Under the pieces are notes generated by a model, which saw nothing but the letters and a program-made list of their open reading frames with translations, was not told the DNA's origin and did not search any database. The translations under genes and the position numbers were made by a program. Positions 1 to 64,000 of a stretch of 64,000 nt of DNA are shown one piece after another. Numbering within the stretch: the first letter of the stretch is position 1; each line of letters starts with the position of its first letter. The DNA lies in contig JAJZRU010000006.1 of assembly GCA_021802555.1 (NCBI GenBank), forward strand, positions 1-64,000. Direction: 5' to 3'. Source of the DNA: Pseudomonadota bacterium (GTDB lineage Bacteria; Pseudomonadota; Gammaproteobacteria; Burkholderiales; Thiobacillaceae).

Positions 1-113
1 ACCCGCGGGCAATATGCACCATTGCTACATCGGTCTTCCGCGGCGCCCCATCCCACCTTGCCACAACGCAGCCACCACGTGTTTCTTCGGCGCGATTTGC
101 GGCACCGGGCCGA
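1..113. other. Edge segment downstream of the kinase gene
   Basis: No convincing gene is visible here. On the minus strand this is the 3' flank of the kinase gene; the reading frame is closed by a TAA and the alternative frames are short. The operon may continue beyond the window edge. Confidence 0.4.
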
Positions 114-1571
114 TTACTTCGCTAACCCCTCATATTCTCTCCGCAAGCCAGCTAGCTCCATTAGCCTCGCTTGAAACTTGCCGTCACCTCCTTCGGTATT
201 CCAGCGATGTTGGACAGCGTTGAGATCATTACGGGCTGTATCCAGTGCGGCCTGCCGAACCCGTTTCTCGGAGGAAGGCGTTTCGCTGCCAAAGAAGAGG
301 ATGCCGCTGACAATCATTGCCAGGATGAACCCAGTCGGCCAGAACACAAGACATCCTACGAATATCGCGACAGCGGCAGCCTTCCTAAGGAACGCCACTG
401 TCTTCGCCCGCACTGCTTCTGGTGGCAGGGGCTTAGGCCGAACCTGGAAGGCGGGCGGGTTCACAGCGGGGGCACCTCCAGGTGAATCAACAGCCACAAT
501 CCGGGCCCAGGCCTGCCCAAGGCTGAAAGTGCCTGTGCCACCTGCCGCGGGGACGAGGGATATGAAGAAATAGATCCCGGAATGTTGTTCCTGTGCGCAC
601 CAAGGGCAGGAAGTCAGCCCCCCAAAGTACTTGTGAACTGAGTCTTGCCCGCAGGTGCGGAGTTGCCCTCTCAGCGAGTCCAGCTCAGCTACCCACTCTC
701 TTGCTAGAGGCCTGCCGTCTGGCTGCGCTCCTTGCTCGGTAAAAGCACGCTCAAAAAAGGTTGCGATTGCACCGGGCAGCATGGCTGGCGTCACGCTGTT
801 CGGGGGTGGGGCCATTCCTTTGCTCGCAGCATTGCGGCCGAAGGCATACCGGAACTGCGCTATAGCCTTCTCCAGTGGCATGTCCCCTGACCCCGAGTAG
901 ACGCCAGAGAAGGGGTGCCGCCCCATCAGCAGAACGTGAAAAATGAGGATCGCCAGCCCGAAGTTGTCATGGTTTTTCGTGCGGCGCAGGCCCCGGAAAG
1001 TAGAGTGCCCTTGCAATTCTGGGGGTGTGAAGTGCGGGACGCCAACCTCACACAGGTAGTGCTTGCCGCTCGCGACGACCTGGAAAGAATCGCAGTCAAT
1101 CAGCTTGACGACGCTGTTCCCTGCAACAAAAACCAGGTTAGGGTTGACGTCTCCAATAATGTGACCGTGGCTATGAATGGTTTCAAAGGCAGCGGCCATG
1201 TTTCGGGCTGTGTTGACCAGAAAACCCCAGTCTTTGTCGGGGTGGCGCTGTTTACGATGACTAGGACTGTAAAGGTGATGGATCGGCTCTGAGCCGGACA
1301 CCTTTGGCATCAGGAAACCTCGGACAGGGCCCCCTGCGCTAGTGTGCAGAGTACCCGTAGGCCACGCAGCGATTTTCTTCAGGGCCTCATCGCCCCCTTG
1401 AGCCATGCCAACCAACTTCATCTGCTTTTCGTGACCTACGGTCGCATGGTAGACCTTCGCCACCACGTCGCTCCCCGCGGCCGGGACTTCGTAGACGGCT
1501 CCTTCTCCGCCAGATCCGAACTTCTTACCGAGTGGGATGCGCCGACCATCGCGGTCGAAAAGGTCAGTCAC
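114..1571 (-). CDS. YegI-like serine/threonine protein kinase of a TerY-P triad
   Basis: Kinase-fold protein (485 aa), last of a three-gene operon with a PP2C phosphatase and a vWA protein. Visible are a glycine-rich loop GSGGEGAVY (19-27), the ATP-binding lysine K39 in VVAKV, a catalytic loop GDVNPN (D141-N145) in place of the usual HRD..N, and IDCDSF (158-163) in place of DFG. This pattern is typical of YegI/TerY-associated kinases rather than PknB-type enzymes. Cysteines 307, 322 and 325 (CPWC) suggest a zinc knuckle. A hydrophobic segment at about 396-428 could be a membrane anchor and is followed by a charged helical tail. The start overlaps the PP2C stop as ATGA. The protein is clearly shorter than E. 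coli YegI, and no C-terminal helix-hairpin-helix is seen. Family is firm; a role in stress or defence signalling is inferred. Confidence 0.85.
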   Translation of the reverse strand: MTDLFDRDGRRIPLGKKFGSGGEGAVYEVPAAGSDVVAKVYHATVGHEKQMKLVGMAQGGDEALKKIAAWPTGTLHTSAGGPVRGFLMPKVSGSEPIHHLYSPSHRKQRHPDKDWGFLVNTARNMAAAFETIHSHGHIIGDVNPNLVFVAGNSVVKLIDCDSFQVVASGKHYLCEVGVPHFTPPELQGHSTFRGLRRTKNHDNFGLAILIFHVLLMGRHPFSGVYSGSGDMPLEKAIAQFRYAFGRNAASKGMAPPPNSVTPAMLPGAIATFFERAFTEQGAQPDGRPLAREWVAELDSLRGQLRTCGQDSVHKYFGGLTSCPWCAQEQHSGIYFFISLVPAAGGTGTFSLGQAWARIVAVDSPGGAPAVNPPAFQVRPKPLPPEAVRAKTVAFLRKAAAVAIFVGCLVFWPTGFILAMIVSGILFFGSETPSSEKRVRQAALDTARNDLNAVQHRWNTEGGDGKFQARLMELAGLRREYEGLAK

Positions 1572-2335
1572 GGCTCACGGCGGGTAGCCAGCACGAGCGT
1601 CTTGTCATCGTCTGTTCGCTCGTTGATCCGCGTGCTGCCAAGAAACTGGGCAAGCTGTTCCCCCAAGTCGTCGCATTCTCCAGCATTTCGTTTTCGAAGC
1701 ACTCCGAGCATGGGTTCGAAGAACGGAGCGTGTGGCGCAAGCTGTTCAAAAGACAGTGCCAACCGCTGAAGGCCATCGCTGAACAACGCCACCTCATCGA
1801 CTCGAGCGCTCGTGATCGCGACTTGGAGGTGCTCAAGCGCATCCTCGTCGGTGACAAAATAAGTCATGTTCGCGTAAGGGCCAGACTCCGGCCAAAACAC
1901 CACGCCATAGGAGTAGCCACTGGAGGCGACGATGGCCCCGTCCCCGATCTGGAAGAAGACAGCCCCGCCAGGACCGACTACAGCGGCAAGGAGAGTGCAG
2001 GCAAAGTCTCTGGCGGTCAGCGAGCGGGCCTGAGCTTCCTCGTGAATTGCTCGACGGACAGCCTCAACCCATTCCCTTACGATGGGGGCGGTCGGCTGAA
2101 AGGAAGTTACAGCGTTGAGAGATGCTTCAATGCCGGACAGGGATACAAGGCACGCCAATTCCGCACCTCTACCCCCCTCTTTTGCGCTGCCGGCTCCGTC
2201 CGACACCACGCAAATCAGATAATCCTGGCCGTCCACTCCCCGAATAATTTCCGAGTAGCAGTCGTCTTGGCAGGGAATGTTTGCTTCTGTATGGGAGGTT
2301 CCTACGACTGACGCGCTAACAACCTTCCACATCAA
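1568..2335 (-). CDS. PP2C-family serine/threonine phosphatase (YegK/PphC-like)
   Basis: Metal-dependent PPM/PP2C phosphatase of 255 aa, expected to reverse the phosphorylation made by the adjacent kinase. Metal-binding landmarks are present: CQDD near residue 22, VSDGAGSA at 44-51 (D46, G47), QIGDGA in the central sheet, LFSDGLQ, and a C-terminal DDDKT (242-246). There is no signal peptide or membrane segment, so it should be cytoplasmic. It starts inside the vWA stop and ends inside the kinase start, both as 4-base ATGA overlaps, so the three proteins are probably made in fixed proportion. The same vWA-PP2C-kinase order is known as yegL-yegK-yegI in E. coli and in the TerY-P triads described for Ter-associated loci. 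The target is unknown. Confidence 0.88.
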
Positions 2336-3006
2336 ACCTCAGCCCAGCCAGTTGGGGGAGCGATCGGCACGGCAGTGCCTGGGACAGACTGGGAGACCGA
2401 CTTCATGGAGTTAGAAAGCCATTGGAAGAGTTCCCGGAACTTCAGGCCGCTGAGTTTCAGCGGCTCTCGCACCGATATCTGACTAAGAACATCCATGTTG
2501 GCGCCCTCTATCCCGACCGCGAAGAACGCGAAGGATTTAGAGGCTTCCCCTTCGCGCACAAGAGCTGCGGCTGATTGCCATTCGTCGGTAGGGCCGCCGT
2601 CGGTAATCAGGAACACCCACGGGCGGTAAAACGAAATGCCATTGGCCCGGTATTCAGCTTTGCGTTGCCGGATGAGTTCAAGGCCTTGCTTGATAGCCGC
2701 CCCCATCGGGGTATCACCGTTGGCAGAAAGGCTCGGAGGATAAAAGTTCGAGGCGGTGTGGAACGTAGTTTCCACGTTAACGGGGCCAAAAGTGACGATA
2801 GCGACCTCCACCCTTTTCATGGCCAATGAGTCAGCGGCCAACTCGTCCTTAAAGGTCATCAAGCCCGCGTTTAACTCTGCGATGGGTGTGCCATTCATTG
2901 AGCCGGAAGTGTCGAGCAGCAGCAGACAAGGGCAACGCGGCTCCGGGTTGTCGGCAAAGCTGTCCGTGCCGAACGGTATCTGATCAATAGCGGTGTTATC
3001 GTTCAT
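2332..3006 (-). CDS. TerY-like von Willebrand factor A domain protein
   Basis: vWA (MIDAS) protein of 224 aa, first gene of the triad. The metal-ion-dependent adhesion site is complete: D32-T-S34-G-S36 ([10 protein letters not shown]), the loop-2 threonine T99 (NGDTPMG) and D136 in LITDGG. It resembles TerY and E. coli YegL, which bind partner proteins through the metal site. No tellurite-resistance genes (terB, terC, terD) lie in the window, so this is a stand-alone triad. A strong Shine-Dalgarno sequence (GGGAGGAG, read on the minus strand) precedes the ATG by about 7 bases. A role as scaffold or sensor for the kinase-phosphatase pair is inferred from family context. Confidence 0.88.
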
Positions 3007-3053
3007 TAGTTACTCCTCCCTGTCCTTATGAATTTAGGGCTGGACCCCCTGGA

Positions 3054-3080
3054 CCCCTCGGTACACCGAGGGGAAGTATA
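3054..3080 (-). promoter_or_regulatory. Leader hairpin and possible -10 of the triad operon
   Basis: On the minus strand a TATACT hexamer (3080-3075) resembles a sigma-70 -10 box; no good -35 is seen. It is followed by a perfect 8-bp hairpin (arms 3066-3073 and 3054-3061, loop TACA read on the plus strand) in the leader about 50 bases before the vWA start. It could be a leader structure or an operator; this is based on sequence only. Confidence 0.3.
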
Positions 3081-3461
3081 TGCCCATGACCCATCACTCG
3101 TCACACCACAAGCGAGGCCTTAATAGTGAATCGCCTCCGGTCAGCTAGAAAATTTTGACCCCTAATCTGTATGACTGCTTCGGCCGAATTGGAGACCGCG
3201 GCACGGCGCCGCTCTTGGCGGTACCTCGCTCATCGCGCGTCGAGGCGTTGCGCCGGAATGCAACTCGATGCCGCAGCAGGATTCGGCGGATCAGACAGAG
3301 CGGCCGGGCTTGAGTGTCCCTGCGTGGCGGGCGTGGCGGGCGTGGCGGGCGTGGCGGGCGTGGCGGGCGTGGGGGGTTCGACGCGCGTTTTCGCGCCGTG
3401 CCGCGGCCTGAGTTTGTGGTAAGGTCGGTAAGTCGTCTGTTCCTCGGCTCCATCCCGATCC
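3081..3461. other. Non-coding stretch between the triad and the TPR gene
   Basis: Divergent intergenic region between the vWA gene and the plus-strand TPR gene. Apart from the leader hairpin to its left and the 9-bp repeat at 3324-3368, I see no RNA gene, insertion sequence or plausible protein. The long reading frames crossing it are repeat-driven and lack family resemblance. Confidence 0.5.
3324..3368. repeat. 9-bp minisatellite, five perfect copies
   Basis: Five consecutive perfect copies of GTGGCGGGC followed by one degenerate copy (3369-3377). It lies about 95 bases upstream of the TPR gene. Copy number could vary by slippage. There are no spacers, so it is not a CRISPR array. Confidence 0.9.
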
Positions 3462-3914
3462 ATGTCGACCGTCAAACCACGGCTGTTCCTGTCCCTCTTC
3501 TTGGCCTTCGGGCTGGCGTTGTGCGCCGCGCACGCGGCCATGCTGGATCGGGCGGCCGGGTTGCTGCGGGCCGGGCATCTGGGGCGGGCCGACCATGCGA
3601 TTGCCCAGGTGCTGGCCGCGCAGCCGGACTCTGCACGGGCGCATTATCTGGACGCGCGGCTGCTCGCCGCGGAAGGCAAATGGCCGCTCGCCGAGGACGA
3701 ACTGGAGCGCGCGCGTCGCCTCGACCCGACCCTGGGGTTTGCGCCGAGGCCGCAGGTGCAGGCGCTCGCCAAGGAGGTGCTCCGGCATCGGTGGAAAAAC
3801 CCGGCGGGGCTCGCAGGCTATGGTCAGGCCGCCTTGGCGGTGCTGTTCGTTCTGGTGTCGGGCTACTTGATCTTCGGCGTGTTGCGCGGCCGGCGCCAAC
3901 CGCCGAAGACCTGA
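3462..3914 (+). CDS. TPR-like exported membrane-anchored protein
   Basis: A 150-aa protein with an N-terminal signal sequence (about 1-26, ending AHAA). Residues about 27-80 form a tetratricopeptide-like segment (GRADHAIAQVLAAQPDSARA, then ARLLAAEGKWPLAEDELERA), the typical pattern of helix pairs with small residues at fixed places. A single transmembrane helix lies near residues 122-142, followed by a basic tail (RGRRQPPKT). It probably sits in the inner membrane with the TPR part in the periplasm, where such repeats bind other proteins. It has no operon partner. Specific function is not recognised. Confidence 0.7.
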   Translation: MSTVKPRLFLSLFLAFGLALCAAHAAMLDRAAGLLRAGHLGRADHAIAQVLAAQPDSARAHYLDARLLAAEGKWPLAEDELERARRLDPTLGFAPRPQVQALAKEVLRHRWKNPAGLAGYGQAALAVLFVLVSGYLIFGVLRGRRQPPKT

Positions 3915-4235
3915 GCGCCGCGCCACATCGCGACGATGCGGCAGCCATCGGCCGAGGACCGGTTTTTCGAGGGCATGCTTAGGATCGAGTGCGTGAAGTC
4001 GCCGCTGCAGCAACAGGGCATTCAGCAGCTCGTCGGTGTCGACGTCAGCTCTGCGCCGCGTTGCAGGTCGGGACGGGCCGCCCCAATGGCTGCGCCGGTC
4101 ATCCTGGCGCGTTGAATGACGGCCCAATGCGGGGCAAGCAGCGAAATCCTGGGTTGAAAGGTTGCCCTGCACCAGCAAGGGTACTGTTCCCACTGGCCGC
4201 GAGTTCACCCGCAACAGTTGCGGCAGGAGGGGCCG
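3915..4235. other. Stretch without a recognisable gene
   Basis: About 320 bases between the TPR gene and the glycine-zipper gene. Overlapping frames exist on both strands, but none has a ribosome-binding site, a recognisable domain or a sensible length. It may contain decayed coding DNA. I see no RNA gene or clear repeat. Confidence 0.4.
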
Positions 4236-4784
4236 CTACGACTGCTGCGCGTCTCCTGGCGTGAGCACCAAGCGCCCGTCCTTCACCGGGATGCGCGCCC
4301 CCGGCGGATGGTCCATGCGCACCGTGCCTTGCCGGCCGTCCAGGCGATAGGTCACGTTGTAGCCGACGGTGCGGCTATGGCTGCGGTACAGGGTGCGGCA
4401 GCGGGTTTCCATGACCGTGCGGCGATCGGATTGCTGCATGTTTCTTTGCACTTGGTTGCCGGCGTAGCCGCCGGCGGCGGCGCCGGCCACGGTGGCCAGG
4501 GTGTTGCCGCTGCCGCCGCCGATCTGGTGGCCCAGCACGCCGCCGAGGACGGCGCCTACGGCGGTGCCGGCGATGCGGTTGGGGTCGCGCACGGGCGCCT
4601 GCTCGCTCACGGCGATGTCGCGGCAGACGCGCTGCGGCACGCGCGTGGTCTCGACGGCCGGATGTACGGCCAGCACTTGGGCATAACTCGGAGGGGCATG
4701 CAGTACCTTGTAGCCCGCGACCCCGCCCACGGCGGTGACGGCGATGGCGCCGGCGGCAAAGCCCGTAATCATGGATTTGTTCAT
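4236..4784 (-). CDS. Glycine-zipper 2TM-domain envelope protein
   Basis: A 182-aa envelope protein related to the Rickettsia 17-kDa/SlyB-like glycine-zipper families. The chosen ATG at 4784 follows GGGGAG and gives an N-terminal hydrophobic segment (MNKSMITGFAAGAIAVTAVG); the longer frame to 4859 adds a non-conserved leader. The central part has two small-residue helices with GxxxG-type spacing (AGTAVGAVLGGVLGHQIGGG, then TVAGAAAGGYAGNQVQ), the signature of the 2TM glycine zipper. The C-terminal third (TRCRTLYRSHSRTVGYNVTY onward) is a small beta-rich domain often seen after it. It stands alone downstream of ubiD with 115 bases between. A role in envelope stability is inferred. Confidence 0.8.
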   Translation of the reverse strand: MNKSMITGFAAGAIAVTAVGGVAGYKVLHAPPSYAQVLAVHPAVETTRVPQRVCRDIAVSEQAPVRDPNRIAGTAVGAVLGGVLGHQIGGGSGNTLATVAGAAAGGYAGNQVQRNMQQSDRRTVMETRCRTLYRSHSRTVGYNVTYRLDGRQGTVRMDHPPGARIPVKDGRLVLTPGDAQQS

Positions 4785-4899
4785 GTCGTGCTCCCCGTGG
4801 GCCATGCGGGTTCCGCATGGCCGGAATGATGATGCCAAGCTTATCCCGGATCGGCGCACCGGTCGCGCGGCTTACGGAAATGTAAGGAGGCGCTGGGGC

Positions 4900-6366
4900 T
4901 CAGCCCAGCCCCAGCGTACCCCAGATCTCGTCCACGCGCGCTTTGACGGCGGCGCTCATGGCGATGGGGCGGCCCCATTCGCGCTGGGTTTCCCCCGGCC
5001 ACTTGTGGGTGGCGTCTATGCCCATCTTGCTGCCCAGGCCGGATACCGGGCTGGCGAAATCGAGGTAGTCGATGGGCGTGTTTTCCACCAGCAGCGTGTC
5101 GCGCGCGGGATCGACGCGCGTGGTGAGCGCCCAGATCACTTCCTTCCAGTCGCGCACGTTGACGTCCTCGTCGGTCACGAGCACGAACTTGGTGTACATG
5201 AACTGGCGCAGAAAGCTCCACACGCCGAACATCACCCGCTTGGCATGGCCGGGATACTGCTTTTTCATGGACACCACGGCCATGCGGTAGCTGCAGCCCT
5301 CGGGCGGCAGGTAGAAATCAGTGATTTCGGGAAACTGCTTCTGCAGCAGCGGCACGAAGACTTCGTTCAGCGCCACGCCCAAGATGGCCGGCTCGTCCGG
5401 CGGCTTGCCGGTGTAAGTGCTGTGGTAGATGGGCTCGCGGCGCATGGTGATGCGCTCGATGGTGAAGACGGGAAAGTGCTCGACTTCGTTGTAATAGCCG
5501 GTGTGGTCGCCGAAGGGGCCTTCCGGCGCCATGTCAGCGGGGTGGATGACGCCTTCCAGCACGATTTCGCTGGAGGCGGGCACTTGCAGATCGCTGCCCA
5601 AGCAACGCACGACTTCGGTCTTGCCGCCGCGCAGGAGGCCCGCGAACTGGTATTCGGAGAGCGTATCCGGGACGGGCGTGACAGCGCCCAGGATGGTGGC
5701 CGGGTCGGCGCCCAGCGCCACGGCGATGGGAAAAGGCTCACCGGGGTGCTGCTGCCGGAAGTCGCGGAAGTCCAGGGCGCCCCCCCGATGCGCCAGCCAG
5801 CGCATGATGACGCGATTGCGGCCGATGACCTGCTGGCGGTAGATGCCCAGATTCTGCCGCGCCTTGAGCGGCCCGCGCGTCACCACCAGGCCCCAGGTGA
5901 TGAGCGGGCCGGCATCCTCCGGCCAGCAGGTTTGGATGGGCAGGCGCGCGAGATCCACGTCCTGACCTTCCCAGACGATCTCCTGGCAGGGCGCGGAGCG
6001 CACTTCCTTGGGCGCCATGTTGAGCACCTGCTTGAGTACGGGCCATTTTTCCCAGGCGTCCTTGAGCCCCTTGGGCGGTTCGGGCTCCTTGAGATAGGCC
6101 AGGAGCTTGCCGATTTCCCTGAGCCGCGCGGGGTCTTCCTCGCCCATGCCCAGGGCCACGCGCCGCACGGTGCCAAAAAGATTGGCCAGCACGGGCAGGC
6201 TATGGCCCTTGGGATGCTCGAACAGCAAGGCCGGGCCGCCGGCGCGCAGCACGCGGTCGGCGATTTCGGTCATTTCCAGTTTGGGGTCGACTGGCGCGGA
6301 GATGCGCTTGAGCTCTCCCATTTTTTCCAGTTGCGCGATGAAGTCGCGCAGGTCGCGGTATTTCAT
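4900..6366 (-). CDS. ubiD: UbiD, 4-hydroxy-3-polyprenylbenzoate decarboxylase
   Basis: Prenylated-FMN-dependent decarboxylase of ubiquinone biosynthesis, 488 aa, the usual length for UbiD. The N-terminal start [19 protein letters not shown] is characteristic, as are the GIYRQQV segment containing the cofactor-binding arginine, [12 protein letters not shown], and [13 protein letters not shown] in the active-site half. It starts inside the stop of the upstream heptose adenylyltransferase gene (ATGA overlap), so the two are co-transcribed although their pathways differ. Its flavin prenyltransferase partner UbiX is not in the window. Ubiquinone is the electron donor of the bo3 oxidase encoded further right. 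Confidence 0.95.
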
Positions 6367-6848
6367 GCGCGGATTTTCTTGATGAGCGCGGAGGTGGAGG
6401 TCTGATGCACGAAGGGGATGGAATGCACCGTGCCGCCCCAGCCCAGGACTTCGGCGGCGCCGACGATGGCGGCCGCGGGCCAGTCGCCGCCTTTCACCAA
6501 CACGTCGGGGCGCAGGGCCAGGATCAGCTTGAGCGGGGTGTCTTCGTCGAACCCCGTTACCAGGGACACGGATTCGAGCGCGGCCAAAAGCGCCATGCGG
6601 TCGGGCAGCGCATTTACCGGCCGATCCTCTCCCTTGCCCTGGCGCCTCACCGAGGCATCGGAATTCACGCCCACCACCAGGCTCGCTCCCAGCGCCCGGG
6701 CCTGCGCCAGGTAGGTGGCATGGCCGCGATGCAGCAGGTCGAAGCAGCCGTTGGTGAACACCAATGGCCGCGGCAGCCCTGCTGCGCGCGCCGCCAAGTC
6801 ATCGGGCGGGCAGAGCTTGGCTTCGAAGGCGGGCGCGGAATAGGGCAA
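6363..6848 (-). CDS. hldC: D-glycero-beta-D-manno-heptose 1-phosphate adenylyltransferase
   Basis: Nucleotidyltransferase domain of heptose biosynthesis (161 aa), equivalent to the C-terminal half of E. coli HldE (rfaE2/hldC type). The cytidylyltransferase-like signature is complete: [17 protein letters not shown] (GCFD with HxGH), VGVNSDASV, and a C-terminal STSALIKKI matching the family's ISTT-like element. The separate kinase half (hldA) is not in the window. It makes ADP-heptose for lipopolysaccharide core, acting in the same pathway as GmhA encoded just upstream on the same strand. It ends in a 4-base overlap with ubiD. Confidence 0.92.
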
Positions 6849-6872
6849 GGCGGTGCGGCGGGCCGGCTCGAT

Positions 6873-7448
6873 TCAGTCGGTGTACTGGAAGGCGGGGACG
6901 ACTTTGGCCACCCCGCTGGTGGTGGCGGCCACGTTGATGGCCGACTGGCCTTCCTGATGGCTCACCAGGCCCATGAGATAGACCACGCGGTTCTGGGTGA
7001 CCACCTTGATGTGATTGAAATTGACGTCGCGGGTGTTGATGAGGCGCGTCTTCACGGCGGCGGTGATGGCCGCGTCATTGGCTTCGGAAGGGAAGGTCTG
7101 CTCGCCCGCCACCTCCAGCTCATTGAAGATCTGGCGCACGTCGGTGACGCCGGCCACGGTGCTTTGCACCTGCGTCTTCACCGCCTCGCTGGGCACCTGC
7201 CCGGTCAGCAGCACCCAGCCGTTGAAGCTCGTGACGCTGACGTTCATGCCGGGCTGCGGGAAGGTCTTGCTGATGAGGCGCGTGGCCTTGAATTCGATTT
7301 CCTGGTCGTTGATGTAGGTGCCCAGGGTGCGCTTGTCGTCGGCCACCATGGCGCCGCCCGCGGCGCCGCCCGCCACGACGGCGGCGCAGCCCTGCAGGCC
7401 GGGGCCCAAAAGACACAGCAGCGCGAAGCTGACTAGGGATTTGTTCAT
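6873..7448 (-). CDS. dolP: DolP/YraP-like dual BON-domain outer-membrane lipoprotein
   Basis: A 191-aa lipoprotein with signal peptide and lipobox LQGC (lipidated cysteine at about residue 21). A glycine/alanine-rich stretch follows, then two BON domains (about 45-115 and 120-187, the second containing NRVVYLMGLVS). E. coli DolP (YraP) has the same architecture and maintains outer-membrane integrity by binding anionic phospholipid. The gene order gmhA/diaA-dolP next to yraN and rsmI matches the conserved yra locus, which supports the assignment. The ATG immediately follows the gmhA stop with no gap, so translation is probably coupled. Confidence 0.9.
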   Translation of the reverse strand: MNKSLVSFALLCLLGPGLQGCAAVVAGGAAGGAMVADDKRTLGTYINDQEIEFKATRLISKTFPQPGMNVSVTSFNGWVLLTGQVPSEAVKTQVQSTVAGVTDVRQIFNELEVAGEQTFPSEANDAAITAAVKTRLINTRDVNFNHIKVVTQNRVVYLMGLVSHQEGQSAINVAATTSGVAKVVPAFQYTD

Positions 7449-8033
7449 TCAGTCCACTCCTAGCAAAAGGTTGTCGATGCCGTCGCACAGGCAGTGTATG
7501 GTCAGCAGGTGCACTTCCTGGATGCGCGCGGTGCTGTCCGCCGGCACGCAGATGAGAATATCGTCCTCGCCCATTTGTTCCGCAAGCCGGCCGCCGTCGC
7601 GCCCGGTCAGGGCGATGGTGCGCATGCGGCGCTCGTGCGCAGCATCCACCGCGCGCAGCACGGATTCCGAATTGCCGCTGGTGGAAATGGCCAGCAGCAC
7701 GTCGCCTTCGTGGCCCAGCGCCAGGGTCTGGCGCGCGAAGACGTTGGCGTAGCGGTCGTCGTTGGCCACCGAGGTGAGGATGGAGGTGTCGGTCGTCAGG
7801 GCGATGGCCGCCAGGCCCGGCCGGTCGTGCTCGAAGCGGTTCACCAGCTCGGAGGCGAAGTGCTGGGCGTCGGCCGCCGAGCCGCCGTTGCCGCAGGCGA
7901 GCACCTTGCCGTCGGCCAGCAGGCATTGCACCAGCGCATCCGCCGCGCGCGCGATAGGCGGGGCGAGGGCGTCGGCGGCCTCCAGCTTGAGGCGGGCCGA
8001 TTCGTTGAAATGGCGCAGGATGCGATCTTCCAT
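7449..8033 (-). CDS. gmhA: SIS-domain phosphoheptose isomerase (GmhA type, in the DiaA position)
   Basis: Sedoheptulose 7-phosphate isomerase, 194 aa, one SIS domain. It sits where E. coli has diaA, the DnaA-binding SIS protein, and overall it resembles DiaA. It nevertheless retains the residues that GmhA uses for metal binding and catalysis and DiaA lacks: QHFASEL keeps histidine and glutamate four apart, and [11 protein letters not shown] keeps glutamine and the final histidine (DiaA has M and N there). Catalytic function is therefore favoured, consistent with the heptose adenylyltransferase two genes downstream. The sugar-phosphate loop CGNGGSAAD and STSGNS are present. A second DiaA-like role cannot be excluded. 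Confidence 0.85.
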
Positions 8034-8042
8034 GGCGGGCGA

Positions 8043-8396
8043 TTATGGCATATCGGCAAAGGCGTCCGGCAGCCACTGCGGCACGCCCGCGCCCTCGATC
8101 GCCACCACGTCGAAACGGCAGGGCGGCGGCTCCCCGCCGCGCCCGGCAAGGTAATGGCGCGCGGCGGCGATGAGGCGTTTCTGCTTGCGCAAGTCCACGC
8201 TGGCGGCCGCGCCGCCGAAGCCGGTGTGGCTGCGCCGGCGCACTTCGACGAACACCAGGGTGTTGCCCTGCCGCATCACCAGGTCGATCTCGCCGTGGCG
8301 GCAGCGATAGTTGCGGGCGATCAGTTGCAGGCCCGCGTCCCGCAGCAGGCGCTCGGCCCGTTGTTCGCCTTGCATCCCCAGCAAACGTTTGAGCAT
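8043..8396 (-). CDS. yraN: YraN/UPF0102 family endonuclease-like protein
   Basis: Small (117 aa) protein of the UPF0102 family with a restriction-endonuclease-like fold: [20 protein letters not shown], then [19 protein letters not shown], giving the D..ExxR-type catalytic set, and [14 protein letters not shown]. Biological role is poorly known; a link to DNA uptake or repair has been suggested for relatives. It is divergent from rsmI with only 14 bases between the two start codons, so each promoter must lie inside the other's coding sequence. It is followed after 9 bases by gmhA. Confidence 0.9.
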
Positions 8397-8410
8397 GCGA
8401 AAATCCCTAC

Positions 8411-9265
8411 GTGGACAATAACGCCGACCTTGCCGCCGGATTGTATCTGGTGGCCACCCCCATCGGAAATCTCGCGGACATTACGCTGCGCGCGCTGGAG
8501 GTGCTGAAGGCCTGCGCAATGGTAGCCTGCGAGGACACGCGGGTGAGCGCCGTGCTGCTCGCCCACTACGGCATCGGCAAGCCGCTGTTGTCCGTGCGCG
8601 AGCACAACGAGGCGCGCGCCGCCCAGCGCATCGTGGCGGCGGTGGCGGAAGGCGCCGCGGTGGCCTACGTGTCGGACGCCGGCACACCGGCGATTTCCGA
8701 TCCGGGGGCGCGCCTGGCCGCGGCGGTGCGCGCGGCCGGTCTGGCGGTCATCCCCGTGCCCGGCCCATCGGCGCTGGCGGCGGCCCTCTCCGCCAGCGGC
8801 CAGGCGCTGGACCACTGGCTGTTTTACGGTTTCCTGCCCGCGCGCGCGGGCGAGCGGCGCCAGGCGCTGCAGGCCTTGCGCGCGCTGCCTTATGCGCTGG
8901 TGTTTTATGAATCGCCGCACCGCATCGTCGCAGCGGTCGACGACCTGGCGGACCTCCTGGACCAAGACCGCACGCTCACCGTGGCGCGCGAGCTGACCAA
9001 GCGTTTCGAGGCCGTGCACACCCTGCCGCTGGGCGAAGCGCCCGCCTGGCTGCGTGCCGATGCCAACCGGCAAAGAGGGGAATTCGTGCTCATCCTCGGC
9101 GCGCCCGCGCAGCCTGCCGAGGACGCCGAGACGCTGCGCGGCACCCTGACGGTGCTGCTCGACTATCTGCCGGTGAGCCAGGCGGCGCAGGCGGCGGCGC
9201 GTCTGACCGGGGCGAAGAAAAACGCCGCCTACAGTCTGGCCCTGGAAATGAGGACTGCAAAATGA
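8411..9265 (+). CDS. rsmI: RsmI, 16S rRNA (cytidine-1402-2'-O)-methyltransferase
   Basis: Tetrapyrrole-methylase-fold enzyme of 284 aa that methylates the ribose of C1402 in 16S rRNA. Landmarks: [18 protein letters not shown] at the N-terminus, [35 protein letters not shown] (SAM binding) and [13 protein letters not shown]. The start is GTG; no nearer ATG fits the conserved N-terminus. It overlaps pyrC by 4 bases (ATGA). RsmH, which modifies the same nucleotide on its base (N4), is encoded about 2 kb downstream in the dcw cluster. Confidence 0.95.
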
Positions 9266-10296
9266 GCGACACCCTCAGCCTCGTCCGTCCGGACGACTGG
9301 CATCTGCACCTGCGCGACGACGCGGCCCTGGCGGCGGTGCTGCCGCACACGGCGCAGCGCTTCGCGCGCGCCATCGTCATGCCCAATCTGCGGCCGCCGG
9401 TGCGCACAGTGGCGGATGCGGCGGCCTACCGTGACCGCATACTCGCGGCCTTGCCGGCCGGAGCGGAATTCGAGCCGCTCATGACGCTCTACCTCACCGA
9501 CAACACGCCGCCTGCGGAAATCGTGCGCGCGCGCCAGTCGGGGTTCGTGCATGCGGTGAAGTATTACCCGGCGGGGGCGACCACCAATGCCGATTCCGGC
9601 GTCACCGATCTGCGCCACTGCCGCGCCGTGTTCGCGGAGATGGAAAAGCAGGGGCTGCCCCTGCTGGTGCATGGCGAGGTCACCGATCCCGCGGTGGACG
9701 TGTTCGACCGCGAAGCCGTCTTCATTGAGCGCCATCTGATTCCGCTATTGCGCGACTTCCCTGCGCTCAAGCTGGTGTTCGAGCATCTCACCACGTGCCA
9801 GGGCGTCGAGTTCGTGATGGACGCGGGGCCGCGCGTCGCGGCGACGCTCACCGCCCATCACCTGCTCTACAATCGCAACGCCATGTTCGCCGGCGGCATG
9901 CGCCCGCATTACTATTGCCTGCCGGTGCTCAAGCGCGAGGAACATCGCCGGGCTCTGGTGCGCGCGGCCGTCTCGGGCAGCCCCAAATTTTTCCTCGGCA
10001 CCGATTCGGCGCCCCATGCCCGGTACGCCAAGGAAGCGGCCTGCGGCTGCGCCGGCATCTACGCTGCCCACGCCGCGCTGGAGCTGTACGCGGAGGTTTT
10101 CGAGGCTGCCGGCGCGCTCGACAGGCTGGAGGCCTTCGCCGGCTTCCATGGCGCGGATTTCTACGGCCTGCCGCGCAACCGGACGCGCGTGACGCTCAAG
10201 AAGCAAAGCTGGCAGGTCCCGGAATATTTCTCCTTCGGCGCCGATACGCTCGTACCCCTGCGCGCCGGCGAGGCGGTGGGATGGAGTCTGGCGTGA
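9262..10296 (+). CDS. pyrC: PyrC, dihydroorotase (class II)
   Basis: Zinc amidohydrolase of pyrimidine synthesis (344 aa) converting carbamoyl-aspartate to dihydroorotate. The metal site is complete: HLHLRDD at the N-terminus (HxH), the lysine that is carboxylated (K100 in HAVKYYPAG), VHGEV, FEHLTT and the C-terminal aspartate in GTDSAPH. The length fits the short E. coli-type enzyme rather than the CAD/PyrC2 type. It overlaps rsmI by 4 bases. The following RNase P RNA promoter region lies at its 3' end. Confidence 0.96.
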
Positions 10297-10330
10297 ACAT
10301 CGGGGCGGCTGCTGCGCGCCGGAACCGAGG

Positions 10331-10336
10331 CATAAT
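10331..10336 (+). promoter_or_regulatory. Likely -10 box of rnpB
   Basis: CATAAT placed 8 bases before the first paired base of the RNase P RNA, the correct distance for a -10 element. The -35 region lies just past the pyrC stop and has no good match. Confidence 0.4.
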
Positions 10337-10343
10337 AATGTTC

Positions 10344-10645
10344 GGGAAAGCCCGCCAGGCAGCCGCTGCTTCCGCCAGGAAGGAGAGGAAAGTCCGGGCT
10401 CCACAGAGCAGGATGCCGGCTAACGGCCGGACGCCGCGAGGCGAGGAATAGGGCCACAGAGACGAGCAAGCCCGGGCAACCGGGTGGACGTGAAACGCGG
10501 CAACCTCCATCCGGAGCAACACCAAATAGGCAGGCTGTGACGTTGCTCGCCGAGCCTGCGGGTAGGTGGCTTGAGCCCGGCAGCAATGCCGGGCCTAGAG
10601 GAATGGCTGTCCACGACAGAACCCGGCTTATCGGCGGGCTTTCCC
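10344..10645 (+). ncRNA. rnpB: RNase P RNA, bacterial type A
   Basis: Catalytic RNA of ribonuclease P, which trims the 5' leader of tRNA precursors. The ends pair as helix P1: GGGAAAGCCCGCC (10344-10356) with GGCGGGCTTTCCC (10633-10645). The universally conserved 5' core is present (GAGGAAAGTCCGGGCTCC near 10384-10402). So is the 3' core (AGAGGAATGGCTGTCCACGA followed by ACAGAACCCGGCTTA near 10598-10630), which forms helix P4 with the 5' core. About 300 nt is a normal size for a compact type-A RNA. It lies between pyrC and mraZ, the usual betaproteobacterial position. Confidence 0.95.
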
Positions 10646-10792
10646 ATCCTATATAAATCAATCTGTTGCGTCAATTCTCTAATTTGTTTTAAAAGAATTG
10701 AATTGCAATGACTTATTTTTTAATCCCCTTCGTGGTCAAGCTCAGGGTTTGCTAAGTCCTTGACGACGCGGAAAAAACTGCCCGGTTTCCGC

Positions 10793-10821
10793 TTGACCCG
10801 GATTTTTTGTTTCTCTATAGT
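10793..10821 (+). promoter_or_regulatory. Sigma-70 promoter of the mra/dcw cluster
   Basis: TTGACC (10793-10798) and TATAGT (10816-10821) are separated by exactly 17 bases, a near-consensus sigma-70 promoter. Transcription would start at about 10828, inside the MraZ box array. Confidence 0.8.
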
Positions 10822-10854
10822 GGCGATTAGTGGTGATTTGTGGATTTTAGTGGG
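10820..10854 (+). promoter_or_regulatory. MraZ operator: four GTGGN boxes with 10-bp period
   Basis: GTGGC (10820), GTGGT (10830), GTGGA (10840) and GTGGG (10850) occur exactly one per helical turn, overlapping the -10 box and start site. Direct GTGGG-like repeats separated by 5 bases are the known binding sites of MraZ, the product of the first gene, so autorepression of the whole cluster is expected. Confidence 0.85.
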
Positions 10855-10883
10855 AAAATCCTGCGCCACGAAGGGGGAGACGG

Positions 10884-11330
10884 ATGTTTCGCGGAGCCAG
10901 CACGGTCAGCATGGATGCCAAGGGGCGCTTGGCGGTCCCGGCACGCTATCGGGACATGCTGCTTGCCCAGGGTGCCGGCAAGGTCGTGGTCACCGCCGAT
11001 CCCACCGGATGCCTGCTGCTCTACCCTTTTCCCGACTGGGCGCCCATCGAGCAGAAGCTCAACGCGCTTTCCAGCTTCAATCCTCAGACCCGCCGCATTC
11101 AGCGCCTGCTGGTCGGCTACGCCCACGATCTCGATCTGGACGCCAGCGGGCGTCTGTTGTTGCCGCCCATGCTGCGGGAATATGCGGCCCTCGATAAGAA
11201 CGTGGTGGTGGTAGGCCAGGGCCAGAAAATGGAGCTGTGGAGCGAAGCGGGCTGGCGCGCCCAGGTCGATGAGGCGCGCGCGGTGGACGGAGCGGCCATG
11301 CCGGCGGAACTGGATGGCTTCAGTCTGTGA
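10884..11330 (+). CDS. mraZ: MraZ, transcriptional regulator of the dcw cluster
   Basis: DNA-binding protein of 148 aa with two SpoVT/AbrB-like swapped-hairpin repeats. The first contains [15 protein letters not shown] (DxKGRxxxP) and the second [15 protein letters not shown]. MraZ oligomers bind direct GTGG repeats at their own promoter; four such boxes lie just upstream at 10820-10854. The ATG is preceded by GGGGGAG at a good distance. It ends in a 4-base GTGA overlap with rsmH, making the methyltransferase the second gene as in other bacteria. Confidence 0.97.
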
Positions 11331-12253
11331 CCGCGCTCTCCCACGTGCCGGTGCTGGCGGCGCAGGCCCTGGCCGCCCTGGCGCTGCGCGCAGACGGCAT
11401 TTATGTGGATGCCACCTTCGGTCGCGGCGGACACAGCCGGCTGATATTGCAGGCCCTGGGGCCGGCCGGGAGGCTGGTCGCTCTGGACCGCGATCCGGCG
11501 GCCATCGCCGCGGGCAGGGAAATCAGCGACCCGCGCTTCACCCTCGTCCATGCGCGTTTCGCACAGCTGGTCGAGGTGCTGGATGCCCGGCGGCTGGACC
11601 TGGTGGATGGGGTGCTGCTCGACCTGGGCGTGTCTTCCCCGCAATTGGACGAGGCCGCGCGCGGCTTCAGCCTGCGCCTGGACGGGCCGCTGGACATGCG
11701 CATGAACCCGGCGGAAGGAATGAGCGCGCGCGCGTGGCTGGCGCAGGCGGGGGAGCGGGAAATCGCGGAGGTGATACGTGACTATGGGGAAGAGCGGTTT
11801 GCTAAGCCGATTGCGCGCGCGCTTGTGGCGGCGCGAGCGGCAGCGCCTGTCGACACCACGGCGCGGTTTGCGCAAATCGTTGCGGGGGCCGTGCGTACCC
11901 GTGAGCCGGGCCAGCACCCGGCGACGCGCAGTTTTCAGGCTGTTCGGATTTATCTCAACCGCGAGCTTGAAGAATTGATGAGCGTGCTGCCCCAGGCGGT
12001 GGAGCGCCTGAATCCCGGGGGGCGCCTGGCGGTGATCAGTTTCCACTCCCTGGAGGATCGCATCGTCAAGCGCTTTCTGCGCGCCGAAGCGGCGGGCGAC
12101 CCTCTGCCCGACAAGCTGCCGCTGCGCGAGGCCGAGCGCACGCCGGGCCGGCTGCGCCTGATCGGCCGCGCCGTGCGCGCCTCGGCCGAGGAAATCGCCG
12201 CCAATCCGCGCGCCCGCAGCGCCGTGCTGCGCGCGGCCGAGAGGCGCGCATGA
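11327..12253 (+). CDS. rsmH: RsmH (MraW), 16S rRNA m4C1402 methyltransferase
   Basis: SAM-dependent methyltransferase of 308 aa acting on N4 of C1402 in 16S rRNA. Motif I is [24 protein letters not shown] and GPLDMRMNP are diagnostic, as are NRELEEL and [16 protein letters not shown] start overlapping the mraZ stop (GTGA); its stop overlaps ftsL (ATGA). Its partner on the ribose of the same base, RsmI, is encoded at 8411. Confidence 0.97.
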
Positions 12254-12525
12254 TCAAGCTGGACCTGATCCTCGCAGTCGCGCTGCTGGCGAGCGCCGTC
12301 GCCCTGGTCAAGGCGCGCGACGAATCGCGCCTGCTGTTCGTCGAGCAGGATCAGCTCGCGCGCCAGGCGCGCGAGCTGAATCTGCAATGGAGTCAGCTCA
12401 AGCTCCAGCAAAGCACTCTGGCGGCCCAGGCGCGCGTCGAGCACATCGCGCGCAGCCAGTTGGGCCTGGCGAACCTGTCCGACAAGCAGGTGCTGCTGAT
12501 GTCCTACGGCGCGCCGCAGCCATGA
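12250..12525 (+). CDS. ftsL: FtsL, divisome bitopic membrane protein
   Basis: A 91-aa protein with a very short cytoplasmic N-terminus, one membrane helix (about 3-19, [17 protein letters not shown]), and a periplasmic leucine-zipper-like coiled coil with heptad leucines ([20 protein letters not shown]). FtsL joins FtsQ and FtsB and activates FtsW-FtsI septal synthesis. Position between rsmH and ftsI and the 4-base overlaps at both ends are standard for this cluster. FtsB is not in the window. Confidence 0.93.
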
Positions 12526-14273
12526 ATCATGCCGCCCGCAACCGCGCTTCGCGCCGGATACTGCATCTGCATCTGGAACCCTGGCGCACCTGGCTGGTGG
12601 CCGGCGTGTTGGGCCTGTGGGCCGTTCTGCTGATCGGCCGCGCGCTCTATCTGCAGGGCCTGCAGCACAACTTCCTGCAGGACAAGGGTGACGAGATCGC
12701 CGCGCGCCGGCTGACCATCCCTGCATATCGCGGCATGATCCTGGATCGCGACGGCCGCCCGCTGGCCATCAGCCGGCCGGTGGAAACCCTGTGGGGCTGG
12801 CCCAAAAAAATAGACCGATACGATGCGCATCAGCTGGCGCGTCTGGCGGGCGCGCTGGGGGTGCCGGTGGCGGAGCTCAGGCGCCGCATCGCCACGCCCG
12901 GCGACGGCATCCTCTCGCTGGACCGCGATCTGGACCCCAAGCAGGCCGCGCGCATCACCGAGCTGAATCTGCCGGGCCTGCAGCTGCAGCGTGAATTCCG
13001 CCGCTTTTATCCGGACGGCTCGGTGGCGGCCCATGTGGTGGGGTTCACCAACGTCGATGACGTCGGCCAGGACGGCATCGAGCTGGCCTACAACGACTGG
13101 CTGGAAGGGCGGCCGGGCTCGCGCCACGTGATCCGCGACCGGCGCGGCCGCATCGTTGCCGAACTGTCCCCCGAACGGGACGCGCGCCAGGGCGGCAATC
13201 TCACCCTGTCCATCGACCTCAAGATCCAATACATCGCCCACAAGGCGCTCAAGGAAGCATTCGAGGCCAGCCATGCGGAAGACGCCGGCATCGTCGTGCT
13301 GGACGCGCGCACCGGCGAGATCCTGGCGATGTCCAGCATGCCCGACTACGACCCCAACCACCGCGCCAATCTCACTCCGCGCCTGGTGCGCAACCGCGTG
13401 CTCACGGACAGCTACGAGCCGGGCTCGGTGATGAAGCCCTTTACCGTGGCCGACGTGATGGAGCACGGGCTGGTGACGCCGGACACGGTCATAGACACCG
13501 CGCCGGGCTATGCCGTGGGCGGCAAGGTGATACGCGACGACGAGGATTTTCCGGAGCAGACGGTCACGCAAATCCTGCAGCGCTCCAGCAACATCGGCGC
13601 CGTGCACCTCGCCATGATGCTCACGCCGCAGCAGTTCATCGACAATTTCCGCAGCGTGGGCTTCGGCGCATATCCGGACACCGGTTTTCCCGGCGAGAGC
13701 AACGGCTACCTGCATCCCTGGCGCACGCTCAAGCCGGTGGATCAGGCGACCGAGGCCTATGGCTACGGCGTGTCGGTGACGCTCATGCAGCTGGCGCGCG
13801 CTTACATGGCTTTCGCCAACAACGGCGTCATCATGCCGCTCACCTTCCTCAAGCGCGATCCGGCTGACCCCGTGCAGGGCGTGCGGGTCTATCCGGCGCC
13901 CATCGCCGCGGCGGTGCGCCGGATGCTCATGACGGTGACGCAAGACGGCGGCACGGCGGTGAGGGCGGACATCCCCGGCTACACCGTGGCGGGCAAGACC
14001 GGCACGGCGCACAAGTGGGTCGGCAACCGCTATGCGCAGAACCAGTATTACGCAACCTTCGTCGGTATGGCTCCGGCCACGCGGCCGCGCTTCATCGTCG
14101 CCGTCATGTTCAACGACCCCAAGGGCCCCAATTATTACGGCGGCCTGGTGGCGGCGCCGGTGTTCGCCAAGGTCATGGGCACGGCGCTCAGGGAGTTCAA
14201 TGTGCCGCCCGACGAACCCATGCCTCCGCCGGCCGTGCTGACGGAGAGAGCCGCGCCGCGGGAGCCTGCCTGA
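12522..14273 (+). CDS. ftsI: FtsI (PBP3), septal peptidoglycan transpeptidase
   Basis: Class B penicillin-binding protein of 583 aa. A single membrane anchor lies at about 25-45 (WLVAGVLGLWAVLLIGRALY). The dimerisation domain begins RRLTIPAYRGMILDRDGRPL, and the transpeptidase domain has S302-V-M-K305 (active-site SxxK), SSN (SxN) and KTGTAHKW (KTG). The ATG at 12522 overlaps the ftsL stop and lies before the anchor; an upstream in-frame ATG at 12387 would run through ftsL and is rejected. Works with FtsW, encoded downstream. Confidence 0.97.
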   Translation: MNHAARNRASRRILHLHLEPWRTWLVAGVLGLWAVLLIGRALYLQGLQHNFLQDKGDEIAARRLTIPAYRGMILDRDGRPLAISRPVETLWGWPKKIDRYDAHQLARLAGALGVPVAELRRRIATPGDGILSLDRDLDPKQAARITELNLPGLQLQREFRRFYPDGSVAAHVVGFTNVDDVGQDGIELAYNDWLEGRPGSRHVIRDRRGRIVAELSPERDARQGGNLTLSIDLKIQYIAHKALKEAFEASHAEDAGIVVLDARTGEILAMSSMPDYDPNHRANLTPRLVRNRVLTDSYEPGSVMKPFTVADVMEHGLVTPDTVIDTAPGYAVGGKVIRDDEDFPEQTVTQILQRSSNIGAVHLAMMLTPQQFIDNFRSVGFGAYPDTGFPGESNGYLHPWRTLKPVDQATEAYGYGVSVTLMQLARAYMAFANNGVIMPLTFLKRDPADPVQGVRVYPAPIAAAVRRMLMTVTQDGGTAVRADIPGYTVAGKTGTAHKWVGNRYAQNQYYATFVGMAPATRPRFIVAVMFNDPKGPNYYGGLVAAPVFAKVMGTALREFNVPPDEPMPPPAVLTERAAPREPA

Positions 14274-15718
14274 TGGAAGAGCCTGTGATGCGGCTATTGC
14301 AGCAGACCGGCGCGCGGAATCTCACCGCCGACAGCCGTACCGCGGGTCCCGGCGCGGTGTTTGCAGCCTATCCGGGGACGGCGCGCGACGGACGGGACTT
14401 CATCCCCCAGGCCATCAGCCGCGGCGCCGCGGGGGTGTTGTGGGAGGCGCGTGATTACGTCTGGGATCCGGCCTGGCGCGTGGCCAACGCGGCCGTGGAG
14501 CGGCTCAGGGAAAAGATCGGGGACATTGCCGCCCAAGTGTACGGCGAGCCCTCGCGCGCGCTGCGCTTGACCGGCGTGACCGGTACCAACGGCAAGACCT
14601 CGGTGGCGCACTGGATTGCCCAGGCCCAGGCCCGCCTGGGGGAGAAGACGGCGGTCATGGGTACGGTGGGCAACGGCTTTCCCGGGCAGCTTGTCCCGGC
14701 CGGCAACACCACTCCCGATGCCATCGAACTGCAGAAGGCGCTGTCCGGCTACGTCAGGGAGGGCGCGCGTGCCTGCGCTCTGGAGGTCTCTTCTCACGGC
14801 CTCGACCAGGGCAGGGTAAACGGCTGCCACTTCCACACAGCCGTGTTCACCAACCTGTCGCGCGATCACCTCGATTATCACGGCGACATGGCCAGTTACG
14901 CGGCGGCCAAGGCCCGCCTGTTTTCTTGGCCGGAGCTGCAATACGCGGTGCTCAATCTCGATGACCCCCAAGGCGCCGCGCTGGCCAGGGAACTCAAGGG
15001 CCCGCGCGTGATCGGCTACTCGCTCGCCGCGGCCGGCGCGCTGCGCGGGCGCATCTCCAGGAACGATCTCGGCGGACTCGCGCTGGCCATTACGTCCGAC
15101 TGGGGCGGGGCCGAGCTGCATGCTGCCGTGCTGGGCGCTTTCAACGCCAGCAATCTTCTCGCCGCGCTGGGTGCTCTGCTGGCCGCCGGAGAGGAACTGC
15201 CGGCCGCCTGCCAGGCACTCGCTGGCGTGCAGCCGCCGCCCGGACGCATGCAGCTGCTCGGCGCTTGGGGGCAGCCCACCGTGGTGGTGGATTATGCGCA
15301 CACCCCCGATGCGCTGGAACAAGTGCTCAAGACCCTCAGGCAGGCGGCGGGCGGGGGGCGCGTGATCTGCGTGTTCGGCTGCGGCGGCAATCGCGACCGC
15401 GGCAAGCGCTCCCTCATGGGCCGCGTCGCCGAAGCATGCGCCGACCTGGTCATCGTCACCAGCGACAATCCGCGCCGCGAGGACCCCCTGGCCATCCTTT
15501 CCGACATCGTTGCCGGCATGGCGCGCCCCCCGCGCGTGGAGGCGGATCGCGCGCGCGCTATTTTCGAGGCCGTGGGCGAGGCCCGCAGCGGCGATGTCGT
15601 GCTCATCGCCGGCAAGGGCCACGAAAGCTATCAGGAGATCGAAGACCGGCGCCTGCCCTTCGACGATGCCGAGGTGGCGCGCCGTGCCCTGGCGGCGTGG
15701 GGAGGGCGGCGTGCCTGA
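14273..15718 (+). CDS. murE: MurE, UDP-MurNAc-Ala-Glu:meso-DAP ligase
   Basis: ATP-dependent ligase of 481 aa adding the third amino acid of the peptidoglycan stem. P-loop TGTNGKTS; uridine site DSRTAGPGAVF near the N-terminus; the SNNPRxE-type motif is TSDNPRREDP, whose DNPR signature indicates meso-diaminopimelate rather than lysine. The start ATG shares one base with the ftsI stop (TGATG); a second ATG at 14288 is possible. The last 8 bases overlap the GTG start of murF. Confidence 0.96.
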   Translation: MEEPVMRLLQQTGARNLTADSRTAGPGAVFAAYPGTARDGRDFIPQAISRGAAGVLWEARDYVWDPAWRVANAAVERLREKIGDIAAQVYGEPSRALRLTGVTGTNGKTSVAHWIAQAQARLGEKTAVMGTVGNGFPGQLVPAGNTTPDAIELQKALSGYVREGARACALEVSSHGLDQGRVNGCHFHTAVFTNLSRDHLDYHGDMASYAAAKARLFSWPELQYAVLNLDDPQGAALARELKGPRVIGYSLAAAGALRGRISRNDLGGLALAITSDWGGAELHAAVLGAFNASNLLAALGALLAAGEELPAACQALAGVQPPPGRMQLLGAWGQPTVVVDYAHTPDALEQVLKTLRQAAGGGRVICVFGCGGNRDRGKRSLMGRVAEACADLVIVTSDNPRREDPLAILSDIVAGMARPPRVEADRARAIFEAVGEARSGDVVLIAGKGHESYQEIEDRRLPFDDAEVARRALAAWGGRRA

Positions 15719-17069
15719 GAGCATGCTGAGCCTGAGCGAGGCCGCGCGCGCCATGCAGGGCGAGCTGCGCGGCGCCGACGGGCAATTTTTCCGCGTCTGC
15801 ACGGACAGCCGCCAGTTGCGCGCGGGCGATCTTTTCGTCGCCCTCAAGGGCGAGAAATTCGACGGCGCGACATTTGCCCCGGCGGCGCTGGCCGACGGGG
15901 CTGCCGGAGTGGTGGTGCAGCGCGCCGCCGCTGCCGATCTTGAGCCGGCCATCCAGGTGGACGACAGCCGCTTGGCGTTGGGCCGCCTGGCCGCCCACTG
16001 GCGCGACCGTTTTACGCTGCCCGTCGCCGCCGTCACCGGCAGCAACGGCAAGACCACGGTGAAGGAGATGCTGGCCGCCATCCTGCGCGCCTGGGCGGGC
16101 GACGCAGTGCTGGCTACGGAAGGCAATTTGAACAACGACATCGGCCTGCCCATGATGCTGCTGCGCCTGCGCGCGGAGCATCGCTGCGCCGTGCTGGAAA
16201 TGGGCATGAACCATCCCGGTGAACTGAGCTATCTGGCGCACCTCGCCCGCCCCGACGTCGCCCTGGTGAACAACGCGCAAAGCGCCCATGTGGGCATGTT
16301 CGCCTCGGTCGCAGAGATCGCGCGCGCCAAAGGCGAGATTTTCGAAGGCCTGTCCGCAGCGGGCGTCGCAGTCATCAACGCCGACGATCCCCATGCCGCG
16401 CTCTGGCAGGACATGAACCGCACGCGCCGCCAGCTCAGCTTTGGCCTGCATGCCGGCATGCTGCGCGGGCGTTGGCAAGCGCAAGGCTATGGTGCGAACC
16501 TCGCCATCGACGGTCTGGGGGCACCTCTGCAAATGACTTTGCGGGTGCCGGGCGAGCACAACGCCCGCAACGCGCTGGCGGCCGCCGCTTGTGCGCACGC
16601 GCTGAGCGTCCCTGCGGAAGCCGTGAAAGCGGGGCTGGAGAGTTTCTCCGGGGTCAAGGGCAGGCTGCAGCGCAAGGCGGCCCTGTTCGGCGCAACGCTT
16701 TTGGATGACACCTACAACGCCAATCCGGATTCGGTGAAAGCGGCGCTCGAAGTACTCAAGACCCTGCCCGGGCGCCATGTGCTGGTGCTGGGCGACATGG
16801 GGGAGTTGGGTGCGCAGAGCGCGGCGCTGCACGCGGGCATCGGCCTGGCGGCGCGCGCCGCGGGCGTCGAGCGGCTGCTGGCCCTGGGCGAGCAGAGCGC
16901 GGAGGCGGCGAAGGCCTTCGGCGCGGGCGCCATGCACTTCGAGCGCATCGAGGAATTGCTGGCCGAGATCGAAAACCTGCTGGCGCCGGACGTGACCGTA
17001 CTGGTGAAGGGTTCGCGCTTCATGCAGATGGAGCGTGCGGTGCAGAGCTTTGCGGAGGCCGGGCAATGA
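15711..17069 (+). CDS. murF: MurF, UDP-MurNAc-tripeptide D-Ala-D-Ala ligase
   Basis: Ligase (452 aa) completing the UDP-MurNAc-pentapeptide. P-loop [39 protein letters not shown] and LGDMGELG are all present. I place the start at GTG 15711, because GGAGGG lies 4 bases before it and the next start (ATG 15723) would be too far from that site. The gene overlaps murE by 8 bases. The frame is open further upstream but only as a shadow of murE. Confidence 0.95.
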
Positions 17070-17118
17070 GGCGGGCGTGGCGCGCCGCGGTGGCGAAGGC
17101 CGGGCGGAGGGGGGGCTG

Positions 17119-18204
17119 ATGCTCTTGTGGCTGTTCCAGCATCTGGGCCAGGACATACGCTTCTTCAACGTGTTCAGCTACCTGACCCTGCGCGCCGTGC
17201 TGGCGGTGCTGACCTCGCTGACCATCTCCTTCCTGGTCGGGCCCTGGATGATCCGCCGCCTCACGCTCATGAAATTCGGCCAGGCGGTGCGCGACGACGG
17301 CCCGCAAAGCCATTTGGTGAAGGCCGGCACGCCGACCATGGGCGGCGCCCTCATCCTCACCGCCGTCGCCGTGTCCACCCTGCTGTGGATGGATCTGTCC
17401 AACCATTATGTGTGGATCGCGCTGCTCACCACCCTGGGTTTCGGCGTCGTCGGCTGGGTGGACGACTACAAGAAGATCGTGCACCGGAACCCCAAAGGCT
17501 TGGCCGCGCGCTGGAAATATTTCTGGCAGTCCGTGCTGGGTTTGGGAGCGGCCTGCGCCATCGTCTATACCACCGATCTGCCGGCCCAGACCGAACTGAT
17601 CGTGCCCTTTTTCAAGCACGTCGCCATTCCCCTGGGGGTGACGGGCTTCGTCATCCTTACTTATTTCGTCATCGTCGGCGCCAGCAACGCCGTGAACCTC
17701 ACCGACGGGCTGGACGGCCTGGCCATCATGCCGACGGTCATGGTGGCCGCGGCCCTGGGCGTGTTCGCCTATGTCGCGGGCAATGCCGTGTTCTCGCGTT
17801 ACCTCGGCCTGCCGCACATTCCGGGCGCCGGCGAGCTGCTCGTGTTCTGCGCCGCCATCGGCGGTGCCGGGCTCGCCTTTCTCTGGTTCAATGCCTATCC
17901 CGCGGAGGTCTTCATGGGCGACGTGGGCGCGCTCGCCCTGGGCGCGGCGCTGGGCATCGTCGCCGTGATCGTGCGCGAGGAGATCGTCCTGTTCGTCATG
18001 GGCGGCGTGTTCGTCATGGAAACCCTGTCCGTCATGATCCAGGTCGCCTCCTTCAAGCTCACCGGCAAGCGCGTGTTTCGCATGGCGCCCCTGCATCACC
18101 ACTATGAACTGAAGGGTTGGAAGGAGACCCAGGTCGTGGTGCGCTTCTGGATCGTGACCATGATGCTGGTGCTGATCGGCCTGTCGACGCTGAAACTCAG
18201 ATGA
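17119..18204 (+). CDS. mraY: MraY, phospho-MurNAc-pentapeptide translocase
   Basis: Polytopic inner-membrane enzyme (361 aa, ten helices expected) that transfers phospho-MurNAc-pentapeptide to undecaprenyl phosphate, giving lipid I. Signature segments: GTPTMGG near the N-terminus, VGWVDDYKK (catalytic DD), [13 protein letters not shown] (NxxNxxDGxDGLA), HHHYELKGW at the C-terminus. ATG at 17119 follows GGAGGGGGG; the earlier start at 17035 lies inside murF. This gap of 49 bases after murF is one of the few non-overlapping joints in the cluster. Confidence 0.96.
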
Positions 18205-19595
18205 GCGCGGCCATTCCCGATTTCGCCGGAACAAAGACCCTGGTGCTCGGCTTGGGCGACACCGGCCTGTCCTGCGCCCGCTGGCTGGCGGCGCACGGTG
18301 CGGCGGTGAGCGTGGCCGACAGCCGTGAGGCGCCGCCCCATGGCGCCGCGCTTGCGCGCGAACTGCCCCAGGTGCCGCTGTACACTGGCGCGTTCGACGA
18401 TGCGCTGCTGCAAAGCGCGGATCTGCTGGTGGTGAGCCCGGGCGTGCCGTTGGCTACGCCGGCAGTGGCGCGTGCCGTGACGCAGGGCATCGAAACCGTG
18501 GGTGACGTGGAGCTGTTCGCGCGCGCCATCCATCTGCGCAACGCGCAGCGCGGCAAGACGATGAAGCTCATCGCCATCACCGGCAGCAACGGCAAGAGCA
18601 CCACCACCGCCATGACCGGCGAACTGGTGCGCGCCGCCGGCCTGCGCGCCGTGGTCGCGGGCAACATCGGCCTGCCGGTGCTGGATGCCCTGGGCGACGT
18701 CGAAGCGGGGCGCACGCCCTGGCCGGACGTCTGGGTGCTGGAGCTGTCCAGCTTCCAACTGGAAACCACTGCGAACCTGGCCGCCGACGCCGCCACGGTG
18801 CTCAATCTGAGCGAAGACCATCTCGACCGCTACGCCGGCATGGACGCCTATGCGCGCGCCAAGGCGGGCATCTTCCAGGGCGGCGGCGTGCAGGTGCTCA
18901 ACCGCGACGACGCCCGCGTCATGGCCATGCGCATCCCCGGGCGGCGCGTCATCAGCTTCGGCCTGGCGAGCCGGCCGGGAGCGGAAGAATACGGCTGCTG
19001 CGACGGCGAACTATGCCGCGGGCGCGACCAGATCATGCCGCAGAGCGATCTGCCGGTGGCCGGCCTGCACAACGTTGCCAACGCCTTGGCCGCCCTCGCC
19101 CTGGCCGACGCGGTCGGGCTGGCGCCGGAGCATGCGCTGTCCGGCCTGCTGCATTTCCACGGCTTGCCGCACCGGGTCGAGAAAGTCGGCGAGCTGGGCG
19201 GCGTCGATTTCTACGACGATTCCAAGGGCACCAACGTGGGCGCCACCGAGGCCGCGCTGTACGGCATGGGGCGCAAAGTGGTCGTCATCCTGGGCGGCGA
19301 CGGCAAGGGCCAGGACTTTACCCCGCTCCAGGCTGCCGCGGCCGCGAATGCCCGCGCAGTGGTGCTCATCGGCCGCGACGGCCCGGCCATCGGCGCCGCC
19401 ATCGCCGGGGCGGGCGTGCCCGTGGAAAGCGCGGCCACCCTGGAGGCCGCCGTGGCGCGCGCCGCCGCCCTGGCGCAGCCGGGCGACGCGGTGCTGCTCT
19501 CGCCCGCCTGCGCGAGCTTCGACATGTTCAGCAATTACGTCCATCGCGCAGAGGTGTTCCGCGCCGCGGTGGCGGCTTTGGGAGCGAGCGCATGA
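18201..19595 (+). CDS. murD: MurD, UDP-MurNAc-L-Ala:D-Glu ligase
   Basis: Ligase (464 aa) adding D-glutamate to UDP-MurNAc-alanine. N-terminal [16 protein letters not shown] binds the uridine nucleotide; the P-loop is [43 protein letters not shown] and [12 protein letters not shown] are family hallmarks. ATG overlaps the mraY stop (ATGA), and its own stop overlaps ftsW in the same way. Confidence 0.97.
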
Positions 19596-20752
19596 AGCTC
19601 TACGGCGCCCAGCCCATACGCCTCACCGGCGAGCTGGACTATGGCCTGCTGTGGCTCACTTGCGGATTGCTGGGCTTCGGCCTGGTGATGGTCTACTCCG
19701 CCTCCCTGCCGACCGCCGAAGCGGCGCGCTTCACGCATTACAACGGCTATTACTACCTGATCCGCCAGAGCGTCTTCGTCGCTCTGGGCGCGGCCGCGGC
19801 GGTGGCGGTGTTCCAGATCCCCATGCGCACCTGGCAGCAGTTCGCGCCTTATCTGTTCTTGGCCGGCCTGTCGTTGCTCGCCGTGGTGCTCATTCCCGGC
19901 ATAGGCAAGAAAGTCTACGGTTCGCAGCGCTGGATCTCGCTGGGCTTCGCCAATCTGCAGCCCTCCGAATTCATGAAGCTCCTGGCCGTGCTGTACGCGG
20001 CGGACTACACCACGCGCAAGGCGGCCTTCATGAACGACCTGAAGAAGGGGTTTCTGCCCATGGCGGGCGTCATGCTGGCCACCGGGGCGCTGCTGCTGCT
20101 GGAGCCGGATTTCGGCGCTTTCGTGGTCATCGTCTGCATCGCCATGGGCATCCTGTTCCTGGGCGGACTCAATTGGCGCGTGTTCGCCGTGCTGGTGGTG
20201 GTGCTCATCATCGGCTTTGCCGTGCTGATCGTCACTTCGCCCTACCGCATGCAGCGCGTGCTGGGTTTCATGAATCCCTGGGCCGACCCTTATGGCCGCG
20301 GCTACCAGCTGGCGCACGCACTCATCGCTTTCGGGCGCGGCTCCTGGACCGGCCTGGGCCTGGGCGACAGCATCGAGAAGCTGTTTTACCTGCCCGAGGC
20401 GCAGACCGATTTTCTCATGGCCGTCATCGCCGAGGAACTCGGCTTCGTGGGGGTGCTGGCTGTGGTGCTGCTGTTCTCCTGGTTGATCGCTAAGGCTTTC
20501 CTGATCGGACGCCGCGCCGCGCGCCTGGAGCGCCATTTCAGCGCCCTCACCGCGCAGGGCCTGGCCATCTGGCTGGGCGTGCAGGGCGGCATCAACATCG
20601 GCGTGAACATGGGGCTGCTGCCCACCAAAGGGTTGACCATGCCCTTTCTCTCCTTCGGCGGCAGCGGCATCGTCGCCAACTGCATCGCCGTGGGGTTCCT
20701 GCTCAGGATCGATTGGGAGCACCGGCAGATGATGCGCGGGAAGACATTCTGA
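19592..20752 (+). CDS. ftsW: FtsW, septal peptidoglycan glycosyltransferase
   Basis: SEDS-family polymerase of 386 aa with about ten membrane helices. Conserved elements: GLVMVYSAS in the first helix, QPSEFMKL, the extracellular loop [36 protein letters not shown] (containing the catalytic aspartate region) and [16 protein letters not shown]. It polymerises lipid II at the septum with FtsI. ATGA overlaps at both ends link it to murD and, by one base, to murG. Confidence 0.96.
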
Positions 20753-21846
20753 TGGCCGCGGCGCGCACGCTCATGATCATGGCCGGCGGCACCGGCGGCC
20801 ACGTCTATCCGGCGCTGGCCGTGGCCGAGGAACTGCGCGGGCGCGGCTGGCGCGTGGTTTGGCTGGGCACGCGGGCCGGCCTGGAAGCGCGCGTCGGGCC
20901 GCAGCACGGCTTCGACATGATCTGGCTGGCCATCGCCGGCGTGCGCGGCAAAGGCCCCGTGCGGCTCTTTCTGTTGCCTCTCGCTCTGCTGCGCGCGTTC
21001 TGGCAAAGCCTGCGCGCCATCCTTGCCTGCCGCCCCGATGTCGTGCTGGGCATGGGAGGCTATACGGCTTTTCCGGGCGGCATGATGGCCAGTCTGCTGA
21101 ACCGGCCGCTCGTGATCCACGAACAGAACAGCGTCGCCGGACTCGCCAACCGCCTGCTTGCCTGCCTGGCGCAGCGTGTGTTGACGGCTTTCCCGGACGC
21201 TTTCCAGGGGCGCGACAAGCCTATCCCCTGCCGCCGCGCGGCGGGCCTGTGGGTGGGCAATCCGGTGCGCGGCGAGATTTGCGCCGGCATGGGGGCAGCC
21301 CGCTATGCCGGGCGCACGGGGCTTCTGCGCCTGCTGGTGGTGGGCGGCAGCCTGGGCGCCGCGGCGCTCAACGAACTGGTGCCGCGCGCGCTGGCGCTCA
21401 TCCCGGCCGAGCGGCGCCCGCAAGTGATCCACCAGTCCGGCGCCAAGCATCTGGAAAGCCTCCGACAGCATTACGCCGCGGCCGGCGTGCAGGCGGAGCT
21501 CAAGGACTACATCGCCGACATGGCCTGGCATTACGACTGGTGCGACGCGGCGATCACGCGCGCCGGCGCCATGACCGTGGCCGAGCTGGCCATTGCCGGC
21601 GTGCCGGCCGTGCTGGTGCCTTTCCCCTACGCGGTGGACGATCACCAGACCGCCAACGCGCGCTATCTGGAACGGGCCGGGGCCGCCTGGCTCATGCCCC
21701 AGAGCGGGCTCACGCCGGAGCGCCTCGCCGCCCACCTTTCGGGCCTCGACCGCGCCCAGCTTGCCGTCATGGCGCAGAAGGCTCTCGCCTGTGCCCGGCC
21801 GCAGGCGACGCGCGACGTGGCCGACGTCTGCGAGGAGCTGGCATGA
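20752..21846 (+). CDS. murG: MurG, lipid II synthase (GlcNAc transferase)
   Basis: GT28 glycosyltransferase of 364 aa, peripheral on the inner membrane, converting lipid I to lipid II. N-terminal [17 protein letters not shown] is the diagnostic G-loop; [40 protein letters not shown] and [13 protein letters not shown] follow in the expected order. The start shares one base with the ftsW stop (TGATG), and the end overlaps murC (ATGA). Confidence 0.97.
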
Positions 21847-23235
21847 AGCACGCCATCCATCATCTGCATTTCGTCGGCATCGGCGGCGCGGGCATGAGCG
21901 GCATCGCCGAGGTGCTGGCCAACCTGGGCTACACCGTGAGCGGCTCCGATCTGGCGCAAAACGCCGCCACCCGGCGCCTGCAAGCTTTGGGCGTGAAAGT
22001 GATGCAGGGCCACGCCGCGGGCTACATCAAGGATGCCGATGCCGTGGTGGTGTCCACTGCGGTGGCGGCTGACAACCCCGAGGTGATCGCGGCGCGCGAG
22101 GCGCGCATCCCCGTGGTGCCGCGCGCGCTGATGCTGGCCGAACTCATGCGCCTGAAGCAGGGCATCGCCATCGCCGGCACGCATGGCAAGACCACCACCA
22201 CCAGCCTGGTGGCGTCCTGCTTGTCGGAAGCGGGCATGGACCCGACGTTCGTCATCGGCGGGCGGCTGAACGCCGCCGGCGCCAACGCGCGCCTGGGGCG
22301 GGGCGAATTCATCGTGGTGGAGGCGGATGAATCGGACGCTTCCTTCCTGCAGCTCAATCCCGTGGTGGCGGTGGTGACCAACATCGACGCCGACCACATG
22401 GACACCTATGGCCACGACTTCGAGCGGCTCAAGCAGTCGTTCGTCGATTTTCTCCTGCGCCTGCCTTTCTACGGCCGCGCGGTGCTGTGCCTGGACGATG
22501 CCAACGTGCGCGACATTCTGCCGCGCGTGGCCAAGCCCGTCACCACCTACGGCTTCGCCCAGGATGCCGATCTGCGCGCCGAGAACGTCGCGGCCGCAGG
22601 CACCGGCATGCGCTTCGACGTGATCCAGAAGAACGGCACCACGCTGCGCTATCCCGTGGCGCTCAATGCCCCCGGCCGGCACAATGTATTGAACGCCCTT
22701 GCCGCCATCGCCGTCGCCAGTGAAGTGGGCGCGCCCCTGCCGGCCATCCTCGCCGCGCTGGCCAATTTCCGCGGCGTCGGGCGCCGCTTCCAGCGTTACG
22801 GCGACCTGTCCGCGGGCGGGGGCGGGCATTACACCCTGGTGGACGACTACGGCCACCATCCCGCGGAAATGTCCGCCACCCTCGCCGCGGCGCGCGGCGC
22901 CTTTCCCGGCCGCCGCCTGCTGCTGGCCTTCCAACCCCACCGCTACACGCGCACGCGCGACTGCTTCGAGGATTTCGTCAGGGTGCTGTCGGAGGCGGAC
23001 GGCCTGCTGCTGACTGAGGTCTACGCGGCGGGCGAGACGCCCATCGTCGCCGCCGACGGGCGCGCGCTGGCACGCGCCGTGCGCCTGGCCGGCAAGGTCG
23101 AGCCCCTGTTCGTGGAAAGCATCGACGACATGGCGGCTGCCATCGCCGCGCAGGCGAAGGACGGCGACGTGGTGCTGGTGATGGGCGCCGGCTCCATCGG
23201 CCAGGTGGCGCCGCGCCTGGCGCAGGGGCACAACC

Positions 23236-23246
<11 letters not shown>
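21843..23246 (+). CDS. murC: MurC, UDP-MurNAc:L-Ala ligase
   Basis: First amino-acid ligase of the stem peptide, 467 aa. Present are [16 protein letters not shown] (nucleotide fold), the P-loop [41 protein letters not shown] and FQPHRYTRT. It begins inside the murG stop. Its last 11 bases overlap the start of murB, a somewhat longer overlap than elsewhere in the cluster. Confidence 0.97.
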
Positions 23247-24218
<972 letters not shown>

Positions 24219-24222
<4 letters not shown>

Positions 24223-24332
24223 GTACGACGAACAAATTCGGCAAAGTAGGCGTGCAGCGCGGACACGGCGGGTGCGGAGCACCCTGGGGCGGGAAGCGCT
24301 GCGAAGCACGCCGGGGATGGGCCACGCGATGA
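24219..24332 (+). CDS. Repeat-encoded mini-ORF 1 (37 aa)
   Basis: Begins MSTTNKFGKVGV and then continues into repeat sequence rich in glycine and arginine. Its start overlaps the murB stop as ATGA, and its TGA overlaps the start of mini-ORF 2. The first 12 residues look like a normal Ddl N-terminus, so this ATG may be the original ddl start. Whether it yields a stable peptide is unknown; its main effect may be to hand ribosomes on to ddl. Confidence 0.35.
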
Positions 24333-24433
24333 AGAAATTTGGCAGAGTAGGCGTGCAGCGCGGACACGGCGGGTGCGGAGCACCTCGGGGCGGGAAGCGC
24401 TGCGAAGCACGCCGGGGAGGGGCCACGCGATGA
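24329..24433 (+). CDS. Repeat-encoded mini-ORF 2 (34 aa)
   Basis: Starts MKKFGRVGV, exactly as ddl does, then runs into GC-rich repeat and stops at a TGA that overlaps the next ATG. Preceded by GGGGATGGG. Probably a product of tandem duplication rather than a selected protein; it keeps translational coupling intact. Confidence 0.3.
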
Positions 24434-24534
24434 AGAAATTTGGCAGAGTAGGCGTGCAGCGCGGACACGGCGGGTGCGGAGCACCTCGGGGCGGGAAGCG
24501 CTGCGAAGCACGCCGGGGAGGGGCCACGCGATGA
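24430..24534 (+). CDS. Repeat-encoded mini-ORF 3 (34 aa)
   Basis: Identical in sequence to mini-ORF 2. Preceded by GGGGAGGGG, and its TGA overlaps the true ddl start at 24531 (ATGA). Ribosomes terminating here can reinitiate on ddl. Existence of the peptide is unproven. Confidence 0.3.
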
Positions 24535-25436
24535 AGAAATTTGGCAGAGTAGGCGTGCTCCTCGGCGGCAAATCCGCCGAGCGGGAGATTTCCCTTTTGA
24601 GCGGCAGCGCGGTCCTGGATGCGCTGGCCGGCGCCGGCGTGGACGCCCACGGCTTCGATCCCGGCGAACGCGATCTGGCCCAACTGGCGGCACAAAAATT
24701 CGACCGCGTCTTCATCGCTCTGCACGGCCGCTACGGCGAGGACGGCTGCATCCAGGGCGCCCTGGAAATGTTGGGCATTCCCTACACCGGCAGCGGCGTG
24801 ATGGCCTCCGCCATCGGCATGGACAAGTGGCGCACCAAGCTGCTGTGGCAGGCCGCGGGCCTGCCGACCCCGGCGTCGGCGCTGCTTGCGGCCGACACCG
24901 ATTTCGCCGCCGTGGCTCGGCGCTTGGGGCTGCCGCTGTTCGTCAAGCCGGCGCGCGAAGGTTCCAGCATAGGCATGAGCAAGGTGCGGCGGGCGGAGGA
25001 TCTCAAGGCCGCATGGGAGGCGGCGGCGGAATACGACGACCTGGTGCTCGCGGAAACCTTCGTCGACGGCGGGGAATACACCTGCGCCATCCTGGGCGAG
25101 CGGGCGCTGCCCCTCATACGCCTGCTGCCCAAGGGCGAGTTCTACGACTACGAGGCCAAATATTTCCGCGACGACACGGAATATCGCTGCCCGAGCGGCC
25201 TGCCTGCCGCGCAGGAGGCCGCTGTCCAGGCTTTGTGCCTGGAAGCCTTCCGCGTCGTGGGCTGCCGCGGCTGGGGGCGCGTGGACGTCATGCTGGACGC
25301 CGGCGGTGCGCCTTATCTGCTGGAAATCAACACCAGCCCGGGCATGACCAGCCACAGTCTGGTGCCTATGGCGGCCGCCACCGCCGGGCTGGATTTTGCC
25401 GGCCTGTGCCTGGCCATCCTGGAGCAGATCCTGTGA
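24531..25436 (+). CDS. ddl: Ddl, D-alanine-D-alanine ligase (DdlB position)
   Basis: ATP-grasp ligase of 301 aa making the D-Ala-D-Ala dipeptide used by Mur[20 protein letters not shown] (substrate loop with the conserved glutamate), [50 protein letters not shown] and [14 protein letters not shown] are intact. The ATG chosen follows GGGGAGGGG and starts MKKFGRVGV; longer in-frame starts lie in the tandem repeat. The enzyme therefore looks complete although its upstream junction has been rebuilt by the repeat. GTGA overlap joins it to ftsQ. Confidence 0.95.
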
Positions 25437-26182
25437 GAGCCCCCGTTGCCTACCAGGCCCTGCCGCTCTACAAGCTCGCCACGGCGCTGTATTTGAGCGC
25501 GGCCGTGCTGCTGCTCTACGGTGGCGCGGTATGGGTGCTGCACCGGCCGCTGTTCGCGCTCAAGAAAGTCGAAATCGTCCATCCCCTGGTGCACATCAGC
25601 ACGGCCGAGGTGCGCCGCGCGGTGGACGGCAGCGTCGCGGGGAATTTCTTCACCATCGATCTGCCGGCCGTACAGCGCGCGCTGGAGGCGCTGCCCTGGG
25701 TTGCGGGCGCTCGCGTCAGCCGCCTGTGGCCGAACACGCTGCGCGTGGTGCTGGCGGAGCGCACGCCCTATGCGCGCTGGCAGGGCGGCGGGCTGGTGAG
25801 CGACAACGGCACGGTGTTCGCCGGCGATGTGCCGGGCGATTTCCCGCTCTTCGCCGGCCCGACCGGCAGCGGCCAGGAGATGCTCGACAGTTACCGTGCC
25901 TTCCAGAACATCGTCGCGCCCCTGGGCGTGCGCATCACGGAGCTGGATTTGTCGGCGCGCCAGGCCTGGCGCATGACCTGGTCGGACGGCACCGAGCTGG
26001 CCTTGGGCCGGGTGGACGTGCCGGCGCGCCTGGCTCGCTTCGTGGCGTTGTACGGGCCGCTGGTGGCGCGCCTGAACGCCAAGCCGGTTTATGTGGATCT
26101 GCGCTATGCGGATGGATTCGCCGTGCGTCTGCCGGCGAGAACGGGGGCGGCCAGGGCCGCTTCGGGCAGGAACAAGCAATGA
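25433..26182 (+). CDS. ftsQ: FtsQ, divisome POTRA-domain protein
   Basis: Bitopic inner-membrane protein of 249 aa. One membrane helix lies at about 20-40 ([17 protein letters not shown]), then a POTRA domain (about 45-115, [20 protein letters not shown]) and the beta domain ([20 protein letters not shown]). FtsQ recruits FtsL-FtsB to the divisome. GTG start at 25433 overlaps the ddl stop; the longer frame upstream runs through ddl and is a shadow. Its stop overlaps ftsA. Confidence 0.95.
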
Positions 26183-27411
26183 AACAACGCGACCTCAGAA
26201 ATCTCATCGTCGGCCTGGACATCGGCACGTCCAAGATCGCCTGCATCGTCGCCGAAGCGCTCCCCGACGGCGGCGTCGAGGTGGCCGGCTTCGGCTCGCA
26301 CCCCTCGCGCGGCCTGCGCCGCGGCGTCGTGGTCAACATCGAGGCCACGGTCACGGCCATCCAGCGCGCCCTGGAGGAGGCCGAGCTGATGGCCGACTGC
26401 AAGGTGCGCGAAGTCTACACCGGCATCGCCGGCAGCCATATCAAGAGCTTCAACAGCCACGGCATGGTGGCCATCAAGGACAAGGAGATCGGCCAGTTCG
26501 ACGTCGACCGCGTGGTGGACACGGCGCGCGCGGTCAACATTCCCATGGATCAGCAGATCCTGCACACCATCCCGCAGGAGTTCGTGGTGGACGGCCAGGA
26601 AGACGTGCGCGATCCGCTGGGCATGAGCGCGGTGCGCCTGGAGGTCAAGGTGCACATCGTCACCGGGGCGGTGTCGGCGGCGCAGAACATCGTCAAATGC
26701 GTGCGCCGCTGCGGCCTGGAGGCGCGCGACCTGGTGCTGCAGCCGCTCGCCTCCAGCCTGGCGGTGCTCACCGAGGACGAAAAGGAGCTGGGCGTATGCC
26801 TGGTGGACATCGGCGGCGGCACCACGGACATCGCCGTGTTCGCCGGCGGCGCCATCCGCCACACCGCGGTGATCGCCGTGGCCGGCGACCAGGTCAACAA
26901 CGACATCGCCGTGGCCCTGCGCACCCCGCCCAGGGAGGCGGAGGACATCAAGATCCGCCACGGCTGCGCCCTGCGCCAGCTGGCCGACGCGCGCGACATG
27001 ATCGAGGTGCCCGGCATCGGCGACCGCCCGCCGCGCCAGTTGTCGCGCCAGACGCTGGCCGAATTCATCGAGCCGCGCATGGAGGAACTGTATCAGCTGG
27101 TGCAGGCCGAACTGCGCCGCTCCGGTTTCGAGGAGATGCTGTCCTCCGGCATCGTCATCACCGGCGGCTCGGCCGCCATGCAGGGCATGGTGGAGCTGGG
27201 CGAGGAAGTCTTCCACGCGCCCGTGCGGCTGGGCTATCCGCGCCTGCAAGGGCTGCCGGAGAACCTCAGAACGCCGCGCTACGCCACGGCGGTCGGCCTG
27301 CTCATGGCCGGCCTGGAGGCGCGCGGCAAGGACAACCCGGTGAAGCTTACCGCCGGCAGCATGAAGGAGATCTTCGAGCGCATGAAGTCATGGTTCAAGA
27401 ACAGTTTTTAG
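26179..27411 (+). CDS. ftsA: FtsA, actin-like membrane tether of the Z ring
   Basis: Actin-fold ATPase of 410 aa. GLDIGTSKIACIV is phosphate loop 1, LVDIGGGTTDIAVF phosphate loop 2, and ITGGSAAMQG lies in the second lobe. The C-terminus MKEIFERMKSWFKNSF is the amphipathic membrane-targeting helix. FtsA binds the FtsZ C-terminal peptide and activates the divisome. ATGA overlap with ftsQ; 94 bases separate it from ftsZ. Confidence 0.97.
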   Translation: MKQRDLRNLIVGLDIGTSKIACIVAEALPDGGVEVAGFGSHPSRGLRRGVVVNIEATVTAIQRALEEAELMADCKVREVYTGIAGSHIKSFNSHGMVAIKDKEIGQFDVDRVVDTARAVNIPMDQQILHTIPQEFVVDGQEDVRDPLGMSAVRLEVKVHIVTGAVSAAQNIVKCVRRCGLEARDLVLQPLASSLAVLTEDEKELGVCLVDIGGGTTDIAVFAGGAIRHTAVIAVAGDQVNNDIAVALRTPPREAEDIKIRHGCALRQLADARDMIEVPGIGDRPPRQLSRQTLAEFIEPRMEELYQLVQAELRRSGFEEMLSSGIVITGGSAAMQGMVELGEEVFHAPVRLGYPRLQGLPENLRTPRYATAVGLLMAGLEARGKDNPVKLTAGSMKEIFERMKSWFKNSF

Positions 27412-27505
27412 GGCTGCCCCCTGGGCGGCGTGGCGCAGCGGGGCAAGGGTTCAGATCCGGCGACCCGGTTTGAATGCAGTCGTGATTAACCGAAGGAGAG
27501 AGTGA

Positions 27506-28666
27506 ATGGCCAATATGTTTGAGTTGATGGACGAGCAGACCCAGGACGCGGTGATCAAGGTCATCGGCGTGGGCGGGTGCGGCGGCAACGCCGTGGATCA
27601 CATGATTTCTTCCGGGCTGACGGGGGTGGAATTCATCGCCATCAACACCGACGCCCAGGCGCTCAAGCGCAACCAGGCCAAGGTCCAGCTGCAGCTGGGC
27701 TCGGGCGTGACCAAGGGCCTGGGCGCCGGCGCCAATCCGGAAATCGGCCGCGAGGCCGCGCTGGAGGACCGCGAGCGCATCGCCGAGATGATCGACGGCG
27801 CGGACATGCTGTTCGTCACCGCCGGCATGGGCGGCGGCACCGGCACGGGTGCCGCGCCCGTGGTGGCCGAAGTGGCCAAGGAGCTGGGCATCCTCACCGT
27901 GGCGGTGGTGACCAAGCCCTTCGCCTTCGAGGGCAAGCGCGTGCGCGCGGCCAACGCCGGCATCGAAGCGCTGGCGCGCCATGTCGATTCCCTCATCATC
28001 ATTCCCAACGACAAGCTCATGCAGGTGCTGGGCGAGGACGTGTCCATGCTGGACGCCTTCAAGGCCGCCAACAATGTGCTGCACGGCGCCGTGGGCGGCA
28101 TCGCCGAAGTCATCAACTGCCCCGGCCTGGTCAACGTCGATTTCGCCGACGTGCGCACGGTGATGAGCGAGATGGGCATGGCCATGATGGGCTCGGCCAG
28201 CGCCAGCGGCGAACACCGCGCCAAGACCGCTGCCGAGCAGGCCGTCGCCAGCCCGCTGCTGGAAGACGTGAACCTGAACGGCGCGCGCGGCATCCTGGTC
28301 AACATCACCGCTTCCTCCAACATCAAGATGCGCGAGGTGCACGAGGTGATGAACACCATCAAGGCTTACAGCGCCGACGAGGCCACGGTGATCGTCGGCC
28401 AGGTGATCGACGAGAGCATGGAGGAGAACCTGCGCGTCACCATGGTGGCGACCGGCCTGGGCAACCCGGTGGCGCGCACCCAGTCCAAGCCCATGCATGT
28501 CGTGGTGCGCAACGGCACCGACAACCAGCCCATGGCCATGGGAGGGGACGACGCGGACATGCCCAACGTCATGCGCAGCCGCCGCCAGCAGACGGTGCAG
28601 GCGATGGTGGAATCGGGCGTGGAGATGCTCGACATCCCGGCCTTCCTGCGCAAGCAGGCCGACTGA
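27506..28666 (+). CDS. ftsZ: FtsZ, tubulin-like division GTPase
   Basis: 386 aa. GTP-binding tubulin signature GGGTGTGAAPVVAE at about 109-122, the T7 synergy loop NVDFADVRTVM, and the C-terminal peptide DIPAFLRKQ that binds FtsA and ZipA. A variable linker of about 30 residues precedes the peptide. The ATG follows AAGGAGAG. The 94-base gap after ftsA, containing this strong site, allows FtsZ to be made in excess over FtsA. Confidence 0.98.
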   Translation: MANMFELMDEQTQDAVIKVIGVGGCGGNAVDHMISSGLTGVEFIAINTDAQALKRNQAKVQLQLGSGVTKGLGAGANPEIGREAALEDRERIAEMIDGADMLFVTAGMGGGTGTGAAPVVAEVAKELGILTVAVVTKPFAFEGKRVRAANAGIEALARHVDSLIIIPNDKLMQVLGEDVSMLDAFKAANNVLHGAVGGIAEVINCPGLVNVDFADVRTVMSEMGMAMMGSASASGEHRAKTAAEQAVASPLLEDVNLNGARGILVNITASSNIKMREVHEVMNTIKAYSADEATVIVGQVIDESMEENLRVTMVATGLGNPVARTQSKPMHVVVRNGTDNQPMAMGGDDADMPNVMRSRRQQTVQAMVESGVEMLDIPAFLRKQAD

Positions 28667-28693
28667 GCCGCGCACCGGCGCCTGCGGTCCCGG

Positions 28694-28730
28694 GCTGCGG
28701 GATGCGGACTCTCTCCCCGCATCCCGCAGC
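28694..28730 (+). terminator. Strong hairpin between ftsZ and lpxC
   Basis: Perfect 14-bp stem (arms 28694-28707 and 28717-28730) with a 9-base loop, 28 bases after the ftsZ stop. No T-run follows, so it may act as an mRNA stabiliser or a partial terminator rather than a classical intrinsic terminator. Confidence 0.55.
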
Positions 28731-28746
28731 GGGCCCGCCTGCCGCC

Positions 28747-28775
28747 TTGGAGGCGGCGCGCCGGGCGATTAAAAT
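28747..28775 (+). promoter_or_regulatory. Promoter of lpxC, possibly leaderless
   Basis: TTGGAG (28747-28752), 17 bases, TAAAAT (28770-28775). The expected start site is at about 28782, which is the A of the lpxC ATG. No Shine-Dalgarno sequence is seen before that ATG, so a leaderless transcript is likely. Confidence 0.5.
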
Positions 28776-28781
28776 AGCGGC

Positions 28782-29693
28782 ATGATACGTCAGCGCACCC
28801 TGAAGAATTTGATCCGCGCCACCGGCGTGGGACTGCACACCGGCGTCAAGGTGGAGATGACCCTGCGCCCGGCGGCGGAGAACATCGGCATCCTGTTTCG
28901 CCGCATCGACCTCGATCCGCCCGCCGACATCCCGGTCGATCCCTATCGCATCACCGATACGCGGCTGTGCTCCGCCCTGGAAGGCCCCGTGGCCAAGGTG
29001 TCCACGGTGGAGCACCTCATGTCGGCGCTCGCCGGCCTGGGAGTCGACAACGTGGTGATCGACCTCGACGGCCCGGAAGTGCCCATTCTGGACGGCTCGG
29101 CGGCGCCCTTCGTGTTCCTGCTGCAATCGGCCGGCATCGTCGAGCAGGCCGCGCCCAAGCAGTATCTGCGGGTGCTCAAGCCCATTGTCGTAGAGGAGGG
29201 GGACAAGCGGGTCAGCCTCGCGCCTTACAACGGCTTCCGCCTCGAATTCACCATCGACTTCGACCATCCGGTGTTCGAGCGCACCGGCAAGACCGCCGTG
29301 GTGGACTTCGGCGAAACGTCCTACATCAAGGAAGTGGCGCGCGCGCGCACCTTCGGCTTCATGCAGGAAGTGGAATATCTGCGCAGCAACGGCCTGGCCC
29401 TGGGCGGCAGCCTGGACAATGCCATCGTGGTGGACGACTACCGCGTGCTCAATGCCGACGGCCTGAGATATGAGGACGAGTTCGTCAAGCACAAGATGCT
29501 GGATGCGATCGGCGATCTCTATGTCCTGGGCAAGCCCATCCTTGGCCTTTATGAAGCACACAAATCCGGCCACGCCCTCAACAACCGGCTGCTGCGTACC
29601 CTGCTGGAAGATGCCCAGGCCTGGGAAATCGTCAGCTTCGCGGCGGAAGAGGCGCCGCCCGCCATCCAGCGCTGGCACGCGCAGCCGGCCTGA
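28782..29693 (+). CDS. lpxC: LpxC, UDP-3-O-acyl-GlcNAc deacetylase
   Basis: Zinc amidase (303 aa) catalysing the committed step of lipid A synthesis. Starts [21 protein letters not shown], typical of the family. Zinc ligands and catalytic residues are seen in [22 protein letters not shown] (HKxxD) and the C-terminal GHALNNRLL. The gene lies after ftsZ as in most proteobacteria, but a hairpin and its own promoter suggest separate transcription. The short C-terminal tail may be the FtsH degradation signal; this is inferred. Confidence 0.97.
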
Positions 29694-29724
29694 CGCCGCG
29701 CCGGCGGCTACAAATTCATTAAAT

Positions 29725-29743
29725 AAGACTTAATCGTCTTTTA
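29725..29743 (+). terminator. Weak AT-rich hairpin after lpxC
   Basis: AAGAC (29725-29729) and GTCTT (29736-29740) pair around TTAATC and are followed by TTATT. A short stem in an AT-rich stretch; possible terminator of lpxC transcription. Confidence 0.35.
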
Positions 29744-29789
29744 TTGGCAACATCCGAAAACATGGATAGATCTGTGCGCGCCGTCGATG

Positions 29790-29818
29790 TTGACTGTGCG
29801 CAACAATGGGTTATTAAT
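29790..29818 (+). promoter_or_regulatory. Candidate promoter of the cytochrome-DUF302 operon
   Basis: TTGACT (29790-29795), 17 bases, ATTAAT (29813-29818). A 6-bp inverted repeat ATATAT-CGAA-ATATAT follows at 29823-29838, possibly an operator or leader hairpin. If used, transcription starts downstream of the ATG at 29787, arguing for the GTG start at 29853. Confidence 0.4.
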
Positions 29819-29852
29819 ACACATATATCGAAATATATTTGATGGCAAATCC

Positions 29853-30899
29853 GTGCGTTCCCTTGCCGCTTTTCTGCTTCTCGTTCTGACCGCCCTGCAG
29901 CAGCCGGCGTGGGCGGACGCGCCCGATGGTGCCAAGCTGTTCGCGCAGAACTGCGCGGTCTGCCACGGCGAAACGGGTAGCGGCGGCATAGGCGTACCCC
30001 TGTCCCTGCCTTCCTTTCAGGCCACGGTAAGCAACCGCTATCTGGCTGCGACCATACGCGACGGACGTCCCGGCCGGGTGATGCCGGCCTTCGCGCAGTT
30101 GAGCGACGCCGAAATCGCGGCCATCGTCGGCTACATTCGCTCTTGGTACCGCGGCCCGGTGCCGCACTACGGCGATGCGCCGGTGGCGGGCAACCCAGCG
30201 CACGGCAAGCAGTTGTTCGCCGCGCATTGCGCCATGTGCCACGGCGTCGACGGCCAGGGCGGCAGGGGAACGGGGGTCACTTTCTCGCGCCCGCGCGGAC
30301 TGCCCATCATGCCGCCCGCGCTCAACAACGCCGGCTTCCTGGCTTCGGCGCCGGATGCCATGATCCGTGCCGTGCTCATCCACGGCCGTGCCGGCACCCC
30401 CATGGTCTCCTTCGTCAAGGCCGGATTGAGCCGGCGCGACGTCGACGACTTGGTGGCCTACGTGCGCAGCTTCCAGAGCGGGGCGCAAACCGTTGCCGGC
30501 AGCGTCGCAGGCCTCAAGCCGGATCTGATCGTGCAGTCGCCCTACGATCTGAAGACCACGATAAAAAATCTCACTCAGGCCATCAACAGCGACAACTTCT
30601 TCGTCGGCCGAAGCCAGCCCGTGGAATACGGCCTGACCACGCCGGACAAGGCCAACCCTCACCAGATCATCGTCTACTTCTGCGACGTCCCCTTCCTCAA
30701 CAAGGCGCTCGCCATCGATCCGCGCGTGGGCCTGTTCCTGCCCTGCCGCATCACCGTGGTGGAGCACGCGGGCAAGGTGATGCTGATGGCGGTGAACCCG
30801 GAAGTGGTGAGCAGGCTGTTCAACAACGGCGAGCTCAATGAATTGTGCAAGGAGATGCACGACCGCTATCTCGCCATCATGCAGGAGGCGACGCTGTGA
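29853..30899 (+). CDS. Diheme cytochrome c with C-terminal DUF302 domain
   Basis: Exported cytochrome of about 348 aa. Signal peptide ends PAWA; the first class I heme domain has C34-A-V-C-H38 and a distal methionine in GRVMPAFAQL. The second has C126-A-M-C-H130 with GTPMVSF. Residues from about 225 to the end form a DUF302 domain (IKNLTQAINSDNFFVGRSQP, FCDVPFLNKALAIDPRVGLF). DUF302 proteins are usually separate; fusion to a diheme cytochrome is less usual. The start is uncertain: an in-frame ATG at 29787 adds 22 residues before the signal but lacks a ribosome site. Likely a periplasmic electron carrier; the role of DUF302 is unknown. Confidence 0.8.
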   Translation: MRSLAAFLLLVLTALQQPAWADAPDGAKLFAQNCAVCHGETGSGGIGVPLSLPSFQATVSNRYLAATIRDGRPGRVMPAFAQLSDAEIAAIVGYIRSWYRGPVPHYGDAPVAGNPAHGKQLFAAHCAMCHGVDGQGGRGTGVTFSRPRGLPIMPPALNNAGFLASAPDAMIRAVLIHGRAGTPMVSFVKAGLSRRDVDDLVAYVRSFQSGAQTVAGSVAGLKPDLIVQSPYDLKTTIKNLTQAINSDNFFVGRSQPVEYGLTTPDKANPHQIIVYFCDVPFLNKALAIDPRVGLFLPCRITVVEHAGKVMLMAVNPEVVSRLFNNGELNELCKEMHDRYLAIMQEATL

Positions 30900-31363
30900 G
30901 CCCGCGCCTGTGGCTGGCGCGCTGCGCCGTGCTGCTGGGCCTGCTGCTAGCCGCGCCGGCGCACGCCGAGGGCCTGCTCATGGCGCGCAGCCAGCAGATG
31001 TTCCCGGAAGCCATGACCACGCTGCAAGACGCCATCACGGCGCGCGGCTACACCATCACGCGCCTGCAGCAGGTGAATGAAAATCTCGCCAAGATGCACT
31101 TCAAGAGCGACATGTACCGCGTGGTGTTCTTCGGCAAGTACAGCCAGATCGACCGGCTCACGCGCAAGCATCCCGAGCTGATTCCCTATTTGCCGCTGAG
31201 CATCACCATCTTTGCCGAAGGCAACCAGTCCATCGTGGTGGCCATGCCGCCGCGTGCGTTGGAAGAGATGTTCCCCGACCCGGCCCTCAAGCCGGTGTTC
31301 GAGGGCTGGCAGCGCGACTACCAGGCCATCTTCGACCAGGTGAGGGAAACCACGGGTTTCTGA
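30896..31363 (+). CDS. Secreted DUF302 protein
   Basis: A 155-aa exported protein: signal peptide to about residue 21 (cleavage APAHA), then one DUF302 domain with the pattern MTTLQDAITARGYTITRLQQ and YRVVFFGKYSQIDRLTRKHP, and PLSITIFAEG in the second half. GTG start overlapping the previous stop (GTGA) and preceded by GCAGGAGG, so it is co-translated with the cytochrome-DUF302 fusion. Two DUF302 domains in one operon suggest a complex or duplication. No cysteine or heme motif. Function unknown. Confidence 0.8.
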   Translation: MSPRLWLARCAVLLGLLLAAPAHAEGLLMARSQQMFPEAMTTLQDAITARGYTITRLQQVNENLAKMHFKSDMYRVVFFGKYSQIDRLTRKHPELIPYLPLSITIFAEGNQSIVVAMPPRALEEMFPDPALKPVFEGWQRDYQAIFDQVRETTGF

Positions 31364-31380
31364 AGCCGGCGCGGAGAGGG

Positions 31381-31408
31381 TTGACAGTGGAGATGGAGGG
31401 CCTATAAA
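31381..31408 (+). promoter_or_regulatory. Near-consensus promoter of the cytochrome-porin gene
   Basis: TTGACA (31381-31386), 16 bases, TATAAA (31403-31408), one of the best sigma-70 matches in the window. It leaves an AT-rich 5' leader of about 115 bases before the ATG at 31532, unusual against the high-GC surroundings and a possible site of post-transcriptional control. Confidence 0.7.
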
Positions 31409-31531
31409 AACACAAAAAAGGATATACGGGTCATTTTGTTTTAATTTTTAAGCTTTATTTAAGAAGTTTTATTTGATTTTATGTTGGGTGCCGCTTGAGT
31501 GGGCGTGTTTTCAACCTTTAGGGAGTTTTCC

Positions 31532-32911
31532 ATGAGTATCCTGTCTCGCAGTATCGCTCTCGGTCTGGGCCTGTCCGCAGCGGCCCTGGCCTTTTCGCCT
31601 TCCGCCTGGGCGGTGCCCAGCTTCGCGCGCCAGACCGGCCTGGCCTGCGCCGCCTGTCACACCACCTATCCGGAACTGACCTCCTTCGGCCGTTTGTTCA
31701 AGCTCAACGGCTATACGCTGACGGGGCTGCAGCAGGTGCAGGCCAGCGCCGGGGGCGGCATGCCAGCGCTGAAGATCAACGAGATTCCGCCCTTCTCGGC
31801 GATGTTCCAGACCTCCTACAGCAACGTGGGCAAGGCGCGGCCCCAGGCTGGCGGCGGTTATGTGCAGAACAACACCGTGCAGTTCCCGCGCCAGATGAGC
31901 TTCTTCTTCGCCGGCGAAATGTCGCCTCACATGGGTTCGTTCATCCAGTTCACCTATGAACCCAGCCCGGATCATTTCACCATCGACAACACCGACATCC
32001 GCTACGCCAACCACACGACCTTCGGCGGCGACGACTTGATCTACGGCCTGGACTTGAACAACAACCCGACGGTGGAAGATGTCTGGCAGTCGACCCCGGC
32101 CTGGGGTTTCCCCTTCATCCATTCATCCATTGGCTATGGCTTCGGCTATTCGCCACAGATATTCAATCTGGGCCAGACGGTGGCGGGCCTGGGCGGCTAC
32201 GCCATGTGGAACAACACGCTCTATGCCGATGTCAGCGTGTACCGCTCGGAGATACCGGGCAGCCCGACGCGCCTGCCTACCGTGACGCCGGCGCTGGTCA
32301 ATGGGGTCGCGCCTTACTGGCGCGTGGCCTTGCAGCACAATTTCGGGCCGAATTATTTGGAAGTTGGTACCTATGGAATATATCTGAACGCGACGCCGAC
32401 GAATAACGGCAGCGGCACGGTAATTGCGTCCACCTCGGCGACCGACTCCTATTTGGATACTGGCGTGGATGCCCAGTACGAGCGTCAATTCGGCGACAAC
32501 TCTTTGGTGGTGCGCGGAACCTATGTGCATGAGAAGCAGACGCTGAATGCGAGCTACTCGCTGGGCGGATTGGTGAGCAACCGCTCCAATTCCCTCGATA
32601 CCCTGCGCCTGAACGGCACTTACCATTTCGGCGACAGCAAGTCGCTCTCGGTGGGTTACTTCAACACCTGGGGCACCAGCGACAAGCTGCTTTATAACAG
32701 CGGCACCGCGGGATCAGGTTCCATCAGCGGCAGCCCGGATACGACCGGGTATTTGCTCCAAGCCGCCTATCTGCCGTGGCAGAACATCCAGGTCGGCGTG
32801 CAATACACCGGGTACACCAAGTTCAATGGCGCCTCCTCCAACTATGATGGCGCAGGACGCAGCGCGTCGGACAACAACACTGTGTTCCTGTACGGCTGGT
32901 TTATGTGGTAA
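31532..32911 (+). CDS. Cyc2-like outer-membrane monoheme cytochrome-porin fusion
   Basis: 459 aa. A signal peptide (1-27, ending SAWA) is followed directly by PSFARQTGLACAACHTTYPE, with one heme site C39-A-A-C-H43 and FGRLFKLNGY. About 400 residues rich in alternating polar and hydrophobic short segments follow, ending in aromatic residues (VFLYGWFMW), as expected for an outer-membrane beta-barrel. This order, a small N-terminal heme domain plus a porin barrel, is that of Cyc2, the outer-membrane Fe(II) oxidase of Acidithiobacillus and neutrophilic iron oxidisers, but related fused cytochrome-porins of unknown substrate exist. Has its own promoter and terminator. Architecture is clear; iron oxidation is only a hypothesis. 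Confidence 0.75.
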   Translation: MSILSRSIALGLGLSAAALAFSPSAWAVPSFARQTGLACAACHTTYPELTSFGRLFKLNGYTLTGLQQVQASAGGGMPALKINEIPPFSAMFQTSYSNVGKARPQAGGGYVQNNTVQFPRQMSFFFAGEMSPHMGSFIQFTYEPSPDHFTIDNTDIRYANHTTFGGDDLIYGLDLNNNPTVEDVWQSTPAWGFPFIHSSIGYGFGYSPQIFNLGQTVAGLGGYAMWNNTLYADVSVYRSEIPGSPTRLPTVTPALVNGVAPYWRVALQHNFGPNYLEVGTYGIYLNATPTNNGSGTVIASTSATDSYLDTGVDAQYERQFGDNSLVVRGTYVHEKQTLNASYSLGGLVSNRSNSLDTLRLNGTYHFGDSKSLSVGYFNTWGTSDKLLYNSGTAGSGSISGSPDTTGYLLQAAYLPWQNIQVGVQYTGYTKFNGASSNYDGAGRSASDNNTVFLYGWFMW

Positions 32912-32919
32912 CCCGCGTT

Positions 32920-32953
32920 CCGTCCGCCCCATCTTTCGGGGCGGGCGGATTTT
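32920..32953 (+). terminator. Intrinsic terminator of the cytochrome-porin gene
   Basis: 11-bp GC-rich stem (arms 32920-32930 and 32938-32948, one G-T pair) with a 7-base loop followed by ATTTT. It begins 9 bases past the stop codon. Confidence 0.75.
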
Positions 32954-32980
32954 CGAGGTCGCTTAAAAAAGGAACACATC

Positions 32981-33559
32981 ATGGCCAAACAACGAGCAGG
33001 ACCGCTTAAACCCCTGCGCCTGGCGGGGCTGCTGGCGGCAGGGTTGCTGCTAGGCAGCGCCCCGGCCTGGGCCGCCGGGGAGAGCAACGCTGCGCTGTTG
33101 CGCGAGTTGCGCGAACTGCGCGGCGAGGTGCACGGCCTCGCGGCGCGGGTGAATCAGTTGGAGCAGGCGCAGCATCCCGCGGCGCCAGCGCCCGCCGCCA
33201 CTCCTGTGCCGGCATCCGACAAACAGGAGCTGAACGAGCTGCGCGCCCAGGTCAAGCAGTTGCAGGCGCAGCAGGCCGAGTCCGCCAAGGCAGCGCAGGC
33301 GGCGGCGCGCCAGGCGGCGCAGCAGATCCACAACAAGGAAAGTTCGGTGCGGGACAACTGGCACAAAATCCAGTCCGGCATGTCTGAACAAGAGGTGGCG
33401 GCCTTGCTGGGCCAGCCGGCGCAGAAGTTCATGCTCGGCAGCCAGCAGGTCTGGTATTACGCCTATCCGGGCTCGGGCAGCGGCTCGGTGATTTTCTCGC
33501 CCGGGCATCGTGTGATATCGAGCCAGAGCCCGCCGGCATTCGGCTGGGGCTTTTTCTGA
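32981..33559 (+). CDS. Exported coiled-coil protein with BamE/SmpA-like domain
   Basis: 192 aa. Signal peptide to about residue 31 (PAWAA), then a long coiled coil (about 36-110, with ELRELRGEVHGLAARVNQLE and QELNELRAQVKQLQAQQAES) split by a proline/alanine linker. The C-terminal SmpA/BamE-type domain has WHKIQSGMSEQEVAALLGQP and VWYYAYP. No lipobox is seen, so it is probably periplasmic. RBS AAAAGGAAC before the ATG. Placed between the cytochrome-porin and HiPIP genes; a role in assembling the barrel or cell-wall anchoring is only a guess from the domains. Confidence 0.75.
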   Translation: MAKQRAGPLKPLRLAGLLAAGLLLGSAPAWAAGESNAALLRELRELRGEVHGLAARVNQLEQAQHPAAPAPAATPVPASDKQELNELRAQVKQLQAQQAESAKAAQAAARQAAQQIHNKESSVRDNWHKIQSGMSEQEVAALLGQPAQKFMLGSQQVWYYAYPGSGSGSVIFSPGHRVISSQSPPAFGWGFF

Positions 33560-33661
33560 ACGCGAGCGCGGGGGCCGGCGTATCGAGCCCGTCCGCGGTT
33601 GTCGGTGGTGCTGTCGGGTATTTGCCCGGCGGCAGTTGAAGTGCAGTGTATGGAGATCGAA

Positions 33662-33967
33662 ATGAAGGACCTCAAACAACTCGAAGTGTTGAACGAAAAA
33701 GTCAGCCGTCGCGGCTTTCTCAAGGGCAGCGCCCTGCTCGCGTCCATCGCCGTGGTGACCGCCACTGGCGTGATGACGCGCGAAGCCGTGGCCGGAGTGC
33801 CCAAGGCGGCGATGCATTACCAGGACCATCCCAACGGGGACAAGGAATGCAGCAAGTGCATCCAGTTCATCCCCGGCCCCAGCGCCACGGCCAATGGCAA
33901 ATGCAAGATCGTCGACGGCGCCATCAGCCCGCACGGCTATTGCGACGCCTTCTCGGCCAAGGCCTGA
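33662..33967 (+). CDS. High-potential iron-sulfur protein (HiPIP)
   Basis: Periplasmic 4Fe-4S electron carrier, 101 aa. Tat signal SRRGFLKGSALLASIAVV (twin arginine at 16-17). Mature part has the four cluster cysteines C63, C66, C81 and C94 in CxxC...C...C order, with HGYCDAFSA at the end. Start chosen at ATG 33662 because GGAG lies 6 bases upstream; an ATG at 33650 is possible. HiPIPs pass electrons in photosynthetic, sulfur- and iron-oxidising bacteria (Iro is a HiPIP in Acidithiobacillus). Followed by a perfect terminator. Confidence 0.9.
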   Translation: MKDLKQLEVLNEKVSRRGFLKGSALLASIAVVTATGVMTREAVAGVPKAAMHYQDHPNGDKECSKCIQFIPGPSATANGKCKIVDGAISPHGYCDAFSAKA

Positions 33968-33982
33968 TCCGGCGCTCATCGG

Positions 33983-34008
33983 CGGCCCGCGCCGCGCGGG
34001 CCGTTTTT
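33983..34008 (+). terminator. Intrinsic terminator after the HiPIP gene
   Basis: Perfect 9-bp stem CGGCCCGCG / CGCGGGCCG (33983-33991, 33995-34003) with a 3-base loop and a TTTTT run (34004-34008), 15 bases past the stop. Confidence 0.92.
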
Positions 34009-34621
34009 CCAGCGCACCCGGCGCGCTTTTCGGTCTAACCTAAGCCAGCCGGGGAGGGGCGTCGGCAGCGTCCCGGGGGCTGGGGGCGCGTAACTTGACG
34101 GGCGGGTGTGCCGTCGAAGCGGCGCAGGCCTTGGCCGCGTGCGCCTGCGGCGCCAAAATGGCGGGCGGAGCGTGCCCGGAGCCCGTTTTCGACGTCCGGC
34201 CTATCGGTTTATCGATAAGAAATATTTATCACAACAGAGTCTTGGCAAACCATTAGATTAATCATTTAATAAGTTTATGGATTGACGAAATGTTGCTTTG
34301 GCGTCGCAAAGGACGCCTTCCTGTTTAGCCGTAAAAATGCTGGAAGCGAACGCGGATAGCAAGCAAAAATGCGCGCCTTCGCCGTTTCCGTCCGGTTGAT
34401 TGTATTTAATTATCTTCTAATTTCCTAAGCCTTTTCTTTTTGCCGCGCGGCTTGCGCCGGTGCTCCGCTGCTAATCTGTCAATTCAATTCTTTGATGACA
34501 CTTATGTGTTCCATAAGGCATGATGCCCGTCGCCCGGCGTATGGGTGGCCGCTCGCCCAAGAGCCGGCGGGCCGCCCGACGCCGCTGTCCATATCTAATG
34601 ACTCGTTAAGGAAATACGGAC
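34009..34621. promoter_or_regulatory. Long AT-rich leader and promoter region of cyoABCDE
   Basis: About 600 bases with no credible protein gene. From 34200 to 34440 it is far more AT-rich than the genome. A candidate sigma-70 promoter is TTGGCA (34242-34247), 17 bases, TTTAAT (34265-34270). A 10-bp palindrome TTATCGATAA (34209-34218) lies just upstream and could bind a regulator. If this promoter is used the leader is about 350 bases, long enough to hold an untranslated regulator or small RNA; none is recognised. No FNR-type TTGAT-N4-ATCAA site is seen. Confidence 0.4.
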
Positions 34622-35515
34622 GTGGAGAACGCTAAGCAAACTAGGCGCGGCTGGTTGCCGCAGGGGGCGCTGGCCTGCACGGCCGGTTGCGGGGGCGGAC
34701 ATTGGGCTCTGCTGGACCCCATGGGCCCCATCGGAGCGGATGAGAAGACCCTCATCCTCACCGCCTTCGGCCTCATGCTCATCGTGGTGGTGCCGGTCAT
34801 CGTCATGACGTTCGCCTTCGCGTGGAAATACCGCGCCTCCAACAAGGCGGCGACCTATCAACCCAAATGGGATTATTCCGGCAAGATCGAAACCATCGTC
34901 TGGATCGTACCGGCGGTCATCGTCGCGGCGCTCAGCGTGCTCGTTTGGAAGTCCTCCCACGATCTGAGCCCCTACAAGCCCATCGCGTCCAACATCCCGC
35001 CGGTGCGGGTGGAGGCGGTGGCGATGGATTGGAAATGGCTGTTCATCTATCCCGACCTGGGCATCGCCACGGTGAACAAACTGGTCATCCCGACCGGGGT
35101 GCCGGTGAGTTTCCGCATCACGTCCGATACGGTGATGAGTTCCTTCTTCATCCCGCGCCTGGGCAGCCAGATCTACGCCATGGCGGGCATGCAGACGCGG
35201 CTGCATCTGGTCGCCGCCCATGACGGCACCTACGAGGGGCTGAATACCCAGTTCAGCGGGGCCGGTTTTTCGGGCATGTATTTCGACACCGTGGCGACCT
35301 CGCGGCAGGGCTTCGACGCTTGGGTGAAGCAGGTCAGGCAGGCGCCCGGCACGCTGGATGCGGCTGCCTTCAAGGCCCTGGAAACGCCCAGCCAGAACGA
35401 TCCGCCGGCCTATTTCTCCGCCGTCAAGCCCCATTTGTTCGACGACATCATCCAGAAATACATGGCTAACCCTCCCCGGCCGGCGCAGGCGCCCGGCATG
35501 AAGATGGGCGTTTGA
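34622..35515 (+). CDS. cyoA: CyoA, bo3 ubiquinol oxidase subunit II
   Basis: Subunit II of the proton-pumping quinol oxidase, 297 aa. Two membrane helices (about 43-65 and 85-108), then a periplasmic cupredoxin domain. [20 protein letters not shown] and [11 protein letters not shown] are diagnostic of CyoA, and the CuA ligands of cytochrome oxidases are absent, so quinol is the donor. GTG start: the frame upstream is closed by a TAA at 34607. The leader is odd, with a short weakly hydrophobic stretch ending TAGC before [10 protein letters not shown], where E. coli CyoA has a full lipoprotein signal. Confidence 0.92.
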
Positions 35516-35528
35516 AAGGCTCACGACT

Positions 35529-37565
35529 ATGGATTCCGCACTTTTCGGCAAACTCACCGTTTCCGCCATTCCCTTCGACAACGCCATCGTCATGTGGACG
35601 GTGGGCGTCGCCCTGACGATGGGCGCCGTGATCCTGGGGCTCGTCACCTACTATGGCAAGTGGAGCTATCTGTGGAAGGAATGGCTCACCAGCGTCGATC
35701 ACAAGCGCATCGGCGTCATGTACGTGATCCTCGCCCTCGTCATGCTCTTGCGCGGCTTTGCCGACGCCATCATGATGCGCGCCCAGCAGGCCGTCGCCGA
35801 AGGGCCGTCGCAGGGCTATCTGCCGCCTTACCACTACGACCAGATCTTCAGCGCCCACGGCACGATCATGATCATCTTCGTGGCCATGCCCTTCTTCATC
35901 GGCCTGATGAACATCGCCGTGCCGCTGCAGATCGGCGCGCGCGACGTGGCCTTCCCCTTCATGAACGCCATCAGCCTGTGGCTCACGGTGATCAGCGCCG
36001 CCCTGGTGATGGTGTCCCTGGGCGTGGGCGATTTCTCCCATGCCGGCTGGACCGGCTATCCGCCGCTTTCGGAGTCGCAGTACAGCCCCGGCCCCGGCGT
36101 GGACTACTGGATCTGGAGCCTGCAGCTGGGGGGCATAGGCACCCTCATGACGGGCATCAACTTCTTCGTCACCATCGTCAAGATGCGCGCCCCGGGCATG
36201 ACCTACATGAAGATGCCGGTGTTCACCTGGGCGATTTTCGTCACCACGGCGCTCATCATGATGGCCTTCCCGGTGCTGACCGTGACCCTGGGGCTGCTGA
36301 CCCTGGACCGCTACCTGGGCATGCATTTCTTCACCAATAACCTGGGCGGCAATTTGATGATGTTCCCCAATCTGTTCTGGATCTGGGGCCATCCCGAGGT
36401 GTACATCGTCATCCTGCCCGCCTTCGGCATGTTCTCCGAAGTGGTGGCGACCTTCTCGCAGAAGCGCCTGTTCGGCTACCATTCCATGATCTATGCCAGC
36501 ATCGCCATCGGCGTGCTGTCCTTTGCCGTGTGGCTGCACCACTTCTTCACCATGGGCGCGGGCGCCGACGTCAACGCCTTCTTCGGCATCGCCACCATGA
36601 TCATCGCCGTGCCCACCGGCGTGAAGATCTTCAACTGGCTGTTCACCATGTACCGCGGGCGCGTGCAGTTCACCACGCCGGTGCTGTGGACCCTGGCCTT
36701 CATCGTCACCTTCACCATCGGCGGCATGACCGGCGTGCTCATGTCCGTGCCGGCGGCCGACTTCGTGCTGCATAACAGCGAGTTTCTGGTCGCGCATTTC
36801 CACAACATGCTGATTCCGGGCGCTTTGTTTGGGTACTTTGCCGGCTACGCCTACTGGTTCCCCAAGGCCTTCGGCTTTCGCCTGGACGAGAAGTGGGGCA
36901 AGCGCGCCTTCTGGGCCTGGGCCATCGGCTTCCTGGTCGCGTTCATGCCGCTCTACGCCCTGGGCTTCATGGGCATGCCGCGCCGCCTGAGCCACTACGA
37001 CAACCCGGCCTGGCAGCCGTATCTCGAGGTGGCCGCCGCGGGCGCCGCGATCATCTTCGTCGGCATCGTCTGCCAGGTGATGCAGTTGATCGTGAGCATC
37101 AAGAACCGCGCCGCCCTGCGCGACGTCACCGGCGATCCCTGGAACGGACACACCCTGGAGTGGGCAGTGGCCTCGCCGCCGCCGTTCTACAACTTCGCCG
37201 AAATTCCCGTGGTGCACGATCTGGACGCTTTCACCGACATGAAGGAGAAGGGCATCGCCTACCAGCGCCCGGCCAAATACCGCGACATCCACATGCCGCG
37301 CAACACGCCGGCGGGATTCATCATCGGCATGTTCGCCTTCAGCTTCGGCTTCGCCATGATCTGGTACATCTGGTGGCTGGCCCTGGCGAGCGCTTTCGGC
37401 ATGCTCATCACGCTGATCGTGCGTTCGCTCAACGACAACGTGGATTACTACGTGCCGGCCGCCGAGGTCGAGCGCATCGAGAACGAACACCATCGGCAAA
37501 TGGCCGATGCCGGCGCAACGGGCGTCAACGCCGAGCCGGCCCCGTATTTCGCGCACCAGGTATGA
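35529..37565 (+). CDS. cyoB: CyoB, bo3 ubiquinol oxidase subunit I
   Basis: Heme-copper oxidase catalytic subunit, 678 aa, about 15 membrane helices. [11 protein letters not shown] at the start, the low-spin heme histidine in [24 protein letters not shown] (CuB histidine and cross-linked tyrosine region, the proton-channel glutamate in HPEVYI), HHFFTMG (CuB ligands) and HFHNML (heme ligands) are all intact. Reduces oxygen to water and pumps protons. 13 bases separate it from cyoA. Confidence 0.97.
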
Positions 37566-37568
37566 CCC

Positions 37569-38177
37569 ATGACCGCTGAAGTTCTGACCTATCCCGCCGC
37601 GCACGCCGATCACGGGCACGACGCGACCGCCACCCAGACCTTCGGGTTCTGGCTGTACATCATGACCGACTGCGTGCTGTTCGCGTCGATCTTCGCCACC
37701 TTCGCCGTGCTGAGCCACAACTACGCCGGCGGCCCGACCGGCAAGGAACTGTTCAACCTGCGCTACGTGTTCGGCGAGACCATGTTCCTGCTGTTCTCCA
37801 GCGTGACCTACGGCTTCGCCGTCCTGGCCATGAACCGCGATGCGCGCAACCAGGTGATGGGCTGGCTGATCGTCACCTTCTTCCTGGGCCTGGGCTTCAT
37901 CGGCATGGAGGTGAACGAGTTCACCCGCATGATCCTGGAGGGCAACGGCCCCGACCGCAGCGGCTTCCTGTCGGCTTTCTTCACCCTGGTGGGCACGCAC
38001 GGCACGCATGTGAGCTTCGGCCTGATCTGGATGGCGGTGATGATCTTCCAGGTCGCGGGCAAGGGCCTCACCACCCCAGTCCGTTCGCGCCTGATGCGCC
38101 TGAGCATGTTCTGGCACTTCCTGGACATCGTCTGGATCGGCGTGTTCACCATCGTCTATCTGCTGGGAGCCATGTAA
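37569..38177 (+). CDS. cyoC: CyoC, bo3 ubiquinol oxidase subunit III
   Basis: Five-helix subunit III, 202 aa, heme-copper oxidase subunit III family: [31 protein letters not shown] and [14 protein letters not shown] are typical of the quinol oxidase form. It stabilises subunit I. Starts 3 bases after the cyoB stop and shares one base with the cyoD start (TAATG). Confidence 0.95.
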
Positions 38178-38593
38178 TGCAGCCACACGCTCACGCCGAC
38201 GCTTCCGGGGCCAGCCACGGCACGCTGAAAAGCTATCTGACGGGCTTCGTCCTATCCATCATACTCACCGTCATCCCCTTCGGTCTGGTGATGAGCGGTG
38301 CGCTGCCCGCCGGCTGGATCCTGGTGGGAATTTTCCTCGCCGCCATAGTGCAGATCCTGGTGCACATGCATTACTTCCTGCACCTCGACACCTCGTCCGA
38401 GCAGCGCTGGAACGTCATGGCCATGGCCTATACGGTGCTGATCATCGCCACCCTGGTGGGCGGCAGCATCTGGATCATGTACAACACCCGCATCCGCATG
38501 ATGGACGCATCGCTCATGGCCGGCACACCTGCGGCGCCGGCGGCCACCGCCGCTGCTGCAAGCCGGGACATGGCGGGCATGGACGCGCGCTGA
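38177..38593 (+). CDS. cyoD: CyoD, bo3 ubiquinol oxidase subunit IV
   Basis: Small three-helix subunit (138 aa): [34 protein letters not shown] and a third helix, with [11 protein letters not shown] at its end as in other CyoD proteins. An extra alanine-rich tail of about 35 residues follows. Assists CuB incorporation in E. coli. Overlaps cyoC by one base and precedes cyoE by two. Confidence 0.93.
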
Positions 38594-38595
38594 CC

Positions 38596-39534
38596 GTGGA
38601 TTTGCGCAACTACCTGCGCGTCGCCAAGCCGGGCATCGTGCTGGGCAATCTGGTGTCGGCGGGGGGCGGGTTTTTCCTCGCTTCGCGCGGGCATATCGAC
38701 GTGCGGTTGCTGCTCGCCACGGCACTGGGGATCTCCCTGGTGGTGGCTTCGGGCTGCGTCTTCAACAACGTCATCGACCGCGACATTGACGGGCGCATGC
38801 AGCGCACGCGCAACCGCGTCCTGGTGCGTGGGCTCATGTCCCCGGCGGCGGCACTGGCCTACGGTGCGCTGCTGGGGCTGGCGGGCTTTGCCCTGCTCTA
38901 CCGCGCCACCAACGCGCTCACCGTGGCCATCGTGCTGTTCGGGTTCGTCGTCTACGTGGGCCTCTACAGCCTCTACCTCAAACGCAACTCGGTCTACGGC
39001 ACGCTGGTGGGAAGTTTGTCTGGCGCGGCGCCGCCGCTGGCGGGCTATTGCGCGGTGAGCAATCACTTCGACCTCGGCGCGCTGATCCTGCTGCTCATCT
39101 TCAGCCTGTGGCAGATGCCGCATTCCTACGCCATCGCCATCTTCCGCCTGCAGGACTACACTGCGGCCGCCATTCCGGTGCTGCCGGTGGCGCGCGGCGT
39201 CGGTGCCGCCAAAAAACAGATCGTGCTCTATGTCGCCGCCTTCCTGATGGCCGCGCTGCTGCTCACGGCGGGGCGCTACACCGGCTTCGACTATCTGGCG
39301 GTGGCCGCGGCCATGGGCGGCTACTGGCTCCACATGGCGTGGGCCGGGCGCAAGGCGGCCGACGACCGCGTATGGGCGAGGAAGATCTTCGTGTTCTCCA
39401 TCCTCATCATCACGGCCTTGTCGGTGATGATGTCGGTGGATTTCAGCCTGCATCCGCTGGCGCAGCCGCACTCCATCGGTGGAGTGTTCAGCCGCCTGGG
39501 CGGCGGCCACGCTCTGGTGGCCTTGCTGTCTTAA
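38596..39534 (+). CDS. cyoE: CyoE, protoheme IX farnesyltransferase (heme O synthase)
   Basis: UbiA-family prenyltransferase of 312 aa, with about nine membrane helices, converting heme B to heme O for the bo3 oxidase. The prenyl-diphosphate site [18 protein letters not shown] is a textbook match; a second acidic segment is [16 protein letters not shown] start two bases after cyoD. No ctaA (heme A synthase) is seen, consistent with an o-type rather than a-type oxidase. Ends convergent with the DUF4124 gene. Confidence 0.96.
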
Positions 39535-39554
39535 GCTGAAACAACGCGCCGTGC

Positions 39555-40229
39555 TCAGGGCTCGGACGGAGCCCGAGCCGCGCCGCCGGTCAGTTCGATG
39601 AAGCGCGCCTTGTCGGCGGCGTACTGCGCGCGCGTTTGCACCATGGTCTCGCGGTTCTGCCGGATTTCCGAGACGAGCGAAGCCTGGTCGCTTTGCGCGC
39701 GCGCGAGCTCGGCGCCGAGATAGGGCGGCTCGGGCTTGTTGGCGCGGGTAAATTCGTCCGCGCGGCCGCGCAGCTCGGCGAGGGTTGCGTCGACTTGGTT
39801 CAGGCGCACCTGCAAACTGTTGATGATGAGCTGGTAGTTGTCCAGCGCGCGGTTGCGCGCCAGGTCGATTTCTTTGGCCGTGGTGTAGGTGGCGAGCAAC
39901 GCCTGATCGCGGCGCCGCTGTTTGCGCTTGGCTTCCTGCTGCGCCCGCTCCGCCGCGGCGGCGGCGTCCTGGACCTTTTTCTGCGCTTCCGAATCGTGAT
40001 GGCGCACGACGATGCCGTCCTTGCTCAGCACGTCGTTGCCGCGCCCGCTGTCGCGCACCGGCAGAGTGTCGCTGTAATGCACCTTGCCCTGGGCATCGAC
40101 CCAGCGGTAGATTTTCGCTTCGGCGGGCAGCGCAACGGCGGCCAGCAGGAGGCCCAGCAAACCCCGGCTAAGCGCCGTATTGAGCGCGGTAATCCTGTAC
40201 CGCGGCAAGCTCTTGAGCATATTGGCCAT
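39555..40229 (-). CDS. DUF4124 exported coiled-coil protein
   Basis: 224 aa. Signal peptide ends ALPAEA; DUF4124 follows directly ([19 protein letters not shown], about 39-57), a short beta domain frequent in beta- and gammaproteobacteria. The rest is charged coiled coil (about 80-215). The annotated ATG at 40229 overlaps pyrE by 62 bases; ATG 40220 is equally possible, and any start that retains the whole signal sequence must lie inside pyrE. Same strand as pyrE, so coupled translation is likely. Function unknown. Confidence 0.75.
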
Positions 40230-40806
40230 CGCTACGCAAAAACTCCACCAAGTCGTCCAGACAAACCACCGGCACCACCGGCAACCTCAAACCGTCGCGC
40301 ACTTCCTGCACGGCAGACTTGCTGCCCTGGCCGCGCTCCATGCGGTCCAAGGCGATCACCACTCCGGCCGGCGCAGCGCCGTGGGCGCGGATCAGTTCCA
40401 GCGACTCGCGCACCGAGGTGCCCGCCGAGATCACGTCGTCCACGATCAGCACCCGGCCTGCCAGCTTTGCCCCCACCACCGTACCGCCCTCGCCGTGGTC
40501 CTTGGCCTCCTTGCGGTTGAAGGCAAAGGGCACGTTGCGTCCCTCGCCCGCCAGCGCGATGGCCGCGGCCGCCGCCAGCGGGATGCCCTTGTAGGCCGGG
40601 CCGAACAGCATGTCGAAGGGCAGCGCCGAGGCGAGGATGGCTTTCGCGTAGAATCCTCCCAGGCGCTTGAGCTTCTCGCCGTCGTTGAACAGCCCGGCAT
40701 TAAAGAAATAAGGGCTCAGGCGCCCTGCCTTGGTGGTGAATTCGCCGAAGCACAGCACCCGGGAAGCCAGGGCGAACTGCAAGAATTCTTGCTTGTAATC
40801 GGACAT
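40168..40806 (-). CDS. pyrE: PyrE, orotate phosphoribosyltransferase
   Basis: Penultimate enzyme of UMP synthesis, 212 aa. The PRPP motif [17 protein letters not shown] is perfect; [26 protein letters not shown] and [13 protein letters not shown] are orotate-site segments. Start ATG 40806 gives the usual [13 protein letters not shown]; a longer frame to 40962 runs into the divergent xthA gene. Divergent from xthA with 46 bases between. Confidence 0.96.
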
Positions 40807-40852
40807 GGACGGGCAATCTTGAGGGCCCAGCAGTGGGCCGCGAGTGAATAAC

Positions 40853-41632
40853 ATGAAAATTATATCGGCCAATCTCAACGGCATCCGCTCCGCCGCTGCC
40901 AAGGGTTTTTTTCCCTGGATGCACGCCCAGCACGCCGACGTCGTCTGCGTGCAGGAACTCAAGGCCCAGATCGGCGATCTTTCGCGCGAAATGCTCCAGC
41001 CGGGCGATTATTACGGCTATTTCCACTGCGCCGAGAAAAAGGGCTACAGTGGCGTGGGCCTCTACGCGCGGCGCCAGCCCGACGAGTTGATCGAAGGCCT
41101 GGGCATACCCGACATCGACGTCGAAGGGCGCTACCTGGAAGCGCGCTACGGCAAGCTTTCCGTGGTGTCGCTGTACCTGCCCTCCGGCTCCAGCGGCGAG
41201 CACCGCCAGGCCGCCAAGTTCGCCTTCATGGAGCACTTCTACCCCCATCTGGCGCGCCTGGTCAAAAGCGGGCGCGAGGTGATCCTGTGCGGCGACTGGA
41301 ACATCGCCCATCGGGAAATCGACCTCAAGAACTGGAAATCCAACCAAAAGAACTCCGGCTTCCTGCCCGAGGAGCGCGCCTGGCTCTCCAAGGTGTTCGA
41401 CGAACTGTGCTGGGTGGACGTCTACCGCCGCCTGTATCCGGAAGCCACCGGCGAGGCCTACACCTGGTGGAGCAACCGCGGCCAGGCCTGGGCCAAGAAT
41501 GTCGGCTGGCGCATCGATTACCACATCGCCACGTCAGGCATTGCAGCGAAGGCCACCTCCGCCAGCGTCTACAAGGACCAGCGTTTTTCCGACCACGCGC
41601 CGCTGATTGTCGATTACGATTATGAGGCTTGA
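40853..41632 (+). CDS. xthA: Exodeoxyribonuclease III / AP endonuclease
   Basis: EEP-family nuclease of 259 aa for base-excision repair. [14 protein letters not shown] at the start, VQELKAQ (metal-binding glutamate), [17 protein letters not shown], the W-containing loop [20 protein letters not shown], and SDHAPL at the end. ATG 40853 gives the canonical N-terminus; a GTG at 40844 is in frame. It is the last core gene before the accessory island. Confidence 0.95.
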
Positions 41633-41651
41633 GCCATCCACCGAGGCCGCG

Positions 41652-41945
41652 ATGAAAAAACAGACCGTGCTGCATCTGTTGTCGGATCACAAAGAGACGA
41701 TACGCCAGCGTTTTGGCGTGCGGCATCTGTCGCTTTTTGGCTCCACCGTGCGCGACGAGGCGCAGGATGCCAGCGACGTCGACGTGCTGGTCGAGTTCGA
41801 CGGACCGGCCACGTCAGATCGCTATTTCGGCTTGCAGTTTTATCTGGAAGATTTATTTGGCTGCCCGGTTGATCTGGTCACGGACAAGGCCCTGCGTCCG
41901 GAACTGCGGCCGTACATCGAAAAGGAAGCGGTCCGTGTCGCGTGA
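41652..41945 (+). CDS. mntA: MntA-type nucleotidyltransferase antitoxin
   Basis: Minimal nucleotidyltransferase, 97 aa. Active site G30-S31-x10-D42-x-D44 (FGSTVRDEAQDASDVDVLVEF region) is exactly the MNT pattern, with a third acidic residue in CPVDLV. In MntA-HepT pairs this enzyme silences the HEPN toxin by adding AMP to its tyrosine. Starts 20 bases after xthA and overlaps hepT by 11 bases. Confidence 0.9.
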   Translation: MKKQTVLHLLSDHKETIRQRFGVRHLSLFGSTVRDEAQDASDVDVLVEFDGPATSDRYFGLQFYLEDLFGCPVDLVTDKALRPELRPYIEKEAVRVA

Positions 41946-42303
41946 ATGGCGCTTTTACGTCAGCGACATGATCGAATTCGCGGAAAAGGTGCTGGCCTAC
42001 ACCCATGAAATGGATCAATGCCGTTTCGAGCAAAGCGGCCTCAACTACGATGCCACCCTGCGCAACTTGGAACTGATCGGTGAGGCCGCCACCCCCATTC
42101 CGGATCATGTGCGTCAATTCGCCAGCCGCATCGACTGGCGACGCATCGTCGCCACGCGAAACCGGCTGATTCATGGCTATCTAGGCATCGACAACGATAC
42201 GCTCTGGAGCATTATTCAGACCGATATTCCGGCCGTGCTGAACGATCTGCATGTCCTCAAGGCCGCGGCGGATGCGGGGCAAATCATCGACCTTGCCCAG
42301 TGA
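41935..42303 (+). CDS. hepT: HepT-type HEPN RNase toxin
   Basis: 122-aa HEPN (DUF86) ribonuclease. Catalytic motif R75-x4-H80 is followed by Y82 (RNRLIHGY), the RX4HXY form whose tyrosine is the AMPylation site for MntA. GTG start with AAGGAAG 7 bases upstream, inside the mntA 3' end. The pair is complete and appears functional, opening the defence island between xthA and ampG. Confidence 0.9.
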   Translation: MSREWRFYVSDMIEFAEKVLAYTHEMDQCRFEQSGLNYDATLRNLELIGEAATPIPDHVRQFASRIDWRRIVATRNRLIHGYLGIDNDTLWSIIQTDIPAVLNDLHVLKAAADAGQIIDLAQ

Positions 42304-42342
42304 CGGCGGAATCATATAGCCAAGGGCGCCGCCTGACCGTCC

Positions 42343-45300
42343 ATGCCGCTTAGCTGGAACGAAATCCGCAGCCGCGCCCACGAATTCGCGCGCACCTGGG
42401 CGGGCGAGGCTTCCGAGCGCGCCGAGGCGCAAAGCTTCTGGAATGACTTCTTCGCCGTGTTCGGCATCGAGCGCAGGCGCGTGGCCGTGTTCGAGAAGCA
42501 GGTGCAGATCGTCCGTGCCGGCGAAGCGCTCAAGCACGGCCGCATCGACGCCTTCTGGAAAGGCATGCTGCTCATCGAGCACAAGAGCCGCGGCGCCGAC
42601 CTCGACCGCGCCTTCGCCCAGGCGGCGGATTACTTCGACGGTCTGCCCGAGCGCGACCTGCCGCGCTACATCCTGGTGTCGGACTTCGCGTGCTTCCGCC
42701 TGTACGACCTGGAAGAGGACAGCGCAACCGAATTCAAGCTCGCCGACCTGCCCAGGCGCATCAAGCACTTCGCCTTCATCGCCGGCTACCGCACCCAGGT
42801 CATCCGCCCGCAAAACCCGGTCAACATCAAGGCCGCCGAGCGCATGGGGCGGCTGCACGACCGCCTCAAGGCCAGCGGCTACCAGGGCCACCCGCTCGAA
42901 GTGCTGCTGGTGCGCCTGCTGTTTTGTCTGTTCGCCGAGGACACCGGCATTTTCCAGCCGGCGGGCGCCTTCCGCGCCTGGCTGGACGAGCGCACCGCAC
43001 CGGACGGCTCCGACCTCGGCCCGCAACTCGCGCAGTTCTTCCAGGTGCTCAACACGCCCGAAGACCGGCGCTCGAAAAACCTCGACGAGCAGCTTGCCGC
43101 CTTTCCCTATGTCAACGGCAGGCTGTTCGAGGAGGCGCTGCCCATCGCCGCCTTCGACGCCGCCATGCGCGAAGCGCTGCTGGACTGCACGGCGCTCGAC
43201 TGGAGCGCCATCTCGCCCGCCATTTTCGGTGCGCTGTTCCAGAGCATCATGGACGACAAGGCCAGGCGAAATCTGGGCGCGCACTACACCAGCGAAGAAA
43301 ACATCCTCAAGCTCATCAAGCCGCTGTTCCTCGACGAGCTGTGGGCCGAGTTCGAGCGCGTGAAGAACAACAGGAACCGGCTATTCGAGTTCCACAAAAA
43401 GCTGCGCTCGCTCACCTTCTTCGACCCTGCCTGCGGCTGCGGCAACTTCCTCGTCATCGCCTACCGCGAACTGCGGACGCTGGAACTGGAAGTCTTGCGC
43501 ACCGTGCACCAGGAGCAGGGCTCGCGCTTTCTCGACATCCACCAGGAAATCCAGCTCGACGTGGACCAGTTCCACGGCATCGAGATTGAGGAGTTTCCCG
43601 CCCAGATCGCCCAGGTGGCGCTGTGGCTCATGGATCACCAGATGAACGTGCGCGTGAGCGAAGAATTCGGCCTGTACTTCGCGCGCATCCCGCTCAAGAC
43701 CAGCCCGCACATCGTGCACGGCAACGCGCTTACGCTCGACTGGAACGATGTGCTGCTGGCCGAGCGGGCCAGCTTCGTATTCGGCAATCCGCCCTTTGTC
43801 GGCGCCAAGTTCATGGGCGACGAACAACGCGAGGATGCGCGCCGCGTCTTCGCGGGCATCCATGGCGGCGGCCTGCTGGATTTCGTCGCCGCCTGGTATG
43901 TGAAGGCGGCGCGCTACCTTCACCCCTCTCCCGCAAGCGGGAGAGGGGCAGGGGGTGAGGGAGCGGGCATGGGCACTATCGTCAGACGCCCGCCCGCTCG
44001 CCTCCCCGATGACAAGCTGGGCTTCGCCCGGCAGCTTCGCCAGGCGCAAACCGATGCCGAAACATTGATGTGGCACATGCTGCGCAATCGCGCTCTGAAA
44101 AACGCAAAATTCCGGCGCCAACATCCTGCCGGTAAATACATCCTTGATTTCTATTGCCCTGAGCATCGGCTTGCCGTCGAACTGGACGGAGGTCAGCACA
44201 ATGGCTCCGAACGTGATGCGCAACGCGATGCCTGGCTTGCGGAACAAGGTGTCACCGTCCTGCGTTTCTGGAACAACGAGGTGCTGCAGGAAACCGAGGC
44301 GGTCCTGCAATGCATCTGGCAGGCATTGCCTGATATCGAGGCGCCTCCCTCACCCCCAACCCCTCTCCCGCTTGCGGGAGAGGGGGGCAAGATTCGCTGC
44401 GCCTTCGTCTCCACCAACTCCATCACCCAGGGCGAGCAGGTGGGCGTGCTGTGGGGCTGGCTATTGGGCCACGGTATGCACATCCACTTCGCCCACCGCA
44501 CCTTTCAGTGGAGCAACGAGGCGAAAGGCGTGGCGGCGGTGCACTGCGTCATCATTGGCTTCGGCCCCTTCGACGTGGCCGGCAAGACCATCTATGAATA
44601 CGAGGACATCAAAGGCGAACCGCACGCGGTGAACGGGGCGAACATCAATCCGTATCTGGTGGATGCGCCGGACGTGTTGTTGGAAAAGCGCAGCAAGCCG
44701 ATTTCTGCCGTACCATCCATGTCGTTTGGCAACCAACCCATCGACGGCGGCAATCTCATCCTATCCGAGGAAGAAAGGAACGATCTGTTGGAGCTGGAGC
44801 CACAGGCTGCGCCATACGTTCGGGTGTTTTTGGGCGCGGAAGAATTCCTCAACAGACTACCCCGATATTGCCTATGGCTTAAAGACGCGACGCCGGACGA
44901 ACTGCGCCGCATGCCCTCGGTACGCAAGCGAATCGAGGCCGTGAAAGCGTTCCGTGAAGCAAGCAAACGCCAAGCGACGCAGGAGCTTGCGCAAACGCCA
45001 TCGCAATTCGCATTCGCATCACATCCGAGCACAGACTATTTGTTGGTCCCCAGCGTCAGTTCAGAGCGGCGACAGTTCGTGCCCATTGGCTTCATGCCGC
45101 CCGAAGTGATTGCAAGCAATCTTTGTCTGATCGTGCCCCAAGCGACGCTCTACCACTTCGGCGTGCTGTCCTCCACGATGCATAATGCCTGGATACGCTA
45201 CGTCGCCGGTCGCTTGAAAAGCGACTATCGTTATTCGGCAGGCATCGTCTACAACAACTTCCCCTGGCCCGATTCCCCCATCGACGCCCAGCGCGAAAAA

Positions 45301-45558
45301 ATCGAAGCCGCCGCCCAAGCCGTGCTCGACGCCCGCGCGCAATTCCCCGATGCCTCGTTAGCCGACCTCTACGATCCGCTCACCATGCCGCCCGCGCTGG
45401 TCAAAGCGCATCAGAAGCTCGACGCCGCAGTGGACGCCGCCTACGGCAAGAAGAGCTTCAAGAGCGACGCCGAGCGCGTGGCCTTCCTGTTCGAGCGCCA
45501 TCAGGCGCTAACGGCGCCGGTGCAGGTCGCGGCAAAACTCAAGCGCGGGCGGTTATAG
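42343..45558 (+). CDS. MmeI-like (type IIL) restriction-methylation enzyme with in-frame DUF559 insertion
   Basis: 1071 aa. The N-terminal nuclease has D69-x9-E79-H-K81 (RIDAFWKGMLLIEHKSRG), the D-x9-ExK set of MmeI. A helical connector follows, then a gamma-class N6-adenine methyltransferase with LGAHYTSEENILK, FFDPACGCGNFLVIAYREL (motif I, about 356-374) and GNPPFVGAKFMG (motif IV, about 482). Past the cassette come CAFVSTNSITQGEQV and the target-recognition region with NNFPWPDSP. Residues about 527-681 are foreign to the family: a DUF559 nuclease cassette bounded by inverted repeats. Removing it leaves about 916 aa, close to the roughly 920 aa of MmeI. Cleavage and modification in one chain need no partner gene. 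Confidence 0.85.
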   Translation: MPLSWNEIRSRAHEFARTWAGEASERAEAQSFWNDFFAVFGIERRRVAVFEKQVQIVRAGEALKHGRIDAFWKGMLLIEHKSRGADLDRAFAQAADYFDGLPERDLPRYILVSDFACFRLYDLEEDSATEFKLADLPRRIKHFAFIAGYRTQVIRPQNPVNIKAAERMGRLHDRLKASGYQGHPLEVLLVRLLFCLFAEDTGIFQPAGAFRAWLDERTAPDGSDLGPQLAQFFQVLNTPEDRRSKNLDEQLAAFPYVNGRLFEEALPIAAFDAAMREALLDCTALDWSAISPAIFGALFQSIMDDKARRNLGAHYTSEENILKLIKPLFLDELWAEFERVKNNRNRLFEFHKKLRSLTFFDPACGCGNFLVIAYRELRTLELEVLRTVHQEQGSRFLDIHQEIQLDVDQFHGIEIEEFPAQIAQVALWLMDHQMNVRVSEEFGLYFARIPLKTSPHIVHGNALTLDWNDVLLAERASFVFGNPPFVGAKFMGDEQREDARRVFAGIHGGGLLDFVAAWYVKAARYLHPSPASGRGAGGEGAGMGTIVRRPPARLPDDKLGFARQLRQAQTDAETLMWHMLRNRALKNAKFRRQHPAGKYILDFYCPEHRLAVELDGGQHNGSERDAQRDAWLAEQGVTVLRFWNNEVLQETEAVLQCIWQALPDIEAPPSPPTPLPLAGEGGKIRCAFVSTNSITQGEQVGVLWGWLLGHGMHIHFAHRTFQWSNEAKGVAAVHCVIIGFGPFDVAGKTIYEYEDIKGEPHAVNGANINPYLVDAPDVLLEKRSKPISAVPSMSFGNQPIDGGNLILSEEERNDLLELEPQAAPYVRVFLGAEEFLNRLPRYCLWLKDATPDELRRMPSVRKRIEAVKAFREASKRQATQELAQTPSQFAFASHPSTDYLLVPSVSSERRQFVPIGFMPPEVIASNLCLIVPQATLYHFGVLSSTMHNAWIRYVAGRLKSDYRYSAGIVYNNFPWPDSPIDAQREKIEAAAQAVLDARAQFPDASLADLYDPLTMPPALVKAHQKLDAAVDAAYGKKSFKSDAERVAFLFERHQALTAPVQVAAKLKRGRL
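43923..43962. repeat. Left inverted repeat of the DUF559 cassette
   Basis: Begins with a palindrome of arms CCCCTCTCCCGC / GCGGGAGAGGGG around AA (43923-43948), then CAGGGGGTGAGGGA. Translated in the host frame it reads as the low-complexity peptide PSPASGRGAGGEG. Confidence 0.9.
44346..44385. repeat. Right inverted repeat of the DUF559 cassette
   Basis: Reverse complement of the left repeat with only CA to TT changed (44358-44359 on the opposite strand). Same 12-bp-arm palindrome at 44360-44385. Translated in frame as PPSPPTPLPLAGEGG. Confidence 0.9.
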
Positions 45559-45651
45559 TTGTCGGGTGAGGGCGAGATCAACGGCCTTCACCCACTGTTG
45601 GCAAACTTGTCATAATCTAGGTTGTCCGAAAACTCCCGCTGGCGGCCACTC

Positions 45652-46132
45652 ATGGCGACTACTGTATTGACCGATAGGGATATCGAAGGTCTGCTGAGTA
45701 TGCCCAAGCAGGTCGAGAATCCTGGTGCCAAATTCCGTACGGAGAAAAAGCATGCCCGCAAGGATTATCGGCTGATAAGTGGCGACGGAATACATCGGTT
45801 TGCTTTGTTCGTTCGGCAAAGCACGGTGTTGCCGGAGAACTTCTCAGCAGGCCTGCGATGGTTGCCCAAGAGCGGGGAGGATGTGACCCTTATCCGTTTC
45901 AACGGCCCGAGCCATCCGCATTCCAACTCGATTGAAGGCGATCGGTTCGAGTTTGTTTGCCATGTCCACCAGGCCACGGAGCGCTATATTGCCGCCGGGA
46001 AAAAGGATGAAGGCTTTGCCGAGCGGAACGGGGAAGTACAAGACGCTGAACGGCGCGCTCCATTGTCTGGTTAAGCGCTGCAACATCTCCGGCTTGAATA
46101 CCCAGCCGGAAGAAGCGGATTTGTTTGAATGA
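45652..46132 (+). pseudogene. DUF6978-like gene with a single-base frameshift
   Basis: The frame from ATG 45652 runs to a stop at 46074 (140 aa), but its last 15 residues (NGEVQDAERRAPLSG) look like out-of-frame sequence. In the next frame GKYKTLNGALHCLVKRCNIS continues to a TGA at 46132 that overlaps the following ATG (ATGA), as expected for the original end. One extra G in the GGGG run at 46030-46033 explains the shift; with three Gs the product would be 159 aa. The N-terminal part (LRWLPKSGEDVTLIRFNGPS) resembles DUF6978 proteins, which accompany DUF1828 genes. May be decay, slippage-controlled expression or a sequencing error. Confidence 0.65.
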
Positions 46133-46905
46133 TGAATATCGAGGAAATCAGGAAGACGCTGTGTTCGACCCTTTGCGCCGACGTGAACGTTATCGAGCGG
46201 GGCGAGGGGCTTCTTTTTGTCGCGACGCCTTTCGCTTTTGCAGATGGCGATGCGTATTCCATTTATCTCAAACAACTTCCCGCAGGAGGATTTCGCATTA
46301 CCGACATGGGTGGAACCCTGATGCATTTGAGTTATGAAAACGATATCGACAAGTTTCGCGAGGGAACGCGGGGCAAGGTATTCAATCAGGTTTTGTCGGA
46401 AATGGATTTGGCCGAAGAGGATGGGGAGTTCTATATCGATATCTCCGCTACTAGCCTCGGCACGGGGCTTTTCCGTTTCGGGCAAGCACTGACGCGCTTG
46501 CATGACCTGACGTTTCTTAACCGGGTACGGGTAGAGAGCACTTTCTATGAGGATTTGCGGGAGAAACTGCGCGGCTACGTCGATGCCGAGCGCATCCACG
46601 AAGGCTATATTGTGCCCGGCGTGACGAGTGCCGCTGACTATCCTGTGGACTATTTTATCGAGGGTGGCGCGTTGCCTGTGTATCTGTTTGGTGTTCCCAA
46701 CCGAGACAAGGCGCGCCTGGCGACCATCATCTTGCAGCACTTGATCGCGGCTGGCAGCAATTTCAATTCGATGATTGTCTTTCAGAATGCATCGGACATT
46801 CCCTCGCGAGACCTAAATCGCCTCATGAATGCCGCCAACGATATGATTGCATCCCTGGACGCTTCCGGCGATTTCGAGCGGAAGCTGTTGCAGCGGGTGA
46901 AATAA
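46129..46905 (+). CDS. DUF1828-domain protein
   Basis: 258 aa. N-terminal DUF1828 pattern: an acidic start followed by FVATPFAFADGDAYSIYLKQ and GFRITDMGGTLMHLSYEND. The C-terminal half is a mixed alpha/beta domain (DYFIEGGALPVYLFGVPNRD, then LQHLIAAGSNFNSMIVFQN). No catalytic motif recognised. It is translationally coupled to the preceding frameshifted gene. Such pairs occur on phages and mobile DNA and may be toxin-antitoxin or anti-phage units; this is inferred from company only. Composition is more AT-rich than the flanking core genes. Confidence 0.7.
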   Translation: MMNIEEIRKTLCSTLCADVNVIERGEGLLFVATPFAFADGDAYSIYLKQLPAGGFRITDMGGTLMHLSYENDIDKFREGTRGKVFNQVLSEMDLAEEDGEFYIDISATSLGTGLFRFGQALTRLHDLTFLNRVRVESTFYEDLREKLRGYVDAERIHEGYIVPGVTSAADYPVDYFIEGGALPVYLFGVPNRDKARLATIILQHLIAAGSNFNSMIVFQNASDIPSRDLNRLMNAANDMIASLDASGDFERKLLQRVK

Positions 46906-46927
46906 GCGAGCCTGAATTGTTCGCCAG

Positions 46928-47644
46928 TCAGGCGGCGCGGCGTTGCTCGAAGCGGAGGGCTTCTTCGATTTCTTTTTCGCCAACGCCGTAGTCTTCCGCC
47001 ATGTCTTCCAGCGAATCGCCTGCCTGGAAGCGATCGAAAATGATTTCTGTCGGCACAGCCGACTTGGTCAGCACAGGCCGGCCAAATGACAGGGAAGGAT
47101 CGATCACGATGGTCTTGGGTTGCTCGGCGGCATGTCCGTAACTGCGGCTGTACGGGAATAACCGAACCGGATTGCCCTTGCGATCCCTTTCAATGCGCGC
47201 CAGCGCGTCCATGAACTCGTCGCGCAGAGCTTCCTGGCCCTGCTGCGAAACATTCAACAGCTTTGAGGCCTGCTCCACGAACAGATCGATGCCGTTGGTC
47301 ATGAACTGGCGATCGATAAGCGGCCTGTCGGCACCCAACCGGTTGCGCACGTATTCAACGGCATCACGCACCTTGTGCAGCCGCACCCCGTGTATCTGTC
47401 GGATGGCCGCAAGGACATGCAATTCGCACAAATTGGCGAAGGACAGCAATTTGGCGTTTGGGTCGGCGGCTTGAATCACCGCCTTAAATTGCTTGGTCTT
47501 GCCATCACTGCGGTAACTCTGGCCAAAGCTCCAGGCTTTGACTGTTGCCAAGGGGAGGCTGAGCATATAGGCGGCCTCGTTGGCCGGATAGGCGGGCTTA
47601 TCGAAAACGGTGGCCTTTGTCAGACGTTGAGTCATGGGCGGCAT
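46928..47644 (-). CDS. DUF433 antitoxin-like DNA-binding protein
   Basis: 238 aa. The N-terminal part (PANEAAYMLSLPLATVKAWS) looks like a MerR-type helix-turn-helix. The C-terminal part is DUF433 (RPVLTKSAVPTEIIFDRFQA, then GDSLEDMAEDYGVGEKEIEE), also a winged-helix-like antitoxin domain. DUF433 genes are usually followed by a PIN-like DUF5615 toxin, but here only 22 bases separate its end from the convergent DUF1828 gene, so the toxin is absent. ATG 47635 is an alternative start. It closes the island next to ampG. Confidence 0.75.
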   Translation of the reverse strand: MPPMTQRLTKATVFDKPAYPANEAAYMLSLPLATVKAWSFGQSYRSDGKTKQFKAVIQAADPNAKLLSFANLCELHVLAAIRQIHGVRLHKVRDAVEYVRNRLGADRPLIDRQFMTNGIDLFVEQASKLLNVSQQGQEALRDEFMDALARIERDRKGNPVRLFPYSRSYGHAAEQPKTIVIDPSLSFGRPVLTKSAVPTEIIFDRFQAGDSLEDMAEDYGVGEKEIEEALRFEQRRAA

Positions 47645-47796
47645 CTTATCACTTCGATTTGACGGATGGCCGCTGCCTGCTTTTCAGTGCCGTGCCGCCC
47701 GGTTCACTACCCTTTCCCTGAGTGGCGGCCCTGTCGAGACGCCGCTTTCCAGAATGCGCCGGCCATGGGTGGCGCTCGCGTAAAATGGCGCTCCTC

Positions 47797-49311
47797 ATGT
47801 CCGCACTGTTTCCCGCGCTCCCCGCCCCCTTCGCCCGCGCCCATCGCCTGGCCGCCGTGCTGTTCCTCGGCTTCGCCTCGGGTCTGCCGTTGGCGCTGAC
47901 CGGCCAGGCCATGCAGGCCTGGCTCACGGTGTCGGGCGTGAACCTCGCCACCATAGGCTTCCTGGGTCTGGTGGGCGTGCCCTACACCTTCAAGTTTCTC
48001 TGGGCGCCGCTCATGGATCGCTTCGAGCCGCCCTGGCTGGGGCGGCGGCGCGGCTGGCTGGTGTTGACCCAGTTGAGCCTGGCGGGCGTGCTGCTGCTCA
48101 TGAGCGGACTCAATCCGGTGGCGCAGCCGGCGCTGTTCGCCGCTATTGGGGTGGGCGTGGCGTTTCTTTCCGCTTCGCAGGACATCGTCATCGACGCCTA
48201 TCGCACCGACGTGCTGGCGGCGCAGGAGCGCGGCCTGGGCTCGTCGCTCGCGGTGTTCGGCTACCGCCTGGCGATGATCGTGTCGGGCGGCGTGGCCTTC
48301 ATTTGGGCGCAGGAATGGGGCAGTTGGCCCAAGGTGTACGGCGTGATGGCGGGCCTCATGCTGGCCGCCGCGGGCGTGTCTTTCCTCCTGCTGCCGTCGC
48401 TCACCGCCGCGCCCAAGCCGGCGCCTGGCCATGCGGTGCGGGAACTGCGCGGTTTCGTCGCCCTGCTGGCGGGGGTGGCGGCGGGGGCGTGGCTGGCGCG
48501 CCTGGCGCTCATGGCTCTGGGGTTCGACCCGGACAGCGGCGATCCGTGGGTGGAACTGCTCTTCATACTGGCGTCCATCCTGGGGGCGCTGCCGCTGGGC
48601 TATTGGGCGGCGCGCAAGGCAGGGTTCGAGACTTTCACGCAGTCGCTCTCGAGCTATTTCAGCCGCGAAGGGGCGTGGGCCTTCCTCGCCCTCATCGTGC
48701 TCTACAAGCTGGGCGACGCCTTCGCCGGCAGCCTTACTACGCCCTTCCTCATCAAGGGCATGGCCTACACGCAGGCGGAGGTGGGCATCGTCAACAAGCT
48801 CATCGGCCTGTGGCTCACCATCGTCGGCGCGCTCGTCGCCGGCGCGGTGATGCTGCGCCTGCGCCTGGACCGCGCCCTGCTGGTGTTCGGCGTGCTGCAG
48901 TTGGTGTCCAACTTCGGCTTCTGGCTGCTGGCCGTATCGGGCAAGGGCGCCTGGGGTGACGTGGTGCTGCCGGCCTTCAACCTGGGCATCGTGCATCTGG
49001 ACACGCCCACGCCCATCGACCTCATGCTGCTCTTCGCCATCGCCGCCGAAAACCTCACCGGCGGCATGGGCACGGCGGCCTTCGTGGCGCTGCTCATGAG
49101 CTTGTGCAATCACCGCTACACCGCCACGCACTATGCGCTGCTGTCGGCCTTCGCGGCGGTGGGGCGCATCTATGTGAGCCCCTTGTCGGGCGTGCTGTCG
49201 CAGTCCATCGGCTGGCCGGCTTTCTTCGTGTTTTCCGTAGCGGCGGGGGTGCCGGGGCTGGTCATGGTGTGGTGGATGCGGCGCGGCATCCGTCAATTGG
49301 CACAGGCGTGA
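47797..49311 (+). CDS. ampG: AmpG family muropeptide MFS permease
   Basis: Major-facilitator permease (504 aa from this start) importing GlcNAc-anhydroMurNAc peptides for wall recycling. LFLGFASGLPLALTGQAMQAWL at the N-terminus, LWAPLMDRFEPPWLGRRRGW, SASQDIVIDAYRTDVL and FVALLMSLCNHRYTATHYALLSA are diagnostic. About 14 membrane helices. Start uncertain: ATG 47785 adds four residues. A TAAAAT hexamer at 47781 just before these ATGs suggests a leaderless or very short leader. Shares one base with the next gene (TGATG). Confidence 0.92.
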   Translation: MSALFPALPAPFARAHRLAAVLFLGFASGLPLALTGQAMQAWLTVSGVNLATIGFLGLVGVPYTFKFLWAPLMDRFEPPWLGRRRGWLVLTQLSLAGVLLLMSGLNPVAQPALFAAIGVGVAFLSASQDIVIDAYRTDVLAAQERGLGSSLAVFGYRLAMIVSGGVAFIWAQEWGSWPKVYGVMAGLMLAAAGVSFLLLPSLTAAPKPAPGHAVRELRGFVALLAGVAAGAWLARLALMALGFDPDSGDPWVELLFILASILGALPLGYWAARKAGFETFTQSLSSYFSREGAWAFLALIVLYKLGDAFAGSLTTPFLIKGMAYTQAEVGIVNKLIGLWLTIVGALVAGAVMLRLRLDRALLVFGVLQLVSNFGFWLLAVSGKGAWGDVVLPAFNLGIVHLDTPTPIDLMLLFAIAAENLTGGMGTAAFVALLMSLCNHRYTATHYALLSAFAAVGRIYVSPLSGVLSQSIGWPAFFVFSVAAGVPGLVMVWWMRRGIRQLAQA

Positions 49312-49982
49312 TGGCCGACTTCGGCTTGTTGTCGGCCTTCCTCGTGGGCTTGCTGGGCGGGGTGCATTGCGTGGGCATGTGCGGCGGCATCGTCACGGCG
49401 TTTTCGCTGCGCCGCGACGGGCAGCGGCCGGCCTTCAGTTTCCATCTTGCCTACAACTTGGGCCGCGTCGCCAGCTACACCTTCATCGGCGCGCTGGGCG
49501 GCGCGCTGGGCCGCAGCCTGTCGCTCACCGGCCTGGCGCACATGCAGAATCTGCTCTATGCCCTGGCCCAGGTCGTTCTGATCCTGCTGGGGCTTTATCT
49601 CGCCGGCTGGTCCTCCTGGGTGCTGGTGTTCGAGCGCGCCGGGGGTGTCTTGTGGCGGCGCCTGCAGCCGCTCTTCACGCGCCTGCTGCCGGTGCGCACC
49701 CTGCCGCAGGCCGTGCTGGCCGGCGCGGTGTGGGGCTGGCTGCCCTGCGGGCTGGTGTACTCGGTGCTCATCGCCACCCTGGCGGCCGGGGGTGCGGCGG
49801 GAGGGGCGGCGCTCATGCTGGCCTTCGGGTTGGGCACCCTGCCCAATCTGCTGGGCATGGGTGTGTTCGCCGCCGGCCTCAAGCCCTTCATGCAGAATCT
49901 TTGGGTGCGGCGCGCGGCCGGGCTCGCGGTGGCGGGTTTCGGGGTGTGGGGCTTGATCGCGCTGGTGCTGCGTTTCCTATGA
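49311..49982 (+). CDS. SafE/TauE-like sulfite exporter family permease
   Basis: 223-aa inner-membrane protein with about six helices. The family signature HCVGMCGGIVTAFSL near the N-terminus and WGWLPCGLVYSVL in the middle are clear. Members near cytochrome-oxidase assembly genes (CcoH/CcoS contexts) are thought to move copper or sulfur compounds. Here it is coupled to ampG and the substrate is unknown. Confidence 0.85.
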   Translation: MADFGLLSAFLVGLLGGVHCVGMCGGIVTAFSLRRDGQRPAFSFHLAYNLGRVASYTFIGALGGALGRSLSLTGLAHMQNLLYALAQVVLILLGLYLAGWSSWVLVFERAGGVLWRRLQPLFTRLLPVRTLPQAVLAGAVWGWLPCGLVYSVLIATLAAGGAAGGAALMLAFGLGTLPNLLGMGVFAAGLKPFMQNLWVRRAAGLAVAGFGVWGLIALVLRFL

Positions 49983-50411
49983 GAGTTTTTGCCTGACCCA
50001 GTCCAGATTGCGCTGCCATTCCGCTCGGCTGTGGCGAAAGCGCCGCGCCTTGAGGCGCGCGAGCCGCCAGGCCCACAGCGCCAAGGCGAGCAGGATCGTG
50101 AGATCGAAGCCGGCCAGGCCCAGCCCCACCGCGAGGCGCCGCGGCCCGTCCCAGGCCAGGGCCAGGATCAGCAGTTCGGCGAACAGCAGGGTCAGGAACA
50201 AAAAGAACAAACCCAGCGCCGTCGCCAGCGCCAGCCGCGCGAGGCGGCGGCCTTCCTCGGCCAGTTCGGCCCGGAACAGGGCGGCGCTGGTGCCGGCGTA
50301 TTCCAACGCCAGCCGCGCCGTGCGGCGGATGCGCAGAAAGCGCAGAACCAGCCCGGACAGTTCGGCGAGCGTCCCGTTGCAGCAGCGCCGGCCGGGGCGG
50401 GAGGAGGCCAA
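49977..50411 (-). CDS. YqjE-like phage-holin-family membrane protein
   Basis: 144 aa, two central membrane helices (about 60-80 and 90-115) with basic flanks, matching the YqjE / Actinobacterial holin-X superfamily. Overlaps the permease gene by 6 bases on the opposite strand and follows the DUF883 gene after 3 bases, the yqjD-yqjE arrangement of E. coli. Role unknown; relatives are stationary-phase membrane proteins. Confidence 0.8.
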   Translation of the reverse strand: MASSRPGRRCCNGTLAELSGLVLRFLRIRRTARLALEYAGTSAALFRAELAEEGRRLARLALATALGLFFLFLTLLFAELLILALAWDGPRRLAVGLGLAGFDLTILLALALWAWRLARLKARRFRHSRAEWQRNLDWVRQKLS

Positions 50412-50414
50412 ACC

Positions 50415-50798
50415 TCAGCGCCTTCCCAGCAGAAAGCCGATGATGATGCCCAGTGCAGCGGCGATGCCTACGGCCTTCCAAGGCTCCTCGCGCACATAAT
50501 CGTCGGTCTTGTGCGCCGCCTCGCGCGTGTGTGCGGCCACGCTGCGGCCGTACTCGCCGAGCGCGTCGCGAAGGTGGTCGATGCGCTCGCGCAGGCCATG
50601 TTCGAAGTGCCGCTCTTCGCCGCGCACGGCCTGTGCGAGTTCTTCCACGTCCGCGAGCAGCAGGCTCAGCTCGGAGGCGGTTTCCGACTTGCCCGACTTG
50701 AGCATCTCCTGCAGTTTGGCGCGCGTTTTCGCCAGATCGTCCATCAGCCGCCGGCTTGCGCTTTCCAGGCTGGCGTTTTCTTCCTGCACTGTGTCCAT
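50415..50798 (-). CDS. DUF883 / ElaB-YqjD family protein
   Basis: 127 aa: long amphipathic helix (coiled coil about 5-90), then a C-terminal EEPWKAVGIAAALGIIIGFLLGRR membrane anchor, the hallmark of ElaB/YqjD proteins that in E. coli tie ribosomes to the inner membrane in stationary phase. ATG 50798 follows GGGAG; a longer frame to 50828 lacks a site. Paired with the YqjE-like gene. Confidence 0.88.
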   Translation of the reverse strand: MDTVQEENASLESASRRLMDDLAKTRAKLQEMLKSGKSETASELSLLLADVEELAQAVRGEERHFEHGLRERIDHLRDALGEYGRSVAAHTREAAHKTDDYVREEPWKAVGIAAALGIIIGFLLGRR

Positions 50799-50867
50799 GA
50801 TCGTCTCCCGGCCGTAAGCCCACCCCATCCCTTGGGGGAGGCAGTCTCACTATAGGCCGGGGCGGTG

Positions 50868-51323
50868 TTATTGGAAGCGCTGCTGACGCCAGGCCTCGTA
50901 CACGGCGACGGCCACGGTATTGGAGAGGTTGAGGCTGCGCGAAGCCGGCCGCATGGGCAGGCGCAGGCGGACCTCGGGCGCGAACTCGGCATGGACGTGC
51001 GGCGGCAGGCCGCGCGTTTCGGCGCCGAACAGCAGCACGTCACCCGGAGCGTAAGCGGCCTCGTCATAATGCCGAACCGCCTGGGTGGTGTAGCACCACC
51101 AGGGATGTCCGGCCAGGGCGGCGCGCACCGCCGGCCAGGATTCGTGCACCTGGACCTGGGCGAATTCGTGATAATCCAGCCCGGCGCGGCGCAAGGATTT
51201 TTCGTCCAGGCGGAAGCCCAGGGGCTTGACCAGATGCAGGCGGCAGCCGGTATTGGCGGCCAGGCGGATGATGTTGCCGGTGTTGGGCGGGATTTCCGGC
51301 TGATAAAGGACGATGTCGAACAT
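50868..51323 (-). CDS. trmL: TrmL, tRNA (cytidine/uridine-34-2'-O)-methyltransferase
   Basis: SPOUT-class methyltransferase, 151 aa. MFDIVLYQPEIPPNTGNIIR, HLVKPLGFRLDEKSLRRAGLDYHE, LFGAETRGLPP and the knot motif LRLPMRPASRSLNLSNTVAVAVYEA are near-perfect. ATG 51323 chosen for the conserved MFDIVLY start. Divergent from gshA. Confidence 0.95.
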   Translation of the reverse strand: MFDIVLYQPEIPPNTGNIIRLAANTGCRLHLVKPLGFRLDEKSLRRAGLDYHEFAQVQVHESWPAVRAALAGHPWWCYTTQAVRHYDEAAYAPGDVLLFGAETRGLPPHVHAEFAPEVRLRLPMRPASRSLNLSNTVAVAVYEAWRQQRFQ

Positions 51324-51413
51324 GGCGAGGCTCTCGTGCGGTGCGTCATTGTCGCCCAAGGCGGTCGGCTTCCGTCTGTGGTGAAATACGCTTTTCGGCC
51401 TTCCTCAGACCCC

Positions 51414-52715
51414 ATGGTTCCCCACCTCACCACCGCGCTGTCCGGCCCCCTGTTCGAGCTGGAAAAGAAAATGCTCGATGCCCAGCCGGCCATCGAGTTC
51501 TGGCTGCGCCAGCAGTGGCAGGAGCACGCTTCGCCTTTTTATACCTCGGTGGATTTGCGCAATGCCGGCTTCAAGCTGGCGCCGGTGGACACCAATTTGT
51601 TCCCCGGCGGCTTCAACAACCTCAACCCGGATTTCATGGCGCTGTGCGTGCACGCGGCCATGTCCGGGCTGGAGCGCATCTGCAGCAACGCCCAGCGCCT
51701 GGTCATCGTCCCGGAAAGCCATACGCGCAACCTTTACTACCTGAAAAACGTTGCCGTGCTGGCGGGCATTTTGCGCCAGGCCGGCCTCATGGTGCGCATC
51801 GGCAGCCTGCTGCCGGATATTACCCAGCCCACGACCCTGGATCTGCCGAACGGCGGGCGCCTCACGCTGGAACCTCTCACGCGCCGGGGCAACCGCCTCA
51901 TGGTGGGGGAGGATTTCGATCCTTGCGCCGTGCTGCTCAACAACGATCTGTCCGCCGGCGTGCCGGACATCCTCAAAGGCATCGAACAGACCATCATGCC
52001 GCCGCTGTACTCCGGCTGGCACCAGCGCCGCAAGTCGCGCCACTTCGCGGCCTATAAGCGCGTGGCGGAAGACTTTTCCAAGCTGCTCAACATCGATCCC
52101 TGGTTCATCGATCCCTATTTCGAGCACTGCGGCAAAATCGATTTCCAGGCGCGCACCGGCGAGGGATGTTTGGCGGACAAGGTGGCGGGCATGCTGTCGC
52201 GCATCCGGGAAAAATACTGCGAACACGGCATTAGCCAGCAGCCTTTCGTCATTGTCAAGGCAGACGCCGGCACTTACGGCATGGGCATCATGAGCGTGAA
52301 AAGCCCCGACGACGTGAAGGATCTCAACCGCAAGCAGCGCAACAAGATGGCGGTGGGGAAGGAGGGCCTGGAAGTCACGGAAGTGCTCATCCAGGAGGGC
52401 GTGCCGACCTTCGAGAGCATCAACGAGGCGGTGGCCGAGCCGGTCGTGTACATGATCCATCATTACGTGGTGGGCGGCTTCTATCGTGTGCACACCGGCC
52501 GCGGCCCGGAAGAGAACCTCAATTCCCCCGGCATGCACTTCGTGCCCCTGGCTTTTGAAGGCGCCTGCCAGTTGCCCGACCGCTCCATGAGCCCGGATGC
52601 CGTGCCCAACCGCTTCTATGCCTACGGCGTCATCGCCCGCCTGGCCATGCTGGCTGCCAGCATGGAGCTGGACGAGACGCTCAACGAAATGGCCGCCGCC
52701 GGGAAAACGGCATGA
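51414..52715 (+). CDS. gshA: Glutamate-cysteine ligase, Acidithiobacillus type
   Basis: First enzyme of glutathione synthesis, 433 aa, of the separate family first seen in Acidithiobacillus ferrooxidans (unrelated in sequence to E. coli GshA). YTSVDLRNAGFKLAPVDTNL, FPGGFNNLNPDFM, PESHTRNLYYLKNV, VKADAGTYGMGIM and GGFYRVHTGRGPEENLNSPG are conserved blocks. It is followed in a 4-base overlap by gshB, which confirms the function. Confidence 0.93.
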   Translation: MVPHLTTALSGPLFELEKKMLDAQPAIEFWLRQQWQEHASPFYTSVDLRNAGFKLAPVDTNLFPGGFNNLNPDFMALCVHAAMSGLERICSNAQRLVIVPESHTRNLYYLKNVAVLAGILRQAGLMVRIGSLLPDITQPTTLDLPNGGRLTLEPLTRRGNRLMVGEDFDPCAVLLNNDLSAGVPDILKGIEQTIMPPLYSGWHQRRKSRHFAAYKRVAEDFSKLLNIDPWFIDPYFEHCGKIDFQARTGEGCLADKVAGMLSRIREKYCEHGISQQPFVIVKADAGTYGMGIMSVKSPDDVKDLNRKQRNKMAVGKEGLEVTEVLIQEGVPTFESINEAVAEPVVYMIHHYVVGGFYRVHTGRGPEENLNSPGMHFVPLAFEGACQLPDRSMSPDAVPNRFYAYGVIARLAMLAASMELDETLNEMAAAGKTA

Positions 52716-53650
52716 AACTGCTGTTCATCGTCGACCCGCTCGCGGGGCTCAAGCATTACAAGGATTCCAGCGTGGCCATGATGCGCGCCGCCGCGCGCCG
52801 TGGCCACGCCGTGTATGCCTGTCAGGCCAACCAGATGATGCTGCGCGACGGCCGGGTCTGGACACGGGCCGCAGAGCTGGCGCTGCGCGACGGCGCCGGC
52901 TGGTATGACGCAGGCGCGGCGGCCGTGCTCCCGCTGACCGATTTCGCCGGCGTGCTCATGCGCACCGATCCGCCGGTGGATGCCGACTATCTGGCCGCCA
53001 CGCATCTGCTGTCGCTGGCGGAGGCAGAAGGCGTGCGCGTGTTCAACCGCGCCGCGAGCCTTAGGGACTACAACGAGAAGCTCGCCATCTTCCGCTTTCC
53101 GCAGTTCATCGCCCCCACCCTGGTGAGCGCCGATGCCGGCGAGATCGGCGCCTTCCTCGCCGCTCAGGGCGACATCATCGTCAAGCCGCTGCACGGCATG
53201 GGCGGCCAGGGTGTGTTCCGCCTGACGCCGGTCGACCCCAACCGCAACGCCATCCTGGAAACGCTGACCGCGCACGGCCGCCATCTCATCATGGCGCAGC
53301 GCTATCTGCCGGCCATCGCGCAGGGCGACAAGCGCATCCTGCTCATCGACGGCGAGCCGGTGCCCTATGCGCTGGCGCGCATTCCCAAAATCGGTGAGAC
53401 GCGCGGCAATCTCGCCGCCGGCGGACGCGGCGAGGCGCGCCCGCTCACGGCCCGCGACGCGGAAATCGCTGGGGCGGTGGGGCCGGTGGCGCGCGCGGCG
53501 GGCCTGTTCCTGGTGGGCCTGGACGTGATCGGCGAGCATCTCACCGAAGTCAACGTCACCAGCCCCACGGGGTTTCAGGAAATCGCCGCGCAGACCGGCT
53601 GCGATGTGGCCGATCATTTCATCGCCGCCCTGGAGCTGCGTTGCGCCTGA
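52712..53650 (+). CDS. gshB: GshB, glutathione synthetase
   Basis: ATP-grasp ligase of 312 aa joining glycine to gamma-glutamylcysteine. LLFIVDPLAGLKHYKDSSVAMM at the start, MRTDPPVDADYLAATHLL, VKPLHGMGGQGVFR, RVL-like RILLIDGEPVPYALARIPK, GETRGNLAAGGRGEA and EVNVTSPTGFQEI are typical. ATGA overlap with gshA. Its last 10 bases overlap the apbE start. Confidence 0.96.
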   Translation: MKLLFIVDPLAGLKHYKDSSVAMMRAAARRGHAVYACQANQMMLRDGRVWTRAAELALRDGAGWYDAGAAAVLPLTDFAGVLMRTDPPVDADYLAATHLLSLAEAEGVRVFNRAASLRDYNEKLAIFRFPQFIAPTLVSADAGEIGAFLAAQGDIIVKPLHGMGGQGVFRLTPVDPNRNAILETLTAHGRHLIMAQRYLPAIAQGDKRILLIDGEPVPYALARIPKIGETRGNLAAGGRGEARPLTARDAEIAGAVGPVARAAGLFLVGLDVIGEHLTEVNVTSPTGFQEIAAQTGCDVADHFIAALELRCA

Positions 53651-54696
53651 AGCTCGGCATTCTCCTGCTGTTGGCGCTGGCGCTCACGGGATGCAGCCGC
53701 AGCCCTACGGTGACCGAGCGCCAGGCCTTCGTCTTCGGCACGCTGGTTGAGGTCGTGGTCTATGGTGCGCCCAAGGCGCAGGCGGAACGCGCCATCGACG
53801 CCGTGCTGGCGCGCTTCGACCGCTACAACCGCTCGCTCAATCCCTGGAAGCCCGGCGCGCTGTACGACGTCAACGCCGCTTTCGCCGCCGGCAGGCCGGC
53901 GCCGGTCGACGCCGAACTGGGCGCGATCCTGAACGACGCCAAGGGCTATGCGCAGCAGTCGCGGGAAACCTTCGATCCCGCGGTGGGCAACTTCGTGCGC
54001 CTGTGGGGCTTCGACCACGAAACCCCGGCCGCGCGTCTGCCCGACCCCAAGGCAGTGGCCGCGGTGCTGGCGACCCGCCCGTCCATGGCTCAAGTGACCA
54101 TCAAGGACGGCGTCGCCAGCAGCAGCAATAAAGAAGTGCGCGTCGACCTGGGCGGCTATGCCAAGGGCTATGCTCTGGGCGTGGCGGCGGTCATGCTGGA
54201 AAAGCGCGGCATCAGGAACGCACTCATCAACAACGGCGGCAACCTCTATGCGCTGGGCAGCCACGGCAAGCGACCCTGGGAAGTGGGCATCCAGAATCCG
54301 CGCAAGGCAGGGGTGATCGCCACCCTGGCGCTGAAAAGCGGCGAGGCCATAGGCACGTCGGGGGACTACCAGCGCTATTTCATGTTTGACGGCCGGCGCT
54401 ATTGCCATCTCATCGACCCGCGCACGGGCGCGCCCTCGCGAGCCATGCGCTCGGTCACCGTGCTGGTGGACGGCCCCGCTGCCGGGGTGCGTTCGGACGT
54501 GACCAGCAAGCCGCTGTTCATCGGCGGCATCGCCAACCTTCAGGAAAACGCTCGGCGCATGGGCGTGCGCGACTATCTGGCCATAGACCGCAGCGGCACG
54601 GCCTGGGTGTCCGCGCCCATGCTCAAGCGCCTGACCTGGGTGGACAAGCCGGCGGTGGTTCACGTCCTGCCCGACTGGCAGGGCGCGGCGTACTAG
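53641..54696 (+). CDS. apbE: ApbE-like FAD:protein FMN transferase
   Basis: Periplasmic lipoprotein of 351 aa that attaches FMN covalently to threonines of partner flavoproteins such as RnfG, RnfD or NqrC. Lipobox LTGC at residues 14-17; ETFDPAVGNFVRLWGF, VDLGGYAKGYALG, NNGGNLYALG and GTSGDYQRYF are the family motifs. TTG start overlapping gshB. No Rnf or Nqr genes lie in the window, so the target is elsewhere. Confidence 0.9.
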   Translation: MRLKLGILLLLALALTGCSRSPTVTERQAFVFGTLVEVVVYGAPKAQAERAIDAVLARFDRYNRSLNPWKPGALYDVNAAFAAGRPAPVDAELGAILNDAKGYAQQSRETFDPAVGNFVRLWGFDHETPAARLPDPKAVAAVLATRPSMAQVTIKDGVASSSNKEVRVDLGGYAKGYALGVAAVMLEKRGIRNALINNGGNLYALGSHGKRPWEVGIQNPRKAGVIATLALKSGEAIGTSGDYQRYFMFDGRRYCHLIDPRTGAPSRAMRSVTVLVDGPAAGVRSDVTSKPLFIGGIANLQENARRMGVRDYLAIDRSGTAWVSAPMLKRLTWVDKPAVVHVLPDWQGAAY

Positions 54697-54732
54697 AATA
54701 GCGCTCTCGTACCTTTTTTTGCCGCAATTGCA

Positions 54733-55146
54733 ATGATCGGAATCCTGCTGGTCGCCCACGGCAATCTGGGCGCAAGTCTCATCGACTGCGCCGCCCATAT
54801 TTTGGGCAGTGCGCCGGACAAAGTCGCGGCGCTCAACGTCACCTACCCGGAAGATCCCACCGCGATGCTGGAGAACGCCGCCCAGCTCATGCGCGAGCTG
54901 GACGATCCGGACGGCGTCCTGGTGCTCTCCGACATGTACGGGGCGACGCCCTGCAACACCGTGTGCCGGCTGCTCGATCCCGGCCACGTCGAGGCGGTGG
55001 CGGGCGTCAACCTGCCCATGCTGCTCAAGGTGCTCACCAATCGCCAGCTGCCGCTGGCGGAGCTGGCCGCCAAGGCCGAGCTGCGCGGGCGCGAGGGCAT
55101 CACCCACATCACGGAGCTGCTGTGCGATGCGACAAAGGGAGCTTGA
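54733..55146 (+). CDS. PTS mannose-family EIIA protein
   Basis: 137-aa cytoplasmic EIIA of the mannose class. MIGILLVAHGNLGASLI places the phosphorylated histidine at H9; VLSDMYGATPCNTVCRLL is the second conserved block. No EIIB, EIIC or EIID permease is encoded nearby, so this is a regulatory rather than a sugar-transport PTS, a common betaproteobacterial situation. Overlaps ptsH by 20 bases. Confidence 0.9.
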   Translation: MIGILLVAHGNLGASLIDCAAHILGSAPDKVAALNVTYPEDPTAMLENAAQLMRELDDPDGVLVLSDMYGATPCNTVCRLLDPGHVEAVAGVNLPMLLKVLTNRQLPLAELAAKAELRGREGITHITELLCDATKGA

Positions 55147-55396
55147 GATCGTCAACAAACTGGGTCTGCACGCGCGCGCATCCGCCAAGCTCACGCAACT
55201 GGCCTCGCGCTACAAAAGCCAGGTGTTCCTGAGCCGCAATGGCCGCCGCGTCAATGCCAAGAGCATCATGGGGGTGATGATGCTGGCCGCTGCCAAGGGT
55301 GCCAGCGTCCTGCTGGAGACCGAAGGGGACGACGAAGGCGAGGCCATGGAAGCCCTCACGGCGCTGGTCGCGGCGCGCTTCGGAGAGGCCGAGTGA
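55127..55396 (+). CDS. ptsH: HPr phosphocarrier protein
   Basis: 89 aa. The active-site histidine is H15 (NKLGLHARASAKLTQLA) and the regulatory serine S46 (NAKSIMGVMML), so it can also be a target of HPr kinase, whose gene is not in the window. ATG 55127 lies inside the EIIA gene; the stop overlaps the GTG start of ptsI. Confidence 0.95.
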   Translation: MRQRELEIVNKLGLHARASAKLTQLASRYKSQVFLSRNGRRVNAKSIMGVMMLAAAKGASVLLETEGDDEGEAMEALTALVAARFGEAE

Positions 55397-57120
55397 GCTT
55401 CAGCCTGCACGGCATCGGCGTATCCAACGGCATCGCCATCGGGCGCGCCCATCTGGTCTCGCCCAGCCGCGTGGAAGTGGCGCACTACACGCTCGAAGCG
55501 GCGCGCGTGCCGCGCGAGGTGCTGCGCTTCGAGCAGGCCATCGGCGACACGCTGCGCGAGATGGAGGCCCTGCGCGCGCAGATTCCGCCCGATGCCCCGG
55601 CGGAGCTGGAGGCGTTCCTGGACATGCATCTCATGATCCTGGCCGATCCCCTCATCGCCGTGGAGACGCGCCGCCTCATCGAGGAGAACCGCTGCAACGC
55701 GGAATGGGCGCTCACCCAGCAGATGGATGCCCTCACCGCGCGCTTCGAAGAGATCGACGATCCCTATCTGCGCAGCCGCCAGGAAGACGTCGTGCAGGTG
55801 GTGCAGCGGGTGCTCAAGGTGCTGACCGGGCAGCCGGGGCAGTTGCCGTTGTCCAATCTCGACAACCCCGAGGAATGCATCCTCGTTGCGCACGAGATGA
55901 CGCCGGCGGACATGATCGTCTTCAAGAATTCGCCGCTGGCCGCCTTCATCACCGACTTGGGCGGCGCCACTTCGCACACTGCAATCCTCGCGCGCGGCCT
56001 GGGCATACCCGCCGTGATGGCCCTGCACCACGCGCGCAGCCTGATCCGCGACCACGAGTGGATCATCGTCGACGGCAACGAGGGCGTGGTCATCGTCGAG
56101 CCGGAAGAAGCCACGCTGGCGGAGTACCGCTTAAAGCAGAACCAGTGGCGTCTGGAGCGCGAGAAGCTCAAGCGCATCAAGAGCAGCCGCGCCACCACGC
56201 TGGACGGCGTCGAGATCGAGCTGCACGCCAACATGGATCTGCCGCGCGACGTCGATGCCGTGCGCGAGGCGGGCGCCCAGGGCATCGGGCTGTTCCGCAG
56301 CGAGTTCCTGTTCCTCAACCGCGCCGACCTGCCGGACGAAGAAGAGCAGTACCACGCCTATCGCAGCGTCGTGGAGGCCATGGACGGCCAGCCCGTCACC
56401 ATACGCACGCTCGATCTGGGTGCCGACAAGCGCGCGCCCTGGGGCCATCGCGCGGCCGAGAACCCGGCCCTGGGGCTGCGCGCCATCCGCCTATGCCTGG
56501 CCGAGCCGCGCCTGTTCCAGACCCAGCTGCGCGCCATCCTGCGCGCCTCGGCGCACGGCCGCGTGCGCCTGCTCATCCCCATGCTGGCGAGTCTGGCGGA
56601 GCTGCGCCAGACGCTCCAGCACGTCGAGCAGGCGCGCGCCGGCCTGCGCGCCGATGGCCTGCCTTTCGACCACGGCCTGCCGGTCGGCGGCATGATCGAG
56701 GTGCCCGCCGCGGCGCTCATGGCGGGGGCGTTTGCGCGCCACCTGGATTACCTTTCCATCGGCACCAACGACCTCATCCAATATACCCTGGCCATCGACC
56801 GCGTGGACGACGCCGTGGCGCATCTGTACGATCCGCTCAATCCCTCGGTGCTGGAACTAGTGCGCATGACCCTGCGCGCGGGCGAGAAGGCCGGCAAGCC
56901 CGTCGCGGTGTGCGGCGAGATGGCCGGCGATCCGCGCCTCACGCGCCTGCTGCTGGGCTTGGGCCTGCGCCATTTTTCCATGCACCCGGCCAGCCTGCTG
57001 CAGGTCAAGCAGCAGATCCTGCGCAGTCATGTCGAGGAGCTGCTGCCTTTGGTGCAGCGCCTGTTGAAGAACACTGAGCCGGAAAAAACCGAAGCCCTGC
57101 TCGAACGCCTCAATGCCTGA
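55393..57120 (+). CDS. ptsI: Enzyme I of the PTS (PEP-protein phosphotransferase)
   Basis: 575 aa, usual length. Phosphohistidine H195 in GGATSHTAILARGLGIP; DxxxGxxxIGLFRSEFLF in the PEP-binding barrel; GTNDLIQYTLAIDR and CGEMAGDPR near the end. Takes phosphate from PEP and passes it to HPr and on to the EIIA encoded two genes upstream. GTGA overlap with ptsH; overlaps the following glycosylase gene by 8 bases. Confidence 0.97.
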   Translation: MSFSLHGIGVSNGIAIGRAHLVSPSRVEVAHYTLEAARVPREVLRFEQAIGDTLREMEALRAQIPPDAPAELEAFLDMHLMILADPLIAVETRRLIEENRCNAEWALTQQMDALTARFEEIDDPYLRSRQEDVVQVVQRVLKVLTGQPGQLPLSNLDNPEECILVAHEMTPADMIVFKNSPLAAFITDLGGATSHTAILARGLGIPAVMALHHARSLIRDHEWIIVDGNEGVVIVEPEEATLAEYRLKQNQWRLEREKLKRIKSSRATTLDGVEIELHANMDLPRDVDAVREAGAQGIGLFRSEFLFLNRADLPDEEEQYHAYRSVVEAMDGQPVTIRTLDLGADKRAPWGHRAAENPALGLRAIRLCLAEPRLFQTQLRAILRASAHGRVRLLIPMLASLAELRQTLQHVEQARAGLRADGLPFDHGLPVGGMIEVPAAALMAGAFARHLDYLSIGTNDLIQYTLAIDRVDDAVAHLYDPLNPSVLELVRMTLRAGEKAGKPVAVCGEMAGDPRLTRLLLGLGLRHFSMHPASLLQVKQQILRSHVEELLPLVQRLLKNTEPEKTEALLERLNA

Positions 57121-57739
57121 GACGCCCCCGCGCTACTGGGCGGGCGCCTGCCGCGAGCTGGCGGGGCGCGACGACGTCCTGGCGGCGTTCATGGCGCAGC
57201 ACCGCGGCGCCGTCCTGGTGCGGCGCAGCGGGGCCTTCGCCACCCTGGCGCGCGCCATCGTCAGCCAGCAGATATCCACGCGCGCCGCCGAGGCCATCTG
57301 GAACCGTCTGGCGCTGGCTTTGGGCGAGGTGGCGCCCGACCGGGTTCTGACGCAGGCGCCGGATGATCTGCGCGCCCTGGGCCTCACCGCACGCAAGGCC
57401 GAGTATCTGCATGACCTCGCCGAACACTTCGCCGACGGCCGGCTTGATCCGCGGCGCTGGGCGCGCGCCCCGGACGCCGCGCTGATCGGGCAGCTCACCG
57501 CCGTGCGCGGCATCGGCCGCTGGACGGCGGAGATGTTCCTCATCTTCCATTTAAACCGGCCGGACGTCTGGCCGGCGGACGACATGGGGCTGCAGAAGGC
57601 CGTGGCCCGCCACTACCTGGACGGCCGCCTGCCCCCGCCCAAGGAGCTGGCGGCCTGGGGCGAGCGCTATGCGCCCTGGCGCACGGTGGCGACCTGGTAT
57701 CTTTGGCGCAGCCTCGATCCGGGTGTGGTGCAGTATTGA
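57113..57739 (+). CDS. AlkA-type DNA-3-methyladenine glycosylase
   Basis: HhH-GPD base-excision glycosylase of 208 aa. The helix-hairpin-helix is LTAVRGIGRWTAEMFLIF, followed by the catalytic aspartate in RPDVWPADDMGLQ. IVSQQISTRAAEAIWNRL is the family's N-terminal core. No iron-sulfur cysteines, so not of the EndoIII/MutY class. Overlaps ptsI by 8 bases and is probably carried on its transcript. Confidence 0.9.
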   Translation: MPETPPRYWAGACRELAGRDDVLAAFMAQHRGAVLVRRSGAFATLARAIVSQQISTRAAEAIWNRLALALGEVAPDRVLTQAPDDLRALGLTARKAEYLHDLAEHFADGRLDPRRWARAPDAALIGQLTAVRGIGRWTAEMFLIFHLNRPDVWPADDMGLQKAVARHYLDGRLPPPKELAAWGERYAPWRTVATWYLWRSLDPGVVQY

Positions 57740-57824
57740 GCGTTCCCCTGCATGGGCCCTCGGCCGGAAGACATAGGCGCGCAAAAATTAAGCAATGCTT
57801 CATTTCCGCGGCCGCGCGGCCTTT

Positions 57825-57830
57825 TACAAT
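57825..57830 (+). promoter_or_regulatory. Possible -10 of the SGNH hydrolase gene
   Basis: TACAAT lies 31 bases before the ATG, within a GC palindrome-rich upstream region. No convincing -35 at the right distance. Confidence 0.3.
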
Positions 57831-57860
57831 AGCCGCCAAAACAACACCAAGAGAGCCCCC

Positions 57861-59339
57861 ATGAAACCCGACCGCGTGTGCATGGCCCTGCTGGCCCTGG
57901 CGCTGAGCGCCCCGGCGCTGGCCTACGATGGCGTCTATGCCTTCGGCGACAGCCTATCGGACAACGGCAACATCTATGCCTACACGGGCGGCGCCTTTCC
58001 GCCCGCGCCCTACTGGCAGGGCCGCTTCTCCAACGGCCCGGTGATGGTGGAAGATCTCGCGAAGGGCCTGGGCGTGCCCTTGCACGACTACGCCTATGGC
58101 GGCGCCACCAGCGGCACTGGCAACAACCTCAACGGCAGCTACGGCTTGGGCGGCCTGCCCGGGCTGAGCTGGGAAATCAGCACCTACGGCAGCGGCAACC
58201 TGGACCCCAACGGCCTCTACGCCGTGTGGGCGGGGGCCAATGATGCGCTGGCGCTGTTCTCCAGCCTGTCGCCGTCCTCTACCATGACGCAAGTCCTAGC
58301 CAGCGCCGCGAATACCATCGGCACCAGCACGACCAACGTGACCGACGCCGTGAGTACGCTGGAGAGCCGCGGCGCGCGCCACATCCTCGTGCTCAACCTG
58401 CCCGATCTGGGCCTCACGCCGCGCGCCATCAGCGAAAATGCGGTCTATCCTGGTTTCACGACGCTGGCCGCGAATTATTCGCTGAGCTTCAACCAGACGC
58501 TGAGCGGCAAGCTCGGCACCCTGCAGGCGACGCCCGGATTCGACGCCGGCATCATCCAGTTCAACGTCTTCGGCGCCTTGACCCAGGTGCTCAACGATGC
58601 CGCGGCCTATGGCTTCACCGACACCACACAAGGCTGCCTCGACACCGGCACGTCGAGCGTGTGCTCCGATCCCGGCAGCTACGCCTTCTGGGACGACGTG
58701 CATCCCACGGCCCGTCTGCACCAGGTGCTCGCCAACGAAGTGCTGGCGGCCGTGCCGGAGCCGGCCGAGTGGGCGCTGCTGCTGGCGGGGTTGGGGATGG
58801 TGACGGTGTTGGCCAAGCGGCGCGAGCGCGTAGCGGGTGAGTCGGGGTGTGGGGAAGACCACTGTGTCAGTTCCAGATTTTCAGCTCGACAATTGGTAAA
58901 GGTGAAGAAAAACGTGATGAAATTTGTTTCCGAAAGCATGATCAGATTACTTTTTGCCGCCACGATTGCGCTGTTGGGGGGGTGCGCAACACTATCTGAC
59001 GCGGTTTCGGCCAAAGGCACTGGCTTGGCGCATACATATGCAGAGCCGCAAAAAGTTGTCTGGAAGGCTCTTCCCCCAATTATTACTGGATTGGGGCTGA
59101 GTCTTGTCGACGAGAATCCTGAGAAGGGATTTATTCTTGCGCAAAGAGGCATAACCGCTTTCAGCTACGGCGAAGACGTTGCTATTTTTATAGAGCCCCT
59201 GAATGTGAACGAAACGAGGGTGGAAGTGGTGTCCAAAAGAGCTTTGGCGACTAACGTATTTGCCCCTAACTGGGAAGTCGATATCTTGAAAAAGTTGGAT
59301 CAGACGTTGAAGCCTGCAACACCTGCTCTCCCGCACTAG
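57861..59339 (+). CDS. PEP-CTERM SGNH/GDSL hydrolase fused in frame to a lipoprotein
   Basis: Open frame of 492 aa made of two proteins. Residues 1-21 are a signal peptide. About 23-295 is a secreted GDSL lipase/esterase: FGDSLSDNGN with nucleophile S31, GGATSGTG, WAGANDAL (GxND) and DDVHPTARLH (DxxH). VPEPAEWALLLAGLG then KRRER (about 298-323) is a PEP-CTERM sorting tail, where such proteins normally end. Here no stop follows: about 30 unremarkable residues lead to M353, the start of a complete lipoprotein with its own lipobox (see 58917). Exosortase should cut the PEP-CTERM tail. Whether the fusion is made whole or the second half is translated separately is open. Confidence 0.75.
   Translation: MKPDRVCMALLALALSAPALAYDGVYAFGDSLSDNGNIYAYTGGAFPPAPYWQGRFSNGPVMVEDLAKGLGVPLHDYAYGGATSGTGNNLNGSYGLGGLPGLSWEISTYGSGNLDPNGLYAVWAGANDALALFSSLSPSSTMTQVLASAANTIGTSTTNVTDAVSTLESRGARHILVLNLPDLGLTPRAISENAVYPGFTTLAANYSLSFNQTLSGKLGTLQATPGFDAGIIQFNVFGALTQVLNDAAAYGFTDTTQGCLDTGTSSVCSDPGSYAFWDDVHPTARLHQVLANEVLAAVPEPAEWALLLAGLGMVTVLAKRRERVAGESGCGEDHCVSSRFSARQLVKVKKNVMKFVSESMIRLLFAATIALLGGCATLSDAVSAKGTGLAHTYAEPQKVVWKALPPIITGLGLSLVDENPEKGFILAQRGITAFSYGEDVAIFIEPLNVNETRVEVVSKRALATNVFAPNWEVDILKKLDQTLKPATPALPH
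58917..59339 (+). CDS. Small lipoprotein in frame at the end of the SGNH gene
   Basis: 140 aa from ATG 58917: signal peptide with lipobox LGGC (about residues 20-23), then a compact domain (VVWKALPPIITGLGLSLVDE, ILAQRGITAFSYGEDVAIFI, VNETRVEVVSKRALATN) resembling DUF3568-like or BamC-like small lipoproteins, not firmly assigned. Noticeably more AT-rich than its neighbours, hinting at different origin. AAAGGTGAAG upstream could serve as its ribosome site. Confidence 0.6.
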   Translation: MKFVSESMIRLLFAATIALLGGCATLSDAVSAKGTGLAHTYAEPQKVVWKALPPIITGLGLSLVDENPEKGFILAQRGITAFSYGEDVAIFIEPLNVNETRVEVVSKRALATNVFAPNWEVDILKKLDQTLKPATPALPH

Positions 59340-59747
59340 CTGAGCGAGAAAAGTTTCGTTAAGCGACAATAATGGGGGTTCTCGTTACCCCTACGAGGTC
59401 GCCCCCCAAGCAGCGTCTCCCCCAGCCCGCTTACTTGCTTGTCACCGACTGGTTGGCCAAAGCGCAGGAAATAATGGGGACACCGACTCCCCTGCGTCAA
59501 GGCTCTCCCGAATTGCAATTGGTGGCGCGCCTCGCTTTACCACAGTCGGCTAATGGGTGCCCTCAATTCTTCATGGTTTTCGCAGCCCGCTGACGTAAAC
59601 CCCCTATGCACCTACTCGCAACACGGCGAATTGCGATTCGCAATGGTCCGAGGTGCGGGAGGTGTGGAGCGTGCGTGACGGCGACAGTACAAGGAAGGAT
59701 AATCACCACGAAATTCGGGGCGATTCACGGTGAGTGGTTGCAGATAT
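59340..59747. other. Intergenic stretch with two short GGGG/CCCC inverted repeats
   Basis: About 400 bases between the lipoprotein and rsfS, convergent. Two similar stem-loops begin AATGGGG: 59371-59391 (GGGGG paired with CCCC) and 59473-59492 (GGGGA-CACCGAC-TCCCC). They recall REP-like or transposase-associated repeats but no transposase is present. No coding or RNA gene recognised. Confidence 0.4.
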
Positions 59748-60101
59748 TCAAGCGTGCGTTGCCTGGCCGCGCGCCTTCGCCCCCGCACTCCACAACTCTT
59801 CCAGATTGTAGTGGCTGCGCACGGCGGGCTGCATGATGTGCACCAGGATGTCGCCGAGGTCCACCAGCACCCATTCACCGGTCTGCTCGCCTTCCACGCC
59901 GACGATGGGCTGCCCCAGTTCGTGGGCCTTTTCGCGCACGCTGTTGGCGAGCGCCTTGGTCTGGCGCGCGGAATCGGCGCTGGCGATGATCATGCATTCG
60001 AACAGCGAGGTGAGGGGGCGGGTGTCCAGCACGGTGATGTCGCGCGCCTTGATGTCCTCCAGCGCGCCGACGACGGCGGCGATCTTGTCTTGCAGGTTCA
60101 T
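59748..60101 (-). CDS. rsfS: RsfS, ribosomal silencing factor
   Basis: 117 aa. Binds ribosomal protein L14 and blocks subunit joining in starvation. VVGALEDIKARDITVLDTRP, IIASADSARQTKALANSV, GEQTGEWVLVDLGDILVHIM and the C-terminal YNLEELW are all conserved. ATG 60101 overlaps the nadD stop (ATGA). Usually followed by rlmH, which is not seen here. Confidence 0.95.
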   Translation of the reverse strand: MNLQDKIAAVVGALEDIKARDITVLDTRPLTSLFECMIIASADSARQTKALANSVREKAHELGQPIVGVEGEQTGEWVLVDLGDILVHIMQPAVRSHYNLEELWSAGAKARGQATHA

Positions 60102-60829
60102 GGGTAGAGTTTTTGCTCCTCGATGTAGGTGCGCACCGCTTCCGGCACCAGATAGCGGATGCTCTGGCCGCACCGCAGGCGCTCGCGGATGGCGGTGGCG
60201 GAAATGTCCAGGGGGGTGATGGTGAAGCGCCACAGGCTGCCTGCAGGGGTTGTCGGCGGCGTGTCCGTGAGGCGGCGATCCACTTCGGTGCGCAAAGGAT
60301 CGACCAGGGCATCGGACTGGATCAGTCGATAGCCCGGACGATGCGCGATGGCGATATGGGCGAGTTCGAACAGCCGCCGCCAGTCTTTCCAGGTGGTGAG
60401 CCCCAGAAAGGCGTCCGCTCCCATGATGAGCCAAAGCGGCGCGCCGGGGCCGATTTCATCGCGCAGCTCGGTGAGCGTTTCCACGGTATAGCTGGGGCTG
60501 GTTTTGCGGATTTCACGCTCGTCTACCACCAGGCGGGGATTGCCGGCTGCGGCCAGGCGAGCCATTTGGAGGCGGTGGCCGGCGGCTGTGGCGGGCGCGC
60601 TACGGTGCGGCGGCAGTCCCGCAGGGACGAGGCGCACCTGGGCCAAGCCCAGCGCCTCGCCCATTTCCTCGGCGAGCCGCAGATGGCCGTAATGGATGGG
60701 ATCGAAGGTGCCGCCGAGGATACCGATGGGGGGGGAAGGGGGAAGGGGAGAAGGGGGAAGGGGGGGGGTTGGAAGGTTTTGCCCTTCCTTCTTCCCCCTT
60801 CCCCCTTCTCCGTTTCCAGGATTTGCCAA
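60098..60829 (-). CDS. nadD: NadD, nicotinate-nucleotide adenylyltransferase, with rewritten N-terminus
   Basis: NAD-synthesis adenylyltransferase. The core begins IGILGGTFDPIHYGHLRLAEE (HxGH) and ends SATAIRERL, then SIRYLVPEAVRTYIEEQKLY, as in all NadD. The family normally starts one to five residues before that first motif. Here no ATG, GTG or TTG occurs near it, and the frame continues through about 33 low-complexity residues (PTPPLPPSPLPPSPP) encoded by a polypurine/polypyrimidine inverted repeat to a TTG at 60829. The repeat seems to have displaced the native start. The enzyme is essential, so some start must work. Confidence 0.88.
   Translation of the reverse strand: MANPGNGEGGRGKKEGQNLPTPPLPPSPLPPSPPIGILGGTFDPIHYGHLRLAEEMGEALGLAQVRLVPAGLPPHRSAPATAAGHRLQMARLAAAGNPRLVVDEREIRKTSPSYTVETLTELRDEIGPGAPLWLIMGADAFLGLTTWKDWRRLFELAHIAIAHRPGYRLIQSDALVDPLRTEVDRRLTDTPPTTPAGSLWRFTITPLDISATAIRERLRCGQSIRYLVPEAVRTYIEEQKLYP
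60728..60817. repeat. Polypurine/polypyrimidine inverted repeat at the proA-nadD junction
   Basis: A run of G and A (60728-60768) and a run of C and T (60782-60817) with perfect 18-bp inverted arms at 60747-60764 and 60794-60811. It would form a long hairpin in the mRNA between proA and nadD, over the nadD start region, and could also form triplex DNA. Confidence 0.9.
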
Positions 60830-60830
60830 C

Positions 60831-62087
60831 TCAGACTCTGACTTGGCCGTCGCCCAACACTACCCACTTCTGGCTGGTGAGGCCTTCCAGGCCGACCGGG
60901 CCGCGCGCGTGGATCTTGTCGGTGGAGATGCCGATTTCGGCGCCCAGGCCGTACTCGAAGCCGTCGGCGAAGCGCGTGGAGGCATTGACCATGACGCTGG
61001 CGGAATCCACTTCGCGCAGGAAGCGGCGCGCGCGCGTGTAGTCCTCGGTGACGATGGCGTCGGTATGCTGCGAGCTGTAACGGGCGATGTGCGCGATGGC
61101 CGCATCCATGTCGGCCACCACGCGGATGGCAATGATGGGCGCGAGATATTCTTCGTGCCAGTCGGCCTCGGCGGCGGCGACGATGCCGGGCAGCAGCGCG
61201 CGGGTTTGCTCGCAGCCGCGCATCTCCACGCCCTTGGTGTGGTAGATGTCGGCGATGCGGGGCAGGAAAGCGGTTGCCACGGCCTCATGCACCAGCAGCG
61301 TCTCCATGGTGTTGCAGGTGCCGTAGCGGCTGGTCTTGGCGTTGTCGGCGATGGCCGCGGCCTTGGCGAGATCGGCGCGGTCGTCCACATACACATGGCA
61401 GACGCCGTGCAGATGCTTGATGACGGGTATCCTGGCCTCGTTGATGAGGCGCTCGATGAGGCTCTTGCCGCCGCGCGGCACGATCACGTCCACATAGTCC
61501 TTCAGGGTGATGAGCTCGCCCACCGCGGCGCGGTCGGTGGTATCCACCACCTGCACGCAATGGGGCGGCAGGCCGGCCTGGGCCAGACCCTCGGCGACGC
61601 AGGCGGCGATGGCCCGATTGCTTTCGATGGCCTCGCTGCCGCCGCGCAGGATGGCGGCATTGCCCGACTTCAGGCACAGTCCGGCGGCGTCCGCCGTGAC
61701 GTTGGGGCGCGCCTCGTAAATGATCCCCACCACGCCCAGCGGCACGCGCATCTTGCCGACCTGGATGCCGGAGGGCCGGTATTTCAAATCCTCGATCTCG
61801 CCCACCGGATCGGGCAGCGCGGCGATCTGCTCCAGGCCCTCGGCCATGCCGCGAATGGCCTTGTCGCTCAGTTGCAGGCGATCGAGCAGGGCGGCGTCGT
61901 AGCCGTCGCGGCGCGCGCGCGTGGTGTCTTCGTAGTTGGCGGCCTGCAGCTTGTCCTGGTCGCGGCGGATGGCGGCGGCGATGGCGGCGAGCGCGCGGTT
62001 CTTTGCGCCGGTGTCGGCGCGCGCCAGGATGCGGCTGGCATCGCGGGCCTGGCGGCCCAGGGTGGTCATGTAGCTCTTGATGTCCAT
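60831..62087 (-). CDS. proA: ProA, gamma-glutamyl phosphate reductase
   Basis: Second enzyme of proline synthesis, 418 aa. [57 protein letters not shown] (catalytic cysteine) and [23 protein letters not shown] are textbook. Ends one base before the TTG start used by nadD. proB is not in the window. Confidence 0.97.
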
Positions 62088-62102
62088 AGCGGCTTGTTTC
62101 AG

Positions 62103-63125
62103 TCAGTTGCTGCGGCGGCCCCGCGCGCTGCACAGGAACAGGCCCAGGCGCAGCAGTTCGCTCCACGGGTCGCCCGGCTCCAGCCCCTTGGCCTGGCGGT
62201 CGAGCAGGGCCAGGCGCGTGAGCGCCTGCTCCAGGCGCGGCAGCGAGAGGCGCTGCAAGGCGGCTTCCACCAGCGGACGGCGCTTTTCCCAGACCCGTTG
62301 GGCGGCGAGCAGGCGCGGCAGCGCTTCGCCCCGTTGCAATCCTGATTGTAGCCGCAACAGCAGGCGCAGGGCATTCGATAGCTGCCACAGGATGCGCGGC
62401 AGGGCCTCGCCTTCCTCCCGCAAATGCGCCAGGATGCGGCTGTAGCGCGCGAGCTGGCCCTGATAGAGGGCGTCGGGCAGCTGCCCCACGTCGTAGCGCG
62501 CCACGTCGGTCACTGCCGCCTGCACTTGGGCCAGCTCCAGCCGGCCGGCGGGCAGCAGGAGGGCGAGCTTGTCGATTTCCTGGCGCGCGGCCAGCAGGTT
62601 GCCCTCCACCCGCTGCGCCAGCCAATCCAGTGCGTCGGGTCCGGCGCTGAAGCCCTGGGCCTTGAGCCGTCCGGCAATCCATGCCGGCAGGCGGCCGGCT
62701 TCCACGGCGCGGAATTGCAGGGTCACGCCGGCAGACACCAGAGCGCCGAACCACTTGCTCTGGGTGGCGCGCCACTCCAGGCTGGGCAGGGTGATGAGCG
62801 TGAGCGTGTCGGGCGGCAGATGTTCGGCATAGTCCTGCAGGGCGCGGCCGCCCTCGGTGCCAGGTTTGCCGGACGGGATGCGGATTTCGTTCAGGCGGCG
62901 TGCGCCGAACAGGGAAAGATTGCCGCCGTCCTTGGTGACGGCGTCCCAGTTGTAGCGCCCTTGCACGTCGTAGACCTGGCGCTCGCCGTAGCCGGCGCGG
63001 CGGGCGGCCGCGCGGATCGCGTCCTCCGCTTCCAGCAGGCCGAGCGGTTCTTCGCCCCACAGCACGTAGAGCGCCGCCAGATCCTGGGCCAGGTGGCTGG
63101 CCAGGCGTTCGGGGGCAAGCTCCAT
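62103..63125 (-). CDS. holA: HolA, DNA polymerase III delta subunit
   Basis: Clamp-loader subunit of 340 aa that opens the beta clamp. LYVLWGEEPLGLLEAEDAIR at the N-terminus (the clamp-binding element region), SLFGARRLNEIRIPSGKPG, LDWLAQRVEGNLLAARQEIDKL and ALRLLLRLQ fit the family. 3 bases after lptE and 15 before proA, same strand. Confidence 0.94.
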   Translation of the reverse strand: MELAPERLASHLAQDLAALYVLWGEEPLGLLEAEDAIRAAARRAGYGERQVYDVQGRYNWDAVTKDGGNLSLFGARRLNEIRIPSGKPGTEGGRALQDYAEHLPPDTLTLITLPSLEWRATQSKWFGALVSAGVTLQFRAVEAGRLPAWIAGRLKAQGFSAGPDALDWLAQRVEGNLLAARQEIDKLALLLPAGRLELAQVQAAVTDVARYDVGQLPDALYQGQLARYSRILAHLREEGEALPRILWQLSNALRLLLRLQSGLQRGEALPRLLAAQRVWEKRRPLVEAALQRLSLPRLEQALTRLALLDRQAKGLEPGDPWSELLRLGLFLCSARGRRSN

Positions 63126-63128
63126 CGG

Positions 63129-63626
63129 TTAGGGATGGATGTCTTGCAGACGCTGCACGATCTGCTCCAGGGCCGCGTTTTCCATGTCGCGGTAGAGGAG
63201 ATTTTCCTCCGCACCCATGGCCAGATACTGGTTGTTGTTGTAAGTGTAATCGCGCGTAAGGTTGATGGTCGCGGGCGGGGCGATGGCGCGGCCGTTCGGG
63301 CCCAGCACGGCATAAGTCATGATCAGGGCGATGCGGTATTCCGCCACCTGGCCGGCGCTGGTGAGGGCGAGGATGCTGCGGGTGCGCGTCTCGGGCAGGA
63401 TTTTCAGCACCACCTGCGCCTTGGCGGGCGAGGGTTCGAGCGTGACGCCGCTTAGCTGCAGGCGCTTGGCCAGGCGCTGGTAGAAGGAATCGACCTGCAA
63501 CTGGTTGTAACCGGGCGCGTCGATGTAGAGCGTCTGGAAAGGCATGGCCGCCTCGCCGCGCAAATGGAAGCCGCAGGCCGCCAAGGGCAACAGGAGCAGG
63601 GGAAGAAAAAAGGCGCGCCGTTTCAT
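63129..63626 (-). CDS. lptE: LptE, LPS-assembly lipoprotein
   Basis: Outer-membrane lipoprotein of 165 aa that plugs LptD and inserts lipopolysaccharide. Signal peptide and lipobox LAAC at 15-18, then GFHLRGEAAMPFQTLYID, the conserved start of mature LptE. Begins inside the leuS stop (ATGA overlap), the usual leuS-lptE-holA order. Confidence 0.94.
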   Translation of the reverse strand: MKRRAFFLPLLLLPLAACGFHLRGEAAMPFQTLYIDAPGYNQLQVDSFYQRLAKRLQLSGVTLEPSPAKAQVVLKILPETRTRSILALTSAGQVAEYRIALIMTYAVLGPNGRAIAPPATINLTRDYTYNNNQYLAMGAEENLLYRDMENAALEQIVQRLQDIHP

Positions 63627-64000
63627 GCCACGATGTTGACCAGGCGCCCGGGCACCACGATCACCTTCTTCGGCGCCGCGCCGCCCAGCGCCTTTTGCGC
63701 CGCCTCGCTGACCAGTGCAGCGGCTTCGATGGCCGCTTTATCGGCCGCGCTGGGCACGCGGAACTGGCCGCGCAGCTTGCCGTTGACTTGCAGCACCAGT
63801 TCGATTTCCTCCTGCACCAGCGCTGCGGCGTCGGCCATGGGCCAGGGCTCCTCCGGCAGCGCTGCACCGGGCTTGAGCTCGGTCCACAGCGCCTCGCTGA
63901 TGTGGGGCACGATGGGGGCCAGCATGAGGACGATTTTCTCCAGCGCTTCCTGCGCGACGCCGCGTGCCGTGGCTCCCGTTTCGTCGCATTTGGCGATGGC
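63623..64000 (-). CDS. leuS: LeuS, leucyl-tRNA synthetase, C-terminal fragment at the window edge
   Basis: Only the last about 125 residues are in the window. Anticodon-binding end: LAPIVPHISEALWTELKPG, then the C-terminal domain LVLQVNGKLRGQFRVP and KVIVVPGRLVNIVA, exactly as in bacterial LeuS. The gene continues beyond position 64000. Overlaps lptE by 4 bases. Confidence 0.96.
   Translation of the reverse strand, partial: AIAKCDETGATARGVAQEALEKIVLMLAPIVPHISEALWTELKPGAALPEEPWPMADAAALVQEEIELVLQVNGKLRGQFRVPSAADKAAIEAAALVSEAAQKALGGAAPKKVIVVPGRLVNIVA

Follow-up and report, generated by a model that had tools for sequence, protein, structure and literature searches.

An inverted pair of TM repeats enclosing a DUF559 nuclease inside an MmeI-like enzyme: a probable insertion of a widespread mobile element

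BoxC/PIT/TM repeats are short bacterial sequences whose origin has long been puzzling. Triplex formation has been demonstrated for the TM motif of Escherichia coli (PMC4666352). Every one of the 23 TM copies of E. coli MG1655 is intergenic, activities that could give TM its mobility have never been found nearby, and remnants of transposases or integrases are absent near TM sites (Holder et al. 2015, PMC4666352). Palindromic inserts that lie in frame within genes, those for tRNA synthetases and repair proteins included, have been described as intragenic GTAG/CGTC REPs and as Rickettsia palindromic elements (PMC3733652). DUF559 has been assigned to the EDxHD family (PMC9403480); YcjD has been placed among the PD-(D/E)xK nucleases related to Vsr (PMC1189080), and the Caulobacter DUF559 protein VsrA acts with a solitary cytosine methyltransferase (PMC12907096). 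The current study concerns a DUF559 cassette in a 64,000-nucleotide stretch of a Thiobacillaceae genome (the window). We propose that this cassette is probably one insertion of a widespread mobile element, TM-DUF559, in which an inverted pair of TM repeats encloses a homing-type PD-(D/E)xK nuclease.

The cassette resides in a gene for an MmeI-like enzyme, whose reading frame (42343-45558) has no interruption over its whole length (Table 1). The Pfam domains MmeI_N, MmeI_hel, MmeI_Mtase, MmeI_TRD and MmeI_C are found on both sides of DUF559, which falls between the Mtase and TRD domains, and the description of a unit open in the host frame, given by an earlier sequence-only reading of the window, is thereby borne out. 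The same reading had described inverted repeats of 40 bp with 38 identical positions; the repeats are present, but measure 41 bp with 39 identical, and each contains the palindrome with 12-bp arms that had been described, perfect and with a 2-base centre, for which the chance expectation in the window is 0.00 (100 shuffles). An ATG and a ribosome site of its own were likewise confirmed for DUF559, the ATG being in frame and the first stop being that of the host. The insert is a whole number of codons, as claimed, but the figure of 155 codons included two codons of the loop and the net length is 153. In the AlphaFold model of the whole protein, the insert is located between a helix (residues 514-526) and a strand (685-690), and the nuclease is modelled with confidence as a side domain (556-661), which is joined to the host by two disordered linkers (531-550 and 666-682, pLDDT <50). 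The left repeat translates to a PSPASGRGAGGEG linker and the right repeat to a PPSPPTPLPLAGEG linker. Just upstream of the MmeI gene, at 41652-42300, there is a nucleotidyltransferase/HepT-like pair, probably a toxin-antitoxin module; DUF6978-like, DUF1828 and DUF433 genes follow downstream (45655-47644), which fits a defence-type neighbourhood.

Table 1. Features of the cassette and its host gene, in coordinates of the window
Feature	Position	Strand	Details or basis
Host gene, MmeI-like type IIL restriction-methylation enzyme	42343..45558	+	ORF, 1071 aa including the insert
Host helix preceding the insert (FVAAWYVKAARYLH)	43886..43923	+	Also in empty homologues and Gallionella L074
Left TM/BoxC/PIT repeat	43923..43963	+	Stem CCCTCTCCC, loop, stem GGGAGAGGG, inward-facing tail GGGGTGAGGG
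Net inserted stretch	43924..44382	+	459 bp = 153 codons, measured against the 6-residue loop of relatives
AGGGAG (43958-43963, from the TM tail) and internal DUF559 ATG (43969)	43958..43971	+	Sequence
DUF559 nuclease domain	44020..44328	+	aa 560-662; Pfam E 1.2e-37
Predicted active site D602, E613, D615, H619 (LDF...VELDGGQH)	44146..44199	+	Invariance in the alignment
Right TM/BoxC/PIT repeat, inverted	44345..44385	-	39/41 identical to the left repeat
Host strand following the insert (GGKIRCAFVSTNSITQGEQV)	44383..44441	+	Empty homologues, Gallionella L074, AlphaFold model

MmeI homologues without the cassette are 918-921 aa long, in agreement with the size of about 920 aa quoted in the sequence-only reading for enzymes lacking the domain. 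The cassette-free alleles that it proposed to seek exist, one of them in the same genus (genome G369), with an Mtase segment 97% identical to that of the window, and the cassette is also absent from the MmeI genes of genomes G374, G375, G385 and G396. As relatives including one of the same genus lack it, the DUF559 cassette is an insertion. In G369, the residues matching host residues 527 and 681 are adjacent. The empty loops at the DNA level encode Y-IVGSST-R (G369) and Y-IAGQPT-R (G375), and removal of 43924-44382 from the window leaves Y-LHGGKI-R, of the same length, the joined host flanks being CTT CAC / GGG GGC AAG ATT CGC (Y-L-H-G-G-K-I-R). The unit enters DNA without loss of host residues. 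The ends of the window insert are known to 1-3 bases only, because the loop of the same-genus relative has diverged, and this relative was rejected as an exact empty site at the DNA level for the same reason. A Gallionella MmeI (L074) carries a cassette in the same loop with a DUF559 from another branch of the tree, which suggests that the loop has probably been struck at least twice. The identity of the window cassette to any other cassette found is 65% at most, so that it need not be a very recent arrival.

On the DUF559 tree, which has about 115 columns and many open forks, the in-host cassettes are scattered (27 changes for 19 labels, 36.7 when shuffled) and the insertions appear, by sequence, to be independent. 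An ordinary ancient domain fusion, or an artefact of assembly, is therefore hardly credible as an explanation, even with many of the loci coming from metagenome assemblies: to the independent insertions must be added the cassette-free alleles known from the window's genus and family and the in-frame cassettes of isolates, namely Nitrosomonas sp. Nm166, N. nitrosa, Mariprofundus erugo and two Luteimonas strains.

Comparison of the arrangement CCCTCTCCC-loop-GGGAGAGGG-loop-GGGGTGAGGG with Table 1 of PMC4666352 identifies both repeats, on sequence grounds, as members of the BoxC/PIT/TM triplex class, with a pyrimidine stem, a purine stem and a G-rich third strand. The 2.77-Mb genome contains eleven exact copies of the palindrome core pattern and one DUF559 only. 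The association of TM with DUF559 was examined in a sample of the class, in which 369 genomes supplied 87 uncut DUF559 loci and the same loci supplied 274 control windows. TM-type hairpins were located on both sides of DUF559 in 54 loci, on one side in 24 and on neither in 9; in the controls, hairpins on both sides were seen in 2 of 274. Thus, of the possibility raised beforehand that the repeats are genome-wide hairpins flanking the domain by chance, the genome-wide occurrence holds but the chance flanking does not (54/87 vs 2/274). At least three TM copies were present in 49 of the 78 genomes with a strong DUF559 match and in 36 of the 291 without (OR 12, p 2e-18), counted with a TM pattern that finds the CCTCTCCC type only and undercounts other types. 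Within families, genomes with DUF559 had more TM in 27 comparisons and fewer in 5, with 6 ties (p 1e-4), and the association is also seen in the family to which the window belongs (p 1e-5), where both further genomes of its genus have neither TM nor a DUF559 match. The arm sequence or subtype of TM varies with DUF559 distance even across phyla (Mantel r 0.40, p 0.001), which indicates linkage and not recognition, as co-inheritance of one unit would also produce it.

DUF559 might instead be a passenger: TM would be moved by some other enzyme, such as a RAYT or a different transposase, and DUF559, a nuclease of homing or repair type, would have been caught between two TM copies or would use them for landing. 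We regard this as possible but rather unlikely. RAYTs occur commonly in the genomes concerned (G000 has three to five), and most genomes with DUF559 contain other transposases too. Against this, TM abundance is linked fourfold more strongly to DUF559 than to RAYT (OR 12 vs 3), and the mean number of TM copies is 15.4 in genomes with DUF559 and without RAYT compared to 3.2 in genomes with RAYT and without DUF559. Moreover, TM hairpins are absent from the vicinity of the three Y1 transposase genes that were initially found in G000, in keeping with the lack of transposase and integrase remnants at TM sites in the account of Holder et al. (PMC4666352). Also in favour of a passenger are 17 genomes that have at least ten TM copies yet no strong DUF559; these indicate that TM can persist or spread alone, or that DUF559 was lost, and they disfavour a strict need of TM for DUF559. 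Target sites bear on the same question. No target-site duplications above shuffles were detected at the hairpin edge, and at the repeat ends of 127 elements their distribution was as in shuffles, except for locus L095 and the copies of genome G032. This general absence speaks against transport of a passenger by a conventional transposase; the G032 copies, with the 9-bp duplications typical of DDE transposases, speak for it. Genome G032 possesses three cassette copies (L026, L187, L190) that are 98-99% identical in unrelated flanks, which is evidence of mobility. Each is part of a 534-bp TIR-TM-DUF559-TM-TIR unit whose terminal inverted repeats are longer than TM alone and whose 9-bp duplications, read from the printed ends, are AATCTGCAC and GTTACAAAC. 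Because of the longer inverted repeats and the duplications, these copies were probably moved in trans by a conventional (DDE) transposase. There may thus be two ways for TM-DUF559 to move: the general one leaves no duplication, and in the other a conventional transposon has captured the unit.

At L095, a 14-bp direct repeat, GGCTTCTCTTAACA, flanks the DUF559 element (3911 and about 4447), which is unique among the TM-bounded copies. The S. meliloti DUF559 locus (L179:2339-2965) lies between inverted repeats of 104 bp, two TM units being present on either side. In E. coli, the DUF559 gene ycjD (L176:2501-2806 with its 3' flank; L181) is situated beside sapF and fabI and has a degenerate TM repeat 3' of it, apparently at the same place as TM copy 9 in Table 1 of PMC4666352 (29 min); the locus may be a fossil TM-DUF559 element. 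The ycjD locus and the Sinorhizobium pSymB locus were rejected as clean empty sites, as their differences are a large locus replacement or an IS insertion.

The enclosed domain matches DUF559 (PF04480) with 128.5 bits, compared to a Pfam gathering cut-off of 20.6, and its AF2 model has a pLDDT of 88. The best PDB folds for this model are those of NGO0050 (3hrl, E 6e-8) and of I-Bth0305I in its catalytic domain (3r3p, E 2e-4, with a TM-score of 0.75 by target length). When the DUF559 profile was searched against the PDB, toxin B chains, which are unrelated, gave short matches that were dismissed as noise (E 0.003 and above). DUF559 is therefore predicted to fold like the homing endonuclease I-Bth0305I, in agreement with its placements through YcjD (PMC1189080) and in the EDxHD family (PMC9403480). 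Residues E573, D602, E613, D615 and H619 are invariant in all 115 aligned copies, 37 in-host ones included, and for embedded copies that share a site, dN/dS, where computable, is 0.06-0.19 (Nei-Gojobori, a rough figure with dS often near saturation). The embedded nuclease thus appears to be catalytically intact and under purifying selection. At one and the same site, the dS of the cassette exceeds that of the surrounding host gene (about 1.1 vs 0.3-0.5 in YgiQ, 2.3 vs 0.6 in RecG; L159, L163 and L166 against L160 and L161), which hints at repeated same-site replacement, perhaps homing, rather than descent alone.

The class-sample copies lie mostly between genes, and those that survive within genes are in the sense direction, in the DUF559 frame and free of stops from repeat to repeat. 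A location in a long frame was seen for 9 of the 54 both-sided elements and for none of the 33 others. Repeats and flanks are clear in 84 elements, of which 32 lie within genes, all 32 in the DUF559 frame and none in another frame only; frame and freedom from stops were kept in 35/35 in-host elements examined. A start codon between the left TM and the domain is present in 75 of 104 elements. Since the element seldom has an open frame in antisense, the all-sense, in-frame pattern is partly survivorship. Eight long open joins that suggested antisense in-gene insertions were inspected and discarded, as GC-rich coding DNA was judged to have given spurious antisense frames there. A search for loci similar to the window cassette, many of them in long frames, gave a broad list of hosts, and similar elements occur inside proteins of several bacterial phyla. 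Hosts identified by profile are ValS, LeuS, RecG, PriA, TrpC, MetH, an AsnB-like amidotransferase, HsdM, HrpA, MmeI, N4/N6 methylases, DUF1156 methylases, Mur ligase and a YgiQ-like radical SAM protein; the class sample adds HsdS, HsdR and an aminotransferase. The ValS profile match runs up to position 365 and resumes at 366 after the insert, and that of LeuS runs up to 360 and resumes at 363. These two genes come from Nevskia and Gemmataceae, and each is the sole match over the family cut-off in its genome. Given sole copies whose profile resumes within 0-2 residues, the fused ValS and LeuS must work, provided that the assemblies are right and complete. A count of units open in host genes had been proposed beforehand, and with many such units, the empty alleles and the TM association, the earlier description of a frame-preserving mobile cassette carrying a nuclease is supported. 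At L097, L138, L162 and L163, tandem TM-derived peptide repeats (LSQRERELEIGV..., EGTQGEGTQ...) occur in frame beside the cassette, which indicates that nested or expanded TM copies stay translated too.

The hosts of the class sample are mostly restriction-modification proteins, the aminotransferase being the exception. At loci L192, L205, L209, L213, L218, L225, L238 and L243, most hosts are DNA methylases or subunits of type I restriction-modification systems, whose share of the class-sample hosts is far above their share of genes. This preference, the strong purifying selection on embedded copies and the cooperation of Caulobacter VsrA with a solitary cytosine methyltransferase (PMC12907096) would suit a nuclease selected for changing the activity of its host, e.g. 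as a second nuclease or in Vsr-like repair tied to a DNA methyltransferase. We consider such a gain of function unlikely, as equally intact cassettes are present in LeuS, ValS, TrpC, MetH and PriA, where a DNA nuclease is of no obvious use, and restriction-modification genes, being mobile and weakly constrained, would be good landing sites anyway.

The cassette might also be removed before the protein works, as an intein, as a group I/II intron or by ribosomal bypass over a stem of the paired repeats. The two repeats could pair into a long stem, and inteins and bypass elements are also found in conserved genes. Nevertheless, such removal is highly improbable. No Pfam match to a Hint splicing domain was detected in any in-frame cassette scanned, which leaves no sign of protein splicing, and no Rfam intron was found at the window site, where the sole match, a weak one to a microRNA, was set aside as meaningless. 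The frame and stop-free state kept by all 35 in-host elements is needed by neither introns nor bypass.

We propose that TM-DUF559 acts through a series of steps. The unit inserts into DNA with host residues kept and generally without target-site duplication, and the copies persisting in genes are those in the sense direction, in the DUF559 frame and without a stop from repeat to repeat. The whole unit would then be translated with its host as one chain, in which the repeats form disordered Pro/Ser/Gly/Glu linkers, the nuclease folds as a side domain and the host still works. This is suggested by the sense in-frame copies, the sole-copy ValS and LeuS hosts and the AlphaFold model; being stop-free and tethered by disordered linkers, the element would be tolerated in genes. 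While embedded, the nuclease is, by sequence, kept catalytically intact under purifying selection. Lastly, DUF559 may recognise TM DNA (hairpin or triplex) and drive the spread of the unit and of solitary TM copies, in the manner of RAYTs with REPs; it would probably cut target sites or the ends of the repeats and then rely on host repair. We infer this role as driver of TM mobility from the statistics. In the window, where the host is an MmeI-like enzyme, an active DUF559 could also provide that enzyme with a second nuclease.

That TM-DUF559 is the autonomous parent of the bacterial BoxC/PIT/TM repeats, a homing-type nuclease spreading both itself and its repeats, with a stop-free, linker-bounded form that is permanent in essential proteins, unspliced and translated, seems to us an evenly balanced proposition. 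TM-DUF559 may explain where the repeat comes from, and DUF559 is a specific, testable candidate for the mobility gene of TM, E. coli K-12 holding both ycjD and TM copies. If true, a mobile element whose active-looking nuclease persists, unspliced, in functional enzymes would represent a new mode of intragenic life for selfish DNA. The earlier comparison with inteins holds for the lifestyle only and not for splicing, as the Hint domain is absent. The hosts also provide natural examples of sites in ValS, LeuS, RecG, PriA and MmeI where a domain of 150 residues can be inserted and the gene is not lost.

In its layout, TM-DUF559 has a gene between inverted hairpin repeats and solitary copies elsewhere, as in REP/RAYT elements, where solitary copies are likewise scattered and copy number follows the gene. 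However, REP/RAYT elements contain a Y1 (HUH) tyrosine transposase, whereas TM-DUF559 encloses a PD-(D/E)xK nuclease; Pfam identified DUF559 only, and no Y1 gene, inside the window cassette. IS elements and MITEs have direct repeats beside their terminal inverted repeats, which TM-bounded copies generally lack. EDxHD homing endonucleases (I-Bth0305I), free-standing or intein-borne, share with DUF559 the predicted fold (3r3p) and the E-x-D-G-x-Q-H...D motif, and the active-site residues E, D, H and D of the family are invariant in the DUF559 copies. Like homing endonucleases, DUF559 recurs at the same sites of conserved genes. Here, however, the host has no shelter in the form of an intron or intein, the nuclease would remain part of the host protein, and its homing type is predicted from sequence and fold. 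Inteins possess the Hint splicing domain that the window cassette lacks. YcjD, VsrA and NGO0050 (3hrl) belong to the same nuclease family as the window DUF559, but were studied as stand-alone genes, and the available parts of PMC1189080 and PMC12907096 do not mention TM repeats. No description of a TM-DUF559 element was found in the open-access papers on DUF559 that were covered. BoxC/PIT/TM repeats (PMC4666352) share the stem-loop-stem-tail layout of the window repeats and nearly match them in sequence; as described, they are short, intergenic in E. coli MG1655 and without a mobility gene nearby, whereas here inverted pairs enclose a nuclease gene and are also found inside coding genes. The GTAG/CGTC REPs and Rickettsia palindromic elements (PMC3733652) are, like TM-DUF559, in frame and translated as extra residues, but they add a repeat peptide of 20-82 aa and no gene, while TM-DUF559 adds about 150 aa with a selected enzyme domain. 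Therefore, what is new here is a nuclease-carrying counterpart of already known palindromic in-gene inserts, with a real chance of being a categorically new element.
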